Source: Leucobacter soli (GTDB lineage: Bacteria > Actinomycetota > Actinomycetes > Actinomycetales > Microbacteriaceae). Taken from it: a DNA stretch of 64,000 nucleotides. This document shows positions 1 through 64,000 of this stretch, in pieces. The stretch's first letter is position 1. The number at the start of each line of letters is the position of its first letter. The notes under the pieces are model-generated. The model was given only the letters and a program-made list of their open reading frames with translations, did not search any database and had not been told where the DNA came from. A program made the translations under genes and the position numbers. The DNA is taken from NCBI RefSeq assembly GCF_910593785.1, contig NZ_CAJVAP010000010.1, positions 1-64,000 on the forward strand, given 5' to 3'.

Positions 1-1
1 C

Positions 2-82
2 ATCGAGCGCGGCCTCGCACGCGATGACGAATTCGCTCTGGCATACCGAGAATGGCTCGAAACAAGCGCGCCTACAAGTTGA
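2..82 (+). CDS. C-terminal end of an unidentified gene cut by the left edge
   Basis: One frame stays open from the window edge to a TGA at 80-82 and reads as a plausible 26-residue C-terminus (…LARDDEFALAYREWLETSAPTS). Acidic and aromatic residues are spread in a way typical of coding sequence. No domain can be recognised in so short a piece and the gene's start lies outside the window. It could also be chance reading. Confidence 0.35.
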   Translation: MERGLARDDEFALAYREWLETSAPTS

Positions 83-117
83 CAAATATAGGAGCATCAA
101 AGCAGATACGTTTCCAA

Positions 118-393
118 TTAGCTCGCCTTCCCTCTTGCCACAGTCTGACTGTCTTGGAGTTGATCGGTGATCAAAGCTACGCTCGCGCAGTCGAGGAGTG
201 CTGTTCGGATTGCGTCCACTTCTTGAGTCGTCAAAGGGGTTCGTGCTCGTCTCCTCGGGTTGGTCACGAGATCAAGTTCGGTAAAAACGGGAAGCTCGTC
301 TTCTGCGACGGTAGACGTCCTTGCCTGCTCCCAAGCCAAACTCAGCCGTTCGATCCGCTTCCACTGACTCGATTTGAGTCCACCGACGTCCAC
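118..393 (-). CDS. small hypothetical protein with helix-turn-helix-like C-terminus
   Basis: This 91-codon frame would start at a GTG (393) and end in TAA at 118. The C-terminal half (RRRARTPLTTQEVDAIRTAL) resembles the start of the helix-turn-helix seen in resolvase-type and other small DNA-binding proteins, but the recognition helix is not convincing. There is no clear Shine-Dalgarno sequence before the GTG. Base composition is less GC-rich than the neighbours. The same frame is open further upstream only as a shadow of the MFS gene. It may be a real small gene or the remnant of a recombinase/regulator; no function is assigned. Confidence 0.35.
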   Translation of the reverse strand: MDVGGLKSSQWKRIERLSLAWEQARTSTVAEDELPVFTELDLVTNPRRRARTPLTTQEVDAIRTALLDCASVALITDQLQDSQTVARGKAS

Positions 394-593
394 AATTTCA
401 GACGTACGAGAACACCTGACATCGGTGATGTCGAGGCGGGCATGCGGCGGTGGTCGCGCCTGGTCGACCTGTGCGGGCCCGACGAGCGGCACCAGCGAGA
501 TGCGCTCGTCTCCGCGAGGTGCAGGCTCCGGAGCCATTGTCTCGGGGCGCCCCCAACCGCGGTTGGTGATGCGCCGGCCTCTATCCTGGACGG

Positions 594-2012
594 CTATCCG
601 GCGACCGAACGACGGTTCATCCGAGCAGCGCGGATCGCCAGCACGACACCGATGATCGACGTCAGGACGACGAGCAGCACCGCACCCTGGAATCCGAGGA
701 GCGAGGCATCGGCGACGCCCTGCCCCCGGCCGAGACCGAATTGGTGGAGCGCGCCGTAGACGCCGATACCGAAGGACGTGCCGACGCATCCGGCGACCTG
801 GAAGCTCGTGCTCAGGATCGTCACGCCGTGCGGCCCGGTCTCGCGATCGAGGCCGGCGAGCGCGAAGGTCTGCGCGGGGCCGATCACGAAGGCCGTACTG
901 AGCACGGCCGGGATGTAGAGCAGTGCGAGCAGCAGGACCGAGGGGCCGGCGGCAGCCCAACCGACGAGCAGCGAGAAGGCCGCCATGACGATGTAGCCGA
1001 CAGGGATCATTGCGCCCCCGCCGCTTCGGTCGAAGAGGCGGCCTGCGATGGGGCCCATGGCGACCGTCAGCAGAATGCCGGGCGCGAGAGCGAGCGATGC
1101 GCCGAGCGGGGTCAGCTCCTTGGAGGTCTGCAGGAAGATGGGAATGACGACGTTCATCGCGAACACGAAGACGAGGCCGAGCATCGTCATGACGACTCCG
1201 ACCACGAACGCCTGGCTGCTGAACGGACGGAGGTCGATGAGCGGGTTCGGGATGCGCTTCTGGCGGACGACGAAGAGGACGAGCAGGACTGCGCCGATCA
1301 CGACGGCGCAGAGTGCGACCAGCAGAGATCCTTCGAAGACTGTGGATACGCCGTAGAGCAACCCGCTCAGGGCTCCCGCGACGAGCAGGAACGAGAGCAC
1401 ATCCAAGCGCGGCCGCGAGAGCACGGATACGTTGCGCAGGAACAGCGCGCCGGCGAGCATGACCGCAACCGCGAGCCCGCCGAAGACCCACATGAGGGTC
1501 GCCCACGAAGCCACGGTCAGCAGTGCTCCGGATGCCACGATCGCCACCGAGGGGCCGAGCGTCGTCATAGCCGCCATGACGCCCATGACGAGGCCGAGTT
1601 TGTGCCGGGGCGCCACCGCGAGTGCGACGTTCATGCCGATCGGAACGAGAAGGCCGGTGCCCACGGCCTGCAGGAGACGGCCGAGGAGCAGCACCTCGAA
1701 GCTCGGAGCAAGGGCACCGACGACCGATCCTGCGACCAGGAACGCGACGGTGACGACGAAGAGCGGACGGGTGGAGTACCGCCGGTAGAGCACGTTCGAC
1801 ACCGGCACGAATACGGCTGCGACCAGCAGGTAGCCCGTAGTCAGCCATTGGACGGTGCCGACCGTGACGCCGAAGTGATCCATGATGGGGTTCAGCGCGA
1901 CGTTGAGGAACGTCTCGTTGAACGTCGCGAGAAATGCCGCGGCAGCGGCGACCGCGATCATGAGAACGGCCTGACGGCGGTTCCAGGTCGGGGACGAAAG
2001 CACATCGGACAC
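594..2012 (-). CDS. MFS drug exporter, DHA2 (14-TM) type
   Basis: A 472-residue polytopic membrane protein of the major facilitator superfamily. Length and about 14 hydrophobic segments fit the DHA2 (EmrB/QacA-like) proton-coupled drug exporters. The sequence WLTTGYLLVAAVFVPVSNVL and the following GRLLQAVGTGLLVP (motif C region near TM5) are typical of this branch. The ATG at 2012 is preceded by AGGAG at good spacing. It stands alone on the minus strand, with a 15-bp perfect palindrome about 90 bp upstream that could bind a TetR/MarR-type repressor. The substrate cannot be read from sequence. Confidence 0.9.
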   Translation of the reverse strand: MSDVLSSPTWNRRQAVLMIAVAAAAAFLATFNETFLNVALNPIMDHFGVTVGTVQWLTTGYLLVAAVFVPVSNVLYRRYSTRPLFVVTVAFLVAGSVVGALAPSFEVLLLGRLLQAVGTGLLVPIGMNVALAVAPRHKLGLVMGVMAAMTTLGPSVAIVASGALLTVASWATLMWVFGGLAVAVMLAGALFLRNVSVLSRPRLDVLSFLLVAGALSGLLYGVSTVFEGSLLVALCAVVIGAVLLVLFVVRQKRIPNPLIDLRPFSSQAFVVGVVMTMLGLVFVFAMNVVIPIFLQTSKELTPLGASLALAPGILLTVAMGPIAGRLFDRSGGGAMIPVGYIVMAAFSLLVGWAAAGPSVLLLALLYIPAVLSTAFVIGPAQTFALAGLDRETGPHGVTILSTSFQVAGCVGTSFGIGVYGALHQFGLGRGQGVADASLLGFQGAVLLVVLTSIIGVVLAIRAARMNRRSVAG

Positions 2013-2100
2013 GGGGAAACTCCTGACACGTTAGGGCGTGGATCGACCGTGCCGTTTCCAACAGCTCCGAGAGGAGCGCTTGTCGTGTCGTGTCATCGAG

Positions 2101-2115
2101 GCGCTGAATCAGCGC
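2101..2115. promoter_or_regulatory. perfect palindrome upstream of the MFS gene
   Basis: GCGCTGAATCAGCGC has 7-bp arms around one central base. It lies about 90 bp upstream of the exporter start at 2012, where operators of TetR/MarR-type efflux regulators commonly sit. No regulator gene is intact beside it. Confidence 0.3.
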
Positions 2116-2289
2116 AAATGCCGTCGACTATTTAATCAGATCTTCGACGCATGAGCCAAGACGCTGAATGCGATCTTCGGCTGTATGCCGCTGGGCGGAG
2201 TGTTCACCATGATCGACGCGGTGGAGCGCAAGCTCGACGCTTTCGGGCGCGCACTGCGCGAGCAAGACGAGTAGCGGGAGGCGCGACCG

Positions 2290-2907
2290 TCACCCCGCGA
2301 CGGGCTGCCTGAGGATCGTCCGCAGCCTCTCGGGTGCGACCCTGCGGAAGTCGCTGAAGTAGATCTCGTGATGCTTTCCCGCGAGGCGAAGGCCGTGCCC
2401 GGGGATGAACTCGTGATGCATCCGCTCGAGCACCTCCGCCTCGTCGTCGAACGAACCGATGTGCAGCGTCTGTACGCACCGACCCTCGTCGAGCATCTCG
2501 AGGCGGACGGCGTCGAGCCGCGCGGGCCGCTTCGACGCCCCGGCGCGCTCGACCGCGAGCGCCACCAGCTCGGGCTCGATCCACTCCGGCACCAGCAGCA
2601 TCATCGTCCAGTGCCAGCGGGACTTGTCCCGTGCCACCGTGAACGCGTCCATGTCGTCGGCGTACCACAGCCCCTCGAGGGGCGGCACCACGTAGTCCCG
2701 CCCGAGCTCCTGCTTGCTCGCGAACTTGAGCTTGTAGGCCACCGGGTACAGGGCTTCGAGGGCCTCGGCGTACGCGGGATCGCTGTTGGGATCACCGGAT
2801 CCGTCGATCATCAGGTACCGCATTTCGGGCACGTCGAGGATCCGGAAGCTGCCCGCGGACGCCCGGTAGGCGTCGAGGGTCTTCTTGAAATCGATCTTGT
2901 CGGGCAC
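2290..2907 (-). CDS. GyrI-like small-molecule-binding domain protein
   Basis: A 205-residue protein matching the stand-alone GyrI-like family (COG4832-type), which shares the SOUL/GyrI fold of the BmrR and Rob effector domains. Visible family features are the N-terminal EMRYLMIDGSGDPN, the middle PLEGLWYADDMDAFTVARDK with WHWTMMLLVPEWI, and the late MHHEFIPGHGLRLAGKHHEIYFSDFRR. Such proteins bind hydrophobic ligands and some hydrolyse cyclopropane-containing toxins. No DNA-binding domain is attached. It follows the NYN protein on the same strand with a 9-bp gap, so the two are probably co-transcribed. The ATG at 2907 begins the conserved region. Confidence 0.85.
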   Translation of the reverse strand: MPDKIDFKKTLDAYRASAGSFRILDVPEMRYLMIDGSGDPNSDPAYAEALEALYPVAYKLKFASKQELGRDYVVPPLEGLWYADDMDAFTVARDKSRWHWTMMLLVPEWIEPELVALAVERAGASKRPARLDAVRLEMLDEGRCVQTLHIGSFDDEAEVLERMHHEFIPGHGLRLAGKHHEIYFSDFRRVAPERLRTILRQPVAG

Positions 2908-2916
2908 GGCCGGCGC

Positions 2917-3711
2917 CTACTTCTTCTTGGGGACCCGCACCTGGACGTTGGTGCTGCCGTTGTTCCGCTTCACCCGCTCGACCTCGAACAGCCCGACCGC
3001 CTCGATGAGGTCGCCGAGCTTCGCATAGCCCCAGTTCCGCGAGTCGAAGTCGGGGGACTGCTTCTGGATCGTCGATCCGACGCCCGAGAGGTGGGCCCAG
3101 CCGTCGTCGTCGGCGACGGCGGCGATCCCGGCGCGCAAGAGGTTCATGAGCCGGGTGTCCTGACGCAGATCCTTCGCGGGCAGCCGGGCCGGCGCCGATA
3201 CCGTCCCCTCCGCGTCCGATCCGGACTCCGCCCGCGCCATGGCCGGCTCGGGCGAATCGGTCGACGACGCGTCGACCTGCAGGGCATCGAAGTAGGTGAA
3301 GGTATCGCACGCGCTGACGAACGGCTTCGGCGTCTTCCGGTCGCCGAACCCGAAGACGCGTGCACCCGATTCACGCAGCCGGGCTGCGAGCCGCGTGAAA
3401 TCGCTGTCCGAGGAGACGAGCGCGAAGGCGTCGAGCTGATTCTGATGCAAGAGGTCCATGGCATCGATGATGAGCGCGCTGTCGGTCGCGTTCTTTCCCG
3501 TGGTGTACGAGAACTGCTGGATCGGCTGGATCGAGTGCTCGTTTGCGGCCGCCTTCCACCCGCGCAGCTGATCCGTCGTGAAGTCGCCGTACATGCGCCG
3601 CACCGAGGTGGTGCCGTATCGGGTCAGCTCGACGAGGATGTTGGCGATGTGCTCGGCGCTCACGTTGTCGGAATCGATCAGTACGGCGATGCGCGGAGAT
3701 TTCTCGGACAT
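2917..3711 (-). CDS. NYN-domain (LabA/DUF88-like) protein with C-terminal OST-HTH/LOTUS domain
   Basis: A 264-residue protein. Residues 6-150 form a PIN-like NYN domain: the acidic IAVLIDSDNVS at the N-terminus, IDAMDLL in the middle and LVSSDSDFTRLAARLRE give the conserved Asp cluster of metal-dependent RNases. After a linker (about 155-190), the region LMNLLRAGIAAVADDDGWAH to the end, with NWGYAKLGDLIEAVGLFEV, is an OST-HTH/LOTUS domain, an RNA-binding module. The start ATG at 3711 has a GGGGG stretch upstream; the much longer open frame to 5028 is an antisense shadow of the hydrolase. It is probably a cytoplasmic RNase-like protein, but its targets are unknown. Confidence 0.85.
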   Translation of the reverse strand: MSEKSPRIAVLIDSDNVSAEHIANILVELTRYGTTSVRRMYGDFTTDQLRGWKAAANEHSIQPIQQFSYTTGKNATDSALIIDAMDLLHQNQLDAFALVSSDSDFTRLAARLRESGARVFGFGDRKTPKPFVSACDTFTYFDALQVDASSTDSPEPAMARAESGSDAEGTVSAPARLPAKDLRQDTRLMNLLRAGIAAVADDDGWAHLSGVGSTIQKQSPDFDSRNWGYAKLGDLIEAVGLFEVERVKRNNGSTNVQVRVPKKK

Positions 3712-3870
3712 GCCCCCAGCATGACAGACTCGGCGTGGCGGCACACGGTCGAGTCGCCTCCGCGGGATCGAAACCGGTGCGGGCTCGGATCCGGTGCGGG
3801 ATCCGGATCCGGTGCAGAGAGCGGATCCGCCTCCGGTACCACTGCCGACGCACTCGCCGCTTCGTAGACT

Positions 3871-5016
3871 GTGAGCATGGGCACGGGTACGGACGGGGCG
3901 ATCGGGGACTGGCGGGAAGACGTCCTGGGCGAGGGCTTCGAATGCCGCGACCTCGCCCTCGGCGAGGACGAGCAGGGCCCGCTCGTCGCCACGCTCGTCC
4001 GGTCGGTCCCGGCGCGGCCGCGGCTCTGGGATCGGATCCTGCATCGGCGCCGGCCTCTCGAGGGCGTCGACGTCCTTTACGTCCACGGCTGGTCGGACTA
4101 CTTCTTCCAGCGCTGCCTGGCCGAGTTCTGGACGGATCGCGGCGCCCGCTTCTTCGCGCTCGATCTGCGCAAGTACGGGCGCAGCCTGCGCGAGGGTCAG
4201 ACTCCCGGCTACGTCGAGAACCTCGACGACTACGACATCGAGATCGGGCTCGCGGTGGAGGAGATACGGGGTGCGGGGGGCGATCGGCGCCTGGTGCTGT
4301 TCGGGCACTCGACGGGCGGACTGATCCTCAGCCTCTGGGCGGATCGTCACCGCGGAACCGCCGACGCCGTGGTGCTGAACAGCCCGTGGCTCGAACTGCA
4401 GGTCAGCGGTGCGGTGCGGCGCGCCCTGGCTCCGGTCGTGAACCTGCATGCGCGGCACAGCCCGCACGACCTGGCCCTGCCCCAGCTCGACCTCGGCTTC
4501 TACAAGCGGTCTCAGGGGATGGTCGCCGAGCCGGACGAGCAGGCCCTCGTGAACCTCGAGTGGCGCCCCGAGCATGCGCAGCCCGTGCGCGCGGGATGGC
4601 TGCGGGCGATCCTCGACGGCCACGCGCGGATCGAACGCGGCATCGACGTCGGCGCACCGGCATGCGTCCTGCTCTCTGCCCGATCGTCCTTCGGGATGAC
4701 GTGGCGGGAGGACATGCTGCGCGCGGATACCGTGCTCGAGGTCGAGGGCGTCGCCCGGGCGTCGCTGCGGCTCGGACCGACGGTCACGATCGAGCGCATC
4801 GACGGTGCCCTGCACGACGTGTTCCTCTCGGAGCGCCGGGCGCGCGCGTCCGCATATCGTCGGCTGGACTGCTGGGTCACCGGATGGGCGGCGGCGTACG
4901 GCGCGCACGGCGCCGGAGCCGACGAGGATCTCGCGCCGGACCAGGGTGCAGCCGAACCGGCCGCCGAGCGTGACGGCCGGGAGGTCGCCGACCCCGTGCG
5001 GGGTCCGATGCCCTAG
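3871..5016 (+). CDS. alpha/beta-hydrolase (serine aminopeptidase S33/lysophospholipase-like)
   Basis: A 381-residue alpha/beta-fold hydrolase. The nucleophile elbow GHSTGG places the catalytic serine at residue 147, an earlier HGW (LYVHGWSDYF) marks the oxyanion region, and H315 in DGALHDVFLS is the likely catalytic histidine. The overall pattern (FALDLRKYGRSL, the NLDDYDIEI motif) is that of monoacylglycerol-lipase/PldB-like proteins. The last 40 residues are low-complexity Ala/Glu/Asp-rich. A GTG at 3871 is used here; the ATG at 3877 is an equally possible start. The substrate is unknown, probably a carboxylic ester or acylglycerol in the cytoplasm. Confidence 0.85.
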   Translation: MSMGTGTDGAIGDWREDVLGEGFECRDLALGEDEQGPLVATLVRSVPARPRLWDRILHRRRPLEGVDVLYVHGWSDYFFQRCLAEFWTDRGARFFALDLRKYGRSLREGQTPGYVENLDDYDIEIGLAVEEIRGAGGDRRLVLFGHSTGGLILSLWADRHRGTADAVVLNSPWLELQVSGAVRRALAPVVNLHARHSPHDLALPQLDLGFYKRSQGMVAEPDEQALVNLEWRPEHAQPVRAGWLRAILDGHARIERGIDVGAPACVLLSARSSFGMTWREDMLRADTVLEVEGVARASLRLGPTVTIERIDGALHDVFLSERRARASAYRRLDCWVTGWAAAYGAHGAGADEDLAPDQGAAEPAAERDGREVADPVRGPMP

Positions 5017-5026
5017 GCTCGACACC

Positions 5027-5551
5027 ATGGATCTCAGGGTTGCCGCCTACGCCGTCGTCGAGCGTCGCGGCAAACTGCTGCTGACCCATTGGCGTCGCGG
5101 CCACCTGCACGGATGGACGCTGCCGGGCGGCGGACTCGAGAGCGGTGAGGATCCCCGCGACGCCGTCATCCGCGAAGTCCTCGAGGAGACCGGGCTCGAG
5201 GCGCGCATCGGCAAGCTCCTCGGGGTGGACTCGCGGGTGATGGTACGCGAGGAGGTTCCCGAGGGCACCGATCCGGAGCTGCACACGATCCGCATCGTCT
5301 ACCGCGCGACGGTGGCGGACGGTCCGCTGCGCCACGAGGTCGGCGGATCCTCCGACGAGGCGCGTTGGGTGCCGATACGCGAGATCCGCTCCCTGCGCAC
5401 GCTCTCGCTCGTTCAGACGGGGATGCGGATGGCCGGCCTCGACCAGCGCGCACGAGGCGGATCGAGCCGGGGAGGTTCGGATCGCGGCGGTTCCGGGCGC
5501 GGTGGGCGCCAGAGCCGAGGTCAGGGCGGACAGTCGAAGCCCCGCGAATAG
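5027..5551 (+). CDS. Nudix hydrolase with Gly/Arg-rich tail
   Basis: A 174-residue Nudix hydrolase. The Nudix box is complete, running from GGLESGEDPRDA to VIREVLEETGL (about residues 37-59), and should bind the catalytic divalent metal for cleavage of a nucleoside-diphosphate-linked substrate. After the fold (about residue 140) the protein ends in a low-complexity tail of RGG/RGS repeats, unusual for this family. The DNA for the last 16 codons and the stop lies inside a 52-bp sequence repeated exactly at 6596-6647, so the insert that follows sits precisely at the 3' end of this gene and duplicates it. Confidence 0.9.
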   Translation: MDLRVAAYAVVERRGKLLLTHWRRGHLHGWTLPGGGLESGEDPRDAVIREVLEETGLEARIGKLLGVDSRVMVREEVPEGTDPELHTIRIVYRATVADGPLRHEVGGSSDEARWVPIREIRSLRTLSLVQTGMRMAGLDQRARGGSSRGGSDRGGSGRGGRQSRGQGGQSKPRE

Positions 5552-5556
5552 CGGAG
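5505..5556. repeat. 52-bp direct repeat, left copy (3' end of Nudix gene)
   Basis: These 52 bp (GGCGCCAGAGCCGAGG … AGCGGAG) are identical to 6596-6647. The copy covers the last 16 codons and TAG stop of the Nudix gene. Bases just outside differ between the copies, so the match has sharp borders. Confidence 0.95.
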
Positions 5557-5785
5557 GTTTCACGCAATCAAAGCCCCCGGATCATTTAATTCAAGTTAAG
5601 GCCTGGAATTGGTAGCGATTTCGGGCAATTACTCGTTCCGGCGAAGCCCGGGTCCGATTTCGGGTCCGGATGCGGCGTTCGGGCTCGAGTTCTGGTTTTA
5701 ACACGAAACCCTATGTAGGCGTCTTGTGCTCAACTCAACGCAGCGCTGTCATGCGGCATCGAGCTTGCGCGCTTCTCCAAGGGCT

Positions 5786-6565
5786 TCACCCCTGTGCGAA
5801 GTACCTCCGCACACCATCCGCTTCTGCTTGGGTCAGATGCCAGTGCTCATGCTTCGGATGATCCGGATACTGGGAGCGGAGATACTCGCGGACGCGAAGC
5901 CCGGGTCTCGCCTCAGGGAGATGTCCAAGTTCTTCTGCGAGCTCCACCGGCGTAATCGTCTCGGCGTTGGCTTCGTTTCTCACCTTTCCCCAAAGATTCG
6001 GGAGTCCGTCGTGCCAGGGATGTCTTTCGGGGAGGCCTACTCGCGGGTCGGTCGCAAGATCTCGGAAGCGCGCAGGGAGCAGCACAGGTGCTTCCGTGGT
6101 TGGCAGGTCTAAGAGATCCCACCGGCCCTCGTAAGCTGCGAAGTCGCGTACGTAGACGCGGGATCGGTCGATACCTGCGGTGCGCTTGCCTTCGGGTATG
6201 CCTGGTTCGGTCAGCCAGTCCATGTGTGCGATCCAGGCAGCAGCCGCGACGTGCGCCCTGGGGATGACGTAGCCACGCAACGGAACTGTTGGATCCGGGT
6301 CGATGGCGGCCATCACGAACCATTCGTAATCATGGAGCGGTGGCTGCTGGGACTTCGTACCGAGTGGCCAGTTGATGTGTTGGCCGGTACCGCGAGCTGA
6401 CTTGACCTGTATCTCGATCTGGAGGCGTTCCCCGATGGTTTTTACGGCGAGGATGTCGGTGCGCTCGAGGCCGTCTCGGGTGAGGGCCGGTGCCCAGTCG
6501 CGGCGTGCGAGTTCGCTTGCGACCCAGTGCTCGCCGATCGTCTTTGTTTGTTTGGTGTCGACCAC
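5786..6565 (-). CDS. PD-(D/E)XK nuclease-like protein (DUF4365/Mrr-like N-terminus)
   Basis: A 259-residue protein unrelated to its neighbours. The N-terminus looks like the restriction-endonuclease/Holliday-resolvase fold: TIGEHWVASELARR gives Glu12 in the first helix, DGLERTDILAV gives Asp37, and LQIEIQVKSA supplies a Q53-V54-K55 strand, the QxK variant of (D/E)xK seen in Mrr- and DUF4365-type nucleases. The C-terminal half (about 100-259) is not recognised; it is rich in Trp, His and Pro (HPWHDGLPNLWGKV, HEHWHLTQAEA). GTG at 6565 is the start, with a weak ribosome site. It lies 30 bp from the right 52-bp repeat, so it may depend on transcription from the upstream minus-strand gene. A defence or DNA-processing role is plausible but unproven. 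Confidence 0.7.
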   Translation of the reverse strand: MVDTKQTKTIGEHWVASELARRDWAPALTRDGLERTDILAVKTIGERLQIEIQVKSARGTGQHINWPLGTKSQQPPLHDYEWFVMAAIDPDPTVPLRGYVIPRAHVAAAAWIAHMDWLTEPGIPEGKRTAGIDRSRVYVRDFAAYEGRWDLLDLPTTEAPVLLPARFRDLATDPRVGLPERHPWHDGLPNLWGKVRNEANAETITPVELAEELGHLPEARPGLRVREYLRSQYPDHPKHEHWHLTQAEADGVRRYFAQG

Positions 6566-6595
6566 GACGCCAGCCTAAGGGAACCCGGCAGGAGT

Positions 6596-6647
6596 GGCGC
6601 CAGAGCCGAGGTCAGGGCGGACAGTCGAAGCCCCGCGAATAGCGGAG
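6596..6647. repeat. 52-bp direct repeat, right copy
   Basis: Exact copy of 5505-5556, in the same orientation, including the Nudix TAG stop. It ends the 1.1-kb insert; beyond it the sequence leads directly into the terminator-like hairpin of the gene at 6703-7200. Confidence 0.95.
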
Positions 6648-6662
6648 CCCGCGAATACACGC

Positions 6663-6688
6663 GCGCCCCGCGAGTCTTCGCAGGGCGC
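6663..6688 (-). terminator. GC-rich terminator-like hairpin after the YtxH-like gene
   Basis: An 11-bp stem (GCGCCCCGCGA with TCGCAGGGCGC, one G-T pair) and a 4-base loop begin 15 bp after the stop of the minus-strand gene at 6703. There is no run of T, so termination may be partial, which would allow read-through into the nuclease gene. Confidence 0.45.
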
Positions 6689-6702
6689 CGCGCGTCAGCC
6701 GG

Positions 6703-7200
6703 TCAGTCCTCGGGAGCGACCCAGAGCTCGTCGTCGCTGCGGAAGGCCTGGTAGAGCGCGTAGCCGACTGCTGCGGCAGCGGCGACGCCGACGCCGATGG
6801 CGAGGAAACGACCGAAGCCGCCCTTCTTCTCCGGCTGGATCAGGCCGCGCTGCTCGCCGAAGCTGCGCACCTGACGCGCCGCGTCCCGATTCTCGATCCG
6901 CTCCAGGCTGCGCACGGTGCCGAGCAGTGCGCTCGCGACGAGCGGGGCTGCCATCAGGCGCACCTGGTCGGCGGACCGGCGCGCCCGCGCGATACCCCGA
7001 TCGATGCCGGGGCGCACGTTGTCGATGACCTCGTTCACCCGAGGGGCGACGAACTCGGCGTTCAGCTGCTTCGCCTGGCGCCCGGCCTCCTGCGCGACGC
7101 TGCCGGCGTGGCCGAGCACTTCGCGCTGCTGCTCGAGCAGATCCTCGGCCTGCGCCCGCAGACGGTTCAGTTCGCGGCGGCGCTTGCGTGAGAGTGACAT
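6703..7200 (-). CDS. hypothetical YtxH-like membrane-anchored protein
   Basis: A 165-residue protein. Residues 1-100 are a long charged, helical, probably coiled-coil stretch ([20 protein letters not shown] and on). A single membrane segment near residues 134-154 ([20 protein letters not shown]) is followed by a short acidic tail. The layout resembles YtxH-like or apolipoprotein-like small proteins often found beside the cyclophilin gene in Microbacteriaceae; no function is known. The ATG at 7200 is chosen because GGAGG lies 5 bases upstream; the frame remains open upstream without a better start. It is divergent from the cyclophilin gene. Confidence 0.75.
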
Positions 7201-7412
7201 GGAGACCTCCATTGCGCTGGGTGGGCTTACCTCCACGCTACACCGAGCCGGTGACGGCCGCCCAGGCGGCTGTGCGTATTCACAGTCCGGCGCGGGCGGG
7301 CCTTCGACGCCTTCGCAGTCGATGCGTTCGAGATTCCGGCACCCTCACGGGCCGGCGCACTCGCGTTCCCGTGCAGCCGGGATGGAGGTATCGACCGCGT
7401 AGACTGTTCCGC

Positions 7413-7943
7413 ATGACTCTCCACTCGGCGGTTGCGACCATTCACACCAATCACGGCGACATCGTGGTGAACCTCTTCGGCGATCACGCGCCCAAGACGG
7501 TGAAGAACTTCGTCGATCTGGCCCAGAAGGGCTTCTACGACGGCGTCATCTTCCACCGCATCATCCAGGACTTCATGATCCAGGGCGGCGACCCCACCGG
7601 CACCGGCACCGGCGGCCCCGGCTACACCTTCGACGACGAGATCCACCCCGAGCTCGTCTTCGACCACCCGTACCAGCTCGCGATGGCCAATGCGGGCAAG
7701 CGCCCGGATCTGACCGGTCGCCTGGCGGGCACCAACGGCTCCCAGTTCTTCATCACGACGATGGCCCCGAACTGGCTGAACGGCAACCACACCATCTTCG
7801 GCGAGGTCGCGGATGCCGACTCGAAGGCCGTGGTCGACGCGATCGCAGCCGTGCCGGTCGGCCCGATGGACCGGCCGCTCGAGGACGTCGTGATGACCGG
7901 CATCGAGGTCGCCGGAACGGCGGCCGCCGGCGCCGAGGCCTAG
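7413..7943 (+). CDS. ppiA: peptidyl-prolyl cis-trans isomerase, cyclophilin type
   Basis: A 176-residue cytoplasmic cyclophilin (no signal peptide). It catalyses cis-trans isomerisation of Xaa-Pro bonds. Family motifs are continuous: [58 protein letters not shown] and [11 protein letters not shown], with the active-site Arg in FHRII and the Phe/Gln pair in SQFFIT. Its place directly before rhomboid and crgA is the conserved dnaA-proximal order in actinobacteria. The rhomboid gene starts 6 bp after its stop, so the two are likely one transcript. Confidence 0.97.
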
Positions 7944-7948
7944 CGAGA

Positions 7949-8893
7949 GTGTCGCAGGGCGGCTCCGGCCCGCAGTTCGGCGAGCGCGCCGAGCACGGGC
8001 CGAACGACGTCTGCTACCGGCACCCGGGCACCCCGAGCTTCACACTGTGCCAGCGCTGCGGGCGCACCATCTGCGCGCAGTGCCAGGTCGTGTCCGCAGT
8101 CGGCGTGCTCTGCCCCGAGTGCGTGCGCGAGGCGAAGCCCGCGACGAAGCAGCGCGTCGGCCGCTCGGCACGCGCGACCGGCCGCCGGGTCGCCGCGAGC
8201 GAGACGCCGGTGACCTACGGCATCATGATTATCTGCGCGGTGGTCTTCGTCCTGCAGTGGCTGAGCGCGACGTTCTCCGACAACGGGGTGACCGCGGCGC
8301 TGTGGTACGCCCCCGCCTATTCGCTGCCGCCGGACATGGTGCCGGGAGCGTTGTTCGGCTTCGAGCCGTGGCGCATGATCACGGCGATGTTCACCCACTC
8401 GACGGGGTTCATCTTCCACATCCTCTTCAACATGTACGCGCTCTGGCTCTTCGGGCGCAATCTCGAGCAGATGCTCGGCCGGGCCTGGTTCCTCGTCCTC
8501 TACCTCTTCGCGGGACTGGGCGGATCGCTGGGCGTCATGATCTGGGGCTACTTCGATGTCACCTCGATCCTGGTACCCACCGTCGGCGCCTCGGGCGCGA
8601 TCTTCGGTGTGCTGGCAGCGACGCTGGTCGGGTACCGCGCCGCCAACGTGAACATCACCTCACTGGCCGTGCTCATCGCGATCAACTTCGGCATCGGCTT
8701 CCTGCCGGGTGCGGCGATCTCGTGGCAGGCGCACCTCGGCGGCATGATCGTGGGCGCCGCGGCCATGGGACTGCTCGTCGCCTCGCGCGGGCCGCGCAGG
8801 CGGCAGGGGCGGATCCTCGGAATGGTCGGGCTCGGCGTGCTGCTCGTGGTGCTCAGCGGCCTCTACTTCGTGATCTCGCCGCTCACGTTCTGA
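7949..8893 (+). CDS. rhomboid-family intramembrane serine protease with N-terminal zinc-finger-like domain
   Basis: A 314-residue protein. The cytosolic N-terminus carries a B-box-like cysteine cluster (CYRHPGTPSFTLCQRCGRTI, then CAQC and CPEC). Six or so membrane segments follow from about residue 88. The catalytic serine is in GASGAIFG and the catalytic histidine in AHLGGMIVG; the HxxxN motif of rhomboids appears as HILFN. It cleaves membrane-protein substrates within the bilayer; no substrate is known for this subfamily. The GTG start at 7949 lies just after the cyclophilin stop. Confidence 0.93.
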   Translation: MSQGGSGPQFGERAEHGPNDVCYRHPGTPSFTLCQRCGRTICAQCQVVSAVGVLCPECVREAKPATKQRVGRSARATGRRVAASETPVTYGIMIICAVVFVLQWLSATFSDNGVTAALWYAPAYSLPPDMVPGALFGFEPWRMITAMFTHSTGFIFHILFNMYALWLFGRNLEQMLGRAWFLVLYLFAGLGGSLGVMIWGYFDVTSILVPTVGASGAIFGVLAATLVGYRAANVNITSLAVLIAINFGIGFLPGAAISWQAHLGGMIVGAAAMGLLVASRGPRRRQGRILGMVGLGVLLVVLSGLYFVISPLTF

Positions 8894-8894
8894 G

Positions 8895-9066
8895 CGGCTC
8901 CGCGGCAGAACGCGTCGCGTTCTCCCTACGCGGCCCGGGGACCGCGCAGTGGCGCAGCGCGGCTCCGCAAGAGAACGCTATGCGTTCTCCTTATGCGGCC
9001 CGGGGACTGCGCTGTGGCGCAGCGCGACGCCGCGAAAGAACGCTATGCGTTCTCCTTACGCGGCTC
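8895..9066. repeat. three tandem 65-bp repeats with a palindromic core
   Basis: Between the convergent rhomboid and crgA genes, a unit recurs with an exact 65-bp period. Each unit carries the palindrome AGAACGC-N3-GCGTTCT (8907-8923, 8972-8988, 9037-9053), followed by TCC(C/T)TA(C/T)GCGG. The second and third cores are identical (AGAACGCTATGCGTTCT); the first has CGCGTCGCG in the middle. The third unit is truncated after TACGCGG. No gene reads through. The stems could act as a bidirectional terminator or a protein-binding array. Confidence 0.85.
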
Positions 9067-9072
9067 GCGTAG

Positions 9073-9081
9073 TTATCCACA
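9073..9081 (+). promoter_or_regulatory. perfect DnaA box
   Basis: TTATCCACA matches the consensus DnaA box exactly and lies just after the last 65-bp repeat, followed by inverted ATTCAT/ATGAAT half-sites. A single box may titrate DnaA or regulate crgA rather than mark the origin; dnaA itself is outside the window. Confidence 0.5.
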
Positions 9082-9120
9082 GATTCATTCACATCTGGGG
9101 ATGAATCACACCGGTGTAAT

Positions 9121-9390
9121 TCACTTCCACCACGGTGTCATCATGAAGCCGACCAGCACCAGGCCGAAGCCGACGAAGATATTCGCCTGCCCGAGCTGGG
9201 GGATCGGTAGTTCCGCACCGCCGCTGGTGACGTAGTAGAGCACGATCCAGATCAGGCCGAGCAGCATGAAGCCGAACATCAGCGGCTTGAACCACACCGG
9301 ATTCGGCGCGTCCTTCCGCAGCTCCGCCGCGTTCGCGCGATCGACCGACGTGCTCTTGGAGTTGCTCACTTCTTTACCAGCTCGTGCCAT
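9121..9390 (-). CDS. crgA: cell division protein CrgA
   Basis: An 89-residue integral membrane protein. A short charged N-terminus (MARAGKEVSNSKS) and the NPVWFKPLMFGFMLLGLIWI segment lead into two membrane helices and the conserved C-terminus LVGFMMTPWWK. CrgA in mycobacteria and Streptomyces binds FtsZ/FtsI partners and couples septation to peptidoglycan synthesis. Chromosomal position opposite srtE and near pknB is conserved. The ATG at 9390 begins the recognisable protein; the longer upstream reading is an srtE shadow. Its 3' end faces the rhomboid gene across the 65-bp repeats. Confidence 0.95.
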   Translation of the reverse strand: MARAGKEVSNSKSTSVDRANAAELRKDAPNPVWFKPLMFGFMLLGLIWIVLYYVTSGGAELPIPQLGQANIFVGFGLVLVGFMMTPWWK

Positions 9391-9445
9391 GTGAACGATT
9401 CTACCCGGATCCCGCCTCCCAGCCGGGTTCCCTAGAATTGAGCGC

Positions 9446-10291
9446 ATGAACGAACTGCCGGTCGCGACGCCGGGCACGGTGCCGGGCGCGTTGCCGCCGC
9501 CCGCGTCCAGCGGTTCGCGCGCGCCAGGAGGGAGCGGCCGGAACGACCGGCCCCGCCGCCGCCGCAAGCGGCTCAGCCCGCTCACGGTGATCGGCGAACT
9601 GCTCGTGGTCGGCGGCGTGGCCGTGCTCGGCTTCTTCGGCTGGCAGTACGCGATGACGCAGATCGTGGTGCCCGCCCAGCAGCAGGCGCTCGCCGCGCAG
9701 GACTCCGCGCGCTGGGCCGCCGCGTCCCAGGCCGAGGAACCCTGGGACGGGGAGGTGCCGGTCACGGCCGCGCACGCGCCCGGCGAGGTCTTCGGCCTGC
9801 TGCACATCCCGGCGATTGGGGAGCGCTTCACCTATCGCGTCGCGGAGGGCACCGACCCGGAGACCGTGCTGAACGTCTCGGACAAGGGCATCGGCCGCTA
9901 CGAGACGACGCAGATGCCCGGCGACTACGGCAACCTCGGGCTCGCGGCCCACCGATCGGGCCCGTGGATCACCCCGTTCCGCGAGGTCATGGAACTGCGC
10001 GTCGGCGATCCGATCTATCTCGAGACCGAAGACGGCTGGTACACCTACCGGTTCCGGTCGCTCGAGTACGTGCTCCCCTCGGCCTACGACGTGCTCAACC
10101 CGTTCCCCAGGATCGACGTCGACCCGGCCGAGGATCGCCTCATGACCCTGACCACCTGCCACCCCAAGAACGGCGGTACCGAGGAGCGGGCCATCGCCTA
10201 CGCCGTGTTCGACCGCTTCCAGCCCCGCAGCGCGGGCGCTCCCGCCGAACTCGCGGCGATCGACGGCGAGACCGGGGAGGCGGCGGTCTGA
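9446..10291 (+). CDS. srtE: class E sortase
   Basis: A 281-residue membrane-anchored transpeptidase. A Pro/Arg-rich cytosolic N-terminus is followed by one membrane segment (about 47-66). The sortase beta-barrel carries His169 (LAAHRSG), Cys238 in the signature TLTTCHP and a downstream Arg248 (EERAIAY). Class E enzymes replace class A as housekeeping sortases in high-GC actinobacteria and join LAXTG-type surface proteins to the wall. The TGA stop shares a base with the ATG of the next small gene, indicating coupled translation. Confidence 0.93.
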   Translation: MNELPVATPGTVPGALPPPASSGSRAPGGSGRNDRPRRRRKRLSPLTVIGELLVVGGVAVLGFFGWQYAMTQIVVPAQQQALAAQDSARWAAASQAEEPWDGEVPVTAAHAPGEVFGLLHIPAIGERFTYRVAEGTDPETVLNVSDKGIGRYETTQMPGDYGNLGLAAHRSGPWITPFREVMELRVGDPIYLETEDGWYTYRFRSLEYVLPSAYDVLNPFPRIDVDPAEDRLMTLTTCHPKNGGTEERAIAYAVFDRFQPRSAGAPAELAAIDGETGEAAV

Positions 10292-10449
10292 TGTTCTCAC
10301 TGCTCTGGCGCTTCTTCCCCGGCCCCGTTTGGCTGCGGATCCTCGTGCTCGCCGCAGCCGCCGCCGTGCTGGTGTGGGCGCTCGTCACCTATGCCTACCC
10401 GTATGCCGCCACCCTGCTGACGTCCGAAGAATCGACGGTGAACTCATGA
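10291..10449 (+). CDS. small membrane protein between srtE and pabA
   Basis: A 52-residue protein with one strong membrane helix (WLRILVLAAAAAVLVWALVTY) flanked by aromatic residues. Its ATG overlaps the srtE stop and its own stop overlaps the next ATG (ATGA), so it is made as part of the same translational unit. Small proteins of this kind occupy the same slot in related genomes; no function is known. Confidence 0.75.
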   Translation: MFSLLWRFFPGPVWLRILVLAAAAAVLVWALVTYAYPYAATLLTSEESTVNS

Positions 10450-11117
10450 CTCGCATCCTCGTGATCGACAACTACGACAGCTTCGTCTACACGCTGGGCG
10501 GCTATTTGCAGCAGCTCGGCGCATCGACGGAGGTGATCCGGAACGACGCGGTGAGCGTCGGCGAGCTCGAGCAGATGCTCGGCGCCCGCGGCGGCGCCGA
10601 CGGTGGAGATCGTGAGTTCGACGGCGTGCTCGTCTCTCCGGGACCGGGCACCCCGGCCGATGCCGGCATCTCGATCCCGATGGTGCGGATCGCGCTCCGC
10701 ACGGGCATTCCACTGCTCGGCGTCTGCCTGGGGCATCAGGCCATCGCGGAGGCGATGGGCGCCACCGTCACGCACGCCGACGAGCTGATGCATGGCAAGG
10801 TGTCGCGGGTGCGGCACAGCGGGGATCCCTTCTTCGAGGGCGTCGCCGACGAGTTCGATGCCACCCGGTACCACTCGCTCGCGGTCGTGCGGAGCACGGT
10901 GCCGGAGGAGCTGCGCATCACCGCGGAGACGGCCCAGGGCATCGTCATGGCGCTGCGGCATCGGGATCTGCCGATCTACGGCGTGCAGTACCACCCCGAA
11001 TCGGTGCTCACCGAGGGCGGCTACCGTCAGCTCGGGAACTGGCTCGGTGTCGTTGGCTCGCCCAATGCGGCGGCCATCGCCGCGACGCTCTCGCCGCTGC
11101 TGAGCGTGCAGGACTGA
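10446..11117 (+). CDS. pabA: glutamine amidotransferase, aminodeoxychorismate/anthranilate synthase component II
   Basis: A 223-residue class I glutamine amidotransferase. The triad is visible: Cys94 in GVCLGHQ, His183 and Glu185 in YGVQYHPES. The N-terminus ILVIDNYDSFVYTL is typical of PabA/TrpG. It releases ammonia from glutamine for aminodeoxychorismate or anthranilate synthesis. Its place next to pknB matches the trpG/pabA gene at the same site in mycobacteria, where the partner component I is elsewhere. It overlaps the upstream small gene by 4 bp and converges on pknB. Confidence 0.9.
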   Translation: MTRILVIDNYDSFVYTLGGYLQQLGASTEVIRNDAVSVGELEQMLGARGGADGGDREFDGVLVSPGPGTPADAGISIPMVRIALRTGIPLLGVCLGHQAIAEAMGATVTHADELMHGKVSRVRHSGDPFFEGVADEFDATRYHSLAVVRSTVPEELRITAETAQGIVMALRHRDLPIYGVQYHPESVLTEGGYRQLGNWLGVVGSPNAAAIAATLSPLLSVQD

Positions 11118-11162
11118 GTACGGAGGGCCGACCGCGCAGGATCCGGCGGCACCGGTCGGCGC

Positions 11163-12878
11163 TCAGTCCTCTTCGCCGCTGAGGCCCGAGCAGTAGAAGA
11201 TGTCGACGGTGCTGCCGCGCTTCTGCTCGCCCACGAGCGACTGCCGGATGATCGTGGCCCCGGCCGCGGGGCAGTTCGGATCGGGAACCACGTTGACGGC
11301 GAGGCGCAGCGGCTGCAGGAGCTGCGTCGCGGCCTCCACGGTCTGGCCCGTGACGTCGGGGATCTTCACCTTGCCGCTCGCGACGACGAGCTCCACCGCT
11401 TCGCCGCGGTCGAGGATGGTCCCCACTTCGGGACTCACCGAGAGCACGGCGTTCTTCTTCTCGACGGGGTCGTTCCGTTTGCTTACCGAGCCGACCTCGA
11501 GGCCGAGCTCCTCGAGCGCGGCGGTGTACTGCTTGAGCGACATCAGGCTGAACTCGGGCACTTCGACCCCGGAAGGGCCGGAGGAGACGTACAGCGTGAC
11601 CTGCATGTCGGTCGTGATGCGCGCACCGGCTTCGGGGTCGGTGCGGATCACGAGGCCCTCGGCGATCTCGTCGTTCTCCTCGGTCTCGACGACGCCGGTG
11701 AGGTCCAGCTCGTCGAGCGCCGCCAGCGCGGCAGCCTCCTCCGTGTTCACGAGCGCCGGCACCTCGCGCGTGTTCGACGGGGTGAAGGTCTTCGGCGCGA
11801 GGAGCATCAGCCAGATCACGACCGCGACGATCACCGCCATCACGGTGAGGATCGACGCCCACACCCACATCACGGGCGGTCGGCTCTGCGAGCGCGTCGC
11901 ACCGCCGGACTCCGAGAGCCGCCGCAGAGCCAGCTCGGACTCCGACGCGCCCTCGTCGCCCGCGGTGAAGAGGACGTTCGTCTGCTCGGACTCCGCGCCG
12001 AGCTGCGGCATGACGCCGCCGGCCGCGAGGCGCAGGGCATCGCGGAACTCGGAGGCGCTCTGGAACCTGCGGGCGCGATCCTTCGCGAGCGCGTGCAGGA
12101 TCACCCGGTCGAGCTCGGGGGTGACGCTCGGGTCGCGTTCGCTCGGCGGTGCCGGCCGTTCGCTGACGTGCTGGTACGCCACCGCCACCGCGGTGTCGCC
12201 GCGGAAGGGGACGTCGCCGGTGAGCAGCTCGTAGAGCAGCACGCCGGTGGAGTAGAGGTCGGTGCGAGCGTCGACCGGTTCGCCCTTCGCCTGCTCGGGG
12301 GAGAAGTAGGCGGCGGTGCCCAGGATCGCCGTGGTCTGCTGCACCGTCGACGAGGTCTCGGAGACCGCGCGGGCGATGCCGAAGTCCATCACCTTGACCT
12401 GGCCGCCGCGCGTGATCATGATGTTCGCCGGCTTGATGTCGCGGTGCACGATGCCGGCGCGGTGCGAGTACTCGAGCGCGCTGAGCACGGCGTCGACGAC
12501 GCGGCAGGCCTCGGCGCTCGAGAGCCGCTCCTCCGCGGCGATCTCGCGCAGATTCTGCCCGTCCACGTACTCCATCACGATGAACGGGAGCCGCTGCGGG
12601 CCCTCGCCGGTCTGGATCAGGTCGTCACCGGCATCGAGCACGCGCACGATGCTGGGGTGCGCGAGCCGCGAGGCCGACTGGGCCTCCTGGCGGAAGCGGG
12701 TGCGGAACTGGTCGTCACCGGCGAGGTTGGCGCGCATCACCTTGATGGCGACCTTGCGGCCGAGCTTCGTGTCCGTGCCGCTGTAGACCGTGCTCATGCC
12801 GCCCTGACCGATGTAGTCACCGATCGAGTAGCGCCCCGCGAGCATGCGGGCGCCACCGGTCGCGGTGGTCTCGGTCAT
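11163..12878 (-). CDS. pknB: Ser/Thr protein kinase PknB with PASTA repeats
   Basis: A 571-residue transmembrane kinase. The cytosolic kinase domain (about 17-280) has a glycine loop (GQGGMST), Lys46 (VAIKVM), the HRD at 145-147 (VHRDIKPANIM) and DFG at 165-167. A membrane helix lies at about 340-362 (ILTVMAVIVAVVIWLMLL). The outside part contains three PASTA repeats that sense muropeptides/lipid II. PknB regulates cell-wall growth and division by phosphorylating CrgA, MviN, FHA and other proteins. It is the last gene of the fhaA-to-pknB block and is separated from pknA by 76 bp. Confidence 0.96.
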   Translation of the reverse strand: MTETTATGGARMLAGRYSIGDYIGQGGMSTVYSGTDTKLGRKVAIKVMRANLAGDDQFRTRFRQEAQSASRLAHPSIVRVLDAGDDLIQTGEGPQRLPFIVMEYVDGQNLREIAAEERLSSAEACRVVDAVLSALEYSHRAGIVHRDIKPANIMITRGGQVKVMDFGIARAVSETSSTVQQTTAILGTAAYFSPEQAKGEPVDARTDLYSTGVLLYELLTGDVPFRGDTAVAVAYQHVSERPAPPSERDPSVTPELDRVILHALAKDRARRFQSASEFRDALRLAAGGVMPQLGAESEQTNVLFTAGDEGASESELALRRLSESGGATRSQSRPPVMWVWASILTVMAVIVAVVIWLMLLAPKTFTPSNTREVPALVNTEEAAALAALDELDLTGVVETEENDEIAEGLVIRTDPEAGARITTDMQVTLYVSSGPSGVEVPEFSLMSLKQYTAALEELGLEVGSVSKRNDPVEKKNAVLSVSPEVGTILDRGEAVELVVASGKVKIPDVTGQTVEAATQLLQPLRLAVNVVPDPNCPAAGATIIRQSLVGEQKRGSTVDIFYCSGLSGEED

Positions 12879-12954
12879 GGTGCCTCTCCCGGGGTATGAA
12901 TGCTGTGGATCGCTGCAGAACAGTCTAGGCGAGCGCGGGCGCCGCGCCGCGCAC

Positions 12955-14700
12955 TCACTCCTCCTCGTCCCCGGGATCGGGGGCGGCCGGCGCCGTCACC
13001 GCGATCCGCAGGCCCGGCGAGGCCTGGGAGGTGCGGGTGATGCTGCCGCCGTCGCCGCAGGTCACGGTGTAGCGGACGATGATCTCGCCGTTGGGCGCCC
13101 CGGCCTCGAGCGTGTTCGCCTGCACCTGGATGCCGTTGCCCGAGACGTTGCCCGCCTTCGCTCCGTCGCCCTCCACGGTGACGTCGTAGCTCTGGAGCTG
13201 CAGCGGGACCGGGCAGGTGGCCGTCGGCCAGGAGACGTTCGTGAGCTGGCCCGAGGCTACGGGAGACGGGCTGGCGCTCGCGCGGGCCGGCCGGTCCACT
13301 TCGCCGTAGGCCGCGTAGTAGGTGAGCGTGATCCGCGAGGTGAACGGGACCTTGTCGCCGGTCGGATCGACGGCGTAGACCGTGCCCACCTGGTCGCCGT
13401 CGGCGGGCTCGCCCTCCTCGGCCACGACATCGGGGAACCCCTGCGTGTTGAGGGCTCTCACCGCGTCCTCCCATTGCATGCCGACGACGTCGTCGAGCGA
13501 GACCGGGCCGGCCGTCGGCTCGGGCGTCTCGCTCGTCTTCGGAGTGTCGGACGTGCTGGGAGTCGTCTGCTCGGGCGTGCCGCCGCCCTGGTTCATCAGG
13601 GCGATCGCCGTGCCGATCCCGACGAGCACGACCAGCGCGATCAGCGTGATCAGCGGCCAGGTCCAGGCGCTGCGCTTCTTCTTGGATCCGTCGGCCGGAT
13701 CCTGATCGTCACCATCCGCATCGGCCGCCGGCAGCTGCGCGGTGCCCGGCAGCTGCGAGGTCTGCGGCATCGCGACCGTTGCCGCGTCACCGGCCGTCGT
13801 CGCGGGCATCACCGTCGTCGCCGCCGAGGTCGCGGCGGCCGCGCCCGAGATCTGCGGGACGTAGCTCGCCGCGAGCGCCACATTGCCGCGATGCAGCGCC
13901 GCAGCCGCCTGTGCGAGCTTCGCGGAGCTCGCCGGCCTGGCCTGCGGATCCTTGTCGAGGCAGGCGAGCACGAGCCGCTGCACGGGCTCGGGGATCTCGG
14001 CCGGCAGGGGCGGGGGCGCGTCGTTGATCTGCGCCATCGCGATCGCGACCTGCGACTCGCCCGTGAAGGGGCGCTTGCCGGCGAGGCACTCGTAGGCCAC
14101 GATGCCGAGCGAGTAGATGTCGGTTGCCGGCGTCGCCGTGTGACCGCTCGCCTGCTCGGGCGCGAGGTACTGCACCGTGCCCATCACCTGGCCGGTGGCC
14201 GTGAGCGGTACCTGGTCGGCGATGCGGGCGATGCCGAAGTCGGTGATCTTCACGCGGCCCTCGGGCGTGATCAGGAGGTTCCCGGGCTTGATGTCGCGGT
14301 GCACCAGGCCGGCGTCGTGCGCGGCCTGCAGCGCGGTCGCCGTCTGCGCGACGATGCCGAGCACGCGGTCCGCGGGCAGGCGGCCCTCGCGCTCGATGAT
14401 CGCCGAGAGCGGCTCGCCGGGCACCAGCTCCATCACGATGTAGGCCGAGCCCTGCTCCTCGCCGTAGTCGAAGACGTTGGCGATGCCCTCGTGGTTCACG
14501 AGGGCGGCGTGCCGGGCCTCGGCGCGGAAGCGCTCGAGGAAGCCGGGATCCCCCATGTACTCGTCCTTGAGGATCTTGATGGCGACCGAACGACCGATGA
14601 TGCTGTCGTTGGCCTTCCAGACCTCGCCCATGCCGCCGACCGCGATCCTCGAGCTGAGCTCGTAGCGTCCGCCGAAAGTCACACCTGCAACCGGTCTCAT
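12955..14700 (-). CDS. pknA: Ser/Thr protein kinase PknA, with extended extracytoplasmic region
   Basis: A 581-residue kinase. The catalytic domain (about 10-270) shows GGMGEVW, Lys42, HRD with Asp136 and DFG from Asp154. An Ala/Thr-rich linker and one membrane helix (WPLITLIALVVLVGIGTAIAL) follow. Outside the membrane lie a Thr/Pro-rich spacer, one PASTA-like repeat (VGMQWEDAVRALNTQGFPDV) and a further beta-rich domain of about 100 residues ending in a Pro/Asp/Glu tail. Mycobacterial PknA lacks such an extracytoplasmic part, so this kinase may sense an external ligand. It overlaps the pbpA stop by 4 bp (ATGA). Confidence 0.94.
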   Translation of the reverse strand: MRPVAGVTFGGRYELSSRIAVGGMGEVWKANDSIIGRSVAIKILKDEYMGDPGFLERFRAEARHAALVNHEGIANVFDYGEEQGSAYIVMELVPGEPLSAIIEREGRLPADRVLGIVAQTATALQAAHDAGLVHRDIKPGNLLITPEGRVKITDFGIARIADQVPLTATGQVMGTVQYLAPEQASGHTATPATDIYSLGIVAYECLAGKRPFTGESQVAIAMAQINDAPPPLPAEIPEPVQRLVLACLDKDPQARPASSAKLAQAAAALHRGNVALAASYVPQISGAAAATSAATTVMPATTAGDAATVAMPQTSQLPGTAQLPAADADGDDQDPADGSKKKRSAWTWPLITLIALVVLVGIGTAIALMNQGGGTPEQTTPSTSDTPKTSETPEPTAGPVSLDDVVGMQWEDAVRALNTQGFPDVVAEEGEPADGDQVGTVYAVDPTGDKVPFTSRITLTYYAAYGEVDRPARASASPSPVASGQLTNVSWPTATCPVPLQLQSYDVTVEGDGAKAGNVSGNGIQVQANTLEAGAPNGEIIVRYTVTCGDGGSITRTSQASPGLRIAVTAPAAPDPGDEEE

Positions 14701-16178
14701 CGCTTCAACACCGCTTCCATCACTTGCTTACCAACTTCTGTGGGGAGGTCGTACGAGCTCCCGGCATTCCCGTGCGCTTCGCCGCCGCCGTCCGCGATCA
14801 CGACCGCGATCGCGATCTCCGGATCCTCGACGGGCGCGAATCCCGTGAACCAGAGCGTGTAGGGCCGTTCCGTCCCGTCCTCGTCGAAACCGTTCTCGGC
14901 CGTGCCCGTCTTGCCGGCGACCCGGACGCCGTCGATCGCGGCGAGACGGCCCGTGCCGTCCGCATCCTCGACGACGTGCTCCATCATCATCGCGAGCGTG
15001 TCCGCGGTCTCGGGCGAGATCGGCGTGCTGAACTCCTCGGGCTCGAACTCCTGCTCGATCCGCAGATCGGGCGAGATCACCTGGTTCACGAGCTGCGGCT
15101 TCATCACGACGCCCTCGTTCGCGATGCCCGCCGATACCATCGCCATCTGCAACGGGGTCGCCCGGACGTCGAGCTGGCCGATCGAGGCGATCGCGACCTG
15201 CGCATCGTCGAGGAGCGGCGGCGACGTGCTCGGCGTGACCGTGAGCGGGACGGAGAGCTCCTGGTCGAAGCCGAACGCGTGCGCCATGGCCGGAACCGCA
15301 TCGCGATCCATCTCCATCGCCATCTCGGCGATCGGGATGTTGCACGAGTAGACCATCGCCTGCTGCAGGGTGACCTTCGATCCCGAGCCGCACGCGGTGC
15401 GGGACCAGTTCTTCATCTCGGCCGTCGACTGCGGCAGCTGCAGCGTGGCCGGATTGTCGAAGGTGCTCTTCGGCGTGAAGTCGCCGCTCTCGATCGCGGC
15501 GGCCGCGGTGATCAGCTTGTAGGTCGAACCCGGGTGGTAGAGGTCCCCGGCGATCGCCCGGTTGACGAGCGGCCGCGTCTCGTCGGCGTCGAGCTTGCGG
15601 TAGTTCGAGATGATCTCGGCGTCGTCGTTCGACGAGAGCTTGTTCGGGTCGAAGCCCGGCGTCGAGACCATCGCGAGGATCTTGCCCGTGCTCGGGTCGA
15701 GGGCGACGACGGCGCCGTCGTAGCCCTTCATCGCCTTCGCGGCGGCGGTCTGCGCGGCCGCGCTGATCGTCGTCTCGACCGAGCTGCCCTGGGGGTCGGA
15801 GTTGGTGAGCGTGCGCATGATCCGGGTGAGGAACTGCGAGCCGCTGGTGCCCGAGAGCTCCTCGTTCATCGCGTCCTCGAGGCCCGTCATGCCCTGCTGG
15901 CGCGAGTAGTAGCCGGTGACCGGGGCGTAGAGCCTGCCCGGATCGTACTGCCGCTCGAAGCGGAAGGAGTCGTTGGTCGGGGTCGAGAAGGCGATGGGCT
16001 CGCCTTCGACCAGGATCGAACCGCGCTCCACCTTGTAGCTGTTCTTGAGCGTGCGAGTGTTGTACTCGTTCGCGCGCAGCTCGTCGGCGTTCACGAACTG
16101 GATCATGGTGACCGCGAAGAAGAGCGCGAGGAACATGAGGAACACGACCCGCGTCAGGGCTTTGAGCTGGCGGGTCAT
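14697..16178 (-). CDS. pbpA: penicillin-binding protein, class B transpeptidase PbpA
   Basis: A 493-residue peptidoglycan transpeptidase with a single N-terminal membrane anchor (about 10-28). All three active-site motifs are present: S218TYK221, SCN at 278-280 and KTGT at 423-426. It cross-links peptide stems, working with the RodA-type glycosyltransferase encoded just upstream. It overlaps that gene and pknA by 4 bp each, so the set is translationally coupled. Confidence 0.95.
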   Translation of the reverse strand: MTRQLKALTRVVFLMFLALFFAVTMIQFVNADELRANEYNTRTLKNSYKVERGSILVEGEPIAFSTPTNDSFRFERQYDPGRLYAPVTGYYSRQQGMTGLEDAMNEELSGTSGSQFLTRIMRTLTNSDPQGSSVETTISAAAQTAAAKAMKGYDGAVVALDPSTGKILAMVSTPGFDPNKLSSNDDAEIISNYRKLDADETRPLVNRAIAGDLYHPGSTYKLITAAAAIESGDFTPKSTFDNPATLQLPQSTAEMKNWSRTACGSGSKVTLQQAMVYSCNIPIAEMAMEMDRDAVPAMAHAFGFDQELSVPLTVTPSTSPPLLDDAQVAIASIGQLDVRATPLQMAMVSAGIANEGVVMKPQLVNQVISPDLRIEQEFEPEEFSTPISPETADTLAMMMEHVVEDADGTGRLAAIDGVRVAGKTGTAENGFDEDGTERPYTLWFTGFAPVEDPEIAIAVVIADGGGEAHGNAGSSYDLPTEVGKQVMEAVLKR

Positions 16179-17566
16179 GCGCGGATCACCAGCTTCGGTC
16201 GGTTGCGCACCGAGTTCGAGAGGCGCAGCAGCAGCGCGACGATGATCCAGTTCGAGACGAGGGAGGAGCCGCCCGCCGCGAGGAACGGCGTGGTCAGGCC
16301 GGTCAGGGGGATGACGCGGGTGACGCCGCCGACGACGATGAAGACCTGCAGCGCGATCGCGAAGCCGAGGCCGGCCGCGAGCAGCTTGCCGAAGTCGTCC
16401 TGCCCGGCGAAGCCGATGCGGAGCGCGCGGCCCACGAGCACGAGGTAGGCGGCCAGGATGACGAACAGCCCGATCAGCCCGAGCTCCTCGCCGAGGCTCG
16501 GGATGATGTAGTCGCTCCGCGCCTCCGGGGTGTCGCCCGGGAAGCCCTGCCCCAGCCCCGTGCCGGTCATGCCGCCGTTCGCCATGCCGAAGAGCCCCTG
16601 CAGCAGCTGGAAGCTGCCGCCGCGCGGGTCGGCGAACGGGTCGAGCCAGTTCACGAAGCGCACGTTCACGTACGAGAGCGTCTGGCTCGCGACGATGCCG
16701 CCGGCGAGGAACAGGCCGAGACCGAGGACCACCCAGCCGACGCGTCCCGTCGCCAGGTAAAGCATTGAGAGGAAGAGGCCGAAGTAGAGGAGCGACGTGC
16801 CGAGATCGCGCTGGAAGACGAGCACGCCCATCGCGATCAGCCAGAAGGTGATGAGCGGCCCGAGGTCGCGGCCGCGCGGGAACCGGATGCCGAGGAACTT
16901 CTTGCCCACCATCGACAGCGCGTCGCGGTTGCGCACGAGATAGCCGGCGAAGAAGATCGCCAGCAGGATCTTGGCGATCTCACCGGGCTGGAACGAGAAC
17001 TCGCCGAACCGCACCCACACCCGCGCGCCCTGGATCGGTGCGAAGAACATGGGCAGCAGGAGCAGGATCAGCGCGCTGAGGCCGAGCAGGTAGGTGTAGC
17101 GAAAGAGCACCAGATGGTTGCGCAGCACGGCGATCACCACGATCGCGGCGACCAGGGCGATGGTCGACCACACGAGCTGCCGCACGGAGGTCGACCCCCA
17201 CCCGATCGCGCCCGCATCGAGGTCGATGCGGTAGATCATCGCCACGCCGATCGAGTTGAGCATCGTCGCGATCGGCATGATGAGCGGATCCGCGTCGGGC
17301 GCGCGGAAGCGCACCGCGATGTGCAGCCCGATCACGGCGACGGCGAACAGCGCGCCCGCGGGGAGCAGCGCAGTGGTCGGGCTGCCGACGACGGTGAGGT
17401 CGATGATCACGACGGCGGCCGCGCCGATCGCGAGGGCGAAGAGGAGCAGGGAGAGCTCCAGGCCGCGGAGCAGGCGCGGGGCGCGGATCGCGGTGATCCG
17501 CTGCAGGACCGTCTCGCTCGTACGGGTGCGGTCGAAGCTGCGCGGCTCGGTCGGGTTCGCGGTCAT
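16175..17566 (-). CDS. rodA: RodA/FtsW/SpoVE-family SEDS peptidoglycan glycosyltransferase
   Basis: A 463-residue polytopic protein of the SEDS family, which polymerises lipid II into glycan strands with a cognate class B PBP (here PbpA). Signatures include FQRDLGTSLLYFGLFLSMLY and the C-terminal PSLGEELGLIGLF followed by VIPLTGLTTPFLAAGGSSLV. The start ATG at 17566 overlaps the pstP stop. The longer upstream reading is a pstP shadow. Confidence 0.95.
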   Translation of the reverse strand: MTANPTEPRSFDRTRTSETVLQRITAIRAPRLLRGLELSLLLFALAIGAAAVVIIDLTVVGSPTTALLPAGALFAVAVIGLHIAVRFRAPDADPLIMPIATMLNSIGVAMIYRIDLDAGAIGWGSTSVRQLVWSTIALVAAIVVIAVLRNHLVLFRYTYLLGLSALILLLLPMFFAPIQGARVWVRFGEFSFQPGEIAKILLAIFFAGYLVRNRDALSMVGKKFLGIRFPRGRDLGPLITFWLIAMGVLVFQRDLGTSLLYFGLFLSMLYLATGRVGWVVLGLGLFLAGGIVASQTLSYVNVRFVNWLDPFADPRGGSFQLLQGLFGMANGGMTGTGLGQGFPGDTPEARSDYIIPSLGEELGLIGLFVILAAYLVLVGRALRIGFAGQDDFGKLLAAGLGFAIALQVFIVVGGVTRVIPLTGLTTPFLAAGGSSLVSNWIIVALLLRLSNSVRNRPKLVIRA

Positions 17567-18882
17567 TCGTGCACCCCCAGCCGGGTCACGATGTCGCGGG
17601 CCTCCTCGAGGGAGCCTGCGCTGAGCGTGCGCTGGACCTGCCGCTGCTCGTTGCCGTCGAGGGCGGAGAGCGGGATCTCGGTGTCCTCGGCGATGGAGCT
17701 CAGCGAGATCGAACCGATGTTCTGCTGCACGCCTCGGAAGATGATCACGGTCTCGCCGTCGGTGCCGACGAAGTAGCGCGTCTGGGTCCACTGGTAGCCG
17801 AGCGTCAGCGCGCCCGCGATGGCGGCGATGATCGCGAGGAGAGCGAGGGCGCCGAGGATCCGGCGGCGACGGTTGCGCCGTTTCGTCTCGGCGATCAGCT
17901 CCTTCAGATACTCGTCGACGCGCGGCTCGAAGTGGCTCTCGGCCACGGGCTGCGCGCGGCGGCTGATCCGGCGGCGGCTGAGCAGGCGGGTGCGGGCGGT
18001 GCTCACGGGCTCGCCGCCCGGAACCTCGTTGGCGGCGGACCCGGCGAAGCGGGGGCCGGCCGGCTCGTCGGCCTGATCCGGTTCCGCCAGCGTCTCGACC
18101 AGGACCACGGTGACGTTGTCCGGGGCGCCATGGGCGAGGCTCTTGTCGATGAGCGAGTCGACTGCGCCCTGCAGAGAGGTGCGGCGTCGGAGGATCCGCT
18201 CTATGTCCTCGTCCTCGACGTAGCCGCAGAGGCCGTCGGAGCAGAGCAGCCAGACGTCGCCGGGCCGTGTCTCGAGGACGGCGGTATCGATCTCGGGCTG
18301 CGACTCGACGTCGCCGAGCACGCGCATCAGCACTGAGCGGCGGGGGTGCGTCTTCGCCTCCTCCTCGGTGATGCGCCCGCTGTCGACCAGGCGCTGCACG
18401 AAGGTGTGGTCCTTCGTGATCTGCGTGAAGGCGCCGTCGCGCAGCAGGTAGAGGCGGGAGTCGCCGATGTGGGCGAGGGCGAGCCGATCCTCGACCGTGA
18501 TGAAACCGGAGAACGTGGTGCCCATGCCCGCGAGCTCCGGCCGATCGCCGACGGTGGAGCGCAGCATCCGGTTGGTCTGCAGCAGCTGCTTGCGCAGCAG
18601 CTCGGCCGCGGACTTCGGATCCTCGAGCGCCGGGTTCGCGGGGCCGCCGGCCGGATCCTCCGAAGCGCGAGGCTCCCCGGGTCCGGTGTCGTGCGGTGGC
18701 GCCAGGGGGGCATCCACCCGCGCCATCGCCTGCGCGGTCAGAGCGGAGGCGACGTCGCCTCCGGCATGGCCGCCCATGCCGTCTGCGACGAGGAACAACC
18801 GGTACCCGGCGTAGCCGGAATCCTGATTGTTCGACCGCACCATCCCGACATGGGAGCCGATGGCGCTCGCGTACCCGCTCAT
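17563..18882 (-). CDS. pstP: PP2C-family Ser/Thr phosphatase PstP
   Basis: A 439-residue protein. The N-terminal PP2C domain (about 1-260) has the metal-binding motifs NNQDSGYAG, VADGMGGHAGGD, AHIGDSRLYLL, LCSDGL and GAPDNVTVVLVE. A basic linker leads to one membrane segment (about 345-363) and a short external domain. It reverses phosphorylation by PknA and PknB. An insertion rich in Pro/Gly/Glu (about 55-90) interrupts the catalytic domain compared with shorter homologues. It overlaps rodA by 4 bp and starts 4 bp after fhaB ends. Confidence 0.95.
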   Translation of the reverse strand: MSGYASAIGSHVGMVRSNNQDSGYAGYRLFLVADGMGGHAGGDVASALTAQAMARVDAPLAPPHDTGPGEPRASEDPAGGPANPALEDPKSAAELLRKQLLQTNRMLRSTVGDRPELAGMGTTFSGFITVEDRLALAHIGDSRLYLLRDGAFTQITKDHTFVQRLVDSGRITEEEAKTHPRRSVLMRVLGDVESQPEIDTAVLETRPGDVWLLCSDGLCGYVEDEDIERILRRRTSLQGAVDSLIDKSLAHGAPDNVTVVLVETLAEPDQADEPAGPRFAGSAANEVPGGEPVSTARTRLLSRRRISRRAQPVAESHFEPRVDEYLKELIAETKRRNRRRRILGALALLAIIAAIAGALTLGYQWTQTRYFVGTDGETVIIFRGVQQNIGSISLSSIAEDTEIPLSALDGNEQRQVQRTLSAGSLEEARDIVTRLGVHE

Positions 18883-18886
18883 CCCC

Positions 18887-19525
18887 TTACGGCCTCAGCT
18901 CGAAGGTCGTCGTGCCGATGGTGATGGGGGTGTTGGCGGGGGCGATGACGGTGCCGGTGACCCGGGCGCCGTTCATCTTGGTGCCGTTCGTGGAATCGAG
19001 GTCGGTGAGGAGCCAGTGGTCGCCGTTGCGGCTGAGCCTGGCGTGGTAGGTGGACGTGTACTCGTCGACGATCACGAGGCTCGAGCCGCTGCTGCGGCCG
19101 ATCGTCAGCGTGTCCTCGTCGAGCGGGACCGAGGTGCCGGCGGCGACGCCGGAGGTGATCACGAGCCGACGGGCGGGGCCGTCGGCGCCCGCACCGCTCG
19201 CGACGCCTGCGGGGAGTGCGCCGCCCGCGGGACCGGCGGACGGGAGTGCGCCGCCGCTCGGGGTGATGGGCGGGGTCGACAGGGGCGATCCGGCGGGTGC
19301 CGGAGCCTGCATCGAGGGGGCTTCGGCCGTCTGCTGCGCGCTCGCCGCAGGGGAGGCCGGAGCCGGCGGTGACGATGCCGCTGCGCCGCCGGACTCGCTC
19401 GGCAGTCTCCGCACGGGTGCGCCGAAGAGATCGCTGCGCAGCGCGTACACGATGGCGAAGATGAAGAGCCAGAGCACCAGCAGGAACCCGGTGCGGAGGA
19501 TGAGCAGGGTCAGTTCACTGTTCAT
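18887..19525 (-). CDS. fhaB: FHA-domain membrane protein FhaB (FipA-like)
   Basis: A 212-residue protein with an N-terminal membrane helix (about 5-28), a long Ala/Pro/Ser linker and a C-terminal FHA domain. The FHA motifs IGRSSGSSLVI, STYHARLSR, and LTDLDSTNGTKMNG are complete, so it should bind phosphothreonine in PknA/PknB substrates. The mycobacterial homologue links FtsZ and FtsQ under stress. The ATG at 19525 overlaps the fhaA stop (ATGA). Confidence 0.93.
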   Translation of the reverse strand: MNSELTLLILRTGFLLVLWLFIFAIVYALRSDLFGAPVRRLPSESGGAAASSPPAPASPAASAQQTAEAPSMQAPAPAGSPLSTPPITPSGGALPSAGPAGGALPAGVASGAGADGPARRLVITSGVAAGTSVPLDEDTLTIGRSSGSSLVIVDEYTSTYHARLSRNGDHWLLTDLDSTNGTKMNGARVTGTVIAPANTPITIGTTTFELRP

Positions 19526-20286
19526 CACATGCCCTTCCAGAAGTCTTGGTCGATCCCCGGCCGCTCGCCGGGCGTCGCGGGCGCCGCGACCGTGCGGCGA
19601 CCGCCGCCGCCGGAGCGGGCGGAGCGGGTCGGGACGAGTTGGAAGCGCAGCGCGGTCTGGCCGATCGTGATGACGGTGCCGGGGGCGAGCGCGGCCTCCC
19701 GGAAGCGCTGGCCGTCGATCTTGGAGCCGTTGGTCGAGCCGAGATCCCGCGCGATGCCGGCGGTACCGTCCCAGATCAGCTGCAGGTGCTGCCGCGAGGC
19801 GGCCGTGTCGGTGAGCCGGATGTCGGCATCGCTGCCCCGCCCCACCGTCGTCGTGCCGCGGCGCAACGGATGCTGCGCCCCGTCGACCTCGATCACGGCG
19901 CTCCACGCGACGCCGCCCTCGACCTGGGAGGCGTCGATCTCGAGCACCCCGGTGTGGAGCGCCTCATCGATGCGGAGCTCCACGTCGGCCTCGCCGAGCA
20001 GCTGGTACCCCTGCCGGCCGACGTGCTTGTTCACGACGCCGATGAGCTCGCGCTCGAGGCTCGGGCCCATGCCGAGCAGGCGCTTGCCGTCGGTCGCGGA
20101 GACGCGGATCACGAAGCGATTCGGGGCGAGCACGCGGTCGCGATCGACGATCACGGAGCCGATGTCGAGCTCGCGCTTGAGACCCGAGGCGATCTCGACC
20201 GGCTGCACGCCGGAGCGGAAGGTGCGCGCGAAGGCGCCGTTGACGGCGCGCTCGAGCCCGCGCTCAACGCTGTCGAGTATGCCCAT
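19525..20286 (-). CDS. fhaA: FHA-domain protein FhaA with N-terminal DUF3662
   Basis: A 253-residue cytosolic protein. Residues 1-125 form the DUF3662 domain (LDSVERGLERAVNGAFARTF; VNKHVGRQGYQLLG). The C-terminal FHA domain has VGRGSDADIRL, SRQHLQL and RDLGSTNGSKIDG. The mycobacterial FhaA binds the phosphorylated pseudokinase domain of MviN to restrain peptidoglycan synthesis. It is shorter than mycobacterial FhaA, which has a long central linker. The ATG at 20286 has GGGAGG upstream. Only 26 bp separate it from the MFS gene on the same strand. Confidence 0.94.
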   Translation of the reverse strand: MGILDSVERGLERAVNGAFARTFRSGVQPVEIASGLKRELDIGSVIVDRDRVLAPNRFVIRVSATDGKRLLGMGPSLERELIGVVNKHVGRQGYQLLGEADVELRIDEALHTGVLEIDASQVEGGVAWSAVIEVDGAQHPLRRGTTTVGRGSDADIRLTDTAASRQHLQLIWDGTAGIARDLGSTNGSKIDGQRFREAALAPGTVITIGQTALRFQLVPTRSARSGGGGRRTVAAPATPGERPGIDQDFWKGM

Positions 20287-20312
20287 GGCTCCGCCCTCCC
20301 TTCCGGGACATG

Positions 20313-21815
20313 CTACCCGGATCGGCTTGGAGTCCGTGCCGCCGGTGCGCCGGGGCGGCGGAGGAAGAGCACGACGACGACGCACGCGAGCATCGCAGCG
20401 GCGGGCAGCAGCATCGACTGGGCCATCGCCGCCGAGAACGTCTCGGCGGCCTGGGGCGGGAGCCCGCCCTCGACCCCCAGCTCGGCGGCGTCCGCCGCTC
20501 CGCCGCCGGATCCCGCGAAGTTCGCCTCGAGTCGGGCCTGCATGAACGCCGCCATCGCGGCTGATCCGACGGCCGATCCGACCGTGCGGGTCGTGTTGTA
20601 GACGCCCGACCCCGCGCCCGCGTGGTGCATCGGCAGGTTGCGGGTCGCGGTCGTGGCCAGCGGCCCCCACATGCCGGCGTTGCCGACGCCCATCACGAAG
20701 AAGGGGAATGCGAAGAGCCAGGTCGGGGTGTCCGTGTTCATGAGCAGCGCGAACCAGCCGAGCGAGACGACGACGAGCAGCAGGCCCGGGACCAGCATGA
20801 GGCGGGGATCGATGCGATCGAGCAGGCGACCGGCGAAGGGCGACAGCACGCCTGCGGAGACGGCCAGCGGAACCATCAGCAGCGCCGATTCGGTGGGCGT
20901 GAGCCCCCGGCCCAGCTGCAGATAGAACATCATCGGGAGGCCCTGGCTGGTCACGACGAGGCCGACGATGGCGATGGCGATGTTCGAGACCGAGAAGTTG
21001 CGGTCGCGGAAGAGCCCGAGCGGCAGCAGGGGTTCGCTCTTCGTGTTCGCCTGCTGCCAGACGAAGACCGCCAGCACGAGCACGCCGACCACGATCAGGC
21101 TCCAGACCGAGATGGGCCCCAGGATCGGGCCCCAGTCGTACTTCTCCCCCTCCTGGAGGCCGAAGACGATGAGGAACATGCCGAGGGCGCTCAGCAGCAC
21201 GCCGAGGGGGTCGAAGCGGTGCGGGTGGGTCTCGAGGCGGGGGACGAGGATCCACGCCAGTACGAAGCCGATCACGCCGACCGGGATGTTCACGAAGAAG
21301 ATCCACTCCCAGCCGAGACCGTCGACCAGCAGGCCGCCTGCGAGCGGGCCGACGAGCATCGCCACGCCGGAGGTGGCTCCCCACAGCCCCATCGCGGCCC
21401 CGCGCTGATCCGGCGGGAAGGTGCGGGTGATCACCGCCATGGTCTGCGGCGTCATCATCGCAGCGCCGAGGCCCTGCACGGCGCGCATGGCGATCAGGGC
21501 GTCGAGGCTGGTCGACAGCCCGCAGCCGAGCGAGGAGAGGGTGAAGACCGCGAGGCCGATCAGGTAGATGCTGCGGGGGCCGAAGCGATCGCCCATGCGC
21601 CCGGTGATCAGCAGCGGGACGGCGTAGCCGAGCAGATAGGCGCTCGTGACCCAGATGACGTTGTCGAGGTTCGGCGTCGACGGGTCGAGCGCGGCCTTGA
21701 TCGCCGGGTTCGCGACGGAGACGATCGTCGTGTCGACGAGGATCATGAAGAAGCCGATCACCATCGCCCAGAGCGCCGGCCAGGGGCGGATGGAGGGTCG
21801 AGCAGTTCTCGTCAT
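20313..21815 (-). CDS. MFS drug exporter, DHA2 (EmrB/QacA) family
   Basis: A 500-residue protein with 14 predicted membrane segments. The start motif MILVDTTIVSVANPAI, the DSAYLLGYA-like TM2 region (WVTSAYLLGYAVPLLITGRM), GDRFGPR of motif A and WRWIFFVNIP-like sequence (WEWIFFVNIPVG) identify DHA2 exporters. Unlike the exporter at 594-2012 it keeps the canonical Asp in TM1. It lies directly upstream of fhaA on the same strand and may share a transcript with it. The drug range is unknown. Confidence 0.92.
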   Translation of the reverse strand: MTRTARPSIRPWPALWAMVIGFFMILVDTTIVSVANPAIKAALDPSTPNLDNVIWVTSAYLLGYAVPLLITGRMGDRFGPRSIYLIGLAVFTLSSLGCGLSTSLDALIAMRAVQGLGAAMMTPQTMAVITRTFPPDQRGAAMGLWGATSGVAMLVGPLAGGLLVDGLGWEWIFFVNIPVGVIGFVLAWILVPRLETHPHRFDPLGVLLSALGMFLIVFGLQEGEKYDWGPILGPISVWSLIVVGVLVLAVFVWQQANTKSEPLLPLGLFRDRNFSVSNIAIAIVGLVVTSQGLPMMFYLQLGRGLTPTESALLMVPLAVSAGVLSPFAGRLLDRIDPRLMLVPGLLLVVVSLGWFALLMNTDTPTWLFAFPFFVMGVGNAGMWGPLATTATRNLPMHHAGAGSGVYNTTRTVGSAVGSAAMAAFMQARLEANFAGSGGGAADAAELGVEGGLPPQAAETFSAAMAQSMLLPAAAMLACVVVVLFLRRPGAPAARTPSRSG

Positions 21816-21925
21816 CGTTGCGTTTCGCTTTCTCGGGAGCGCCTCAGCTTATATCCTCCCGGTGCGTCGGACCCCGTAGGCTCGACGGGTATGCCCGAGT
21901 ACCGTGCGGCGCGCGCGGAGAGACG

Positions 21926-22939
21926 ATGGCGAAGCGCCCGTACGGGGTCGGCGCGCGGAGAGGGAGGCGAAGGGTGACCGGGGTGGTTCGATCGGCGTCT
22001 GTTGCGGGGTTCCTGCTGGCGGTCGCGTCGGCGGCGAGCTTCGCGACGTCGGGGATCTTCGCGAGCGCCCTGATGTCGGCCGGGTGGTCGGCCGGGGCGG
22101 CGACGACCGCGCGCATCGGCTTCTCGGCGCTCGTGCTGCTGGTGCCGACCCTGCTCATGCTCCGCGGCCGTTGGGCGCTCGTGCGCGCCGCGTGGAGGCC
22201 CGTGCTGCTCTTCGGGCTGCTGGGCGTGATCGGCTGCCAGCTCGCCTTCTTCCTCGCGGTGCAGTTCATCCCGCCGAGCCTCGCCCTGCTGATCGAGTTC
22301 ATGGGGCCCGTGCTGCTGATGCTCTGGTACTGGGCGCGCACCCGGATCGCGCCCTCCTGGCTCACCCTGCTGGGCGCCGCGATCGCGGTCGCGGGGCTCG
22401 CCGCGGTCTCGGGCGTGGTGGCGGGCGCCGCCCTGCATCCCCTCGGGGTCCTGTTCGCGCTCATCGCCGCGGCCGGCAACGCGACCTACTACGCGCTGGG
22501 GGCTTCGACGCACCACGGGATCCCGCCCCTGCCCTTCGTGGGGCTCGGCCTGCTGCTGGCGACGATCGTGCTGGTCGTCGTCGGGGGGACCGGGCTCCTC
22601 CCGATCGCGTTCACCGGCGCGCCCGCGGTGCTCGCCGGGGCGGAGCTGCCGGTGGTGCTCGTCGTCTCCGGGATGGTGTTCGTCTCGACCGTCGCCGCCT
22701 ACGTGCTCGGGGTCGCGGCGTCGCGCCGGCTCGGTGCGACGATGGCGAGCTTCACCGGGTACGCCGAACCGCTCTTCGGCATCCTCTGGACGATCCTGCT
22801 GCTCGCGATCCTGCCGACCTCGCTCCAATGGCTCGGCGCGGCGCTCATCATCGCCGGTGTCGTCACCGTGAAGATCGGGGAGCTGCTGCAGGCGCGCCGG
22901 CGCGCGGCCTCGAACTCGGCCGCCCGCACGGTCGACTGA
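21926..22939 (+). CDS. EamA/RhtA-like 10-TM metabolite exporter
   Basis: A 337-residue inner-membrane protein with two EamA (DMT superfamily) repeats of five helices, about residues 25-160 and 170-315. The segment LLIEFMGPVLLMLW and later GYAEPLFGILWTILLL are typical of RhtA-type exporters of amino acids or similar metabolites. The ATG at 21926 is used; an in-frame GTG at 21974 is preceded by a stronger GGGAGGCGAAGG ribosome site and is the likely alternative. It is divergent from the DHA2 exporter. Confidence 0.85.
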   Translation: MAKRPYGVGARRGRRRVTGVVRSASVAGFLLAVASAASFATSGIFASALMSAGWSAGAATTARIGFSALVLLVPTLLMLRGRWALVRAAWRPVLLFGLLGVIGCQLAFFLAVQFIPPSLALLIEFMGPVLLMLWYWARTRIAPSWLTLLGAAIAVAGLAAVSGVVAGAALHPLGVLFALIAAAGNATYYALGASTHHGIPPLPFVGLGLLLATIVLVVVGGTGLLPIAFTGAPAVLAGAELPVVLVVSGMVFVSTVAAYVLGVAASRRLGATMASFTGYAEPLFGILWTILLLAILPTSLQWLGAALIIAGVVTVKIGELLQARRRAASNSAARTVD

Positions 22940-23022
22940 TCGCCCGCTGACCGATCGGGGTGCTGTTGGTCGGCGAACGGCCGATCGGCGGCCCCTGCCC
23001 GCGGCTCGTCGGACCAACGAAC

Positions 23023-23051
23023 TTGATTGTTCGGCATGCCGAACTTACACT
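23023..23051 (+). promoter_or_regulatory. promoter with perfect palindromic operator in the spacer
   Basis: TTGATT (23023-23028) and TACACT (23046-23051) are separated by exactly 17 bp. That spacer contains the perfect 16-bp palindrome GTTCGGCATGCCGAAC (23029-23044). A repressor bound there would block RNA polymerase directly. The metal-transport genes downstream and the MntR-type gene after them make that regulator the natural candidate. Confidence 0.65.
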
Positions 23052-23078
23052 GGTCGAAAGACGAGGGGAGTGGTGCGC

Positions 23079-24080
23079 ATGCACCGGAGAGCACGGGGCG
23101 CGCAGCGCACGCAGAGGCGGCGGAGCGCGGAGATCGGACGCCGGTGGGCGGGGATCCCGCTGATCTGCGGTGTCGCGGTCGCGCTCGCCGCCTGCGGCGC
23201 GGGATCGAGCGCAGCGGGCGGATCCGGGGGCTCGGATGCGAACGCCGCAGGCGACGAACGGCCGGTGGTGCTCACGACGTTCACCGTGCTCGCCGACATC
23301 GCCGAGCAGGTCGCCGGGGAGCACCTCCGCGTGGAGTCGATCACCAAGGTCGGCGCGGAGATCCACGGCTACGAGCCGACGCCCGGCGACATCCGCAAGG
23401 CCGCCGACGCCGATCTGATCCTCGACAACGGCCTCGACCTCGAGCTCTGGTTCGCCCGTTTCGTCGAGGGCCTCGACGTGTCCCGGGTCGTCGCTTCCGA
23501 GGGCATCGAGGTGATGGAGATCGCCGAGGACGCCTATTCCGGCCGGCCCAACCCGCACGCCTGGATGAGCCCGCTCAACGTGCAGATCTACGTCGACAAC
23601 CTGGTCGACGCGTTCGCCGACCTCGACCCCGCGCACGCCGAGGACTTCCAGCAGAACGGCGAGGCGTATCGCGCGGAGCTGCAGGAGGTGCAGGACGTCC
23701 TCGTCGCCGAGCTCTCGGTGCTTCCCGAGAACGAGCGGGCGCTCGTGACCTGCGAGGGCGCGTTCTCGTACCTCGCCCGCGACGCCGGCCTGACCGAGCA
23801 GTACATCTGGGCCGTCAACGCCGAGCAGCAGGCGACGCCTCAGCAGATCGCCTCGACGATCGAGTTCGTGGAGGAGCGCGGCGTGCCGGCGGTGTTCTGC
23901 GAGTCGACCGTCTCCGACAAGCCGATGCGGCAGGTCGTCGAGGCCACCGGGGCGCGGTTCGGCGGCACCCTCTACGTGGACTCGCTCTCCGAGCCCGGGG
24001 GCCCCGTGCCGAGCTACCTCGAGCTCATCCGCTACGACGCCGAGACGATCGTCGCCGGGCTCACGGGAGCGGGCGGATGA
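23079..24080 (+). CDS. metal ABC transporter substrate-binding lipoprotein (Mn/Zn type)
   Basis: A 333-residue cluster A-I solute-binding protein. The N-terminus is basic, then LICGVAVALAACG gives a lipobox whose Cys is lipidated. Probable metal ligands are in AEIHGYEPT, RPNPHAWMSP, FCESTVS and YVDSLSEPG, giving a His-His-Glu-Asp set as in Mn2+-binding MntC/PsaA proteins. The ATG at 23079 is chosen because GAGGGGAG ends 8 bp upstream; GTGs at 23070 and 23073 would overlap that site. It delivers metal to the following ATPase/permease pair. Confidence 0.93.
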   Translation: MHRRARGAQRTQRRRSAEIGRRWAGIPLICGVAVALAACGAGSSAAGGSGGSDANAAGDERPVVLTTFTVLADIAEQVAGEHLRVESITKVGAEIHGYEPTPGDIRKAADADLILDNGLDLELWFARFVEGLDVSRVVASEGIEVMEIAEDAYSGRPNPHAWMSPLNVQIYVDNLVDAFADLDPAHAEDFQQNGEAYRAELQEVQDVLVAELSVLPENERALVTCEGAFSYLARDAGLTEQYIWAVNAEQQATPQQIASTIEFVEERGVPAVFCESTVSDKPMRQVVEATGARFGGTLYVDSLSEPGGPVPSYLELIRYDAETIVAGLTGAGG

Positions 24081-24856
24081 GCGTGAAGACGGGCGTGCCG
24101 CCGATCGGAGGGACGACCGCGCCGGCCCTCCGGGTCGACGGGGTGACGGTCCGCTACGGCGACGTGCTCGCTCTCGACCGCGCGAGCCTCGAGGTGGCTC
24201 CCGGGCGGGTCTGCGGGATCATCGGCGTGAACGGCTCGGGCAAGTCGACGCTGTTTAAGGCCGTCATGGGACTGGTGCACCCCGATGCCGGCAGCGTCCT
24301 CATCGCCGGAGACACCCCCGCCGCTGCGCGCCGCGCGGGCGCCGTCGGGTACGTTCCGCAGAGCGAGGCCGTCGACTGGGATTTCCCGCTCTCGGTGCGC
24401 GACGTCGTGATGACCGGCCGCTACGGGCGGATGGGGTTCACGCGCCGGCCGAAGGCGGCGGATCGCGAGGCGGTCGAGCGGGCGCTGGCCCGCGTCGAGC
24501 TCTCCGACTACGCGGACCGGCAGATCGGCCGGCTATCGGGAGGGCAGCGCAAGCGCGCCTTCGTGGCCCGGGGCCTCGCGCAGGGCGCGACCGTGCTCCT
24601 GCTCGACGAGCCCTTCGCCGGGGTCGACAAGCGATCCGAGGCCACCATCACGCGACTGCTGCGCGAGCTCGCCGCCGAGGGGCGCACGATCCTCGTCTCC
24701 ACGCACGACCTCCACGCCCTGCCCGGTCTCGCCGACGAGGCGATCCTGCTCATGCGCCGTGTGCTCGTGCACGGTGCGCCGTCGGAGGTGCTCACTCCCG
24801 AGCACCTCTCGCTCGCCTTCGGCCTCGACGTGCTGAGCGGAGGCGAGGACGAATGA
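24077..24856 (+). CDS. metal ABC transporter ATP-binding protein
   Basis: A 259-residue ABC ATPase. Walker A is GVNGSGKST, the signature is LSGGQRKR, Walker B is VLLLDEPF and the switch His is in STHDL. The sequence AGAVGYVPQSEAVDWDFPLSVRDVV is characteristic of the Mn/Zn (MntA/ZnuC/SitB) group. It overlaps the binding-protein stop and the permease start by 4 bp each, so the three importer subunits are translated in a chain. Confidence 0.95.
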   Translation: MSVKTGVPPIGGTTAPALRVDGVTVRYGDVLALDRASLEVAPGRVCGIIGVNGSGKSTLFKAVMGLVHPDAGSVLIAGDTPAAARRAGAVGYVPQSEAVDWDFPLSVRDVVMTGRYGRMGFTRRPKAADREAVERALARVELSDYADRQIGRLSGGQRKRAFVARGLAQGATVLLLDEPFAGVDKRSEATITRLLRELAAEGRTILVSTHDLHALPGLADEAILLMRRVLVHGAPSEVLTPEHLSLAFGLDVLSGGEDE

Positions 24857-25716
24857 CCCCGCTCGACCTGCTCCTCGAACCGCTGGGCTACGACTTCATG
24901 CTCCGCGCGCTCGCGATCGCGCTGATCGCCTCCGCGGTGTGCGCCGTGCTCTCGTGCTGGCTCGTGCTGATCGGCTGGTCGCTCATGGGGGATGCGGTGT
25001 CGCACGCCGTGCTCCCGGGGGTCGTGCTCGCCTACATCGTCGGAGCACCATTCGCGCTGGGCGCCGTGGTCTTCGGCCTCCTCGCCGTCGTGCTGATCGG
25101 CGCGGTCCGCGACACGAGCCGGGTCAAGGAGGACGCGGCCATCGGGATCGTCTTCACGACCCTGTTCGCGCTCGGCCTGGTGCTCATCTCGGTGACGCCG
25201 TCGCAGACCGACCTGACCCACATCATCTTCGGCAACCTGCTCGGCGTCACCCCCGCCGACTTCGTGCAGATCGCCGTCCTCGGCGCGATCGTGCTCCTCG
25301 TGATGGTGGCGAAGCGCCGCGACTTCACCCTCTACGCCTTCGATCCGTCGCATGCGCACGCGATCGGTCTCAACCCCAGGTTCCTCGGCGCCCTCCTCCT
25401 CGGCCTGCTCGCACTGACCGCCGTGGTCGCGCTGCAGACGGTCGGCGTGATCCTCGTCGTCGCGATGCTCATCATCCCCGGTGCGACCGCGTTCCTGCTC
25501 ACCGACAGCATCTGGCGGATGCTGCTCATCGCCCCCGGCATCGCCGTCGTCTGCGCACTTGCCGGGATCTACAGCAGCTACTACCTGGACACCGCCTCGG
25601 GCGCCATGATCGTGCTCGCGCAGGGCGCCGCGTTCGCCCTCGCCTATGCCGTCAGTCTGACCCGGAAGCTGCGGCGGAGACGTACAGCGCGTGCATCGGT
25701 GTCCGCCCGAGCGTGA
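24853..25716 (+). CDS. metal ABC transporter permease (ABC-3 family)
   Basis: A 287-residue membrane protein with about eight hydrophobic segments, matching the ABC-3 (ZnuB/MntB) permeases: GDAVSHAVLPGVVLAYI, EDAAIGIVFTTLFALGLVL and PGATAFLLTDSIWRML. It ends in a basic tail. Its last 65 bp overlap the 3' end of the convergent mntR-like gene. Confidence 0.95.
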   Translation: MTPLDLLLEPLGYDFMLRALAIALIASAVCAVLSCWLVLIGWSLMGDAVSHAVLPGVVLAYIVGAPFALGAVVFGLLAVVLIGAVRDTSRVKEDAAIGIVFTTLFALGLVLISVTPSQTDLTHIIFGNLLGVTPADFVQIAVLGAIVLLVMVAKRRDFTLYAFDPSHAHAIGLNPRFLGALLLGLLALTAVVALQTVGVILVVAMLIIPGATAFLLTDSIWRMLLIAPGIAVVCALAGIYSSYYLDTASGAMIVLAQGAAFALAYAVSLTRKLRRRRTARASVSARA

Positions 25717-26341
25717 CGGGCTCGCCGCCGCCTGCCGGGGTGACCTCGACCGCGTCCGAGAACGGGGCGCCCTCGGCGACGTCGAGTCGCGTGCCGATCA
25801 CGATGCCGCGGGTGGCGAAGAACTGCAGGAGCGCCGGATCCTCGTCCGAGATGCGCTCGACCACCACGCTGCGGCCCGCGTCGGCGTGGGAGAGCTGCAC
25901 CGCATCCAGCCGCGGCATCGAACCGTCGGCCGCCGGTATGGGATCCCCGTGCGGGTCCCGAGACGGGAAGCCGAGCAGCTCGTCCATCCGCTCGACCATG
26001 AAGTCGGAGACGGTGTGCTCGAGGGCCTCCGCCTCGTCGTGCACCTGGTCCCAGCCGTAGCCGAGCACCTGCACGAGGAACGACTCGATGAGGCGATGCC
26101 GTCGCACCATGGAGATCGCGTAGGATCGCCCGAGCTCGGTGAGCGAGACCGCCCCATAGGGGGCGTGCTCCATCAGCCCCTGCTCGGAGAGCTTGCGCAC
26201 GGCGTCCGAGACCGAGGAGAGCTTCAGTCCGGTCCGCTCGGCGATCAGGCTCGGGACCACCGGCGAGTCGGACCACTCGGAGAGGCTCCAGACCGCTTTG
26301 AGATAGTTCTGGGTGCTGACGGACAGCTCGGTGACCGACAC
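25652..26341 (-). CDS. mntR: DtxR/MntR-family metal-dependent repressor
   Basis: A 229-residue iron/manganese-dependent regulator. The N-terminal winged helix (SVSTQNYLKAVWSLSEW; IAERTGLKLSSVSDAVRKL) is followed by a metal-binding/dimerisation domain (RHRLIESFLVQVLGYGWDQV, HDEAEALEHTVSDF) and a C-terminal FeoA/SH3-like domain. The GTG at 26341 has GGAG 6 bp upstream; the GTG at 26347 would overlap it. Convergent overlap with the importer operon and the palindrome in that operon's promoter suggest that it represses the importer when metal is plentiful. Mn2+ rather than Fe2+ is inferred from context. Confidence 0.9.
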   Translation of the reverse strand: MSVTELSVSTQNYLKAVWSLSEWSDSPVVPSLIAERTGLKLSSVSDAVRKLSEQGLMEHAPYGAVSLTELGRSYAISMVRRHRLIESFLVQVLGYGWDQVHDEAEALEHTVSDFMVERMDELLGFPSRDPHGDPIPAADGSMPRLDAVQLSHADAGRSVVVERISDEDPALLQFFATRGIVIGTRLDVAEGAPFSDAVEVTPAGGGEPVTLGRTPMHALYVSAAASGSD

Positions 26342-26491
26342 GTGCACCTCCTGCTTCTCCGCGACCGTTCGGCTGGCTCTCAGCGTAGCCGATCGCCCCG
26401 GCTGCGGCCCGGGAACGGGCGGCCCGGCGCCCGGCGGCCCGATGGACCGGTACCGGCGGACCGATCCACCGGATCGCTGTCGGATGCGCGG

Positions 26492-28177
26492 CTATTCCGG
26501 CAGCGGCGCGTCCTCTCCGGCGAGGATGACGCGCTCCGCCGCGATCGACTCGAGGTCCTCGGCGCGGACGCTCATGGGGTCCGCATCCAGGGCGACGAGA
26601 TCGGCGTGCGCGCCGACGGCGAGCGATCCGAGCTCGCCGTGCAGACCGAGCGCGCGGGCGCCGCCGTGGGTGTGCATGCGCAGCGCCTGCCAGACGCCGA
26701 TCGACTGGGACGGATCGAGTGCGCGCCCGTGGAAGGTGAGGCGATCGATCGTCGCCGCGACGCTGCGCATCGGCTTGGTCTGGTGGTAGTCGGATCCGAT
26801 CCACACGTCGGAGCTGCCCGAGATCTCCCAGCCGTCGGCCAGCATGGTGCGGAACGGGAACTGCTGCGTCCATGCCTGATCGCCGACGTACTCGGGCACG
26901 AACTCGCCGAAGTTGCGGATGAAGATCGGTTGCGGGACGGGCACGATCCCGGCCTCCCGCCAGGCGCTCGAGAGCCGAGCGTAGTCGGGGACGAAGTTGC
27001 CGGCGTGCTCGATACGGATCTGCGGGTGCTCGCCGAAGCGCTCCCTCGCCTCGACGAGCGCGCGGCAGACCTCGAGCTGGGCGCGGTCGCCGTTCGCGTG
27101 GACGGCGAGGTGCAGGCCGGCGGCCTGCGTGCTCCGGTAGATCTCGAGCAGCTCGTCCCGGCCCAGAGCGACCTCGCCGCATGATCCCGGCTGATGCACG
27201 TACTCGGTGCCGATGGCCGCGCGCGCCGCGGAGAAGCCGCCGTCGGAGAAGACCTTCACGCCGCGGATCCCGAATCTCGCGGGGTCGTCGCCGCCGAGCG
27301 AGACGAGCGTCTCCGGATCGCACGCCGTGGCGAGGTCCAGTGTTCCGGGCACCCAGAGGTAGGCCTGGATCCGGCTGCGGATTCGGCCGTCGGCGATGCC
27401 CGCGCGGAACGCGCGCAGGCCGGAGACGGTCTCGCTGATCTCGCCGATGGTGGTGACGCCGTGACGGGTGAACATGTCGCGCACCCCGGACTCGAGGGCG
27501 GGCAGCAGCTCGTGGTCGTCCGGGCGCGGGAACGGGATGAGGTTGTCCATCTCCATCACGATGCCGGTCGGCTCGCCGCGCTCGTCGCGCTCCACGGTCG
27601 GCTTGCCGGTGATGCTCCCCTGGGTCGCCTCGTAGCCGCGGCCGATCCCACTGAGCTCCAGGGCCGTGGAGTTCAGGATGCTGAGGTGGCCGCCGGCGCG
27701 GATGACGATCGCGTGGTCGCGGCTCACGGCGTCGAGCTCGGCGCGGGTCGGAAACCGGCCGTCGTCGAGCTTCTTGTCGAAGAAGAGGTTGCCCTGCGCG
27801 ACGATCCAGCGGCCGCGCGCGCGGGGCACGGCCGCCCGCAGCGTGCGGAGCACGTCGCCGATGTTCCGGCAGAGCGGCACGCGGACGTCGACGACGCCGT
27901 GCTGCGAGACCGCCGCGACTTCGACGTGCGCATGCGGGTCGACGAAGCCGGGCAGGAGGGTCGTGTCGCCGAGGTCGACGGTCTCGGTGGCGGGCCCGGT
28001 GAAATCGCGGATCGTGTCGCGGGGCACGACGCCCTGGATTCGACCGCTCTCGATGAGGACGGCGCGGTCGCGGGTCTCCTCGTCCGGTGCGAGCATGGAG
28101 TGCACGCGGCCGGCGAGCAGGATCCGGTCGGCCGGGCGAGGTTCGCCGACGGGGGCGCCGGCCGCGTGCGCGCTCAT
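26492..28177 (-). CDS. YtcJ-like amidohydrolase (amidohydrolase family 3)
   Basis: A 561-residue metal-dependent hydrolase of the amidohydrolase superfamily. The metal site begins with GFVDPHAHVE near residue 65; further likely ligands or active residues are in KVFSDGGFSAA, HLAVHANGDRAQ, RIEHAGN and IGSDYHQT. YtcJ-type enzymes include N-substituted formamide deformylase. It is the last gene of the minus-strand cluster and overlaps the EthD-like gene by 4 bp. In context it may hydrolyse an N-formyl or cyclic amide made by the cluster's monooxygenase; this is an inference. Confidence 0.88.
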   Translation of the reverse strand: MSAHAAGAPVGEPRPADRILLAGRVHSMLAPDEETRDRAVLIESGRIQGVVPRDTIRDFTGPATETVDLGDTTLLPGFVDPHAHVEVAAVSQHGVVDVRVPLCRNIGDVLRTLRAAVPRARGRWIVAQGNLFFDKKLDDGRFPTRAELDAVSRDHAIVIRAGGHLSILNSTALELSGIGRGYEATQGSITGKPTVERDERGEPTGIVMEMDNLIPFPRPDDHELLPALESGVRDMFTRHGVTTIGEISETVSGLRAFRAGIADGRIRSRIQAYLWVPGTLDLATACDPETLVSLGGDDPARFGIRGVKVFSDGGFSAARAAIGTEYVHQPGSCGEVALGRDELLEIYRSTQAAGLHLAVHANGDRAQLEVCRALVEARERFGEHPQIRIEHAGNFVPDYARLSSAWREAGIVPVPQPIFIRNFGEFVPEYVGDQAWTQQFPFRTMLADGWEISGSSDVWIGSDYHQTKPMRSVAATIDRLTFHGRALDPSQSIGVWQALRMHTHGGARALGLHGELGSLAVGAHADLVALDADPMSVRAEDLESIAAERVILAGEDAPLPE

Positions 28178-28476
28178 TCCGCGGCCCTGCGGGTGACGTG
28201 GAGGATCGAGACGCCCTCGGTGGCGAAGTTCGCGACGTCGGCGACGGATGCGGCGCCGGCCTCGCTGGCGAACGACCGGTCCGCGGCCTCGCGCGAGGCG
28301 TAGCTCAGCCGTGCGACCACGAGCGGGTCGCCCTCCGCCGGGTCGGAGACGAAGCCCCAGGCGAACTCCGCGAGTTCGGGGAGGGCGTGCACCAGCGGAA
28401 CATGGGTGCTCTCGTAGTGCGCGATGAACGCGTCGCGGTCGGGGATCGAGTGGTAGGTGACGAATACGTCGTGCAT
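28174..28476 (-). CDS. EthD/Dabb-like small protein
   Basis: A 100-residue protein with the ferredoxin-like dimeric alpha/beta-barrel pattern of EthD proteins: YHSIPDRDAFIAHYESTHVP followed by HALPELAEFAWGF. Such proteins often accompany monooxygenases and catabolic operons and may bind or rearrange unstable intermediates. The ATG at 28476 is followed at the 3' end by an ATGA overlap with the amidohydrolase. Confidence 0.75.
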   Translation of the reverse strand: MHDVFVTYHSIPDRDAFIAHYESTHVPLVHALPELAEFAWGFVSDPAEGDPLVVARLSYASREAADRSFASEAGAASVADVANFATEGVSILHVTRRAAE

Positions 28477-28568
28477 GGTTGGCCCGTCTTCTTTCTGTCG
28501 GTGCGTCGGTGGGAGAGGGGACGGGGGGCCGCGCCCCCGCCCCCGCACCCCGCGGGGCGGTGCGCCCG

Positions 28569-30014
28569 TCAGCGCACCGCGTCGGTCGAGACGACCGCGG
28601 CGTAGCCGCCCTTGCCGAGCGGGATGGTGACGAGCTTGGTGCCGACCCAGTAGACGAGGCCGGCGATGACCAGGGCCGGGATCGTGGCGGTCGTGTACTG
28701 GAACGGCGCGCGCGACTCGTACGTGATCGGATCGAGCAGGTAGAGGTAGGTGATCACGCCGGCGGCGAATGCCACGATGCTGACCCAGTTGATCCCGCCC
28801 CAGAACCAGTACTGGGATCGCCGGTCGTTCACGTAGAGCGAGGCCACATGGAGTCGCTGCTTCCGCAGGATGAAGTAGTCGACGATCTGGATGCCGCAGA
28901 TGGGCGCGAAGGCCAGGCCGAGGAATCCGAGGAAGGTGCCGAAGTTGTCGAATACCCAGTCCTGGAAGAAACCGGCGAGGATGATCGCCGGGATGATGGC
29001 GACCATCGTCGAGGTCAGCCAGGAGGTCTTGCGTACGACCCGGATCTGGCGGAAGGCGACCGTGCAGGCGTAGGCCCCGATCAGCGCCGTGCCGATGTTG
29101 GCCAGAACGATGAACACCAGCGCGACGATGCCGAAGAGCGGGCCGCCCACGTCCACCAGGTACTGGGTCGGGTCGCCGCCCGATTCGGGCTGGAGCAGGC
29201 CGCCGTAGAGACCGGTCAGCGAGCCGACACCGACGGCGACGCCGAGTCCGAAGAACGCCGGCCAAAGCGACTTGCGGGCGCTCGGCGAGTTGCGGATGAT
29301 GACGCCCGTGTAGGCCCACCACGAGAGATTCGAGGCGATCAGCACCTCCATGGAACTCGTCCAGTCGATGGAGAAGTCCTCCCATGGCGCGACCGCAGGG
29401 GCATTGATCAGGGTGTCCCACCCGCTCGAGGCGATCAGCATGTACATGATGGCGAGCGAGAGCACGAGCACGGCGATGGAGATCGCCACGCTGAAGTTGC
29501 GCACGTTCGTCGCGCCCTTGCGCAGGAGCACGAGGACCACGAGCACACCGACGATGCCGAACGCGCCCGGCATCCACGCCTGGGCTTCGATACCGAAACC
29601 GCCGAGGATCGCCGTGACGGCGCGGCCGAGCAGCACGAAGAGATAGATGTTCCAGCCGAGCGTCGCGAGATAGACGAGCGCTATGGCGAGGCCCGAGCCG
29701 CGGTTGCCGAGTTGCGCCTTCGACGCGGCGACTGCATCGATGCCGTACTTCGACGAGATCGGGAGGCAGGCCAGAACGATGAAGAGGATGCCGAGAAGCG
29801 CGCCGGCCATGATGGCCAGCGTGCCGGTCCCGGCCGGCAGATAGTACGCGACGAAGCCGCCGATGATGAAGCACCAGGTGGCGATCGCGGTCGATACCGA
29901 GGTGCTGAAGATGGCGAAGGGCCCCCAGGTCCGCTTGCCGCGGGGCAGGGGTAGGCCGTCCTGGACGGACTGCGCGTCGAGTTGCGAGGTGAGGTTGTTG
30001 TTCTGAGCGGTCAT
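28569..30014 (-). CDS. NCS1-family nucleobase/N-heterocycle permease
   Basis: A 481-residue transporter of the nucleobase:cation symporter-1 (cytosine/purine) family with about 12 helices. Family features include RTWGPFAIFSTSVSTAIATW in TM1, PISSKYGIDAVAASKAQLGN and NVRNFSVAISIAVLVL. Members import cytosine, purines, hydantoins, allantoin or similar heterocycles, so this one is the presumed importer of the cluster's substrate. Its ATG at 30014 overlaps the stop of the 64-residue membrane protein. Confidence 0.9.
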   Translation of the reverse strand: MTAQNNNLTSQLDAQSVQDGLPLPRGKRTWGPFAIFSTSVSTAIATWCFIIGGFVAYYLPAGTGTLAIMAGALLGILFIVLACLPISSKYGIDAVAASKAQLGNRGSGLAIALVYLATLGWNIYLFVLLGRAVTAILGGFGIEAQAWMPGAFGIVGVLVVLVLLRKGATNVRNFSVAISIAVLVLSLAIMYMLIASSGWDTLINAPAVAPWEDFSIDWTSSMEVLIASNLSWWAYTGVIIRNSPSARKSLWPAFFGLGVAVGVGSLTGLYGGLLQPESGGDPTQYLVDVGGPLFGIVALVFIVLANIGTALIGAYACTVAFRQIRVVRKTSWLTSTMVAIIPAIILAGFFQDWVFDNFGTFLGFLGLAFAPICGIQIVDYFILRKQRLHVASLYVNDRRSQYWFWGGINWVSIVAFAAGVITYLYLLDPITYESRAPFQYTTATIPALVIAGLVYWVGTKLVTIPLGKGGYAAVVSTDAVR

Positions 30015-30205
30015 GATGCGAGCATCCCCCAGACGGTCAGGATAACCGGCACGAGGATCGTCGCGAGGCCGAGGAGCACGTAGTCGCGCTTCTCGAGCTG
30101 GATCCCCTGGTGCTCGGGCTGTTCGAGCTGGTCGACGAGATCCCGCAGATGCGGTTCTTCGATGAGTGCCCGGGCTTCTTCGGCCGAGCTGACTTGAGCT
30201 GCCAT
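30011..30205 (-). CDS. 64-residue single-pass membrane protein coupled to the NCS1 permease
   Basis: A charged cytosolic N-terminus (about 1-46, rich in Glu and Gln) precedes one membrane helix (DYVLLGLATILVPVILTVWG). The ATG at 30205 has GAGAGG upstream. The ATGA overlap with the permease gene enforces coupled translation and suggests a 1:1 partner or assembly factor. It is not recognised as a known subunit; NCS1 carriers normally act alone. Confidence 0.7.
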   Translation of the reverse strand: MAAQVSSAEEARALIEEPHLRDLVDQLEQPEHQGIQLEKRDYVLLGLATILVPVILTVWGMLAS

Positions 30206-30282
30206 CTGGCATGCCTCTCTTTCGTGATTACGGTAGTGGATGGTTGATGGATTCGTGCATCGTGCGGTGAGGGTCCGACGGT

Positions 30283-31338
30283 TCACCTGCTGAAGCGGGG
30301 AATGACCTCGGTGCCGATCAGCTCGATCGAGCGCATGATGTTCTCGTGTCCGACGCCGTCGATGCGGAGCAGTACCTCATCCATGCCCATGGCCTCGAGA
30401 TGCTCGAGCCGTGCGATGTAGTCCTCGGGCGTGCCGATCATCACGGAGGGGCTGTGATCGCACAGCCAGGCGAGATCGCCCTCGTGCTCGCGGAGCTTCT
30501 CGATGATGTCGAGGTACTTGTAGTTGGGGTTCTTCGACAGCGGGATGTAGAGGTCGAGGATGAACTTGAAGTAGCCGAGCGCGACCTCGCGGGCGGTTTC
30601 GAGCGCCTCCTCGCGGGTCGGCGCGCAGTAGGCGGTCGCGACGTACAGGCCCTTGTAGTCGTTCGGCGCGACGACGTTCGAGTGATCCGCCGCGGCGAAG
30701 GCGGCGTCGTAGGCCTCGTTGCACTCCTGCAGGTAGTCGAAGCCGAAGTAGTTCTCGAAGGTGATCACGCCGATGCCGCGCTTCGCCGCATTGCCGTTCG
30801 ACTCGACGCTGGACGCCGCCACCGAGACCGGCGGGTGGGGCCGGGTGATCGGCTGGGGCACGATCTGCGCCTCGGGGATCTTCCAGACGGGCCCGTCGTG
30901 GCTCAGCACCGGGTCGACCATCGCCTTCATGAGCACGTCCATGGAGTCCTCCCATTGCGCGCGGGTCTCCGACGGGTCGACACCGAAGACGTTCATCGTG
31001 GTGAGGTTGTTCGACCGTGCGGTGCAGATCTCGGCGCGGCCGTTCGACATGATGTCGAGCGTGGCGAGACGCTCTGCGACGAGAATCGGGTGGTTCCACG
31101 CGAGCATCACCGAGGCCATCGTGCGGAACTTGATCCGCTCGGTCTGGGGGGCGATCGCGGCGTACAGCACCTCGGGCGCGGCCACGGAGAAGCGCGGCGG
31201 GCTGAAGTGCTGCTCCGACGTGCCCCAGGTCGAGAATCCGAGCCGGTCGGCGAGCTTCACCTCTTCGACGAGGTCGTGGTATCGGGTGGCCTGGTCGGTC
31301 CCGGTGAGGTCGCCCTCCTGGAGCAATCCGATCTTCAT
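30283..31338 (-). CDS. luciferase-like (LLM) flavin-dependent monooxygenase
   Basis: A 351-residue LLM-class enzyme with a TIM-barrel that uses reduced FMN supplied by a separate reductase. Recognisable parts are LADRLGFSTWGTSEQHFSPP, LATLDIMSNGRAEICTARSN, PVSVAASSVESNGNAAKRGI and the C-terminal MIGTPEDYIARLEHLEAMGM. It is the first gene of the minus-strand block and has a GGAAG ribosome site. With the flavin reductase at 33984-34496 it forms a two-component system, as in pyridine ring-cleaving PyrA/PyrE. Only 32 bp separate it from the divergent Lrp gene. Confidence 0.88.
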   Translation of the reverse strand: MKIGLLQEGDLTGTDQATRYHDLVEEVKLADRLGFSTWGTSEQHFSPPRFSVAAPEVLYAAIAPQTERIKFRTMASVMLAWNHPILVAERLATLDIMSNGRAEICTARSNNLTTMNVFGVDPSETRAQWEDSMDVLMKAMVDPVLSHDGPVWKIPEAQIVPQPITRPHPPVSVAASSVESNGNAAKRGIGVITFENYFGFDYLQECNEAYDAAFAAADHSNVVAPNDYKGLYVATAYCAPTREEALETAREVALGYFKFILDLYIPLSKNPNYKYLDIIEKLREHEGDLAWLCDHSPSVMIGTPEDYIARLEHLEAMGMDEVLLRIDGVGHENIMRSIELIGTEVIPRFSR

Positions 31339-31370
31339 GTTCCGTCTTCCTTTGCAAGTAGGGTGGGGTT

Positions 31371-32396
31371 GTGCTGGAGTCTCTGGGTGTTGGGGCCGGA
31401 TCAGGCGGCCTCGGGCAGCGGATCCCTGCGTCGGAGCTCGACCGCATCGATCACGCGCTCGTCTTCGGCCTGCAGAAGGACGGCCGGGCATCGGCTGCGG
31501 CTCTCGCCCGCGATCTCGGCCTCGATCAGCGCACGGTGCGCCGACGGGTGGAGCGTCTGCTCGACGAGAAGGTGATTCGGATCGCCGCCGTCACCGATCC
31601 GCGTCAGCTCGGCTACCACTCGCGGGCGCTGGTCTGCGTGAAGACGAGCGGATCGTCGGATCATGGGCGGCTGTACCAGGAGATCGCGGCTCTCCCGGAG
31701 GTCGACTACTTCACCGTGACGAGCGGGCGCTTCGACTTCCAGGCCGAGGTGTTCTGCGCCGACGACGTCGACCTGAATCGGGTGATCTCGGAGGAGTTCC
31801 GGGGCCGGCCCGAGGTGCAGGCCGTCGAGGTGCTCTACTATCTGCGCCTGCACTACCAGAACGCCTGGTTCGGCTCGATCGGCACGCTGTACGTCAAGGA
31901 GGGCGTCCGGCCGTTCGAGCTCGATGACGTCGACTACCGCCTCGTCTCGCTGCTCGTCGCCGACGGCCGGTTGACCTTCGACTCGCTCGCCGCGGAGCTC
32001 GGCATCTCCGAGACCATGGTGCGGAAGCGGTACACGGCGCTCACGCGCGCCGGCGCCATGCGCGTCATCGCGATCGCGAATCCGCTGCACCTCGGCTACG
32101 CGGCGACCGGCTGGTTGGCGATCACCTGCTCGGCCTCGGGCAGCATCGGCGATATCGCGGAGGAGCTCACGCGAATAGACGAGGTCTCCTACGTGGCCAT
32201 CACGGCCGGCAGTTACGACATCGTCGTGGAGGTCGTCTGCAAGACGCACGAGGATCTCCTCTCTTTGATCGATTCCCGGGTCCGGCCGATCGCGGGGATC
32301 GAGCGCACGGAGATGTGGCTGTATCTGGACCTCGAGTACAAGGCGCTGCTGCCGCTGCAGCCGCCCGGTGCCGGTCGGCCGACGCCCGGCCCCTGA
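31371..32396 (+). CDS. Lrp/AsnC-type regulator with two fused Lrp units
   Basis: A 341-residue regulator, about twice the usual Lrp length. The first unit has a helix-turn-helix at about 32-62 (ALARDLGLDQRTVRRRVERL) and a RAM-like domain. The second has another helix-turn-helix near 185-215 (LAAELGISETMVRKRYTALT) and a second RAM domain with SYVAITAGSYDIVVEVVC. The GTG at 31371 is the only plausible start. Divergent from the monooxygenase operon and placed between it and the aldehyde dehydrogenase genes, it is the likely substrate-responsive regulator of the whole cluster. Confidence 0.88.
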   Translation: MLESLGVGAGSGGLGQRIPASELDRIDHALVFGLQKDGRASAAALARDLGLDQRTVRRRVERLLDEKVIRIAAVTDPRQLGYHSRALVCVKTSGSSDHGRLYQEIAALPEVDYFTVTSGRFDFQAEVFCADDVDLNRVISEEFRGRPEVQAVEVLYYLRLHYQNAWFGSIGTLYVKEGVRPFELDDVDYRLVSLLVADGRLTFDSLAAELGISETMVRKRYTALTRAGAMRVIAIANPLHLGYAATGWLAITCSASGSIGDIAEELTRIDEVSYVAITAGSYDIVVEVVCKTHEDLLSLIDSRVRPIAGIERTEMWLYLDLEYKALLPLQPPGAGRPTPGP

Positions 32397-32460
32397 ACGA
32401 GCCGTTCCGTCTCGCCGGGGCCGGGATATCGTCGTCTCCGTTCTCGCTGCCGTTCGCGGC

Positions 32461-33945
32461 TCAGTCGATCGACATCCAGATCGTGCGGGTGTCGAGGTAC
32501 TTCTCGAGGCCCTCGGGCCCGCAGTCGCGCCCGTTGCCCGAGTCCTTCATCCCGCCGAACGGCGCTGCGGCGTTGTAATCGGCGTAGGTGTTCACCCAGA
32601 CGGTGCCGGCGTCGAGCGACTGCGCGAAGCGGTGCGCCTTGCCCGCGTCGCGGGTCCAGACGCCCGCGGTGAGGCCGAATCGCGTGTCGTTCGAGCGCTC
32701 GATCGCCTCCTCGAAGGTGTCGAAGGGCTGCACGACGACGACCGGCCCGAAGATCTCCTCGGCGACGACGGACTCGTCGTCGGCGGGGCCGACGAGGGCG
32801 GTGGGCTCGAGGAAGTAGCCGGCTCCGGGCAGGCGCTTGCCGCCGAACGCGATGCTGCCCGATCCCTCGGCTGCGGCCTGGAGGTAGCCCTCGACCTTCT
32901 CCAGGTGCTGCGCCGACGAGAGGGGGCCCATGGTGGTGTCGGTCGACAGGCCCGCGCCCAGCACGAGCGCCCGGGCGTGCTCTTCGAGCACGCCCACCAC
33001 CTCGTCGAGCGCGCTGCGCTCCACGAGGATGCGCGAGCCGGAGAAGCAGACCTGCCCGCTGTAGAAGAACGCGGTCGTCGCGGCGTAGGCGGCGGCCTTG
33101 GGGATGTCGGCGTCGGCGAAGATCACGTGCGGGTTCTTGCCGCCGAGCTCGAGCGAGGCGTCTATGAGGTTCTCTCCCGCGATCGAGCCGAGCAGCCGGC
33201 CGGTGCGGTCGGAGCCGGTGAAGGTGATCTTGCGGACGCCGGGGTGACGCACCAGCTCGTTCCCGGTGGTGGCTCCCGTGCCGACGACGACGTTGACGAC
33301 GCCGGCCGGCAGGCCCGCCTCGATCGCGAGCTCCGCAAGACGCAACGACGAGAACATGGTCAGCTCGGAGGGTTTGAGCACGACCGTGTTGCCGGCGGCG
33401 AGGGCCGGCGCGAGCTTGATCGCGGCCTGGCAGAACGGGAAGTTCCACGGGGTGATGGCCGCGACGACGCCGAGCGGCACCTTCTGGGTGTAGACGTGCG
33501 CGCCGGGGGTCGACACGGGGACGACCGAGCCGGTGATCTTGGTCGGCCAGCCGGCGTAGTAGCGGAACTGCTCGACGGCGAGCGGCAGGTCCACCGCCTC
33601 GACGTAGGCGATCGGCTTGCCGCCCTCGAGCGCGTCGTACTCGGAGAGTTCGTGCGCGTGCTCCTCGATGAGGTCGGCGAGCCGGTGCAGCAGCGCCTCG
33701 CGCTTGGCGGGCAGCAGGTCGCGCCACTCCTCGGCGTAGGCGCGCGCGGCGCTCGCGACGGCGCGGTCGACGACGGCGGCGTCGGATTCGCGCAACGTGG
33801 CGATCACGGCGCCGGTGGAGGGATCGATCGTGCTGAGCTCCCCACCGGATCCCTCGACGATCTCTCCGTCGATGTAGGCGCCGCGCTGCTTCGCGATGAA
33901 GGCGCGCGCGGTCTCGGTGAGGGTGTCGGGAAGTTCAGACGTCAT
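32461..33945 (-). CDS. NAD(P)-dependent aldehyde dehydrogenase
   Basis: A 494-residue aldehyde dehydrogenase. The catalytic Glu is in LELGGKNPH, and FYSGQVCFSGSRILV carries the catalytic Cys. GAVITPWNFPF-like sequence (AAITPWNFPFCQA) and FTGSDRTGRL form the cofactor site, and EEIFGPVVVV is the usual C-terminal motif. It oxidises an aldehyde to an acid; in context the substrate may be the aldehyde left by ring cleavage, or succinate semialdehyde. AAGGAA precedes the ATG at 33945. It follows the flavin reductase with a 38-bp gap. Confidence 0.92.
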   Translation of the reverse strand: MTSELPDTLTETARAFIAKQRGAYIDGEIVEGSGGELSTIDPSTGAVIATLRESDAAVVDRAVASAARAYAEEWRDLLPAKREALLHRLADLIEEHAHELSEYDALEGGKPIAYVEAVDLPLAVEQFRYYAGWPTKITGSVVPVSTPGAHVYTQKVPLGVVAAITPWNFPFCQAAIKLAPALAAGNTVVLKPSELTMFSSLRLAELAIEAGLPAGVVNVVVGTGATTGNELVRHPGVRKITFTGSDRTGRLLGSIAGENLIDASLELGGKNPHVIFADADIPKAAAYAATTAFFYSGQVCFSGSRILVERSALDEVVGVLEEHARALVLGAGLSTDTTMGPLSSAQHLEKVEGYLQAAAEGSGSIAFGGKRLPGAGYFLEPTALVGPADDESVVAEEIFGPVVVVQPFDTFEEAIERSNDTRFGLTAGVWTRDAGKAHRFAQSLDAGTVWVNTYADYNAAAPFGGMKDSGNGRDCGPEGLEKYLDTRTIWMSID

Positions 33946-33983
33946 TGGTGATTCCTTCGTTTCTTCTCGGGTCGTGACGTGGG

Positions 33984-34496
33984 TCAGGCGGCGGCCGTCG
34001 GGAGCATCTGACGGCGGTGGTAGACGATCGGGGTGCCGGTCTCGTCGTGCGCGATGTGCTCGATGCGTCCGACGACGATGGTGTGGTCGCCGCCGGGCAG
34101 CAGCGCCTCGACGGTGCAGTGCATGGCGAGGGTCGTGCCGGCGATGAGCGGGAGACCGGAGATCGCGGGTGTCCAGTCGAAGTTCTCGAATTTGCTCTCG
34201 CCTTTGCGCGCCAGGGCGTAGGCCGCGTCCTGCTGGCCGTCCGCGGCGATGTGCACGAGGAACTCGTGCCCCTCGGGCAGCGCGGCCAGGGTGTCCGAGC
34301 CGTTGTCCAGGCAGACGAGCACCAGCGGGGGATCGAGCGAGAGCGAGCTCACCGCCGACACCGTGGCGCCGCGCGGCTGGCCGGAGGCGTCGATGGTGGT
34401 CAGCAGCGAGACGGCTGCCGGGAGGTCGGACATCGCGTTCCGGAAGGCATCGGACGAGACCGGAGAAAACACACCATTGTTAGACATGGATGTCAT
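33984..34496 (-). CDS. flavin reductase-like FMN-binding protein
   Basis: A 170-residue split-barrel flavin reductase of the HpaC/RutF type. Motifs include LPAAVSLLTTIDASGQPRGA, TVSAVSSLSLDPPLVLVCL, FLVHIAADGQ and GDHTIVVGRIEHI. It reduces FMN with NAD(P)H and supplies it to a monooxygenase; the LLM enzyme 2.6 kb away on the same strand is the obvious partner. ATG at 34496 is used; the ATG at 34487 is equally possible, and neither has a strong ribosome site. Confidence 0.88.
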   Translation of the reverse strand: MTSMSNNGVFSPVSSDAFRNAMSDLPAAVSLLTTIDASGQPRGATVSAVSSLSLDPPLVLVCLDNGSDTLAALPEGHEFLVHIAADGQQDAAYALARKGESKFENFDWTPAISGLPLIAGTTLAMHCTVEALLPGGDHTIVVGRIEHIAHDETGTPIVYHRRQMLPTAAA

Positions 34497-34590
34497 GGTA
34501 GGTATCTAAAATGGGGGTAGCAATGCTTTTTTCCGCACCGTTTCCGGATCGTGCATGAGGTTTTCGCGCGATCCCGGGTTCGGATTCCGA

Positions 34591-34620
34591 CGATCGCACG
34601 AAGAATATATTCTGCGATCG
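34591..34620. promoter_or_regulatory. AT-rich nested palindrome between flavin reductase and MerR genes
   Basis: CGATCGCA (34591-34598) is mirrored by TGCGATCG (34613-34620), and between them lies the 12-bp palindrome AGAATATATTCT (34602-34613). This is an AT-rich island in very GC-rich DNA, about 95 bp upstream of the flavin-reductase start. It may bind the Lrp-type or another regulator. Confidence 0.4.
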
Positions 34621-34700
34621 GCGTTCAGGCGATCATTCGACGCGGATCGGCCTTCGCGCGGCGGGGCGGAGCGGGGGCCGCGCCGGATCGACGCGCCGAC

Positions 34701-34732
34701 TTGACCCTGCCCCCGAGGGGAGGGTCTACCGT
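34701..34732 (+). promoter_or_regulatory. MerR-type promoter with long spacer and dyad
   Basis: TTGACC (34701-34706) and TACCGT (34727-34732) are 20 bp apart. The spacer region holds the dyad GACCCTGC…GGAGGGTC (34703-34726). MerR-family activators characteristically bind such dyads between over-spaced -35 and -10 elements. It is placed to drive the MerR-peroxiredoxin gene, so autoregulation is expected. Confidence 0.6.
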
Positions 34733-34750
34733 GGGCGGAGGAGGTCGAGC

Positions 34751-35713
34751 ATGCGCATCGGAGAACTCGCGCGCCGCACCGGCGCGTCGGTGAAGGCCAT
34801 TCGCTACTACGAGCAGCTGGAGCTGCTGACTCCGACGCGCGAGGCGAACGGGTACCGGAGCTTCGACGAGGGCCACGTGCGCGTCGTCGCAGAGATCCGA
34901 GAGCTGAGCGCGATCGGCGTCTCTCCGCAGCGGGCGGCTCCGTTCGTCGCGTGCCTCGACGCCGGGCACGAGCACGGCGACGAGTGCGCGAGCTCGCTGG
35001 CCGTGTACCGCGACACGATCGCCGAACTCGACCGGATGATCGACGCGCTGGTGCGGCGGCGCGACGAGCTGCGAGGCCGGCTCGAGACGGGCGCGAACCG
35101 GGGCTTCGCCCCGACGCCCGCGCCCGCGGACTACACGGTGCTGCCCGAGGGCCTTCCGGTGCCCGAGGACGACGGCGCGGCCGACCACCTGACCGGCACC
35201 CGCATGCCCGCCCTCGAACTGCCCACGAGCGACGGCGGATCCGTGCGCCTCTCGCATCTCGGGCCCGGTCGCACGATCGTCTACCTGTACCCGCTCACGG
35301 GCCGACCCGGTGTCGACCTCCCCGCGGGCTGGGATGCCATCCCCGGCGCGCGCGGGTGCTCGACGGAGGCCTGCGACTTCCGCGATCACTTCACCGAGCT
35401 GCGGGCCGCCGGAGCCGAGCGGGTGCTCGGCCTGTCGAGTCAGAGCCCCGACTACCAGAGCGAGGTGGTCGAGCGCCTGCGCCTGCCCTTCCCGATGATC
35501 TCCGACGAGTCCTTCGCGCTGCACGAAGCGCTCGGACTCCCGCTGTTCGCGGCTCCAGGCCACGCGCGGCTCTACGCGCGGCTCACGCTCGTGATCCGCG
35601 ACGGGGTCATCGAGCACGTCTTCTACCCGATCTTCCCGCCCGACACGCACGCGCAGCAGGTGCTCGCCTGGCTCGCCGAGCACCCGAGCAATCCCGAGGA
35701 GCCACCCCGATGA
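34751..35713 (+). CDS. MerR-family regulator fused to a PrxQ/BCP-like peroxiredoxin
   Basis: A 320-residue fusion. Residues 1-70 are a MerR winged helix (MRIGELARRTGASVKAIRYY) and 85-112 the dimerisation coil, with Cys68, His73, His75 and Cys79 clustered between them. From about 145 to the end it is a thioredoxin-fold peroxiredoxin of the AhpC-TSA/PrxQ class: the ALELPTSDGGSVRLSHL entry strand, Cys203 and Cys208 in GCSTEACDFRDH (peroxidatic and resolving positions of BCP proteins), and VIEHVFYPIFPPD near the end. This combination suggests direct peroxide or thiol sensing that changes DNA binding. GGAGGAGG precedes the ATG. It overlaps the next gene by 4 bp. Confidence 0.88.
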   Translation: MRIGELARRTGASVKAIRYYEQLELLTPTREANGYRSFDEGHVRVVAEIRELSAIGVSPQRAAPFVACLDAGHEHGDECASSLAVYRDTIAELDRMIDALVRRRDELRGRLETGANRGFAPTPAPADYTVLPEGLPVPEDDGAADHLTGTRMPALELPTSDGGSVRLSHLGPGRTIVYLYPLTGRPGVDLPAGWDAIPGARGCSTEACDFRDHFTELRAAGAERVLGLSSQSPDYQSEVVERLRLPFPMISDESFALHEALGLPLFAAPGHARLYARLTLVIRDGVIEHVFYPIFPPDTHAQQVLAWLAEHPSNPEEPPR

Positions 35714-36048
35714 CCGCCGTACCCGCCTTCAGCTCGACCTTCATCTTCGAGGTCGGTGAGCTCGACCACGATTTCCATCGCATCAACGACGAGGTCGCGG
35801 AGCGCGCCCGCAGTATCCCCGGCTTCCTCGGCGAGGAGGCCTGGCACGATCCGGAGACGGGTCTGCATGCAGAGGTCTACTACTGGGAGAGCTACGAGGC
35901 GCTCCGGCAGCTCGTCGACATGGATACGCACCGGATCGCGAAGGTGCGGTCGGGGGAGTGGCTGGGGCCGTATCGGGTGGTCATCTCCGAGGTGCGATCG
36001 GTCTACGGCGATCCTGCGCTCGGCATCGCGCACGCGCCGGCGGAGTAG
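35710..36048 (+). CDS. antibiotic-biosynthesis-monooxygenase-like small protein
   Basis: A 112-residue protein with the ABM/dimeric alpha-beta-barrel look (FIFEVGELDHDFHRINDEVA, ARSIPGFLGEEAWHDPETGL, YYWESYEALRQLVDMDTHRI). Related small proteins handle haem, quinones or reactive intermediates. Its ATG overlaps the MerR-Prx stop, so both are made together. The final 22 bp, including the TAG stop, are repeated exactly at 36417-36438. Confidence 0.75.
   Translation: MTAVPAFSSTFIFEVGELDHDFHRINDEVAERARSIPGFLGEEAWHDPETGLHAEVYYWESYEALRQLVDMDTHRIAKVRSGEWLGPYRVVISEVRSVYGDPALGIAHAPAE
36027..36048. repeat. 22-bp direct repeat, left copy (3' end of ABM-like gene)
   Basis: A 22-bp sequence (CGCGCACGCGCCGGCGGAGT plus AG) covering the last codons and stop of the ABM-like gene, identical to 36417-36438. 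Confidence 0.8.
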
Positions 36049-36462
36049 TTGCCGGCTTGTAGATCTTCGTCGTCGCGAGCAGCGCCCCTGGGGCTCGCGC
36101 AGGAGACGCAGGATCTGCGAGACATGCCCGAAGTTCCCGGCTCCTCCTGAGTCGACCGGGTTGGTGCCCCGTGCCCGAGCTGCCGAGCGGTGTCAATAGT
36201 TCACGCACCTCTCCCGGTATCGCGGCCGGAACACCATGCTCCACCCGGAATCGCGCTGACGCTCTCCCCGCACTTCCGTTCCCATGCATGCCTCGGTGAA
36301 ACCTCGGCGAGAGGTGGAAAAAGGTTCTTCTGCGGGAGAATTTCCACCATTCTCCGCCTCTCGCAGGATGGGGGCGGGGTGGGATCGGGCCTACCGGCGT
36401 TGGGCGACTCGTGCTGCGCGCACGCGCCGGCGGAGTAGCACCCGGATCCTCAGGCCGCCGGA
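36049..36462. other. non-coding stretch bounded by the 22-bp repeat
   Basis: About 410 bp without a convincing gene on either strand. It contains the second 22-bp repeat at 36417-36438. Near its middle, GGTGGAAA and TTTCCACC form an inverted repeat around an A/T-richer core, and GAGAGG/CCTCTC lies outside it. No tRNA or riboswitch is visible. The stretch behaves like a small insertion that copied the end of the preceding gene. Confidence 0.5.
36417..36438. repeat. 22-bp direct repeat, right copy
   Basis: Exact copy of 36027-36048, 390 bp downstream, lying 25 bp from the end of the MarR gene on the opposite strand. Confidence 0.8.
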
Positions 36463-37044
36463 TCAGGGGCGGCCGCGCGTCCACTCGGCGTCGGTCAACG
36501 CAATCTCCGCGGTCATGTCCGCGAGGAAGCGGATCACGACCTCCCGCTCCTCCGTGGTGAGGCGCGCGGCGGAGCTGAAGCGCTTCGCGTGCTGCCGTCC
36601 GACGGTGCGCATCGCCGCGTCCTCCGTCTCGGCGGTGACCTCGATCGCGAACGCGCGCCGGTCGGTCGGGTGGAGGCGGCGGACGACGTGCCCGCCCTTC
36701 TCGAGCCGGTCGAGCAGCTTCGTGGTCGAAGCGGCGGAGATCCCCAGGTGGCCGGCGATCATGCTCGGCGTTGCGACTTCGCGCCGATTCTTGGCGACGA
36801 TCAGGTAGTGCAGGGCCCGCATGTCCTGCCTGCTGAGCTTCATGTACGCCTCTGAGGCGTCGGCGACGGCCTGCTCCGCCGCGCGGAGGTCGGCGAGCGC
36901 CGTCATCAGCCGGCCGATCTGAGCGATGTCGGCCTGCGGCAGCTCGGAACGATCGACGAGCACGCTTTCGGGGTCGCTCGAGTCCACCTCGTAGAGGTGC
37001 GCTGCGATGGAGTCCGGGACACCCGCGCGCGACGGATCGGCCAT
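36463..37044 (-). CDS. MarR-family regulator, CrtR-like paralogue
   Basis: A 193-residue MarR regulator with a long N-terminal extension (about 1-70) before the winged helix (SMIAGHLGISAASTTKLLDRLEKGGHVVRR; wing HPTDRRAFAI). It is clearly paralogous to the MarR gene at 56034-56639, sharing for example SEAYMKLSRQDMRALHYLIVA with SQRYMKLGRSDMRALHFLIVA. It is divergent from an MMPL exporter, as the other copy's operon also ends in one. In corynebacteria the CrtR regulator of this type responds to geranylgeranyl diphosphate, so an isoprenoid ligand is possible here too. Confidence 0.88.
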   Translation of the reverse strand: MADPSRAGVPDSIAAHLYEVDSSDPESVLVDRSELPQADIAQIGRLMTALADLRAAEQAVADASEAYMKLSRQDMRALHYLIVAKNRREVATPSMIAGHLGISAASTTKLLDRLEKGGHVVRRLHPTDRRAFAIEVTAETEDAAMRTVGRQHAKRFSSAARLTTEEREVVIRFLADMTAEIALTDAEWTRGRP

Positions 37045-37146
37045 GCCGCAATCCTACGGGCGGGTAATCATCCCGTGCAAATAGTCAACTTCAGTGTACT
37101 ATCTACTATTGGAAAGAATAACTCACCCCTCCAGGAGCTCATCACC

Positions 37147-39372
37147 ATGCCTGCTCTCCGCCACGGGCGCACCGCCGCTTCCCGCGCACACGCCCACGCC
37201 GATGCCGGCACTCGTGCACCGCGATGGCTGAGGATCCTGCTCCCCGCGCTCCTGATCCTGATCTGGCTCGTCGGCGCCGGTGTCGGCGGACCCTACTTCG
37301 GCAAGATCGGCGAGGTCTCCTCCAATGATCAGACCTCGTACCTGCCCGAGTCGGCGGATGCGACGAGAGTGCAGGAGGCCCTCGGCGCGTTCAACGACTC
37401 GGACGCGATCCCGGCGGTCATCGTCCTCGTGGGCGACGACGAGCTGACCGAGGCGCAGATCGCGACGCTGCAGGCCGCCGTCGACGAGCTGCCCGGGATC
37501 ACCGGCGTCGGCGACGAGATCTCGCCCCTGATCCCCTCGGAGGACGGGCGGGCGCTCGAGGCGTTCGTGCCCATCGACGGCGAGGCCGGGGTGGGGGATG
37601 CCGTGACCGCCGTCTCCGAGCACCTGCGCGCATCGGCTCCCGACGGAGTCGATGCGTTCGTGACCGGGCCCGCCGGGTTCACCGCCGACCTCGTCGCGGC
37701 GTTCTCCGGGATCGACGGACTGCTGCTCGCGGTGGCGCTGCTCGCCGTGCTCGTCATCCTCATCATCGTCTACCGTTCGCTCCTGCTCCCGGTCGCGGTG
37801 CTCTCGACGAGCCTGTTCGCGCTCACCGTCGCCCTGCTCTCCGTCTGGTGGCTGGCGAAGACCGGCGTGCTGCTGCTCAGCGGCCAGACCCAGGGCATCC
37901 TCTTCATCCTCGTGATCGGCGCCGCCACCGACTACTCCCTCCTCTACGTCGCCCGGTACCGTGAGGCGCTGCGTTCGGAGCAGGACAAGTGGGCGGCGAG
38001 TTTCGCCGCGCTCCGAGGGTCGTGGGAGCCGATCCTGGCTTCGGGCGGCACCGTGATCGCCGGACTTCTCTGCCTGCTGCTCAGCGACCTCAAGTCCAAC
38101 AGCACGCTCGGTCCAGTCGCGTCGATCGGCATCGTGTTCGCCATGCTGTCAGCGCTCACGCTGCTCCCCGCGATCCTCTTCGCATTCGGACGGGCGGCGT
38201 TCTGGCCCAGGCGACCGAAGTACGAGCCCGAGGCGGTCGCCGCCGAGGGCGGCGTGCCCGGGACCGGCCCCTGGGCCCGAGTCGGCGGCCTCATCCGCAG
38301 GCGGCCGCGGCTCATCTGGGTCGTCACCGCGCTCGTGCTCCTGCTCGGCGCAGCCGGGCTGACGCAGCTCCAGGCGCACGGAGTCGCGCAGTCCGAGCTC
38401 GTGCTCGGCGCGTCGGAGGCGCGGGACGGGCAGCAGGCCCTCGGCGAGCACTTCCCAGGTGGATCGGGCAGCCCCGTCCACGTGCTGGCGCCCGAGGCGG
38501 AACTGCAGGCGGTCGCCGACACGCTGCTGAGCAGCGACGGGATCGACGGCGTTTCGGTGCTGAGCGCCGATGCGCCCTCGGGAGCTGGATCCGTGACGGC
38601 GGACGGTATCGTCGCCGCCGGCCCGCCCGGGACCCCGGCGCCCGAGCCGACCGTGATCGAAGGCCGGGTGATGCTGCAGGGCACGCTCACGGACGCGGCG
38701 GACTCCGAGGCGGCCCAGGCGACGGTCCGCGATCTGCGGACGGTCTTCGCCGGCGACGGCGCGGATGCGCTGGTGGGCGGCGTCACCGCCACGGCGATCG
38801 ACACGAACGACGCCTCGATCCACGATCGCACGCTGATCATCCCCGTCGTGCTCGCGGTGATCCTCCTGATCCTGATGCTGCTCCTGCGCTCGATCCTCGC
38901 CCCGGTGCTGCTCATCCTGACCACCGTGCTCTCCTTCGGCACGGCGCTCGGGGTGTCCGCGCTCGTGTTCAACGGCGTCTTCGAGTTCCCGGGGGCGGAT
39001 CCCGCCGTCCCGCTGTTCGGCTTCGTGTTCCTCGTCGCCCTGGGGATCGACTACAACATCTTCCTCGCCACGCGGGTGCGGGAGGAGTCGAAGGCGCACG
39101 GCACCCGTGCCGGCATCATCCGCGGCCTCTCGGTCACCGGCGGCGTCATCACCTCCGCAGGGCTCGTGCTCGCGGCGACCTTCGCCGCGCTCTCGGTACT
39201 GCCGATCCTCTTCCTCGTGCAGATCGCGTTCATCGTCGCGTTCGGCGTGCTGCTCGACACGTTCCTGGTCCGGGCCCTGCTGGTGCCGGCGCTCATGTAC
39301 GACATCGGCCCGGCGGTGTGGTGGCCGTCGAAGCTGGGGCGGCGCGAGCCCGGCGCGGCCGAGCCCGGCTGA
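37147..39372 (+). CDS. MMPL/RND-family membrane transporter
   Basis: A 741-residue RND transporter of the MmpL type. It has two repeats: one helix, an external domain, then a five-helix bundle. Signatures are GPYFGKIGEVSSNDQTSYLP after TM1, LLSGQTQGILFILVIGAATD and YSLLYVARYREAL in the first bundle, and FGFVFLVALGIDYNIFLATR in the second. Such pumps export lipids, pigments or siderophores using the proton gradient. The ATG at 37147 follows CAGGAGCTCATCACC. It is divergent from the MarR gene and strikingly similar to the MMPL gene starting at 62465. Confidence 0.92.
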   Translation: MPALRHGRTAASRAHAHADAGTRAPRWLRILLPALLILIWLVGAGVGGPYFGKIGEVSSNDQTSYLPESADATRVQEALGAFNDSDAIPAVIVLVGDDELTEAQIATLQAAVDELPGITGVGDEISPLIPSEDGRALEAFVPIDGEAGVGDAVTAVSEHLRASAPDGVDAFVTGPAGFTADLVAAFSGIDGLLLAVALLAVLVILIIVYRSLLLPVAVLSTSLFALTVALLSVWWLAKTGVLLLSGQTQGILFILVIGAATDYSLLYVARYREALRSEQDKWAASFAALRGSWEPILASGGTVIAGLLCLLLSDLKSNSTLGPVASIGIVFAMLSALTLLPAILFAFGRAAFWPRRPKYEPEAVAAEGGVPGTGPWARVGGLIRRRPRLIWVVTALVLLLGAAGLTQLQAHGVAQSELVLGASEARDGQQALGEHFPGGSGSPVHVLAPEAELQAVADTLLSSDGIDGVSVLSADAPSGAGSVTADGIVAAGPPGTPAPEPTVIEGRVMLQGTLTDAADSEAAQATVRDLRTVFAGDGADALVGGVTATAIDTNDASIHDRTLIIPVVLAVILLILMLLLRSILAPVLLILTTVLSFGTALGVSALVFNGVFEFPGADPAVPLFGFVFLVALGIDYNIFLATRVREESKAHGTRAGIIRGLSVTGGVITSAGLVLAATFAALSVLPILFLVQIAFIVAFGVLLDTFLVRALLVPALMYDIGPAVWWPSKLGRREPGAAEPG

Positions 39373-39391
39373 TCGGCTGCTGCGCGCTCAG

Positions 39392-39523
39392 GTGGAGATG
39401 CCCGAAGGCGCGAGCGCTGCGAGCCACACGTGGTTCCGCAACGGGATTCCTATTCCATTGGCGGACGGATCGAGCTGCACGGTCACCTCCGACGACCTCG
39501 GAGCGGTGCTCGCAGTGCGCTAG
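39392..39523 (+). pseudogene. fragment of a surface-protein Ig-like repeat
   Basis: About 43 codons read HTWFRNGIPIPLADGSSCTV then TSDDLGAVLAV and a stop. This resembles the WxRNGxxIxGATxSxYTxTxxDxG repeats of actinobacterial cell-wall proteins, cut to a single last repeat. No longer gene is attached upstream. Confidence 0.4.
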
Positions 39524-39628
39524 CCGGTACCCGCCCGGCGCCCCCGGATATCCTTCCTGGAGTGCCGATCGGCGGGACGACCCGCCCGGGCTCCGAAGCT
39601 GCGAATCGAAAGGCGGATCCAGAGCACC

Positions 39629-40483
39629 ATGTCCCGGCCCACTGAGAGTAGTCCTGCAACCCCCCAGCGCCCCGCGCGTCCGCAGCGCCCCCAGATCGTC
39701 CTGGAGGTGCTCGAACGCATCCAGCTGTCGCCGCGCATGGTGCGCATCGTCGCGGGCGGCCCCGGCATCTCCGCGGTCGAGGACAACGGCCGTACCGACG
39801 CCTACACCAAGATGCTCTTCGCCCACCCCGGCACCGACCTCGTGCCGCCCTACGACCTCGACGCGCTCCGGCAGGAGCTGCCGGTCGAACTCCTGCCCTC
39901 GCGGCGGACCTACACGATCCGCCGCTTCGATCTCGCGAACGGTCGCATCTGGATCGACTTCGTGGTGCACGGCGACGAGGGCGTCGCGGGCCCGTGGGCG
40001 GACGGAGCGGTGCCTGGCGCCCCCGTCGTGCTCGGCGGCATCGGCGGCGGCTACGCGCCGGATCCCGAGGCGGACTGGCATCTGCTTGCCGGCGACGACT
40101 CGGCGCTTCCGGCGATCGCCTCGGCGCTGGAGGCGATGCGGCCCGATACTCGGGGCGTCGCGCTGCTCGAGGTCGACGGCGATGCCGATCATCTCGAGTT
40201 GACAGCACCCGACGGGATCCGGATCGAGTGGCTGCACCGCGACGGGCGGGAGGCGGGGACCACGACCCTCCTCGCGGACGCCGTGCGGGCGGTCGACTGG
40301 CAGGACGGGCGCGTGCAGGTCTTCGCGCACGGCGAGCGCGGGGCGATGAAGTCGCTCCGCCCCTACCTGACCGATGAGCGGGGGCTCGACCGGGAGCAGC
40401 TGTCGCTCTCGGCCTACTGGGCGCACGGCCGCAAGGAGGACACGTTCCAGGCCGAGAAGCGCGAGCAGATCGGGCAGATCTAG
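39629..40483 (+). CDS. siderophore-interacting protein (ViuB-like FAD-dependent ferric reductase)
   Basis: A 284-residue flavoprotein. The FAD-binding RTYTIRRFDLANGRIWIDFV with VVHGDEGVAGPWA is the family signature, and LAGDDSALPAIASALEAM begins the NAD(P)-binding half. The C-terminal SAYWAHGRKEDTFQAEKREQ is typical. These proteins reduce the iron of ferric siderophores in the cytoplasm to release it. It stands alone between the MMPL gene and the IS zone and is followed by a terminator-like hairpin. Confidence 0.92.
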   Translation: MSRPTESSPATPQRPARPQRPQIVLEVLERIQLSPRMVRIVAGGPGISAVEDNGRTDAYTKMLFAHPGTDLVPPYDLDALRQELPVELLPSRRTYTIRRFDLANGRIWIDFVVHGDEGVAGPWADGAVPGAPVVLGGIGGGYAPDPEADWHLLAGDDSALPAIASALEAMRPDTRGVALLEVDGDADHLELTAPDGIRIEWLHRDGREAGTTTLLADAVRAVDWQDGRVQVFAHGERGAMKSLRPYLTDERGLDREQLSLSAYWAHGRKEDTFQAEKREQIGQI

Positions 40484-40545
40484 GGGATCTGCGACGAGGG
40501 GATCTGCGATGCGATCCCCGGTCGCCGGGCGCGGCGCACCCGGGA

Positions 40546-40567
40546 GGGGCTGAACACCCCCAGCCCC
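40546..40567 (+). terminator. hairpin after the siderophore-interacting gene
   Basis: GGGGCTG (40546-40552) pairs with CAGCCCC (40561-40567) across an 8-base loop, followed by a T-rich ATCCATTCTTTCT. It lies 62 bp after the stop. Confidence 0.65.
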
Positions 40568-40676
40568 ATCCATTCTTTCTGGCCTGTAGCCCGTGATCGC
40601 GCGGGCGTGGGCTCCCGTTCCAAGCATCTCGCGCACCGCACCGCACGTGCGCAGGCACGCACGCAGGAACGAGACA

Positions 40677-40722
40677 GTACGGGATCGTCCGCGCTGTACG
40701 TCTTCGACAGACGATCCCGTAC
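40677..40722. repeat. inverted repeat with perfect 13-bp arms
   Basis: GTACGGGATCGTC (40677-40689) and its exact complement (40710-40722) flank 20 bases. It lies 21 bp outside the left end of the IS3-family element and has no T-run. It may be the edge of a lost element or a bidirectional terminator. Confidence 0.6.
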
Positions 40723-40780
40723 CGCCTCGACGATCTCGTGCTGTGAATTGGCCTGGTTCTTGTTCCGACCGGTTTTCCTG

Positions 40781-41563
40781 TCAGCCGGTCGGTGACAGAA
40801 GCGTCTGGGTCTCAGCGTAGTACGTCTGTTCGACCTCGATCGGAGTACGCATGTCGAGCTCTCCGTGGAGGCGTTCCTGGTTCCACCACCACACCCATTC
40901 GAGGGTCGCGAGCTCGACCTGCTCGACCGTCCGCCACGGGCCCTGCTGACGAATCAGCTCGGTCTTGTAGAGATTGTTGACCGCCTCAGCCATCGCGTTG
41001 TCGAAACTGTCGCCGACAGTTCCGGTCGAGGGCACCGCACCAAGTTCTTGGATACGGTCGGTATAGACCATGGCGGTGTAGTTCGACCCGTGATCAGCGT
41101 GATGGATGAGCCCATCGAGCCGGCCGCCCGACTGCCATGCCGCCATGTCCAGTGCCTGCATCGGCAGAATCTCTGACTTCAGCGTCGCAGCAACGTTCCA
41201 GCCCACGATCCTGCGCGAGTACACGTCGGTGACGAACGCGACATAGGCGAACCCAGACCACGTCGCCACGTAGGTCACGTCGCACACCCAGAGCTTGCGG
41301 GGCCCATCAGCGACGAATCTCCGGTTGACCAGATCGGCAGGCAGTGCCACCGCTTTGTCGGAGCGCGTGGTGAACACTCGCTTTGATTTCCGCACCCCGC
41401 GCACGCCGGCGAGCTTCATGAGGCGTTCGGTCTGGTCGCGGCCGATCTCCCACCCCTCACGCCGGAGCAGGGCGTGCATCTTCCGTCGCCCGTACACGCC
41501 ATAATGCCTCGCGTGGAGCTGCTGGATCTCCGGCACGATGAGTTCATCGCGCAGTTGCCTAGC
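40781..41563 (-). pseudogene. IS3-family transposase orfB, 3' part (split by IS481)
   Basis: The frame carries the DDE integrase core: WVCDVTYVATWSGFAYVAFV with the first Asp, IHHADHGSNYTAMVYTDRIQ with the second, and GDSFDNAMAEAVNNLYKTEL with the Glu. It ends with the IS3-type WWWNQERLHGELD. The 5' part is at 42656-42790. The joined gene would be 303 codons, with the junction restored exactly as SSARQLRDEL. Residues before TTARQLRDEL in the present frame are read from the inserted IS481. Confidence 0.9.
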
Positions 41564-42560
41564 TGTAGTTCCCAGTGAGGTTGTGAACACGATCTGAGGG
41601 AGTGAGCCCGCCGATCCCGGTATGGGGTCGATGATGATTGTAGTGATGAAGCCAGGTGCCATAACTTTCGGCCCTGGCTTCTTCGCTTTCATAAGCGACC
41701 GCGTACGCCCATTCCTGCGCGAGGGTGCGATTGAAACGCTCCACCTTTCCGTTGGTTTGCGGCCGGTAGGGGCGAGTGAATCGGTGCTTCACGCTCGGTC
41801 CCAGCGCTTCCGCAAACGCGTGCGACCGATAGCAGGGCCCGGTGTCTGTCATCACTCCGGTGATAGTCACTCCGGCGTCGGTGAAGAACGCGCGGGCTCG
41901 CGCCCAGAACGAGGCTGCGCTCTCCTTCTTCTCGTCAGCGAGGATCTCTGAATACGCGAGGCGTGAATGGTCATCGACGGCGTGATGGAGGTACACGTAG
42001 CCGCGCGAAGGTTTCCCGCCTGCACGCGCTGCTCGATTCGTGACTCGCAACGTGCGCCGTTGCTGATCTGACCCTCGCCCATGAACTCGCCATCCTCCGC
42101 CATCAGGGATACGGCCGAGCTTCTTAATGTCCACATGCACCAACTCACCCGGAGCCTGTTTCTCGTAGCGAATGGGCCGAGGTTGTCGGACTGGCAGGCC
42201 GGTCGCTTGATCGAGATGTGCGAGGAGAGGCATTCGGTAGCGTGTGATCACGCGCTCGATCGTGGACCGCGGGATACCCAGGTGATAACTGATCCGGTGT
42301 GGGCCCCAGCGGCGGGTGAAGCGGAGACTAATGATGCGATGCTCGCGCCGCTTCGACAGCCTCGCGGGTGAATGATGCGGGCGCGACGAACGATCGGTCA
42401 AGGGCTCACCGGCGCGATACCTTGCTGCCCATTTCGATGCCGTTGCGGGTGAGACTTGAAATCGTTCCGCAGCGCGCCGAACTGGCCATCCTTGGTCAAC
42501 GATCAATGCGGCGAGGCGAGTTCTACCGATTGGGGTGAGGGGTGCGTTAGCGTGAGACAT
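41559..42560 (-). CDS. IS481-family transposase
   Basis: A 333-residue transposase, intact. The N-terminus has two helix-turn-helix stretches (WPVRRAAERFQVSPATASKW; GPHRISYHLGIPRSTIERVI), and the DDE core follows, with VDIKKLGRIPD, GVMTDTGPCYRSHAF and TNGKVERFNRTLAQEWAYA. The last codons read GNYS then TAG; the TAG is not in the element but in the duplicated CTAG target. Confidence 0.93.
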   Translation of the reverse strand: MSHANAPLTPIGRTRLAALIVDQGWPVRRAAERFQVSPATASKWAARYRAGEPLTDRSSRPHHSPARLSKRREHRIISLRFTRRWGPHRISYHLGIPRSTIERVITRYRMPLLAHLDQATGLPVRQPRPIRYEKQAPGELVHVDIKKLGRIPDGGGWRVHGRGSDQQRRTLRVTNRAARAGGKPSRGYVYLHHAVDDHSRLAYSEILADEKKESAASFWARARAFFTDAGVTITGVMTDTGPCYRSHAFAEALGPSVKHRFTRPYRPQTNGKVERFNRTLAQEWAYAVAYESEEARAESYGTWLHHYNHHRPHTGIGGLTPSDRVHNLTGNYS

Positions 42561-42655
42561 GAAGACCTCCGGGTGAGGGTGAGAGTTGTGATAAACCCCA
42601 TCCTTCCGGAGGTCTTCATCTATCTCGAGCGTTCACAACGTCCCGAGGAACTACA
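41564..42655 (-). mobile_element. IS481-family insertion sequence, 1092 bp, with 6-bp target duplication
   Basis: Ends are TGTAGTTCCCAGTGAGGTTG at 41564 and, on the other strand, TGTAGTTCCTCGGGACGTTG at 42655. CCTAGC is duplicated at 41558-41563 and 42656-42661. This fits the known NCTAGN target preference of IS481. Insertion split orfB of the surrounding IS3-family element. The element appears complete and therefore recent. Confidence 0.93.
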
Positions 42656-42790
42656 CCTAGCTGAGGACGTCCGCTGTTTCGCAGCCCGATAACCACGCGA
42701 GGTGAGGAACCCACGAACCGCCGTCCTGAGTGCACGGCAGAGGAACTCGACCCCGAAACGATCACGATACTCGTCGATGAATCTGATCAT
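42656..42790 (-). pseudogene. IS3-family transposase orfB, 5' part (split by IS481)
   Basis: The ATG at 42790 overlaps the orfA stop (ATGA). The 45 codons read MIRFIDEYRDRFGVEFLCRA and end in TSSAR at the duplicated CCTAGC. The rest of the gene is at 40781-41557. Confidence 0.9.
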
Positions 42791-43101
42791 TTCGTACGTG
42801 GCCGGTCGAGTTCCTTCGCGAAAAACACGCTCGCAGCTTTAAGAACTTCGTTGGCCTTCTTCAGCTCGGCATTCTCGCGTCGCAGGCGTCGGTTCTCTTC
42901 AGTCATATCGCTCGTGACGCCGAGCTTCACACCGGTATCGATGTCGTAGCGGCGCTGCCACACTCGCAGTGTCTCAGGGCTCACTCCCAGGAGGCCGCCG
43001 ACGTGTCGGCAAGCGGCCGTCAGTGACTCATGCTCAGGGCGAGCCTCAGCGAGCATGCGGAGCGCACGCTGACGAAGCTCAGGGTCGTATTTGCTTGGCA
43101 T
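42787..43101 (-). CDS. IS3-family transposase orfA
   Basis: A 104-residue protein with a helix-turn-helix (GGLLGVSPETLRVWQRRYDI) and a C-terminal leucine-zipper-like helix (EENRRLRRENAELKKANEVL). The ATG at 43101 starts MPSKYDPELRQRALRML. It is normally fused to OrfB by programmed frameshifting, which the IS481 insertion now prevents. Confidence 0.92.
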   Translation of the reverse strand: MPSKYDPELRQRALRMLAEARPEHESLTAACRHVGGLLGVSPETLRVWQRRYDIDTGVKLGVTSDMTEENRRLRRENAELKKANEVLKAASVFFAKELDRPRTK

Positions 43102-43150
43102 CGTAGTTCCATCCTTGTATAAAGATCGGAACTCAAACCAGGCCAATTCA

Positions 43151-43717
43151 AGGTGATGGATCCCTTCCACGTCGTCCAGCTCGCCGGCGACATGCTCGAC
43201 CGAGTCAGGCAGCGAGTCCAGCAGGAAACCCTCGGGCATCGCGGGAGACGTGGCGATCCGCTCTACCAAGTGCGCCGGGTCCTGCGCACCGGGGAAGCGT
43301 TCCTGACCGAGAAACAGCAAGCGAAGCTCGAAGGGGTGTTCGCTGACCCGCAACACGCGGATGTGTGGCGAGCGTGGCGGGTCTATCAGCAGGTCGTCGC
43401 GGCCTACCGTGAGAAATACGGCGGGCTCGCGCGGAAGCGGCTGCGCGAGCTCATCGACGTGCTGAAAACGACGACGCCGACCTGGTTCGTTGAGCTCCGC
43501 AAGCTCGCGTACACGCTCGACCGTCGCCGGGTAGACATCCTGGCGTACTTCGATCACCCGGGGACCTCGAACGGGCCGACCGAAGCGATCAATGGCCGCC
43601 TCGAACACCTCCGCGGCTCGGCGCTCGGGTTTAGGAACCTGGCCCACTACATCGCGAGATCGTTACTCGAGGCCGGCGGATTCAGGCAACGTCTACACCC
43701 TCAATTCCGATGAGCCC
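43151..43717 (+). mobile_element. ISL3-family remnant: transposase C-terminus and right end
   Basis: The frame from 43153 to 43713 (186 codons) reads MDPFHVVQLAGDMLDRVRQR, then FDHPGTSNGPTEAINGRLEH and GSALGFRNLAHYIARSLLEA, the C-terminal DDE half of ISL3 transposases. The N-terminal half is missing because the IS3-family element abuts it at 43150. The stop is followed by the ISL3 right end, whose complement begins GGGCTCATCGGAATTGAGGG. Past 43717 a tRNA fragment begins. Confidence 0.85.
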
Positions 43718-43758
43718 TTTTAATCAGTAGGTCCCGGGTTCAAGTCCTGGTGGGGGCA
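43718..43758 (+). pseudogene. tRNA-Lys 3' fragment (anticodon loop to discriminator)
   Basis: From TTTTAATCAG through AGGTCCCGGGTTCAAGTCC to TGGGGGCA this matches the 3' part of a tRNA-Lys with TTT anticodon. The T-arm pairs as CCGGG-TTCAAGT-CCTGG with one G-T. There is no 5' half next to it; the ISL3 end takes its place. It could be an att-type tRNA 3' fragment left by an integrative element, or a tRNA gene broken by the IS. Confidence 0.65.
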
Positions 43759-43811
43759 CTTCGACGCCCAGGTGTGCCCGGACGGGCGGCTCCTGCCGAG
43801 GGTCCCGCTGC

Positions 43812-44492
43812 TCAGTCGCCTGCGGCCCCCCGCTCGGCGGAGTCGAGAATCAAGTCGACGCTGCTCAGGCACAGCGAGTGGTAGCCGAAGGTGAGGATCG
43901 GAACCCGGTACTCGGCGGTGAGCGGGTGCGACTGTGGCGTAACGTCGAGCGTGCGGTCGAACCAGAGGATATCCTCGGGCTCTGCCTCCCGGTTCGATGA
44001 GCGCACCGCGGCGATGGCCGCCGCCATCGAGTAGAGCAGGCTTTCATAGGCGCCGAAGTGCTGGATCAGGATGTCGCCCTCGAGGCCTGCGGCGCGAAAC
44101 CCTCTGAGATGCAGTTCGGTAATGTCGACCTCGGCCGGGCCGCGCGTGAGCAGCGTCGCGGCGAGCGCACCGATCATCGGGTAGGTGCCGAACACCCGGA
44201 GCACGATTCGAGCCTGTTCTCGGAGCGCGCCCTTCCAATCCTCCTCGGGAACGATGGTCGTCGAGTCGATGACCTCGCGCAGCAGTTCATCAAGCAGCGC
44301 GCGCTGCAGTTCGTCCTTGTTCCGGAAGTGCCGGTAGACCGCGCTAGGGTCGACGCCGAGCGCGCGCCCGAGGTCTCGGATGCGCAGCGCAGGCGCGTCC
44401 GCCCCGCGGGCGAGTCGCAGCCCGGCGGCGATAATGACCCGGGTGTCGAGGGTTCCCGGTGCCGTCCGTCGCCGTTGCTGCAGTGTGCTCAT
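43812..44492 (-). CDS. TetR-family transcriptional regulator
   Basis: A 226-residue TetR regulator. The DNA-binding domain (about 17-63) shows LRIRDLGRALGVDPSAVYRH and FRNKDELQRALLDELLREV. The rest is a helical ligand-binding domain. The ATG at 44492 has GGAGG 7 bp upstream; the GTG at 44504 would remove that site. It is divergent from the amidohydrolase-M24-ABC operon and probably represses it through the palindrome at 44612-44626. Confidence 0.88.
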   Translation of the reverse strand: MSTLQQRRRTAPGTLDTRVIIAAGLRLARGADAPALRIRDLGRALGVDPSAVYRHFRNKDELQRALLDELLREVIDSTTIVPEEDWKGALREQARIVLRVFGTYPMIGALAATLLTRGPAEVDITELHLRGFRAAGLEGDILIQHFGAYESLLYSMAAAIAAVRSSNREAEPEDILWFDRTLDVTPQSHPLTAEYRVPILTFGYHSLCLSSVDLILDSAERGAAGD

Positions 44493-44611
44493 GGGTCCCT
44501 CCACATCGGTGCGCCGTATTCGAGTATGCCTGATTCGCGCGTTCGATGCGGTTCGGCTCGACGCCGAGTCCGAACATCGTTACATCAGTGATTCGGCCAA
44601 ACAACAATTCA

Positions 44612-44650
44612 GTCAACAATGTTGACAGGCATGAGATTTCAAGAGAGTAT
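44612..44650 (+). promoter_or_regulatory. promoter and TetR-type operator of the amidohydrolase operon
   Basis: TTGACA (44622-44627, perfect -35) and GAGTAT (44645-44650) are 17 bp apart. The -35 lies inside the palindrome GTCAAC-AAT-GTTGAC (44612-44626). The mirror TTGACT on the other strand could serve the TetR gene, so one bound repressor could shut both promoters. Confidence 0.6.
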
Positions 44651-44715
44651 TTGAGTACCGGCACGGAGCGGCATCGACAGCTGCCTCGTCGCCGTGAGTC
44701 GAGAATGGAGTGAGA

Positions 44716-46362
44716 ATGCTGGCGAACGCCGACCTGGTCTTCCGCTCAGGAACTGTCTTCACCGCGGCCGACGATCCTGAGCTGAGCAGCCGCAGATCGG
44801 TGGCTGTCGGTGGCGGGCAGGTTCTCGCTGTGGGGCGCGACAGCGACATCGAGGCTTTCGTCGGGGCCGGCACCGAGATCGTGGAGCTCGACGGCGGCAT
44901 GCTGATCCCTGGGTTTCAAGACGCCCATGTGCACCCCTTCGTCGCCGGGGTGGAGATGCTGCAGTGCGACCTCGCCGACGCGGCGGCCGCAGATGCCTGC
45001 CTCGATATCGTCGCCGCCTACGCAGCGGCTCATCCGGACGAGGAGTGGATCGTCGGCGGCGGGTGGGAGATGGGTGCGTTCCCCGGTGGCACCCCGCGTC
45101 GCGAAGCGCTCGACGCGGTGGTGCGCGAACGGCCCGTCGCTCTGTACAACAAGGATCACCACGGCGTATGGGTCAACTCGCGGGCGTTGGAGCTCGCGGG
45201 CGTGACGGCCGCCACGCCCGATCCCGCTGACGGGCGGATCGAGCGCGACCCCGACGGGACGCCGAGCGGCACGCTCCACGAAGGCGCGGCAAGCCTGATC
45301 GAGCGCGTGCGCCCACCCGTGTCCACAGAGCTCATGTACCGCGGGTTCCTGCGCGCCCAGCAGGAGTTGCTGCGGTTCGGTGTCACCGCCATCCAAGACG
45401 CGTGGGTCGGCGAGGCGTTCGGGCTGCCCGACTCCTTTCCGGTCTACGAGCGGCTGGTCGCCGACGAGGCGCTCCGCATCCGAGTCTCCGGTGCGTTGTG
45501 GTGGGAGCGCGGCATCGGCGCCGAGCAGATCGTCGGGCATGTCGAGCGGCAGGAGCGGGCGAGGGCGCTCGCCAGCCCCGACCGGTTCGCCTGCGAGGCG
45601 ATCAAGATCATGGCCGACGGCGTCGCCGAGAACTTCACGGCATCGGTGACCGAACCGTATCTCGACCGCTGCGGGAATCGCACCGACAACCTCGGGATCG
45701 ACTTCGTCGACCCTGAGCTGCTGAAGGAATACGCCGTCGCCCTCGACTCCCGCGGGTTCCAGCTGCACTTCCACGCGCTCGGGGATCGAGCGGTTCGGCA
45801 GTCCCTCGACGCGATCGAGCATGCGCGCGAGGTCAACGGCATCCGCGATGCGCGCCATCACCTCGCCCACATCCAGATGGTGCACCCGGCCGACATCGCC
45901 CGCTTCGCCCTGCTCGGTGCCGGGGCCAACATGCAGCCGCTCTGGGCTGCGCACTCGGCGCAGGTGGACGAGCTGACGCTGCCCTTCCTGGCGCCCCTGC
46001 TGGTACGGCAGCAGTACCCGTTCGGCGACCTGCTGCGCGCCGGTGCCAGGCTGATCGGCGGCAGCGACTGGCCGGTGTCGAGCCCGAACCCGATCCTCGG
46101 CATCCACGTCGCGGTCAACCGTCGCGAGCCCGGGGTGACCGACGGCCCGCCGCTCGGAGACCAGGCGATCCCGGTTGCGCGGGCGATCGAGGCCTACACC
46201 GCGGGCAGCTCATGGGCGACGCGCTTCGACGCGACGGGGTCGATCGAACCCGGCGCAACCGCCGACCTGGTCGCCCTCGACACCGATCTGCTGGCCTGCC
46301 GGCCCGAAGACATCTGGCGTGCGCAAGCGCGCGAGACCTTCGTCGGCGGCGCCCGAGAATAA
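44716..46362 (+). CDS. YtcJ-like amidohydrolase (family 3)
   Basis: A 548-residue metal hydrolase, a second member of the same family as the gene at 26492-28177. Metal-site motifs are GFQDAHVHPF, QLHFHALGDRAVRQS, HHLAHIQMVHP and GGSDWPVSSPNPIL, and EAIKIMADGVAENF probably carries the bridging Lys. It likely cleaves an amide or formamide. The ATG at 44716 has GGAG 5 bp upstream; GTG at 44710 is less likely. It is the first gene of the TetR-controlled operon. Confidence 0.88.
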   Translation: MLANADLVFRSGTVFTAADDPELSSRRSVAVGGGQVLAVGRDSDIEAFVGAGTEIVELDGGMLIPGFQDAHVHPFVAGVEMLQCDLADAAAADACLDIVAAYAAAHPDEEWIVGGGWEMGAFPGGTPRREALDAVVRERPVALYNKDHHGVWVNSRALELAGVTAATPDPADGRIERDPDGTPSGTLHEGAASLIERVRPPVSTELMYRGFLRAQQELLRFGVTAIQDAWVGEAFGLPDSFPVYERLVADEALRIRVSGALWWERGIGAEQIVGHVERQERARALASPDRFACEAIKIMADGVAENFTASVTEPYLDRCGNRTDNLGIDFVDPELLKEYAVALDSRGFQLHFHALGDRAVRQSLDAIEHAREVNGIRDARHHLAHIQMVHPADIARFALLGAGANMQPLWAAHSAQVDELTLPFLAPLLVRQQYPFGDLLRAGARLIGGSDWPVSSPNPILGIHVAVNRREPGVTDGPPLGDQAIPVARAIEAYTAGSSWATRFDATGSIEPGATADLVALDTDLLACRPEDIWRAQARETFVGGARE

Positions 46363-46393
46363 CCATCCCCACTCTCGAACGGAGCACACAGAA

Positions 46394-47632
46394 ATGTCCC
46401 CCGACCCGCGCTACGCCGCATACATCCGCGCCGAACTCGATGCGATGCTCGCCAGACCGAAGGAGCTCCACTTCACGACCGAGGAGTACCGCGAGCGCCA
46501 GAACAAGGCCCGCGCCCTGATGGCCGAGCAGCAGGTCGATCTGCTCCTGATCTCGTCGCCCGAGGCGATCGCCTGGCTGTGCGGTCACGCGCTCAGGTGG
46601 AACAAGGGCCAGTCGCCCTCCGACTGGCCCGCGCTCCAGACCCTGGTGCTGCGTCACGACAGCGACCGGCTCGTGCTGTTCGAGACGAACGGGCATGAAG
46701 AGATGATCGAGATGCACTCGGTCGTCACCGATGCGCGCATCTACCCGGAGCGCGATGTCGAGGAGGCGCTGGACTTCATCGTCGGCGAGCTTCGGAGCGA
46801 GGGCTGGCTCAACGGTCGTGTCGGCGTCGAGCAGTGGAGCTACATCCCCAACCGCTACGTCGGGGGGCGCTTCGAGGCGAGGCTCAGAGAGGCGGGCTGC
46901 GAGATCGTCGACGTCAGCCTCCCGGTGCGGGCTCTTCGGCGTGTGAAGTCCGCGCAGGAGCTGCAGTACATCGAGAAGGCCGCCGCGATCTGCGATGCCG
47001 GCCTGATCGCCGTGCGCGACGTGCTGCAGCCCGGCATGACCGAACTCGAGGTCTGGAGCGAGATGCTGCGCGGCATGGTCGCCGCGGGGGGAGAACCCGC
47101 GGCGCTGCACGAGTCGGTGGTGGTGGGCCCCATCGAGCAGGGTCATGCCTTCTCGACGCGCCGAGAGATCAAGCGGGGGGACTACGTCTGGGTGGATCCC
47201 TGCGGAGTCTACAATCATTACCACGCGAACGTCGCCGCAACGTTCTTCGTCGGCGAGGCTCCCGAGGAGGCGCTCGAGATCAGCGCGATCCAGGCCGGTG
47301 CATACGAGTTGCTGTGCCAGACTGCGCGCGTCGGCACGCCCATCCGCGAGACGAACCGTGTGCTGAAGGAATACTACGAAGACGCCGGCACGTGGGGGCT
47401 CCACAATTGGACCGGCGGGTACGAGCTCGGGCTCAGCTTTCCGCCGGACTGGGTGGGAGAGTTCCAGTACACGATCGGTGAAGAGGACGTCGAGGGAGTG
47501 TTCCTTGCAGACACCGTCACCAACTTCGAGAGCGTGGTGAACTTCATCATGATCGACACCGTCGTCTACCAGGAGAGCGGAACGCGCACCCTGTCCTCGC
47601 TGCCGCACGGCGTCACCGTCGTTCCCGTCTGA
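46394..47632 (+). CDS. M24 (pita-bread) family protein, creatinase/ectoine-hydrolase-like
   Basis: A 412-residue two-domain protein: a creatinase-type N-terminal domain (about 25-180) and the pita-bread domain. Metal-dependent members have two Asp near VDxGxxYxxYxSD; here the motif is VDPCGVYNHYHANVAATF, with Asn in place of the second Asp. The C-terminal GYELGLSFPPDWVGE resembles creatinase and ectoine hydrolase (DoeA) rather than aminopeptidase P. It is therefore more likely an amidino- or amidohydrolase than a peptidase. It lies 31 bp after the amidohydrolase and 25 bp before the ABC genes. Confidence 0.82.
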   Translation: MSPDPRYAAYIRAELDAMLARPKELHFTTEEYRERQNKARALMAEQQVDLLLISSPEAIAWLCGHALRWNKGQSPSDWPALQTLVLRHDSDRLVLFETNGHEEMIEMHSVVTDARIYPERDVEEALDFIVGELRSEGWLNGRVGVEQWSYIPNRYVGGRFEARLREAGCEIVDVSLPVRALRRVKSAQELQYIEKAAAICDAGLIAVRDVLQPGMTELEVWSEMLRGMVAAGGEPAALHESVVVGPIEQGHAFSTRREIKRGDYVWVDPCGVYNHYHANVAATFFVGEAPEEALEISAIQAGAYELLCQTARVGTPIRETNRVLKEYYEDAGTWGLHNWTGGYELGLSFPPDWVGEFQYTIGEEDVEGVFLADTVTNFESVVNFIMIDTVVYQESGTRTLSSLPHGVTVVPV

Positions 47633-47657
47633 ACCGAGCCCGGCACCAGGAGAGCAG

Positions 47658-48782
47658 ATGAGCACCATTCGCGCCAGCGGCCCCGCCATCGAGGCGGTCG
47701 CCGCGACGAAGACGTACAAAGGGTCTGATCGCCCTGCCATCGACGCGGTCGATCTCGCGATCGGCGAAGGGGAGTTCTTCTCGATCCTCGGGCCCTCCGG
47801 GTGCGGCAAGACGACGTTGCTGCGCTCGATCGCGGGGTTCGAGACCCTCACGTCGGGCAGTATTCTGCTGCACGGGAGCAATGTCACGACGACGCCCCCG
47901 AACAAGCGCGATGTGAACCTGGTGTTCCAGCAGTACGCGCTCTTCGCCCACTTGAGCGTGGCCGAGAACATCGCATTCGGGCTGAAGCGGCGCAAGCTGC
48001 CGAAGGCCGAGATCGTCAGCCGCGTCGCCGAGATCGTCGACCTCGTCGAGCTGGCGGGCAAGGAGCACCAGAAGCCCCGCGAGCTCTCCGGCGGGCAGCA
48101 GCAGCGAGTGGCACTGGCCAGGGCGCTCGTCAACCGGCCGCGCGCGCTGCTGCTCGACGAGCCCCTTGCCGCGCTCGATCTCAAGCTGCGGCAGACCATG
48201 CAGAGCGAACTCAAGCGGATTCAACGAGAGGTCGGCATCACCTTCGTCTTCGTCACGCACGATCAGAACGAGGCGATGGCGCTCTCCGATCGGGCTGCCG
48301 TGATGAATCTCGGGCGCGTCGAGCAGCTCGCGTCTCCGACCGAGCTGTACGAGCGCCCGCAGACGGCGTTCGTCGCGAACTTTCTCGGCAACTCCGCGCT
48401 GCTCGATGCGACGGTTTCCGAGGGAGAGACGGGTCTGCTCGCCCTGCCCGACGGCACGCGCGTGCCCGCCGGGCCCGCCGCCTCAGCGGGTCGCGCGCTC
48501 CAACTCGTGCTTCGCGCGGAACGGCTCGTACTCACCGCGCCGGGGACAGAGTCGCGCCACGGCTTCGGCGTCCCCGCGGTCGTCACCGAGTTTGAGTTCC
48601 TCGGCTCCGTCTGCCATTGGCGACTTCTGCTGTCCGATGGTACGAAGCTCGGCGCCACGGCACCGAGCGCCGCGATCGTCGAAGGCGATCGCTTCCTCCC
48701 CGGAGACCGCGTGAACGTCTCGTGGGATCCGGCGACCACCGCTGTACTGGCAACCTCACCAACCATTGAAGGAGCATCATGA
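47658..48782 (+). CDS. ABC transporter ATP-binding protein, PotA-like
   Basis: A 374-residue ATPase of the polyamine/opine/iron group. Walker A is GPSGCGKTT, the signature LSGGQQQR, Walker B LLLDEPLAALD, and the switch His lies in VTHDQNEAMAL. A TOBE-type C-terminal domain follows (about 280-370). GGAG precedes the ATG. It energises the importer formed with the next three genes and overlaps the binding-protein gene by 4 bp. Confidence 0.92.
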   Translation: MSTIRASGPAIEAVAATKTYKGSDRPAIDAVDLAIGEGEFFSILGPSGCGKTTLLRSIAGFETLTSGSILLHGSNVTTTPPNKRDVNLVFQQYALFAHLSVAENIAFGLKRRKLPKAEIVSRVAEIVDLVELAGKEHQKPRELSGGQQQRVALARALVNRPRALLLDEPLAALDLKLRQTMQSELKRIQREVGITFVFVTHDQNEAMALSDRAAVMNLGRVEQLASPTELYERPQTAFVANFLGNSALLDATVSEGETGLLALPDGTRVPAGPAASAGRALQLVLRAERLVLTAPGTESRHGFGVPAVVTEFEFLGSVCHWRLLLSDGTKLGATAPSAAIVEGDRFLPGDRVNVSWDPATTAVLATSPTIEGAS

Positions 48783-49948
48783 CCGTCATGCCCCCCACCG
48801 GCCGTTCGTTCGGTCAGCAGAGCCGACGAGGATTCCTCGGCATGATCGGGATCGGGGCCGCGGCCTCGCTCGCGGCCTGCGCGCCGACCAATTCGAACGG
48901 CGGCTCGACCCCGTCGGGCGCCGAGGTGACCTCGGCCGAGATCGACGGCGACCTCAACCTGTTCTCATGGGCGCAATACGTTCCCGACGAAGTGATCGCC
49001 GGCTTCGAGAAGGAGTACGGCGTCAAGGTGAACATCACCAACTTCTCGACTGTCGACGAGATGATGACGAAGCTCGCGACGAATCAGCCCTACGACCTGA
49101 CGTTCGCTCCGAGCGAGCGCATCAAGCTGATGGCTGAGGGCGGGCTGATCCAGCGGCTCGACCACGACCTGCTCGAGAACTATGGCGAGGTGCTGCCCCA
49201 GTTCGTGGTACCGCCTTACAACCCCGGTGATGACGCGGCGAACGAGTTCATCGCGCCCTTCGTGGGGACTCCGTACGCGACCGGTTCGGTCGGCCTGGCC
49301 TGGCGAAACGACATCATCACCGGCATGACGGGGAGCCTCAACGACCTGTGGACCCAGGCCGATGCGGCAAGCGGGCACCTCTACTTGTGGGACGACATGA
49401 CGCTGACGCTGTCGCTGGTGCTGCGGGCGATCGGTCATGCCCCGCAGGATGCGGGGCAGGCCGAACTCGATGAGGCGCTCGCGGCGATCAAGGAGCTCAG
49501 GCCGAACCTGGGTGGCTGGTCGGGGATCTCCGAAGAGATGATCACCTCGGGCCAGGCCTGGCTGACGCCGATCTACGCGGCCAATCTGTTCATGGCGCTG
49601 CAGAGTCTCGACAACGCCGAGCAGTGGTCGTTCCAGAACAACACCGAGAGTGCGCTGTTCAACGCCGACAACCTGGTGATCCCCGCGACCGCGGAGCACA
49701 CGGGCACCGCAGTGAAGTTCATCGACTGGGTGCTCGCGCCCGAGAACATGGAGCAGGTCGTCAACTGGATCGCGTATCCGATCCCGACGACGACGGGCAT
49801 GGCGACCTACAACGAGCTCATCGCCGATGTGCCGTGGATTGGCATCGACGAAGCGATCTTCGCCGATTCGGAGCAGTGGGTCGCGCCGGTCTCCGACGAG
49901 GCGCTGCCGCTATGGCGTCAGACCTGGAGCCAGGCGAAGGCTGGATAA
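48779..49948 (+). CDS. PotD-like ABC substrate-binding lipoprotein
   Basis: A 389-residue periplasmic-type binding protein. The signal peptide combines a twin-arginine-like RRGFLG with a lipobox (SLAACAP), so it is probably exported folded and lipid-anchored. The mature part has the spermidine/putrescine-binding pattern: LNLFSWAQYVPDEVIAGFEK and later NLVIPATAEHTGTAVKFIDW. The ligand is unknown; the hydrolases in the operon suggest a nitrogen-rich amide or guanidino compound. Confidence 0.9.
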   Translation: MTVMPPTGRSFGQQSRRGFLGMIGIGAAASLAACAPTNSNGGSTPSGAEVTSAEIDGDLNLFSWAQYVPDEVIAGFEKEYGVKVNITNFSTVDEMMTKLATNQPYDLTFAPSERIKLMAEGGLIQRLDHDLLENYGEVLPQFVVPPYNPGDDAANEFIAPFVGTPYATGSVGLAWRNDIITGMTGSLNDLWTQADAASGHLYLWDDMTLTLSLVLRAIGHAPQDAGQAELDEALAAIKELRPNLGGWSGISEEMITSGQAWLTPIYAANLFMALQSLDNAEQWSFQNNTESALFNADNLVIPATAEHTGTAVKFIDWVLAPENMEQVVNWIAYPIPTTTGMATYNELIADVPWIGIDEAIFADSEQWVAPVSDEALPLWRQTWSQAKAG

Positions 49949-49956
49949 GGAAGACG

Positions 49957-50826
49957 ATGGAACGATCACGATCGAGCTGGTTCTGGCGAGCGCTCTCCTG
50001 GCCGGGGGCGGTGTGGCTGCTGGTCCTCTTCGTCGGCCCGCTGGTCCTGATGCTGGCCATCGCGCTGTCGCAGACCGACATCGTTGGGAGACCGCTGCTC
50101 GGTTCGTGGTCGTTGACGTCGTTCGGACAGCTGTTCCAGCCGCATGTGCTGCCGATCCTCGGGCGCACGCTCATCTACGCGCTGACGATCGTCGGCGTCT
50201 GCCTGGTGCTTGGATACGCCGTCGCGTACACGGTGTCGAGGTACGGCGGCAGAGCCAAGAACCTCTTGCTGCTGCTGCTGATGCTGCCGTGGCTCGTCGA
50301 CTACCTGATCCGCATCTACGCACTGCTGCAGCTGCTGAGCTCGGAGGGGGTGATCGTCTCGGTGCTGAGGGGCACGGGCCTCATCGACGCGCAGCAGCAG
50401 GTGCAGCTTCTGGGCACGCCGTTCGCCGTCATCGTCGGTCTCGTATACGCACTGCTGCCGTTCATGACGCTGCCGATCTACGTGGCGATCGAGGGCGTCG
50501 ACACGCGGCTGGTCGAAGCCTGCCGCGACCTCTACGGCACGGGCACCGATGCGTTCCTGCGAGTGGTCCTTCCGGCCTCGCTGCCCGGGGTTATCTCGGG
50601 GGCGACTCTGGTGTTCCTCTTGTCATTCGGCGATTTCGCGACGGCGAGGATCCTCGGCGGCCCGGATCAGTACCTGATCGGCAATTTCATCCAGGATCAG
50701 TTCAGCGGCGTCGGTGCGCTCCCGCTCGGCGCTGCCGCGAGCATCTTCGTGCTCGTCATCGTCATGGTCGTGCTCGGCACGTTCACCTGGCTGAGCGACC
50801 GGCTTCGTAGGAGGTACGCGGCATGA
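49957..50826 (+). CDS. ABC transporter permease, PotB-like
   Basis: A 289-residue permease with six helices and the EAA-type loop EACRDLYGTGTDAFLRVVLP near residue 190. LLMLPWLVDYLIRIYAL is typical of the PotB group. The ATG at 49957 follows AAGGAAGACG. It overlaps the next permease by 4 bp. Confidence 0.92.
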   Translation: MERSRSSWFWRALSWPGAVWLLVLFVGPLVLMLAIALSQTDIVGRPLLGSWSLTSFGQLFQPHVLPILGRTLIYALTIVGVCLVLGYAVAYTVSRYGGRAKNLLLLLLMLPWLVDYLIRIYALLQLLSSEGVIVSVLRGTGLIDAQQQVQLLGTPFAVIVGLVYALLPFMTLPIYVAIEGVDTRLVEACRDLYGTGTDAFLRVVLPASLPGVISGATLVFLLSFGDFATARILGGPDQYLIGNFIQDQFSGVGALPLGAAASIFVLVIVMVVLGTFTWLSDRLRRRYAA

Positions 50827-51653
50827 ACAACGAACGCCCCAGCTGGCAGCGCAGAGCGGTCGTGCTGCCCGTCGTCACGGCCCTCGTCCTCGCGTTCCAG
50901 CTCGCTCCCATCGTGTTCGTGGTGATTTTCTCGTTCAACGAGGGCAGGTCTATCGGATCGTTCACCACCTGGAGCGTGCGGTGGTACGAGTCGCTGTTCG
51001 CGAACGAGTCGCTGCTCGAGTCGCTGTGGCTGAGCACATGGGTAGCGTTCGTCGTCGCAGTGATCGCGACATTCGTCGGTACGGCCCTCGCTCTCGCCCT
51101 GTCGCGGTTGCGGCGCGCCGAAGCCGCGGTGCCCGGGGGGCTTCTCGGCCTCGTCTTCGTCACTCCAGAGATCGCACTCGGCGTCTCGCTCCTGCTGTTG
51201 TTCTCGACGGCCGGTCTCACGCTTTCTCCCGTGACGATCATCGTGGGGCACGTCACCTTCTGCATCGCCTACGTCGCCTTCGTGGTGCGCGCGAGGCTCG
51301 AGACGCTGCGGCCCGACGTCGAGGAGGCGGCGCGAGATCTGGGGGCGACCCTGTTCGGCGTCGTCAGGCTGGTGATCCTTCCGCAGATCGCACCGGCCGC
51401 TATCGTGGCGTTCGCACTCGCCTTCCTGCTCTCGTTCGACGATTTCGTGGTTTCGTTCTTCGCGTCGGGTGTCGACATCTCGCCGTTGCCGGTCTACATC
51501 TACGGCATGCTCCGGCTGGGCGTGACCCCTGAGATCAATGCGATCGGAACGATCATGATCGCCGCTGCACTGCTGCTGGGCGTGATTGGGTTCGTCGTCG
51601 CCCTGCGGCGCGGCATCGTCAAGCAGATGACGGGTGCCGCCCAGGGCGACTGA
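50823..51653 (+). CDS. ABC transporter permease, PotC-like
   Basis: A 276-residue permease of six helices. The coupling loop EEAARDLGATLFGVVRLVIL is clear, as is the N-terminal FVVIFSFNEGRSIGSFTTWS of PotC proteins. It is the last gene of the TetR-controlled operon. Confidence 0.92.
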   Translation: MNNERPSWQRRAVVLPVVTALVLAFQLAPIVFVVIFSFNEGRSIGSFTTWSVRWYESLFANESLLESLWLSTWVAFVVAVIATFVGTALALALSRLRRAEAAVPGGLLGLVFVTPEIALGVSLLLLFSTAGLTLSPVTIIVGHVTFCIAYVAFVVRARLETLRPDVEEAARDLGATLFGVVRLVILPQIAPAAIVAFALAFLLSFDDFVVSFFASGVDISPLPVYIYGMLRLGVTPEINAIGTIMIAAALLLGVIGFVVALRRGIVKQMTGAAQGD

Positions 51654-52011
51654 GGTCGCCCGTGTCACGGGTTCCGTGGCATCCACCGCGCCGCCGTCTT
51701 CATCGTGACGGTGAACGCTGACGATCGAAGGGGGCCGAGCTGAAGATTCGAGAACCGCGCAGCTCTCGAGGAACATCTGAAGCGATCCGGCCGGCTCGCG
51801 CACCCGTCCGATCCGTCTGCCGCGGCGAATAGGCGGGAGACGGGCCAGATGCTCGGCCAACTGAGCTACAGTTCCACCCGCTAATCTACCGTGCTTCGCA
51901 CCATGCTCCCTGCACGGGGCCGAACGGAGTCGGCGGTAGACTCGCCTCGCTGGGGCGCGAGGCCTCGGAAGGACCGGGAGCACAGGTCCGGAGCCGGAAG
52001 GGGGTGGCCGC
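51654..52011. other. non-coding stretch with a tRNA-like fragment
   Basis: About 360 bp without a convincing gene. CCCGTGTCACGGG (51659-51671) is a small palindrome just after the operon. A tRNA-like fragment occurs at 51845-51879. The last 100 bp serve as leader for the gene starting at 52012, with GGAAGGGGGTGG just before its ATG. Confidence 0.5.
51845..51879 (-). pseudogene. tRNA-like 5' fragment (acceptor strand and D-arm)
   Basis: On the minus strand the stretch ending in TGTAGCTCAGTTGGCCGAGC then ATCTGG reproduces the start of an elongator tRNA up to the top of the anticodon stem. The sequence then diverges and no anticodon arm or T-arm follows, so it is not a working gene. Confidence 0.4.
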
Positions 52012-52701
52012 ATGCCGCGCGAACACCAGCGCCCCGTGCTGCAGCCCACGGCGACGTTCGACTGGATCATCGGTTCCGATGAGCCCGGCGCCGCCCACCG
52101 TCTCGCGCAGGAGACCTCGTGGGCGCTCCTGGACCGCGTGCGGGGCACGGCGCGTGCCGTTCCGGGCGGCGCGGGCGCGGGAGACCCGGTTGCGGCCGAT
52201 GCAGGATCCGGCGCCGACCCCGAGATCGTCGACCGCGTCGTCCGCCTCGCCGCAGGCCCCGGCATCGACGACATCACAGAACTCTGGGCGAGCGCCGGCC
52301 CGCACTCGCTCGCCGGTCTGCTCTGGCGCATCTACCTGCTGCACCGCGTCGCGGAGAACGATCCGGAGGGCACGGCCGAACTGGTCCGCATCGGCCGGTC
52401 GACCGCGCCGACGATCCACCCCGTCGTCGCGGGCGTGGCCGAGCCCGTCAACCCGCAGTCGATCGCTGCGCTCTGCGACGCGATCCTTCGCGGCGTCTTC
52501 ACCGGCGACCTCTCGATCGCCCTCGAACGCGCGTCGAGCTACTGCCGCATCATGTCGCTCGGCGCCGCCGCGCTCGCCGACGACCGCGACGTCGTGGACG
52601 AGGCGCACGCGGCGCAGTTGACCACCTGAGCGCTGCGCTACGCCGGCTTCGCCGACGAACTGCACGCCGGGGCCCGCCGCTGGCGCGACGGCAGGGTCTG
52701 A
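52012..52701 (+). pseudogene. conserved actinobacterial hypothetical gene with in-frame TGA
   Basis: The frame reads 205 codons from MPREHQRPVLQPTATFDWII to AQLTT, then TGA (52627-52629), and continues in the same frame with ALRYAGFADELHAGARRWRD to a second TGA. The continuation looks like the genuine C-terminus of the family, in which I expect an Arg at the stop position, so CGA to TGA is likely. The final stop at 52699-52701 is the first three bases of the adjoining IS3-family element, so the 3' end may also be altered. The function is unknown. It is either a pseudogene or a protein shortened by 23 or more residues. Confidence 0.6.
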
Positions 52702-52763
52702 TGCCCGTTTAGGTGACAGTTTGACCTGCCCTACAGTTTGGTTACCCACCACTGTGGCGAGGA

Positions 52764-53624
52764 TCAAGCTGGAACGAGCGTCCTCTCGTAGGCTACCTCG
52801 ACCTCGATCGGGGTGCGATACCCGACCCCTGAATGTCGTCGCTTCCGGTTGTGGAACACCTCGATGTACTCGAACATTGCGTTCGCGAGCTCGACTCTCG
52901 TTGACCATCGCTGCCGGTCAAGCAGCTCGATCTGCATCGAGGACCAGAACGACTCCATCATCGCGTTATCAAGCCCATCACCGATCGATCCGAACGAAGG
53001 CATCAGCCCTGCCTCACGAATCTTGTTCGTGAATGCCCAAGAGGTGAATTGCACGCCATGGTCCGCGTGCACCACTCCACCAGGGGAAGGCTGTCGATTC
53101 TTCAACGCCATATCGAGCGCGTTCACGACAAGGTTCGAATCCTGCACCGTGTCGATCGACCATCCCACGATCTTTCTGCTGAACGTGTCCATCACGCAGC
53201 AACACAACACCTTGCCTTCCTTCGTGCGATGTTCAGTGATATCTGTAACCCATAGTTCGTTCGGTGACAGGCGATGGAACTTCCGATTCACGAGATCATC
53301 CGCCGTGACCACACCCCGCAGTTTCTTCACCTTCGCTGGCCCTGGCAGCCCGCGAATGCCCGCGAGACTCATGAGCACCGCGACGAGACGTTCACTCACC
53401 ACCACACCCATCCCCATCGTGAGTTCGGCGTGGATCCGCCTGGACCCGTAGGTCCTTCGTGACGCTTCATGCACCTCTCGAATCAAACCAGTCAACCACT
53501 GCCTGCGCATCTGCGTACGCGACAGCGGGCGGGCCCGATACCGGTAGTAGCCCGGCGAAGATACCCCGAGCACACGGCAGCACATCTTCACTGAGAACCC
53601 GGCGTCGACCAGGGCGTCGATCAC
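52764..53624 (-). CDS. IS3-family transposase orfB
   Basis: A 286-residue DDE transposase: LWVTDITEHRTKEGKVLCCC, VHADHGVQFTSWAF and GDGLDNAMMESFWSSMQIEL carry the three acidic residues. It ends FHNRKRRHSGVGYRTPIEVE. A GTG at 53624 overlaps the orfA stop. Confidence 0.93.
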   Translation of the reverse strand: MIDALVDAGFSVKMCCRVLGVSSPGYYRYRARPLSRTQMRRQWLTGLIREVHEASRRTYGSRRIHAELTMGMGVVVSERLVAVLMSLAGIRGLPGPAKVKKLRGVVTADDLVNRKFHRLSPNELWVTDITEHRTKEGKVLCCCVMDTFSRKIVGWSIDTVQDSNLVVNALDMALKNRQPSPGGVVHADHGVQFTSWAFTNKIREAGLMPSFGSIGDGLDNAMMESFWSSMQIELLDRQRWSTRVELANAMFEYIEVFHNRKRRHSGVGYRTPIEVEVAYERTLVPA

Positions 53625-53917
53625 CGGGTGGATCCTTTTGGGTGCGGGGCATCCTCCCCGAGGAGCTTTGCGGCCCGTTTCACGATCTCGAGTTCTTGTT
53701 CGAGCTCGTGGATGCGTTTCCTCGCGCGAGTGAGCTCCACACTCTCCGAGGTACTGATGCCGGGGACCTCACCGCGGTCGATGCGGTCTTGCCGCACCCA
53801 CCGGTGAAGACCCCCAGCGCTGATGCCGAGGTCTTCAGCAACATGTTTTACCGGCTTGCCAGAACGAACGAGCGCGACTGCACGCTGCCGGAACTCTCCG
53901 GGATACTGCTTGGGCAT
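53621..53917 (-). CDS. IS3-family transposase orfA
   Basis: A 98-residue protein with a helix-turn-helix (VAEDLGISAGGLHRWVRQDR) and a leucine-zipper-like helix (TRARKRIHELEQELEIVKRA). Near its end CCAAAAGG could support the -1 frameshift that makes the OrfAB fusion. Confidence 0.92.
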   Translation of the reverse strand: MPKQYPGEFRQRAVALVRSGKPVKHVAEDLGISAGGLHRWVRQDRIDRGEVPGISTSESVELTRARKRIHELEQELEIVKRAAKLLGEDAPHPKGSTR

Positions 53918-54042
53918 AAGAACGAGCCTTTCAGAAGCGAAACGAACTCGATACTCACCGATGGAAAAGGTAACCAAACCGTAGGGCAGGTCAGAATGTC
54001 ACCTAAACGTGCATCAGACCCCGTGGACCGGGAGACCTGGAT

Positions 54043-55392
54043 GGGAGTGTCAGGAAAACGGTGGATCTGGGACTGGCCTGACCGAAAGGAAGGGCAATGA
54101 GTCAGGCTATCGAGGTGATCGATCCTGTGGCGGGAGAGATCATCGATCAGCAACAGATCGCCGAGCAGCTGCTTGCGCAGGCGAAGGAACAGGGCGTCAG
54201 CCTCGTCGGGCCGGGAGGCCTGCTCGGCGGGTTGACGAAGACGGTGCTCGAGACTGCGCTCGAGGCGGAAATGACCGAGCACCTCGGCTACGAGAAGCAC
54301 ACGGTCAGCGAGAGCGAGAACGCCCGTAACGGGACCCGGTCCAAGACGGTGCTGACCGAGATCGGCGCCGTCGAGATCGACGTCCCCAGGGACCGTGACG
54401 GGTCGTTCCAGCCCAAGATCGTCCGCAAGCGTCAGCGCCGCCTGGACGGGATCGACGAGATCGTGCTCTCGCTCACCGCCCGGGGGCTGACCACGGGTGA
54501 GGTCGCCGCGCACTTCGACGACGTCTATGGTGCCAGTGTCAGCAAGGACACGATCTCGAAGATCACCGACAAGGTCATCGAGGAGATGACCGAGTGGCAG
54601 AACCGTCCGCTGGATCGGGTGTACCCCGTCGTGTTCATCGACGCGATCGTGGTGAAGGTTCGGGACGGGCAGGTGCGGAACAAGCCGTTCTACGTCGCCA
54701 TCGGCGTCACCACGACCGGGGAACGCGACATCCTCGGGATCTGGGCCGGCGACGGCGGTGAGGGCGCGAAGTTCTGGCTCGGCGTGCTCACAGAGATCAA
54801 GAACCGCGGTGTCGAGGATGTCTGCATCGTGGTCTGTGACGGACTCAAGGGGCTGCCCGAGTCGATCAACACGACGTGGGAGTTCGCGACGGTGCAGACG
54901 TGCATCATCCACCTGATCCGCAACACCTTCAAGTTCGCGTCGCGGAAGTACTGGGACCAGATCGCCCGCGACCTGCGGCCCGTCTACACAGCTCCGACCG
55001 AGGCCGCCGCGAGGGCGAGGTTCGAGGAGTTCGCGGAGAAGTGGTGCACGATGTATCCGGCGATCCGGCAGCTGTGGGAGAACGCGTGGAGCGAGTTCAT
55101 CCCGTTCCTGGACTACGACGTCGAGATCCGCCGCATCATCTGCTCGACGAACGCGATCGAGTCCCTCAACGCCCGCTATCGTCGCGCGGTGCGGGCCCGC
55201 GGCCACTTCCCTAACGACGCGGCCGCGCTGAAGTGCCTCTACCTCGTGACGCGGTCGCTTGACCCGACCGGCCGGGGTCGGGCACGCTGGGTGACCAGGT
55301 GGAAGCCCGCACTCAACGCCTTCGCGATCACCTTCGAAGGCCGAATCAACTGAAATGCGCCAGGCCAGATCCACCGTTAATCTGACAGACCC
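54043..55392 (+). mobile_element. IS256-family insertion sequence (about 1350 bp)
   Basis: Inverted repeats GGGAGTGTCAGGAAAACGGT and GGGTCTGTCAGATTAACGGT, both continuing GGATCTGG, begin at 54043 and end at 55392. One transposase gene fills the element. No 8-9 bp duplication is evident. Only 26 bp (54017-54042) separate it from the IS3-family element. Confidence 0.88.
54097..55353 (+). CDS. IS256-family (Mutator-type) transposase
   Basis: A 418-residue transposase. The N-terminal LETALEAEMTEHLGYEKH, the RNGTRSKTVLTEIGAVEIDVP region, VVFIDAIVVKVRDGQVRNKP (first Asp), CIVVCDGLKGLPESI (second Asp) and TNAIESLNARYRRAVRARGHFPN (Glu) are the family signatures. Length is normal and the gene is intact, preceded by GAAAGGAAGG. 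Confidence 0.95.
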   Translation: MSQAIEVIDPVAGEIIDQQQIAEQLLAQAKEQGVSLVGPGGLLGGLTKTVLETALEAEMTEHLGYEKHTVSESENARNGTRSKTVLTEIGAVEIDVPRDRDGSFQPKIVRKRQRRLDGIDEIVLSLTARGLTTGEVAAHFDDVYGASVSKDTISKITDKVIEEMTEWQNRPLDRVYPVVFIDAIVVKVRDGQVRNKPFYVAIGVTTTGERDILGIWAGDGGEGAKFWLGVLTEIKNRGVEDVCIVVCDGLKGLPESINTTWEFATVQTCIIHLIRNTFKFASRKYWDQIARDLRPVYTAPTEAAARARFEEFAEKWCTMYPAIRQLWENAWSEFIPFLDYDVEIRRIICSTNAIESLNARYRRAVRARGHFPNDAAALKCLYLVTRSLDPTGRGRARWVTRWKPALNAFAITFEGRIN

Positions 55393-55486
55393 CCGACACC
55401 GCTGCACCCTTCGAGACCATCCTCGACGACACCACCAAGCAGCAGGCCGTCGCCTGGGCCGAAAAGCACACCGCCGACAACGAAAA

Positions 55487-55541
55487 GAGCGATGTTGTAA
55501 CCCAGGACCTGTTTCCTCAGGCGTGGGTTACAACATCGCTC
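55487..55541. repeat. hairpin with perfect 18-bp arms
   Basis: GAGCGATGTTGTAACCCA (55487-55504) is exactly complementary to 55524-55541, with a 19-base loop that itself can pair CCTG with CAGG. It lies 5 bp from the tRNA-Leu fragment. Confidence 0.85.
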
Positions 55542-55546
55542 ATTGC

Positions 55547-55568
55547 GTGCGCGAGGGGGGACTTGAAC
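55547..55568 (-). pseudogene. tRNA-Leu 3' end fragment
   Basis: The minus strand reads GTTCAAGTCCCCCCTCGCGC then AC, matching the T-loop, T-stem 3' strand and acceptor 3' strand of a tRNA-Leu whose 5' acceptor would be GCGCGAG. The 5' side diverges at the T-stem. Such 20-odd-bp tRNA ends are typical integration cores. Confidence 0.55.
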
Positions 55569-55645
55569 TGACCTCGACCCCCGAGCACCGCGAAACCACG
55601 GGGCGCGTTCTGCCGCATAAGATCAACGATCTAGAGCATCTAGCC

Positions 55646-55654
55646 TGTGGATAA
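55646..55654 (-). promoter_or_regulatory. perfect DnaA box (minus strand)
   Basis: TGTGGATAA is the complement of TTATCCACA. It is single and far from the other box at 9073; it may be part of a lost replicon or chance. Confidence 0.3.
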
Positions 55655-55913
55655 CTCCACCGCGATACCCCGACCTACACAACCCTTAGCACTTTCCTTA
55701 GCATTTTTCCGCGCCGGCAGCCCCTCCCCATAAGGGACTTCGAGGCGTGGGCACTCCACGGCTCCGGCAATGTTTTCCGGTAATGCGCACGAATCGCGTC
55801 GCCAGATTCGGCATCGGCATCGGCGCGCAGACAGTAGGCGGTTCACTCCTGAGACCCCCGGTAATACCCCGTTACCGCACAGCGACTTGCCCCTTACGGC
55901 GCAGTCAGGAAGG

Positions 55914-55939
55914 CGGAGCCGATCTGCCCGTCGGCTCCG
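55914..55939 (-). terminator. hairpin downstream of the crtR-like gene
   Basis: CGGAGCCGA (55914-55922) pairs with TCGGCTCCG (55931-55939) across 8 bases, about 95 bp past the stop of the minus-strand MarR gene. There is no T-run. Confidence 0.4.
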
Positions 55940-56033
55940 ATCACTGCAAGAGTCCGACCTGCGGTACGTCAACGGAGGCTCTCACTCGAAGGGGAGATTC
56001 ACGAACGAGGGTGCTGTGGATGATTTCAAGGGA

Positions 56034-56639
56034 CTAACTGGGCGGGTCTGCAGGTGCATCGAATGATTCCCGGCTCCAGGCTTCGGTGCGAACGCCGATC
56101 TGCTCAGTCATATCTTCGAGGAAACGGGTCACTATCGCTCGCTCGTAGCGAGTAAGACGAGCTGCTGCGTGAAACCGTTTGGCCTGGAGCCTCCCGACCG
56201 TCTGCATGGCCGCTTCGCGGGTTTCGTCCGTGATGGTGATAGCGAGTGCGCGGCGGTCGCTGGGGTGCGGAGCTCGCACGATGTGACCACCAGCCTCGAG
56301 CCGGTCGAGGAGCTTGGTAGTCGAGGCGGTGGAGATCCCGAGGTGCGTCGCGATCGCGCTTGGGGTGATCAGTGCGTGTGTGTGCTGGGCCACGATGAGG
56401 AAATGCAGCGCCCGCATGTCAGATCGGCCGAGCTTCATGTACCGCTGCGACGCTTCGGATAGCTGCTGCTCGGCGTCCCGAAGGTGCCCGAGCGCGGTCA
56501 TAAGTTCCGTGATTCCGCGGATGTCCTCCGGCGACATCTCGGAACGGTCGATGAGGAGTGAATCGGGGTCGTTCTTCTCGACGTCGTAGAGGCTCGACGA
56601 TACCGAGGCTGCCTCCCCATCATGCTTCGACATGGTCAT
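56034..56639 (-). CDS. crtR: CrtR-like MarR-family regulator of the carotenoid operon
   Basis: A 201-residue MarR protein with an N-terminal extension and a winged helix (SAIATHLGISTASTTKLLDR; wing HPSDRRALAITITDET). It is divergent from idi and the carotenoid operon across about 80 bp, the same arrangement as CrtR in Corynebacterium glutamicum, where geranylgeranyl diphosphate relieves repression. It is a close paralogue of the MarR gene at 36463-37044. ATG at 56639 is used; ATG at 56633 is possible. Confidence 0.85.
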   Translation of the reverse strand: MTMSKHDGEAASVSSSLYDVEKNDPDSLLIDRSEMSPEDIRGITELMTALGHLRDAEQQLSEASQRYMKLGRSDMRALHFLIVAQHTHALITPSAIATHLGISTASTTKLLDRLEAGGHIVRAPHPSDRRALAITITDETREAAMQTVGRLQAKRFHAAARLTRYERAIVTRFLEDMTEQIGVRTEAWSRESFDAPADPPS

Positions 56640-56719
56640 ATGGTACCGGATCCGATGTTTTCTACCCTTCTTGTTATTAGCTAGGCTAGCATTTAATGAA
56701 ACTAGCGAATCGGGTGGGC
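56640..56719. promoter_or_regulatory. divergent crtR/idi control region with palindrome
   Basis: The A+T-rich 56665-56700 contains GCTAG-G-CTAGC (56680-56690), a likely MarR-type operator, overlapping possible -10 hexamers such as TAGCAT (56687-56692). Its position would let one repressor control both directions. Confidence 0.45.
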
Positions 56720-57328
56720 ATGAACAAGGTGGATCGAGCGGCTCTCGGTGGCGAGCCGATCGGGCAGCGGGTGGTTCTGCTCAATGAGCATGCTGTGCCG
56801 ATCGGGTCGGCGGACAAGCTGATGGTGCATAACACGTCGACCGCCCTGCACCTTGCCTTCTCCTGCTACCTCTTCGACCAGTCGGGCAGGGTGCTGGTGA
56901 CCCGGCGCGCGCTTTCGAAGGTGACGTGGCCGGGGGTGTGGACGAACAGCTTCTGCGGGCATCCCGAGCCCGGTGAGGCGCTGGAGGCGGCTGTCGAACG
57001 TCGGGCTCGCCAGGAGCTAGGCGTCGAGGTTCGGGGGGTTCGAGTTGTCGATCCTGGCTTCCGGTATCGCGCCGTCGACGCCGGGGGGATCGTGGAGAAC
57101 GAGGTCTGCCCGGTGTACACCGCGACGATCTCGGGCACCCTGTCCCCGCACCCCGAAGAGGTGATGGAGTGGGCGTGGGTCGACCGATCATCGCTCGCTC
57201 GCGCCGTGATGTCGACACCGTTCGTGTTCAGTCCCTGGATGGTGCTGCAGATGCGTCGGTTGCAGTGGGCATCCGAGCCCGATCCGACGGGTCCGGAATC
57301 GGTCTTCCCCGGGGCGGTGCGCACATGA
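56720..57328 (+). CDS. idi: isopentenyl-diphosphate delta-isomerase (type 1)
   Basis: A 202-residue Nudix-fold isomerase that interconverts IPP and DMAPP. Catalytic Cys79 is in NSFCGHPEPGE, the acidic residues in GGIVENEVCPVY and SPHPEEVMEWAWV. The ATG at 56720 is preceded by GGGTGGGC; an upstream in-frame ATG at 56696 lies inside the putative promoter and is less likely. It supplies precursor to the prenyl transferase whose gene it overlaps by 4 bp. Confidence 0.92.
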   Translation: MNKVDRAALGGEPIGQRVVLLNEHAVPIGSADKLMVHNTSTALHLAFSCYLFDQSGRVLVTRRALSKVTWPGVWTNSFCGHPEPGEALEAAVERRARQELGVEVRGVRVVDPGFRYRAVDAGGIVENEVCPVYTATISGTLSPHPEEVMEWAWVDRSSLARAVMSTPFVFSPWMVLQMRRLQWASEPDPTGPESVFPGAVRT

Positions 57329-58407
57329 CCACGACCGTATGGACCCGAGACGATCTGCGCCTCGAGGTGGAGCAGGAACTTCGGGAGCTCCTCGCACGGT
57401 CGGAGTCGGCGGCCGAATCCTACGGACCCGAGTTCGCGCGGCTCTGGGCTCTGGCGTCGAACCATGTCGGACGGGGCAAGCTGGTGCGCCCGCTGCTTCT
57501 CCTGGAAACCTATGATGCACTCCGAGCCGCATCGGCACCCAGCCCGATTCGCTCGGAGACCGTGCGTATTGCCGCCGCTATAGAGGTGCTGCACTACTCG
57601 TTTCTGTTGCACGACGACGTCATCGATGGGGATCTCTTCCGGCGAGGTCGGCTGAATCTCATCGGCGAGCTGGGAGAGGCATCGCCGTGTGTGTCCCGCC
57701 CCGGAGATGGGCGGCATTGGGCGCAGACGGGGGGCATCCTGGCCGGGGATCTGATGCTCTCCTGCGCGCACCAGCTGTTCGCACGCGCCGATCTCCCGGT
57801 CGAGCAGCGGATCCGCTTGCTCGATCTTCTCGAGCACACCGTGTTCGAGACGACGGCCGGAGAATTCGTCGACGTCGGTCTGAGCGATGGCCTCATCGGA
57901 CCCGACCTCGCAACGGTATTGGCGATGACGGGCCGAAAGACCGCCACCTACAGCTTCGAACTCCCTCTTCGGGCCGCCGCCATTCTTGCCGGCGCGTCCC
58001 TCGAGCTCGAGCAGCGACTGCGGGAAGCGGGATGGTACCTCGGTCTCGCGTATCAGCTGCAGGATGATCTGCTCTCCACCTTCGGCGACGCCGAGGTACA
58101 TGGCAAGGACGCGTTCTCCGATCTCCGGGAGGGGAAACAGACCGCGATCGTCTGCTTCGCCCGGTTGTGCGGCGAATGGTCCGGAATCGAAACCGAGCTC
58201 AGCGAAGCCGCCTACTCGATCGCGGCCGCCCAGAGCGTGCGTCGCCGCCTCCGGGCGTGCGGGGCCGAGGCCTTCGTTCAGAACCTCGTCAGCGATCAGA
58301 TGACGGCATTCCGGAACCTCCTCGCCAACGAGTCCGAGATCATCCCCGATGGGGTGCAGCGGGTTCTGCTCGCGTTGCAGGCGCGTCTGGACGGGAGGGC
58401 GTCATGA
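57325..58407 (+). CDS. crtE: geranylgeranyl diphosphate synthase CrtE
   Basis: A 360-residue trans-prenyltransferase. The first Asp-rich motif is D97DVID101 (LLHDDVIDGD) and the second begins D247D248 (QLQDDLLSTFGD). GRGKLVRPLLLL binds IPP. It makes the C20 precursor of phytoene and of the C50 end groups. ATGA overlaps join it to idi and crtB. Confidence 0.94.
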   Translation: MTTTVWTRDDLRLEVEQELRELLARSESAAESYGPEFARLWALASNHVGRGKLVRPLLLLETYDALRAASAPSPIRSETVRIAAAIEVLHYSFLLHDDVIDGDLFRRGRLNLIGELGEASPCVSRPGDGRHWAQTGGILAGDLMLSCAHQLFARADLPVEQRIRLLDLLEHTVFETTAGEFVDVGLSDGLIGPDLATVLAMTGRKTATYSFELPLRAAAILAGASLELEQRLREAGWYLGLAYQLQDDLLSTFGDAEVHGKDAFSDLREGKQTAIVCFARLCGEWSGIETELSEAAYSIAAAQSVRRRLRACGAEAFVQNLVSDQMTAFRNLLANESEIIPDGVQRVLLALQARLDGRAS

Positions 58408-59312
58408 CCCGCGACGAACTCTTTCCCCCTCGGGGGTCTTCGCTCGCGCAGTTCACGAGGGCGGCCGAGGCCGTGTCGCAGGATGTCATCGGGGCCTACT
58501 CGACGTCTTTCGGCATGGCGACGCGTCTGCTGGGTCGGCGCCACCGGCGTCATGTGCGCAACATCTACGCCCTGGTCCGCGTTGCCGATGAGATCGTCGA
58601 CGGGGTCGCCGATCAGGCGGGTCTGAGCCTCGAGGAGCAGCGTGACGCCCTGGATCGGTACGCCGCAGAAACCCGACACGCCCTGCGCACCGGATACAGC
58701 ACCGATCTGGTGGTGCACGCCTTCGCGCTCACCGCTCGGGAGTGCGGCATCGACGAGGCGCTGATCGAGCCGTTCTTCGACTCGATGCGCAGCGACCTGG
58801 TCGACGGCGACCGCCGGATCGCGTTCGACGAGGCCGCGCACGCCGCCTACGTGTATGGATCCGCAGAGGTCGTGGGGCTGATGTGCCTGCGCGTCTTCCT
58901 CCGGGATCGCGGGGCAGCGGATGCCGTGCGCCTGCGCGCGGAGCACGGCGCACGTCAGCTGGGCGCGGCGTTCCAGAACGTCAACTTCCTGCGGGATCTC
59001 GGCGACGACACCGCCCGGCTGGGACGCAGCTATCTCGGCGAGGGAAGTGCGCTGACGCAACGAGAGCTGGAATCCTGGGTCACCGAGATCCGCAGCCAGC
59101 TCGCCGACGCCGAGGAGGCGATCCCGTTGCTGCCGCTCGATGCTCGGGCGGCGGTGCGCAGCGCTCACGCCCTCTTCGCGAACCTCACCGATCGCATTGC
59201 GCGCACCCCTGCAACGGAGCTCACCGCACGACGCATCCGCGTGCCGAACCCGGTGAAGCTCATCCTGGTAGCCTCGGCGATCCTCGCCACGATCCGGGAT
59301 AGACGGCGATGA
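58404..59312 (+). CDS. crtB: phytoene synthase CrtB
   Basis: A 302-residue squalene/phytoene synthase. The two metal-diphosphate motifs are D62EIVD66 (RVADEIVDG) and D198 to D202 (NFLRDLGDD). YSTSFGMATRLLGRR near the N-terminus is typical. It condenses two GGPP molecules to phytoene. It overlaps crtE and crtI by 4 bp. Confidence 0.95.
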   Translation: MTRDELFPPRGSSLAQFTRAAEAVSQDVIGAYSTSFGMATRLLGRRHRRHVRNIYALVRVADEIVDGVADQAGLSLEEQRDALDRYAAETRHALRTGYSTDLVVHAFALTARECGIDEALIEPFFDSMRSDLVDGDRRIAFDEAAHAAYVYGSAEVVGLMCLRVFLRDRGAADAVRLRAEHGARQLGAAFQNVNFLRDLGDDTARLGRSYLGEGSALTQRELESWVTEIRSQLADAEEAIPLLPLDARAAVRSAHALFANLTDRIARTPATELTARRIRVPNPVKLILVASAILATIRDRRR

Positions 59313-60934
59313 CGCGCACGGTGATCATCGGCGGCGGGATCGCCGGCCTCGCAACCGCAGCGCTGCTCGCCCGCGAGGGCCACGAGGTGGTCGTGCTGGA
59401 GAAGAACTCCCGCATCGGCGGTCGCGCCGGGACGGTCGAGCGCGACGGGTTCCGATTCGACAGTGGGCCGTCCTGGTACCTGATGCCCAGCGTCTTCGAG
59501 CACTTCTTCCAACTCATGGGGACCTCCGCGCAGGAACAGCTCGACCTCCGTTTCCTCGACCCCGCATACCGGGTATTCAGCGAGGCCGAGCCGGATGGAT
59601 CATGGCGAGAGCCACTGACCATCCCGCGGGGACGGCCAGGGGTGCGGGAAGCGTTCCGCCGAGTGGAGCCGGAGAGTGGGACGAGGCTGGACCGCTACCT
59701 CGCCTCGGCGCGGCGCGTGAGCGATCTCGCGGAGCGCTACTTCCTGTACAATACGTTCACCAGCGTCTCCTCGCTGCTGCACCGGGAGGTGCTCACTGGC
59801 CTGCCGAAGCTTGCGAGGCTGCTCACCAGCTCCCTCGAATCCCACGCCGCCAAACGATTCGCGGACCCGGTGCTGCGTCAGGTGCTCGGCTATCCGGCCG
59901 TGTTCCTCGGTACTGACCCCGCCGCAGCGCCCGCGATGTACCACCTGATGAGCGCCCTCGATCTCGACGACGGCGTCCGATACCCGATGGGGGGCTTCTG
60001 GGAGCTCACCGAGCGGCTCGAGGCGCTCGCGCTCGCGTCGGGGGCGCGGATCGTGACAGAGGCGGAAGTGCTGTGCATTCGCACTGATCGGCTCACGGAT
60101 CGCGGCCGGTCTTGGCGCCATGGTGGGCGCCGCAGCCGGGCGGTGGGGGTCTCCTGGCGCGCACGGGGCGGGGGCGAGGTGCTCGAGGCCGCCGATATCG
60201 TCGTCTCGGCCGCCGACCTCCACCACACCGAGACGCGCCTCCTGGCACCCGCGGATCGCAGTTACCCGGAGCGCTGGTGGGAGCGCCGCACGAGCGGGCC
60301 CGGCGCCGTGATCGCGATGCTCGGCGTCCGCGGGGAGCTGCCGACGCTGCCGCATCACTCGCTCTTTTTCACGCGGGACTGGGCCGCGAACTTCGCGGCG
60401 ATCTTCGGTGAGCACCCGAGCATCCCGGATCCGGCCTCGATCTACGTGTGCAAGCCCAGCGCGACAGACCCGACGGTCGCGCCCGCGGGCCACGAGAATC
60501 TCTTCGTTCTGATCCCCGTCCCTGCCGATCCCGGCATCGGCGCCGGCAGCGCGGGCGGAGTTTCGCCTTCGGCGCTCGTCGAGCACGCTGTGGACGCCGC
60601 GATCGAGCAGATCTCGGAGTGGGCCGGGATCCCCGACCTGGGCGATCGCATCGTCGTGCGCGAGACACTCGGCCCGGCCGATTTCGCGGGCGACTACCAC
60701 TCCTGGCGCGGCGGGATGCTCGGGCCTGCGCACATCCTGAGCCAGTCCGCGATGTTCCGCGCCCAGAACGCGTCGAAGCGGGTGGAAGGGCTCTACTACG
60801 CCGGCGCGACGACCGCGCCCGGGGTCGGTGTTCCGATGTGCCTCATCAGCGCCGAGCTCGTCCTCAAGCGCATCCGCGGCGACAACAGCGCCGGCCCGCT
60901 CCCGGTGCCTCTCCGTGCGGAGGTGAAGGCGTGA
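59309..60934 (+). CDS. crtI: phytoene desaturase CrtI
   Basis: A 541-residue FAD-dependent desaturase. The dinucleotide-binding GGGIAGLATAALLAREGHEV begins at residue 8, followed by RIGGRAGTVERDGFRFDSGP. The C-terminal GLYYAGATTAPGVGVPMCLI is the bacterial CrtI signature. It converts phytoene to lycopene. The stop codon shares a base with the next ATG. Confidence 0.95.
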   Translation: MTRTVIIGGGIAGLATAALLAREGHEVVVLEKNSRIGGRAGTVERDGFRFDSGPSWYLMPSVFEHFFQLMGTSAQEQLDLRFLDPAYRVFSEAEPDGSWREPLTIPRGRPGVREAFRRVEPESGTRLDRYLASARRVSDLAERYFLYNTFTSVSSLLHREVLTGLPKLARLLTSSLESHAAKRFADPVLRQVLGYPAVFLGTDPAAAPAMYHLMSALDLDDGVRYPMGGFWELTERLEALALASGARIVTEAEVLCIRTDRLTDRGRSWRHGGRRSRAVGVSWRARGGGEVLEAADIVVSAADLHHTETRLLAPADRSYPERWWERRTSGPGAVIAMLGVRGELPTLPHHSLFFTRDWAANFAAIFGEHPSIPDPASIYVCKPSATDPTVAPAGHENLFVLIPVPADPGIGAGSAGGVSPSALVEHAVDAAIEQISEWAGIPDLGDRIVVRETLGPADFAGDYHSWRGGMLGPAHILSQSAMFRAQNASKRVEGLYYAGATTAPGVGVPMCLISAELVLKRIRGDNSAGPLPVPLRAEVKA

Positions 60935-61281
60935 TGGGCTTCGTGTATCTGCTCCTGCTGCTTCTCGGCATCGCCTGCATGCTCCTGCTCGATCGCCGCT
61001 TCCGGCTCTTCTTCTGGCACGATCCCGCGGTCGCGACGCTCGTCACGGTGCTCGGCGTCGGGCTTCTCCTTGCGTGGGACGCCGCCGGGATAGCGGCGGG
61101 CGTATTTCTGCGTGGTGCGGGTGAGATTGCCTCCGGCATCGTCCTGTGGCCCGAGATGCCTCTCGAAGAGCCCGTGTTCCTGCAGTTCTTCGTGCTGTGC
61201 ATCATGATCGTCTTCACGGGGTCCATGCGGATCCTCCGCGCCGATGCGGGGCGTCGCGATGACGAGGAGGGCGGCTCATGA
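60934..61281 (+). CDS. crtYe: C50 carotenoid cyclase subunit CrtYe
   Basis: A 115-residue protein with three membrane helices and the cyclase motif PLEEP at 76-80. Heterodimeric cyclases of this type need the partner domain CrtYf, here the N-terminal part of the next gene. Together they cyclise the C50 chain ends; epsilon, gamma or beta rings cannot be told apart from sequence alone. The ATG at 60934 overlaps the crtI stop. Confidence 0.9.
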   Translation: MGFVYLLLLLLGIACMLLLDRRFRLFFWHDPAVATLVTVLGVGLLLAWDAAGIAAGVFLRGAGEIASGIVLWPEMPLEEPVFLQFFVLCIMIVFTGSMRILRADAGRRDDEEGGS

Positions 61282-62468
61282 GCTATGCCGTTCTCGCCCT
61301 CGCAGGCGTCGTTGTCGCCGCCGTCGGATCCATCGTGCTCGCGGTCGTCGCGTTCCGCAGGAGGCCGAGATCATCCCGCTGGCTCACCCTCGCCGCGGTC
61401 GTCGCGACGGGGTGCGTCCTGTTCGCTCTGACCGCGGTGTTCGACAACCTGATGATCGGTGCGGGACTGTTCCATTACCCTCCGGAACGCCTCTCCGGCA
61501 CGTACATCGGGCTGGCACCGATCGAGGATTTCGCCTACCCGCTCGCCGGCGTGCTGCTGCTGCCGACGCTGTGGCTTCTCCTGGAACGCGGGAGCTCCGA
61601 GCGGCGGCATGGCTTCACCCAGCTTGTCCTGGCATCCCGCCCGATCAGCTGGATCAACACCGCATTCCCATTCGGCGCGGCCTATCTCATGACGACCCGC
61701 GAGATCGACGGCGTTCTCCTGCTCGGATTTCTCTACTTCCTCATTCCCTACAATCTCGCCATGTACGGCATCAACGACGTCTTCGACTACGCCTCCGACC
61801 TGGCGAACCCGCGCAAGGGAGGGATCGAAGGGGCGCTGCTGCCGCCCCGGCTGCATCGGCCGATCCTGTGGGTCGCCGCGCTATCGAACATTCCGTTCCT
61901 ACTGCTGCTCGCTACCGCGGGCGGGCCGACCGTGTGGATCGCGCTCGCGGTCAGTGCGTTCGCTGTCGTCGCTTACTCGGCTCCCGGGCTTCGGTTCAAG
62001 GAGCGGCCGTTCCTCGACTCGATCACGTCCAGCACGCATTTCGTGAGCCCCGCCGTGGTCGGCCTGCTCCTCGCCGGAGTCCGCATCGACTGGCCACTCA
62101 TCCTCCTGCTCGCCGCGTTCTTCCTCTGGGGGATGGCGGCGCACGCCTTCGGCGCGGTGCAGGACATCCTCCCCGACCGTGCGGCCGGAATCCGCTCCAT
62201 CGCGACGGCCATCGGCGCGCGTGCGACCGTGAGATTCGCCCTGCTGCTCTGGGTCGCAGCCGGTCTTCTCATGCTCGGAACGACGTGGCCAGGCCCGCTC
62301 GCGGCCCTCATCGCGATACCGTACCTGCTGAATTGCCTACCCTTCCGCTCCATCACCGACAAGGGATCGGCGGCCACGAACCGCGCTTGGCGCCGCTTCA
62401 TCGCCCTCAACTATCTGTCCGGGTTCCTCGTCACTGTCCTCCTCATCGTCGAATGGAGACTCGCATGA
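61278..62468 (+). CDS. crtYf-crtEb: fused CrtYf cyclase subunit and CrtEb lycopene elongase
   Basis: A 396-residue fusion of two normally separate enzymes. Residues 1-105 are a CrtYf-like lycopene cyclase subunit with the motif PIEDF at 81-85. Residues 115-396 are a UbiA-type prenyltransferase, with the Mg-diphosphate motif N166DVFDYASD174 and a second acidic motif AVQDILPDRAAGI near 285-300. CrtEb adds C5 units to lycopene to give C50 flavuxanthin-type products. The reading frame is continuous with no internal start needed. It overlaps both neighbours by 4 bp. Confidence 0.9.
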   Translation: MSYAVLALAGVVVAAVGSIVLAVVAFRRRPRSSRWLTLAAVVATGCVLFALTAVFDNLMIGAGLFHYPPERLSGTYIGLAPIEDFAYPLAGVLLLPTLWLLLERGSSERRHGFTQLVLASRPISWINTAFPFGAAYLMTTREIDGVLLLGFLYFLIPYNLAMYGINDVFDYASDLANPRKGGIEGALLPPRLHRPILWVAALSNIPFLLLLATAGGPTVWIALAVSAFAVVAYSAPGLRFKERPFLDSITSSTHFVSPAVVGLLLAGVRIDWPLILLLAAFFLWGMAAHAFGAVQDILPDRAAGIRSIATAIGARATVRFALLLWVAAGLLMLGTTWPGPLAALIAIPYLLNCLPFRSITDKGSAATNRAWRRFIALNYLSGFLVTVLLIVEWRLA

Positions 62469-64000
62469 TCCGCCCTGCTGCCCATGACGATGAGCGTCGG
62501 CCGCCCACCCCGCAGCTGCCGGAACGCAGCCCCGTCCCGCGATGGCTCCGCGTGCTGCTGCCTGCCGTGCTGATCTTGGTCTGGTTCACGATCGCGGGTA
62601 TCGGCGGCCCCTATTTCGGCAAGGTATCCGAGGTGTCCTCCAATGATCAGACCACCTACCTCCCCGCATCCGCCGACGCGACGAAGGTGCAGGCGCTGCT
62701 CGGCGAGTTCAACGATTCGACGGCAATTCCCGCCATTGTCGTGTTCACCGGCCAGGAAGCGCTCACCAGCGACCAGCTCGGCACCCTCGGCGACGCTCTC
62801 AACGCGGCCGCGCGCATCGACGGAGTCGGATCCGGTGTCTCGCCTGTCCTCCCGTCCGACGACGGACTGGCTGCGCAGGCCTTCGTCCCGATCGACAACT
62901 CGGCGGAGGTCGGCACCGTCGTGACAGAGGTCGGGGCGGCGCTGCGCGCCGCCGCCCCCGACGGCATCGCGGTCTTCGTCACCGGGCCCGCAGGGTTCAC
63001 CGCCGACCTCGTCGACGCGTTCGCCGGGATCGACGGCATTCTGCTCGGGGTCGCCCTGCTCGCGGTTCTCGTCATACTGATCCTCGTCTACCGCTCACTG
63101 CTCCTTCCGGTCGCGGTGCTCTCGACGAGCCTGTTCGCGCTCTGCGCGGCCCTGCTGACCGTGTGGTGGCTCGCCAAATGGGGGGTCCTACTGCTGAGCG
63201 GGCAGACGCAGGGGATCCTCTTCATCCTCGTCATCGGCGCGGCGACCGACTACTCGCTGCTGCTGGTCGCCCGCTACCGCGAGGAGCTCCGGGTCCACGA
63301 GGACAAGTGGGCTGCCACTCTCGCCGCGATCCGAGGCGCATTCGAGCCGATCGTCGCCTCGGGCGGCACCGTCATCGCTGGCCTTCTCTGCCTGCTGCTC
63401 AGCGACCTCAAATCAAACAGCACCCTCGGTCCCGTCGCCGCAATCGGCATCGTCTTCGCGATGCTCGCCGCGCTCACGCTGCTGCCCGCGATGCTCTTCG
63501 CCTTCGGCCGTGCTGCCTTCTGGCCCCGCCGTGCCCGCTACGAGCCCGAAGCAGTGGAAGCCGAGGGGGACATCCCCCGCACCGGCGTGTGGGGGCACCT
63601 CGCTCGCTCGATCCGCCACCGCCCGCGGCTCATCTGGAGCACGACCGCGCTGCTCCTCGTGATCGGTGCGCTCGGCATCACCCAGCTCGACGCGAGCGGC
63701 GTGCCGCAGTCGGACCTGGTGCTGGGCGCATCCGAGGCCCGCGACGGCCAAGTCGCGCTCGGAGAGCACTTTCCGGGCGGATCGGGAAGCCCGGCGCTCG
63801 TCGTCGTCGATGAGCAGCAGATGGAGGCAGCGAGCGAGGTTCTGCTCGATGCCGATGGAATCGATGGCGTCTCGGTGGTCACAGCCGATTCCCCCAGCGG
63901 CTCAGCTCCCGTGACCGCCGACGGCATCGGCGCGGTCGGACCGCCCGGTACCCCCACGCCCGCCCCGACGGTCGTGGACGGTCGTGTGCTGCTGCAGGCC
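62465..64000 (+). CDS. MMPL/RND-family transporter of the carotenoid operon (3' end outside window)
   Basis: The first 512 codons of an MMPL transporter that continues past the edge. GGPYFGKVSEVSSNDQTTYL, GVLLLSGQTQGILFILVIGA and FEPIVASGGTVIAGLLCLLL match the paralogue at 37147-39372 closely along the whole length. The ATG overlaps the crtYf-crtEb stop, so it belongs to the carotenoid operon, as the RND gene cg0722 does in C. glutamicum. It may move the C50 pigment or a precursor within or across the membrane. Confidence 0.92.
   Translation, partial: MIRPAAHDDERRPPTPQLPERSPVPRWLRVLLPAVLILVWFTIAGIGGPYFGKVSEVSSNDQTTYLPASADATKVQALLGEFNDSTAIPAIVVFTGQEALTSDQLGTLGDALNAAARIDGVGSGVSPVLPSDDGLAAQAFVPIDNSAEVGTVVTEVGAALRAAAPDGIAVFVTGPAGFTADLVDAFAGIDGILLGVALLAVLVILILVYRSLLLPVAVLSTSLFALCAALLTVWWLAKWGVLLLSGQTQGILFILVIGAATDYSLLLVARYREELRVHEDKWAATLAAIRGAFEPIVASGGTVIAGLLCLLLSDLKSNSTLGPVAAIGIVFAMLAALTLLPAMLFAFGRAAFWPRRARYEPEAVEAEGDIPRTGVWGHLARSIRHRPRLIWSTTALLLVIGALGITQLDASGVPQSDLVLGASEARDGQVALGEHFPGGSGSPALVVVDEQQMEAASEVLLDADGIDGVSVVTADSPSGSAPVTADGIGAVGPPGTPTPAPTVVDGRVLLQA

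Follow-up and report, generated by a model that had tools for sequence, protein, structure and literature searches.

The stretch of Leucobacter soli DNA analysed here (the window, 64,000 nucleotides of contig NZ_CAJVAP010000010.1) contains a Nudix hydrolase gene (5027-5551, plus strand; PF00293, E 1.1e-21) whose 3' end, the landing site of an insert, is present twice. An exact direct repeat of 52 bp occupies positions 5505-5556 and 6596-6647 on the plus strand, with a start-to-start spacing of 1091, and each of the two identical copies is composed of the final 44 coding bases of the Nudix gene, its stop codon (5549-5551 in the left copy) and five further bases. Both copies have sharp borders, the four bases that precede them being GGTG and GAGT and the first ones that follow GTTTCACG and CCCGCGAA. 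Between the copies lies an insert of 1,039 bp (5557-6595) with one gene (5786-6565, minus strand), which starts with GTG and codes, in 259 codons, for a nuclease-like protein with a fused tail: residues 1-192 (5990-6565, minus strand) form a predicted PD-(D/E)XK-type nuclease domain and residues 200-257 (5795-5968, minus strand) a separate small domain. A -10-like box, TAGGCT (6572-6577, minus strand), stands directly before the start codon, and the 229 bp between the nuclease stop codon and the left repeat (5557-5785) have no recognised gene. The next conserved gene (6703-7236, minus strand), labelled YtxH-like in the first-pass annotation of this DNA, has no Pfam match above the cut-off. That annotation had already described the repeats, their sharp borders, the Nudix stop codon within each and a 1.1-kb unit lacking an integrase, all of which the present analysis reproduces.

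The GC content of the insert (0.59-0.63 in 400-bp windows covering 5500-6499) is lower than that of its flanks (0.64-0.74 in 400-bp windows from 3500-5499 and 6700-8899), although the windows at 8900-9499, outside the insert, are also low (0.625). A scan of 464 kb of the 2.87-Mb genome (the window, a further 40 kb of its contig and 40-kb portions of each of nine other contigs), restricted to pairs that lie in the same stretch at distances of 100-20,000 bp, gave the 52-bp pair as the sole exact direct repeat of at least 30 bp that, read by eye, did not correspond to tRNA genes or repeated coding domains. Contig 9 of the same genome contains, at about 17309-18631, an exact direct repeat of 522 bp with a spacing of 801, which probably reflects a domain that recurs within a large protein. 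No inverted repeat has its arms at the insert ends, and the single gene of the insert has no integrase match, no transposase beside it and neither a methyltransferase nor an Argonaute partner within the unit. No Rfam family, and hence no structured RNA or intron, matches 5000-7300 at the gathering score, and the nuclease is encoded by a free-standing ORF. Hairpin formation within the 52 bp is ordinary (z -1.1). Compared with the other loci of the family, the 5557-5785 stretch shows no convincing similarity (best E 0.26), and its sole terminator-like site (5659-5689) is no more than expected by chance.

The Nudix protein is matched in all 54 genomes of the genus, with a clear ortholog in 52 of the 53 other genomes; the remaining one, 74% complete, contains only a distant Nudix match. 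The next conserved gene follows beyond the gap in 52 loci, and the distance from the Nudix stop codon to the stop codon of that gene is -4 to 246 bp in 51 of the 52 relatives. When the insert and one repeat copy are subtracted, the gap of the window is 60 bp, within this usual range, and its joined flanks align with those of one relative (G041) on both sides of a variable stretch. The nuclease gene is absent after the Nudix gene in all 52 relatives, and the insert DNA matches two of the 54 genus genomes: its own, where it matches once, and that of Leucobacter salsicius (a genome identical to the record of that species over the 3.6 kb compared), in which a stretch of about 514 bp, 70% identical to the query, lies at a different place. 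The insert of the window is an insertion, with a duplicated landing site, that is absent from the relatives. Comparison of this interval across Leucobacter, proposed in the first-pass annotation, shows that the gene and both repeats are not a fixed ancestral arrangement, and the low GC together with the short gaps agrees with its view of a foreign-looking single-gene unit. Its suggestion of a hotspot is weak: one of the 52 other genomes (G046, gap of 1,415 bp) does have a different gene in the gap, a 429-codon ORF (contig 14, reverse complement about 8577-9866) that looks transporter-like by eye, but no direct repeats surround it. The C-terminal tails of the Nudix proteins vary in length and sequence across the species of the genus (52 relatives), and the 52 bp are thus private to this genome among those compared.

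Residues 1-192 belong to a family whose proteins are about 190-200 residues long. In a search of 398 Microbacteriaceae genomes, 15 (that of the window included) have a match at E below 1e-50, the remaining matches being to the tail alone, to fragments or to a distant relative; in a draw at the order level, seven of 396 genomes (again including that of the window) have any match. A scan of contigs gave 46 loci across Actinomycetota, two fragments and two repeats of others among them, in hosts ranging from Leucobacter to Streptomyces, Corynebacterium, Propionibacterium, Micromonospora and Bifidobacterium. None of the models in Pfam, NCBIfam or PADLOC is matched by the window protein, 43 family members gave nothing beyond stray weak single matches in Pfam and PADLOC, and no published description of the family was found among the open-licence PMC papers listed. 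A phage origin was rejected, since no relative occurs in the phage or viral collections searched: 50,697 phage records contain no match at E 1e-5, and none of the 25 viral-contig stretches that matched a pattern encodes a relative. Among plasmids, matches were seen on a Frondihabitans plasmid (residues 1-189, 55%) and, for the tail only, on an Arthrobacter plasmid; the 450-kb plasmid of Frondihabitans sucicola carries the family gene twice (L137 and L147). In the tree, the Corynebacterium flavescens sequence groups with that of Agrococcus with high support (98/85). The two Microbacterium testaceum copies differ with a dN of 0.043 and a dS of 0.50, so that the gene is kept under selection there and its function retained; L107 and L108 are identical in this comparison, and the window and L. 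salsicius copies gave no usable dS.

The Glu12/Asp37/QVK pattern, recognised beforehand in the single protein, extends to the whole family: G11, E12, D37, Q53, V54 and K55 are invariant in 43 aligned sequences, which provides the conserved acidic residue and the (D/E/Q)-x-K motif that characterise PD-(D/E)XK enzymes. An AlphaFold model built with the 43 sequences has a mean pLDDT of 87.4 and a pTM of 0.74, the tail being less sure (block means 58-79). Its best solved structural match in VIA-align 2 is I-Ssp6803I (PDB 2OST), a homing endonuclease (Z 12.3, rmsd 2.5 over 121 residues), followed by SPARDA (Z 10.0), Hjc (Z 9.9) and restriction enzymes solved with methylated DNA (near 9.0). Foldseek gave no match in the PDB at E 0.001 or less (best E 1.7e-3), and for this reason the fold call relies on the aligner, the topology and the invariant E12/D37/Q53/K55; against BFVD, five viral models reached E 0.001 or below, none of them usefully named. 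Profile matches in the PDB were weak, fell on unrelated proteins (such as APOBEC3G and phosphodiesterase 7A; best E 0.005) and were treated as chance. On the model, residues 1-192 are confidently predicted to have a PD-(D/E)XK-type core with an E12/D37/(Q)xK active-site pattern, the fold that the first reading of the sequence had anticipated. The "unrecognised C-terminal half" of that reading does lie beyond the motif, but is composed of the rest of the 192-residue nuclease domain plus the fused tail.

This tail, about residues 200-257 of the window protein, is separate from the nuclease domain. Similar stretches occur elsewhere in Microbacteriaceae (L047-L061) as whole ORFs of 56-68 codons or behind other sequences, and a chorismate mutase-like protein carries a tail 72% identical to that of the window. 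In 61 loci searched, no other member of the nuclease family was found to have the tail; tblastn alignments of L117 and L121 ran on to residue 259, but both proteins end near residue 193 and no tail was found there. One stand-alone copy has matches below the threshold (best E 0.004) that allow the guess that the tail might be a helix-turn-helix domain.

Homologues of the nuclease gene sit alone at unrelated places, and their flanks differ between the compared loci except for M. testaceum and a few others; no insertion site shared among homologues was seen apart from that of the M. testaceum pair. Nineteen locus pairs were compared, in 14 of which the DNA match is confined to about the gene, but ten of these 14 are only 69-79% identical, a level at which the flanks would not align anyway, so that four pairs are informative: Cryobacterium glucosi and C. 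arcticum (88%, from -53 to +572), two Streptomyces-type pairs (89%, from -42 to +616, and 92%, from -27 to +619) and Corynebacterium flavescens and Agrococcus (82%, from -18 to +587, plus one 88-bp match close by). In these four, the similarity covers the gene and 18-53 bp upstream. Searches of the partner genomes found no counterpart of the flanks of C. glucosi or of one Streptomyces locus, and these pairs therefore show a shared gene, not an empty site. The other five pairs match beyond the gene, indicating that it also moves in larger pieces: Propionibacterium and Gulosibacter have 2.7 kb in common at 90%, Agrococcus and Gulosibacter 1.4 kb at 77%, 31B and Gulosibacter another 1.3-kb segment, the two M. 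testaceum loci represent a single site, and for M. lacus and BR1 the DNA is one and the same. Judged by these sequence comparisons, the nuclease gene has evidently been transferred repeatedly. Many members, read by eye and unscored, have a -10-like box (for example TAGCCT, TAGGCT or TATGCT) a few bases before the start codon, as the window gene does, and several others lack it; boxes so near the start suggest that the family genes may be transcribed as leaderless messengers.

No steady partner gene was seen in the families and models listed for 147 of the 155 flanking proteins picked around the homologues (proteins over 700 residues were not picked). Among the 25 of 92 families listed, the commonest were a resolvase helix-turn-helix domain (four proteins) and flavin oxidoreductase, Mu-type transposase and integrase core domains (three each), and phage integrase was found in two proteins; among the 25 of 98 defence models listed, BrxD, DrmD and SngB matched a single flanking protein each, as did two Type II methyltransferase models (one protein each of the 147). 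A defence role of the nuclease, as the first-pass annotation had raised, is possible. In Leucobacter salsicius (L104, about 6410-9011) the family gene stands, by eye, between UmuD-like and short UmuC-like ORFs, with a phage integrase (PF00589) beyond, and in Corynebacterium flavescens (L120:7000-8200) a CRISPR-like array is located about 6 kb from the family gene.

Long duplications were also observed at other loci of the family. In Arthrobacter sp. zg-Y238 the gene has the 3' end of a flavin oxidoreductase gene on one side and a duplicate of this end on the other, the repeat being 159 bp long and 96% identical, 97 bp of it exact. The matched block contains five differing codons, all five changes being synonymous, and four more differing codons are at or before the start of the block. 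The neighbouring oxidoreductase is absent from all 41 loci around CofD relatives, and the long oxidoreductase DNA matches are at most 74% identical. In Microbacterium testaceum StLB037 DE0422 an exact repeat of 26 bp takes in the beginning of the following gene together with its start codon; in M. testaceum NBRC 12675 the nuclease gene occupies the same position, and the left copy of the repeat has decayed. This case is weaker, as paralogous genes in the same orientation lie nearby and the 26 bp may be a paralog remnant; the search for an empty site covered two genomes of the genus, both of another group. In a Cellulomonas MAG (L140:6731-11551) a 67-nt repeat, 94% identical and overlapping the 3' end of tRNA-Val, encloses 4.75 kb that include the gene, which may be an ordinary tRNA integration; no integrase was noticed among the ORFs listed for this locus. 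The duplicated sequences are thus different in the window, Arthrobacter and Microbacterium: a Nudix 3' end, an oxidoreductase 3' end and a gene start.

With flanking repeats defined by one exact 20-mer that occurs on either side of a gene, within 380 bp of it, they were found around three of 43 family genes and two of 440 other genes in the same loci (Fisher p 0.006), and around two of 42 (p 0.04) when the window, which had been chosen for its repeat, is left out. The count excludes four loci that are duplicates or fragments (L108, L146, L147 and L149), and the control genes do not include ORFs over 1,500 bp, near the locus ends or near the family gene; genes were called by a simple codon-bias picker and not by a gene finder. 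The two control hits are an ORF in the CRISPR-like array of L120 and an NYN-like gene with long repeats (L125); without the former, p is 0.0025, and 0.021 if the window is dropped too. The enrichment of flanking repeats around family genes rests on few cases, and 40 of the 43 members have none.

Several known systems resemble this arrangement in part. Insertion with long target duplication was reportedly described for restriction-modification genes by Nobusato et al. 2000 and Furuta et al. 2010. The portions available of four papers (PMC1643837, PMC3874152, PMC3031569, PMC4978471) likewise report insertion of such genes with long and variable target duplications, in the order of 100 bp in one of them (PMC3874152). 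The family described here agrees with that account in having a gene between long direct repeats of the target (52, 159 and 26 bp), without a recombinase of its own, and, in the window, an insert absent from relatives; it differs in that the window unit is a solitary nuclease gene, one gene per unit with no methylase partner seen, in Actinomycetota and from a protein family without a name. The unit has neither the integrase and conserved attachment site of a site-specific integrative element nor the terminal inverted repeats and transposase of an insertion sequence or transposon. I-Ssp6803I, the nearest structure to the modelled nuclease, is described in the available text as residing in a group I intron within a tRNA gene (PMC1995217, PMC12205087), whereas the window nuclease has neither an intron (or other Rfam family) nor an allelic site; with these two features lacking, it is at most homing-like. 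SPARDA DREN and the archaeal Hjc resolvases are of the same predicted fold class (Z about 10), and the D, Q-x-K arrangement is common to the window nuclease and SPARDA DREN, whose active site is given in the accessible part of one paper as D41, Q60 and K62 (PMC12205087), yet the identity to SPARDA DREN and Hjc in the aligned rows is 11-15% and the window insert has no Argonaute partner. Phage free-standing homing endonucleases, as far as the accessible text goes, are also lone nuclease genes between other genes with complicated target changes, but have an HNH fold and belong to phage genomes (PMC3706429), whereas the window family is absent from the phage and viral collections searched.

The explanation that we favour, with moderate confidence, is that a solitary gene for a PD-(D/E)XK-type nuclease entered behind the Nudix gene as a unit of one gene, leaving a 52-bp duplication of the landing site, breaks made by the nuclease itself being the weaker step. 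The nuclease gene would enter with its own minimal promoter, and a break at the landing site, repaired by copying or template switching, would generate the duplication; repair of this kind is suggested by ends without inverted repeats, an insert without a recombinase and a genome without a Ku match. The exact, sharp-bordered repeat, the short gap in 51 of 52 relatives and the unconserved target argue for this explanation, as do the Arthrobacter and Microbacterium structures with their unrelated targets, the excess of flanking repeats, the confinement of similarity to the gene in the four informative pairs, the selection on the M. testaceum gene and the published long, variable duplications of restriction-modification genes, as far as these were seen. 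In the weaker step, the nuclease itself would make such breaks and the gene would spread in a homing-like but ectopic manner. The likeness of its predicted fold to a homing endonuclease, its solitary state and the recurrence of the structures point in this direction, and to the proposal that the nuclease drives its own insertion we give a little under even odds. Several observations count against the favoured explanation: with 40 of 43 members lacking a flanking repeat, such repeats are either lost fast or not left by the usual route; the purely synonymous changes between the Arthrobacter copies suggest two alleles and not a copy made on insertion; the Microbacterium repeat could come from paralogs; allelic homing would place homologues at one shared site, which was seen only for the M. 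testaceum pair; and one case of long duplication is described, in the part of the paper available, as occurring in a site-specific manner (PMC4978471).

The insertion and its duplication would equally be expected if the gene were a passenger, a nuclease of defence type that ordinary recombination or repair brought in, with an accidental duplication and the nuclease idle in its own insertion; this alternative, which denies only the nuclease-driven last step, is doubtful. A defence passenger and a self-driven gene appear about as likely as each other. Its attraction lies in the single neighbours of homologues that match BrxD, DrmD and SngB, in the resolvase, transposase or integrase domains among the neighbours and in the related folds, which are those of defence nucleases (SPARDA and methyl-dependent restriction enzymes), while the gene-limited transfer in the informative pairs and the excess of flanking repeats call for some specific route. 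Alternatively, DNA from a related strain, in which the gene already stood beside the end of the flanking gene, could have paired there and been joined illegitimately on the other side. The synonymous codon differences in the Arthrobacter block fit such one-sided homology, and co-conversion of flanks is known in homing, according to the part available of one paper (PMC3943268); in the window, however, the copies are identical and none of the 52 relatives has the gene after Nudix, hence no donor is known, and we regard this origin as unlikely there. In Arthrobacter, where the copies suggest that the second one came from another allele, one-sided homology may have contributed.

The reading put forward in the first-pass annotation was site-specific integration, in which a recombinase supplied in trans would use the 52 bp as its attachment site. 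The duplication of a gene 3' end with its stop codon speaks for it, and so does the Cellulomonas segment at the tRNA-Val 3' end. A site-specific recombinase is expected to use a conserved target, however, and the Nudix tail varies in the genus, the other members duplicate other sequences, one of which is a gene start, and the insert has no integrase; we consider this reading improbable. Capture of a fragment by end-joining at a staggered break could give duplications of any length; as this genome, 98.7% complete, has no Ku match, Ku-dependent capture was rejected and end-joining capture in general is very improbable. Least probable of all is an assembly error, which a draft genome of 67 contigs might invite, since the stretch matches once in the genome and independent genomes show similar structures.

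The pattern of long target duplication by restriction-type genes dates from 2000, and in the portions of the literature at hand no worked-out mechanism was found. The present family provides one-gene cases with a predicted active site and with neither methylase nor integrase, turning the question of self-insertion into an experiment on a single protein, and it draws attention to a widespread actinobacterial nuclease family of which the window protein has escaped the Pfam, NCBIfam and PADLOC models. A bolder and rather doubtful reading is that of a self-mobilising single-gene element, in which one nuclease, about 192 residues long and expressed from some 20-50 bp of promoter, would cut a new chromosomal site, its own gene would be copied in, and duplications of 26 to about 160 bp would result, with no need of transposase, integrase, intron, RNA or methylase. 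Such an element, if real, would rank with the smallest mobile units that code for a protein, and could account for the long duplications of the target seen with restriction-type genes. For the cell, the possible effects are selfish spread of the gene, cutting of incoming DNA, or both. Outside this family, the NYN-like gene (so named by eye) at L125:3670-5100 lies between long direct repeats that resemble the start of a NERD-like gene, and is perhaps another one-gene insertion.
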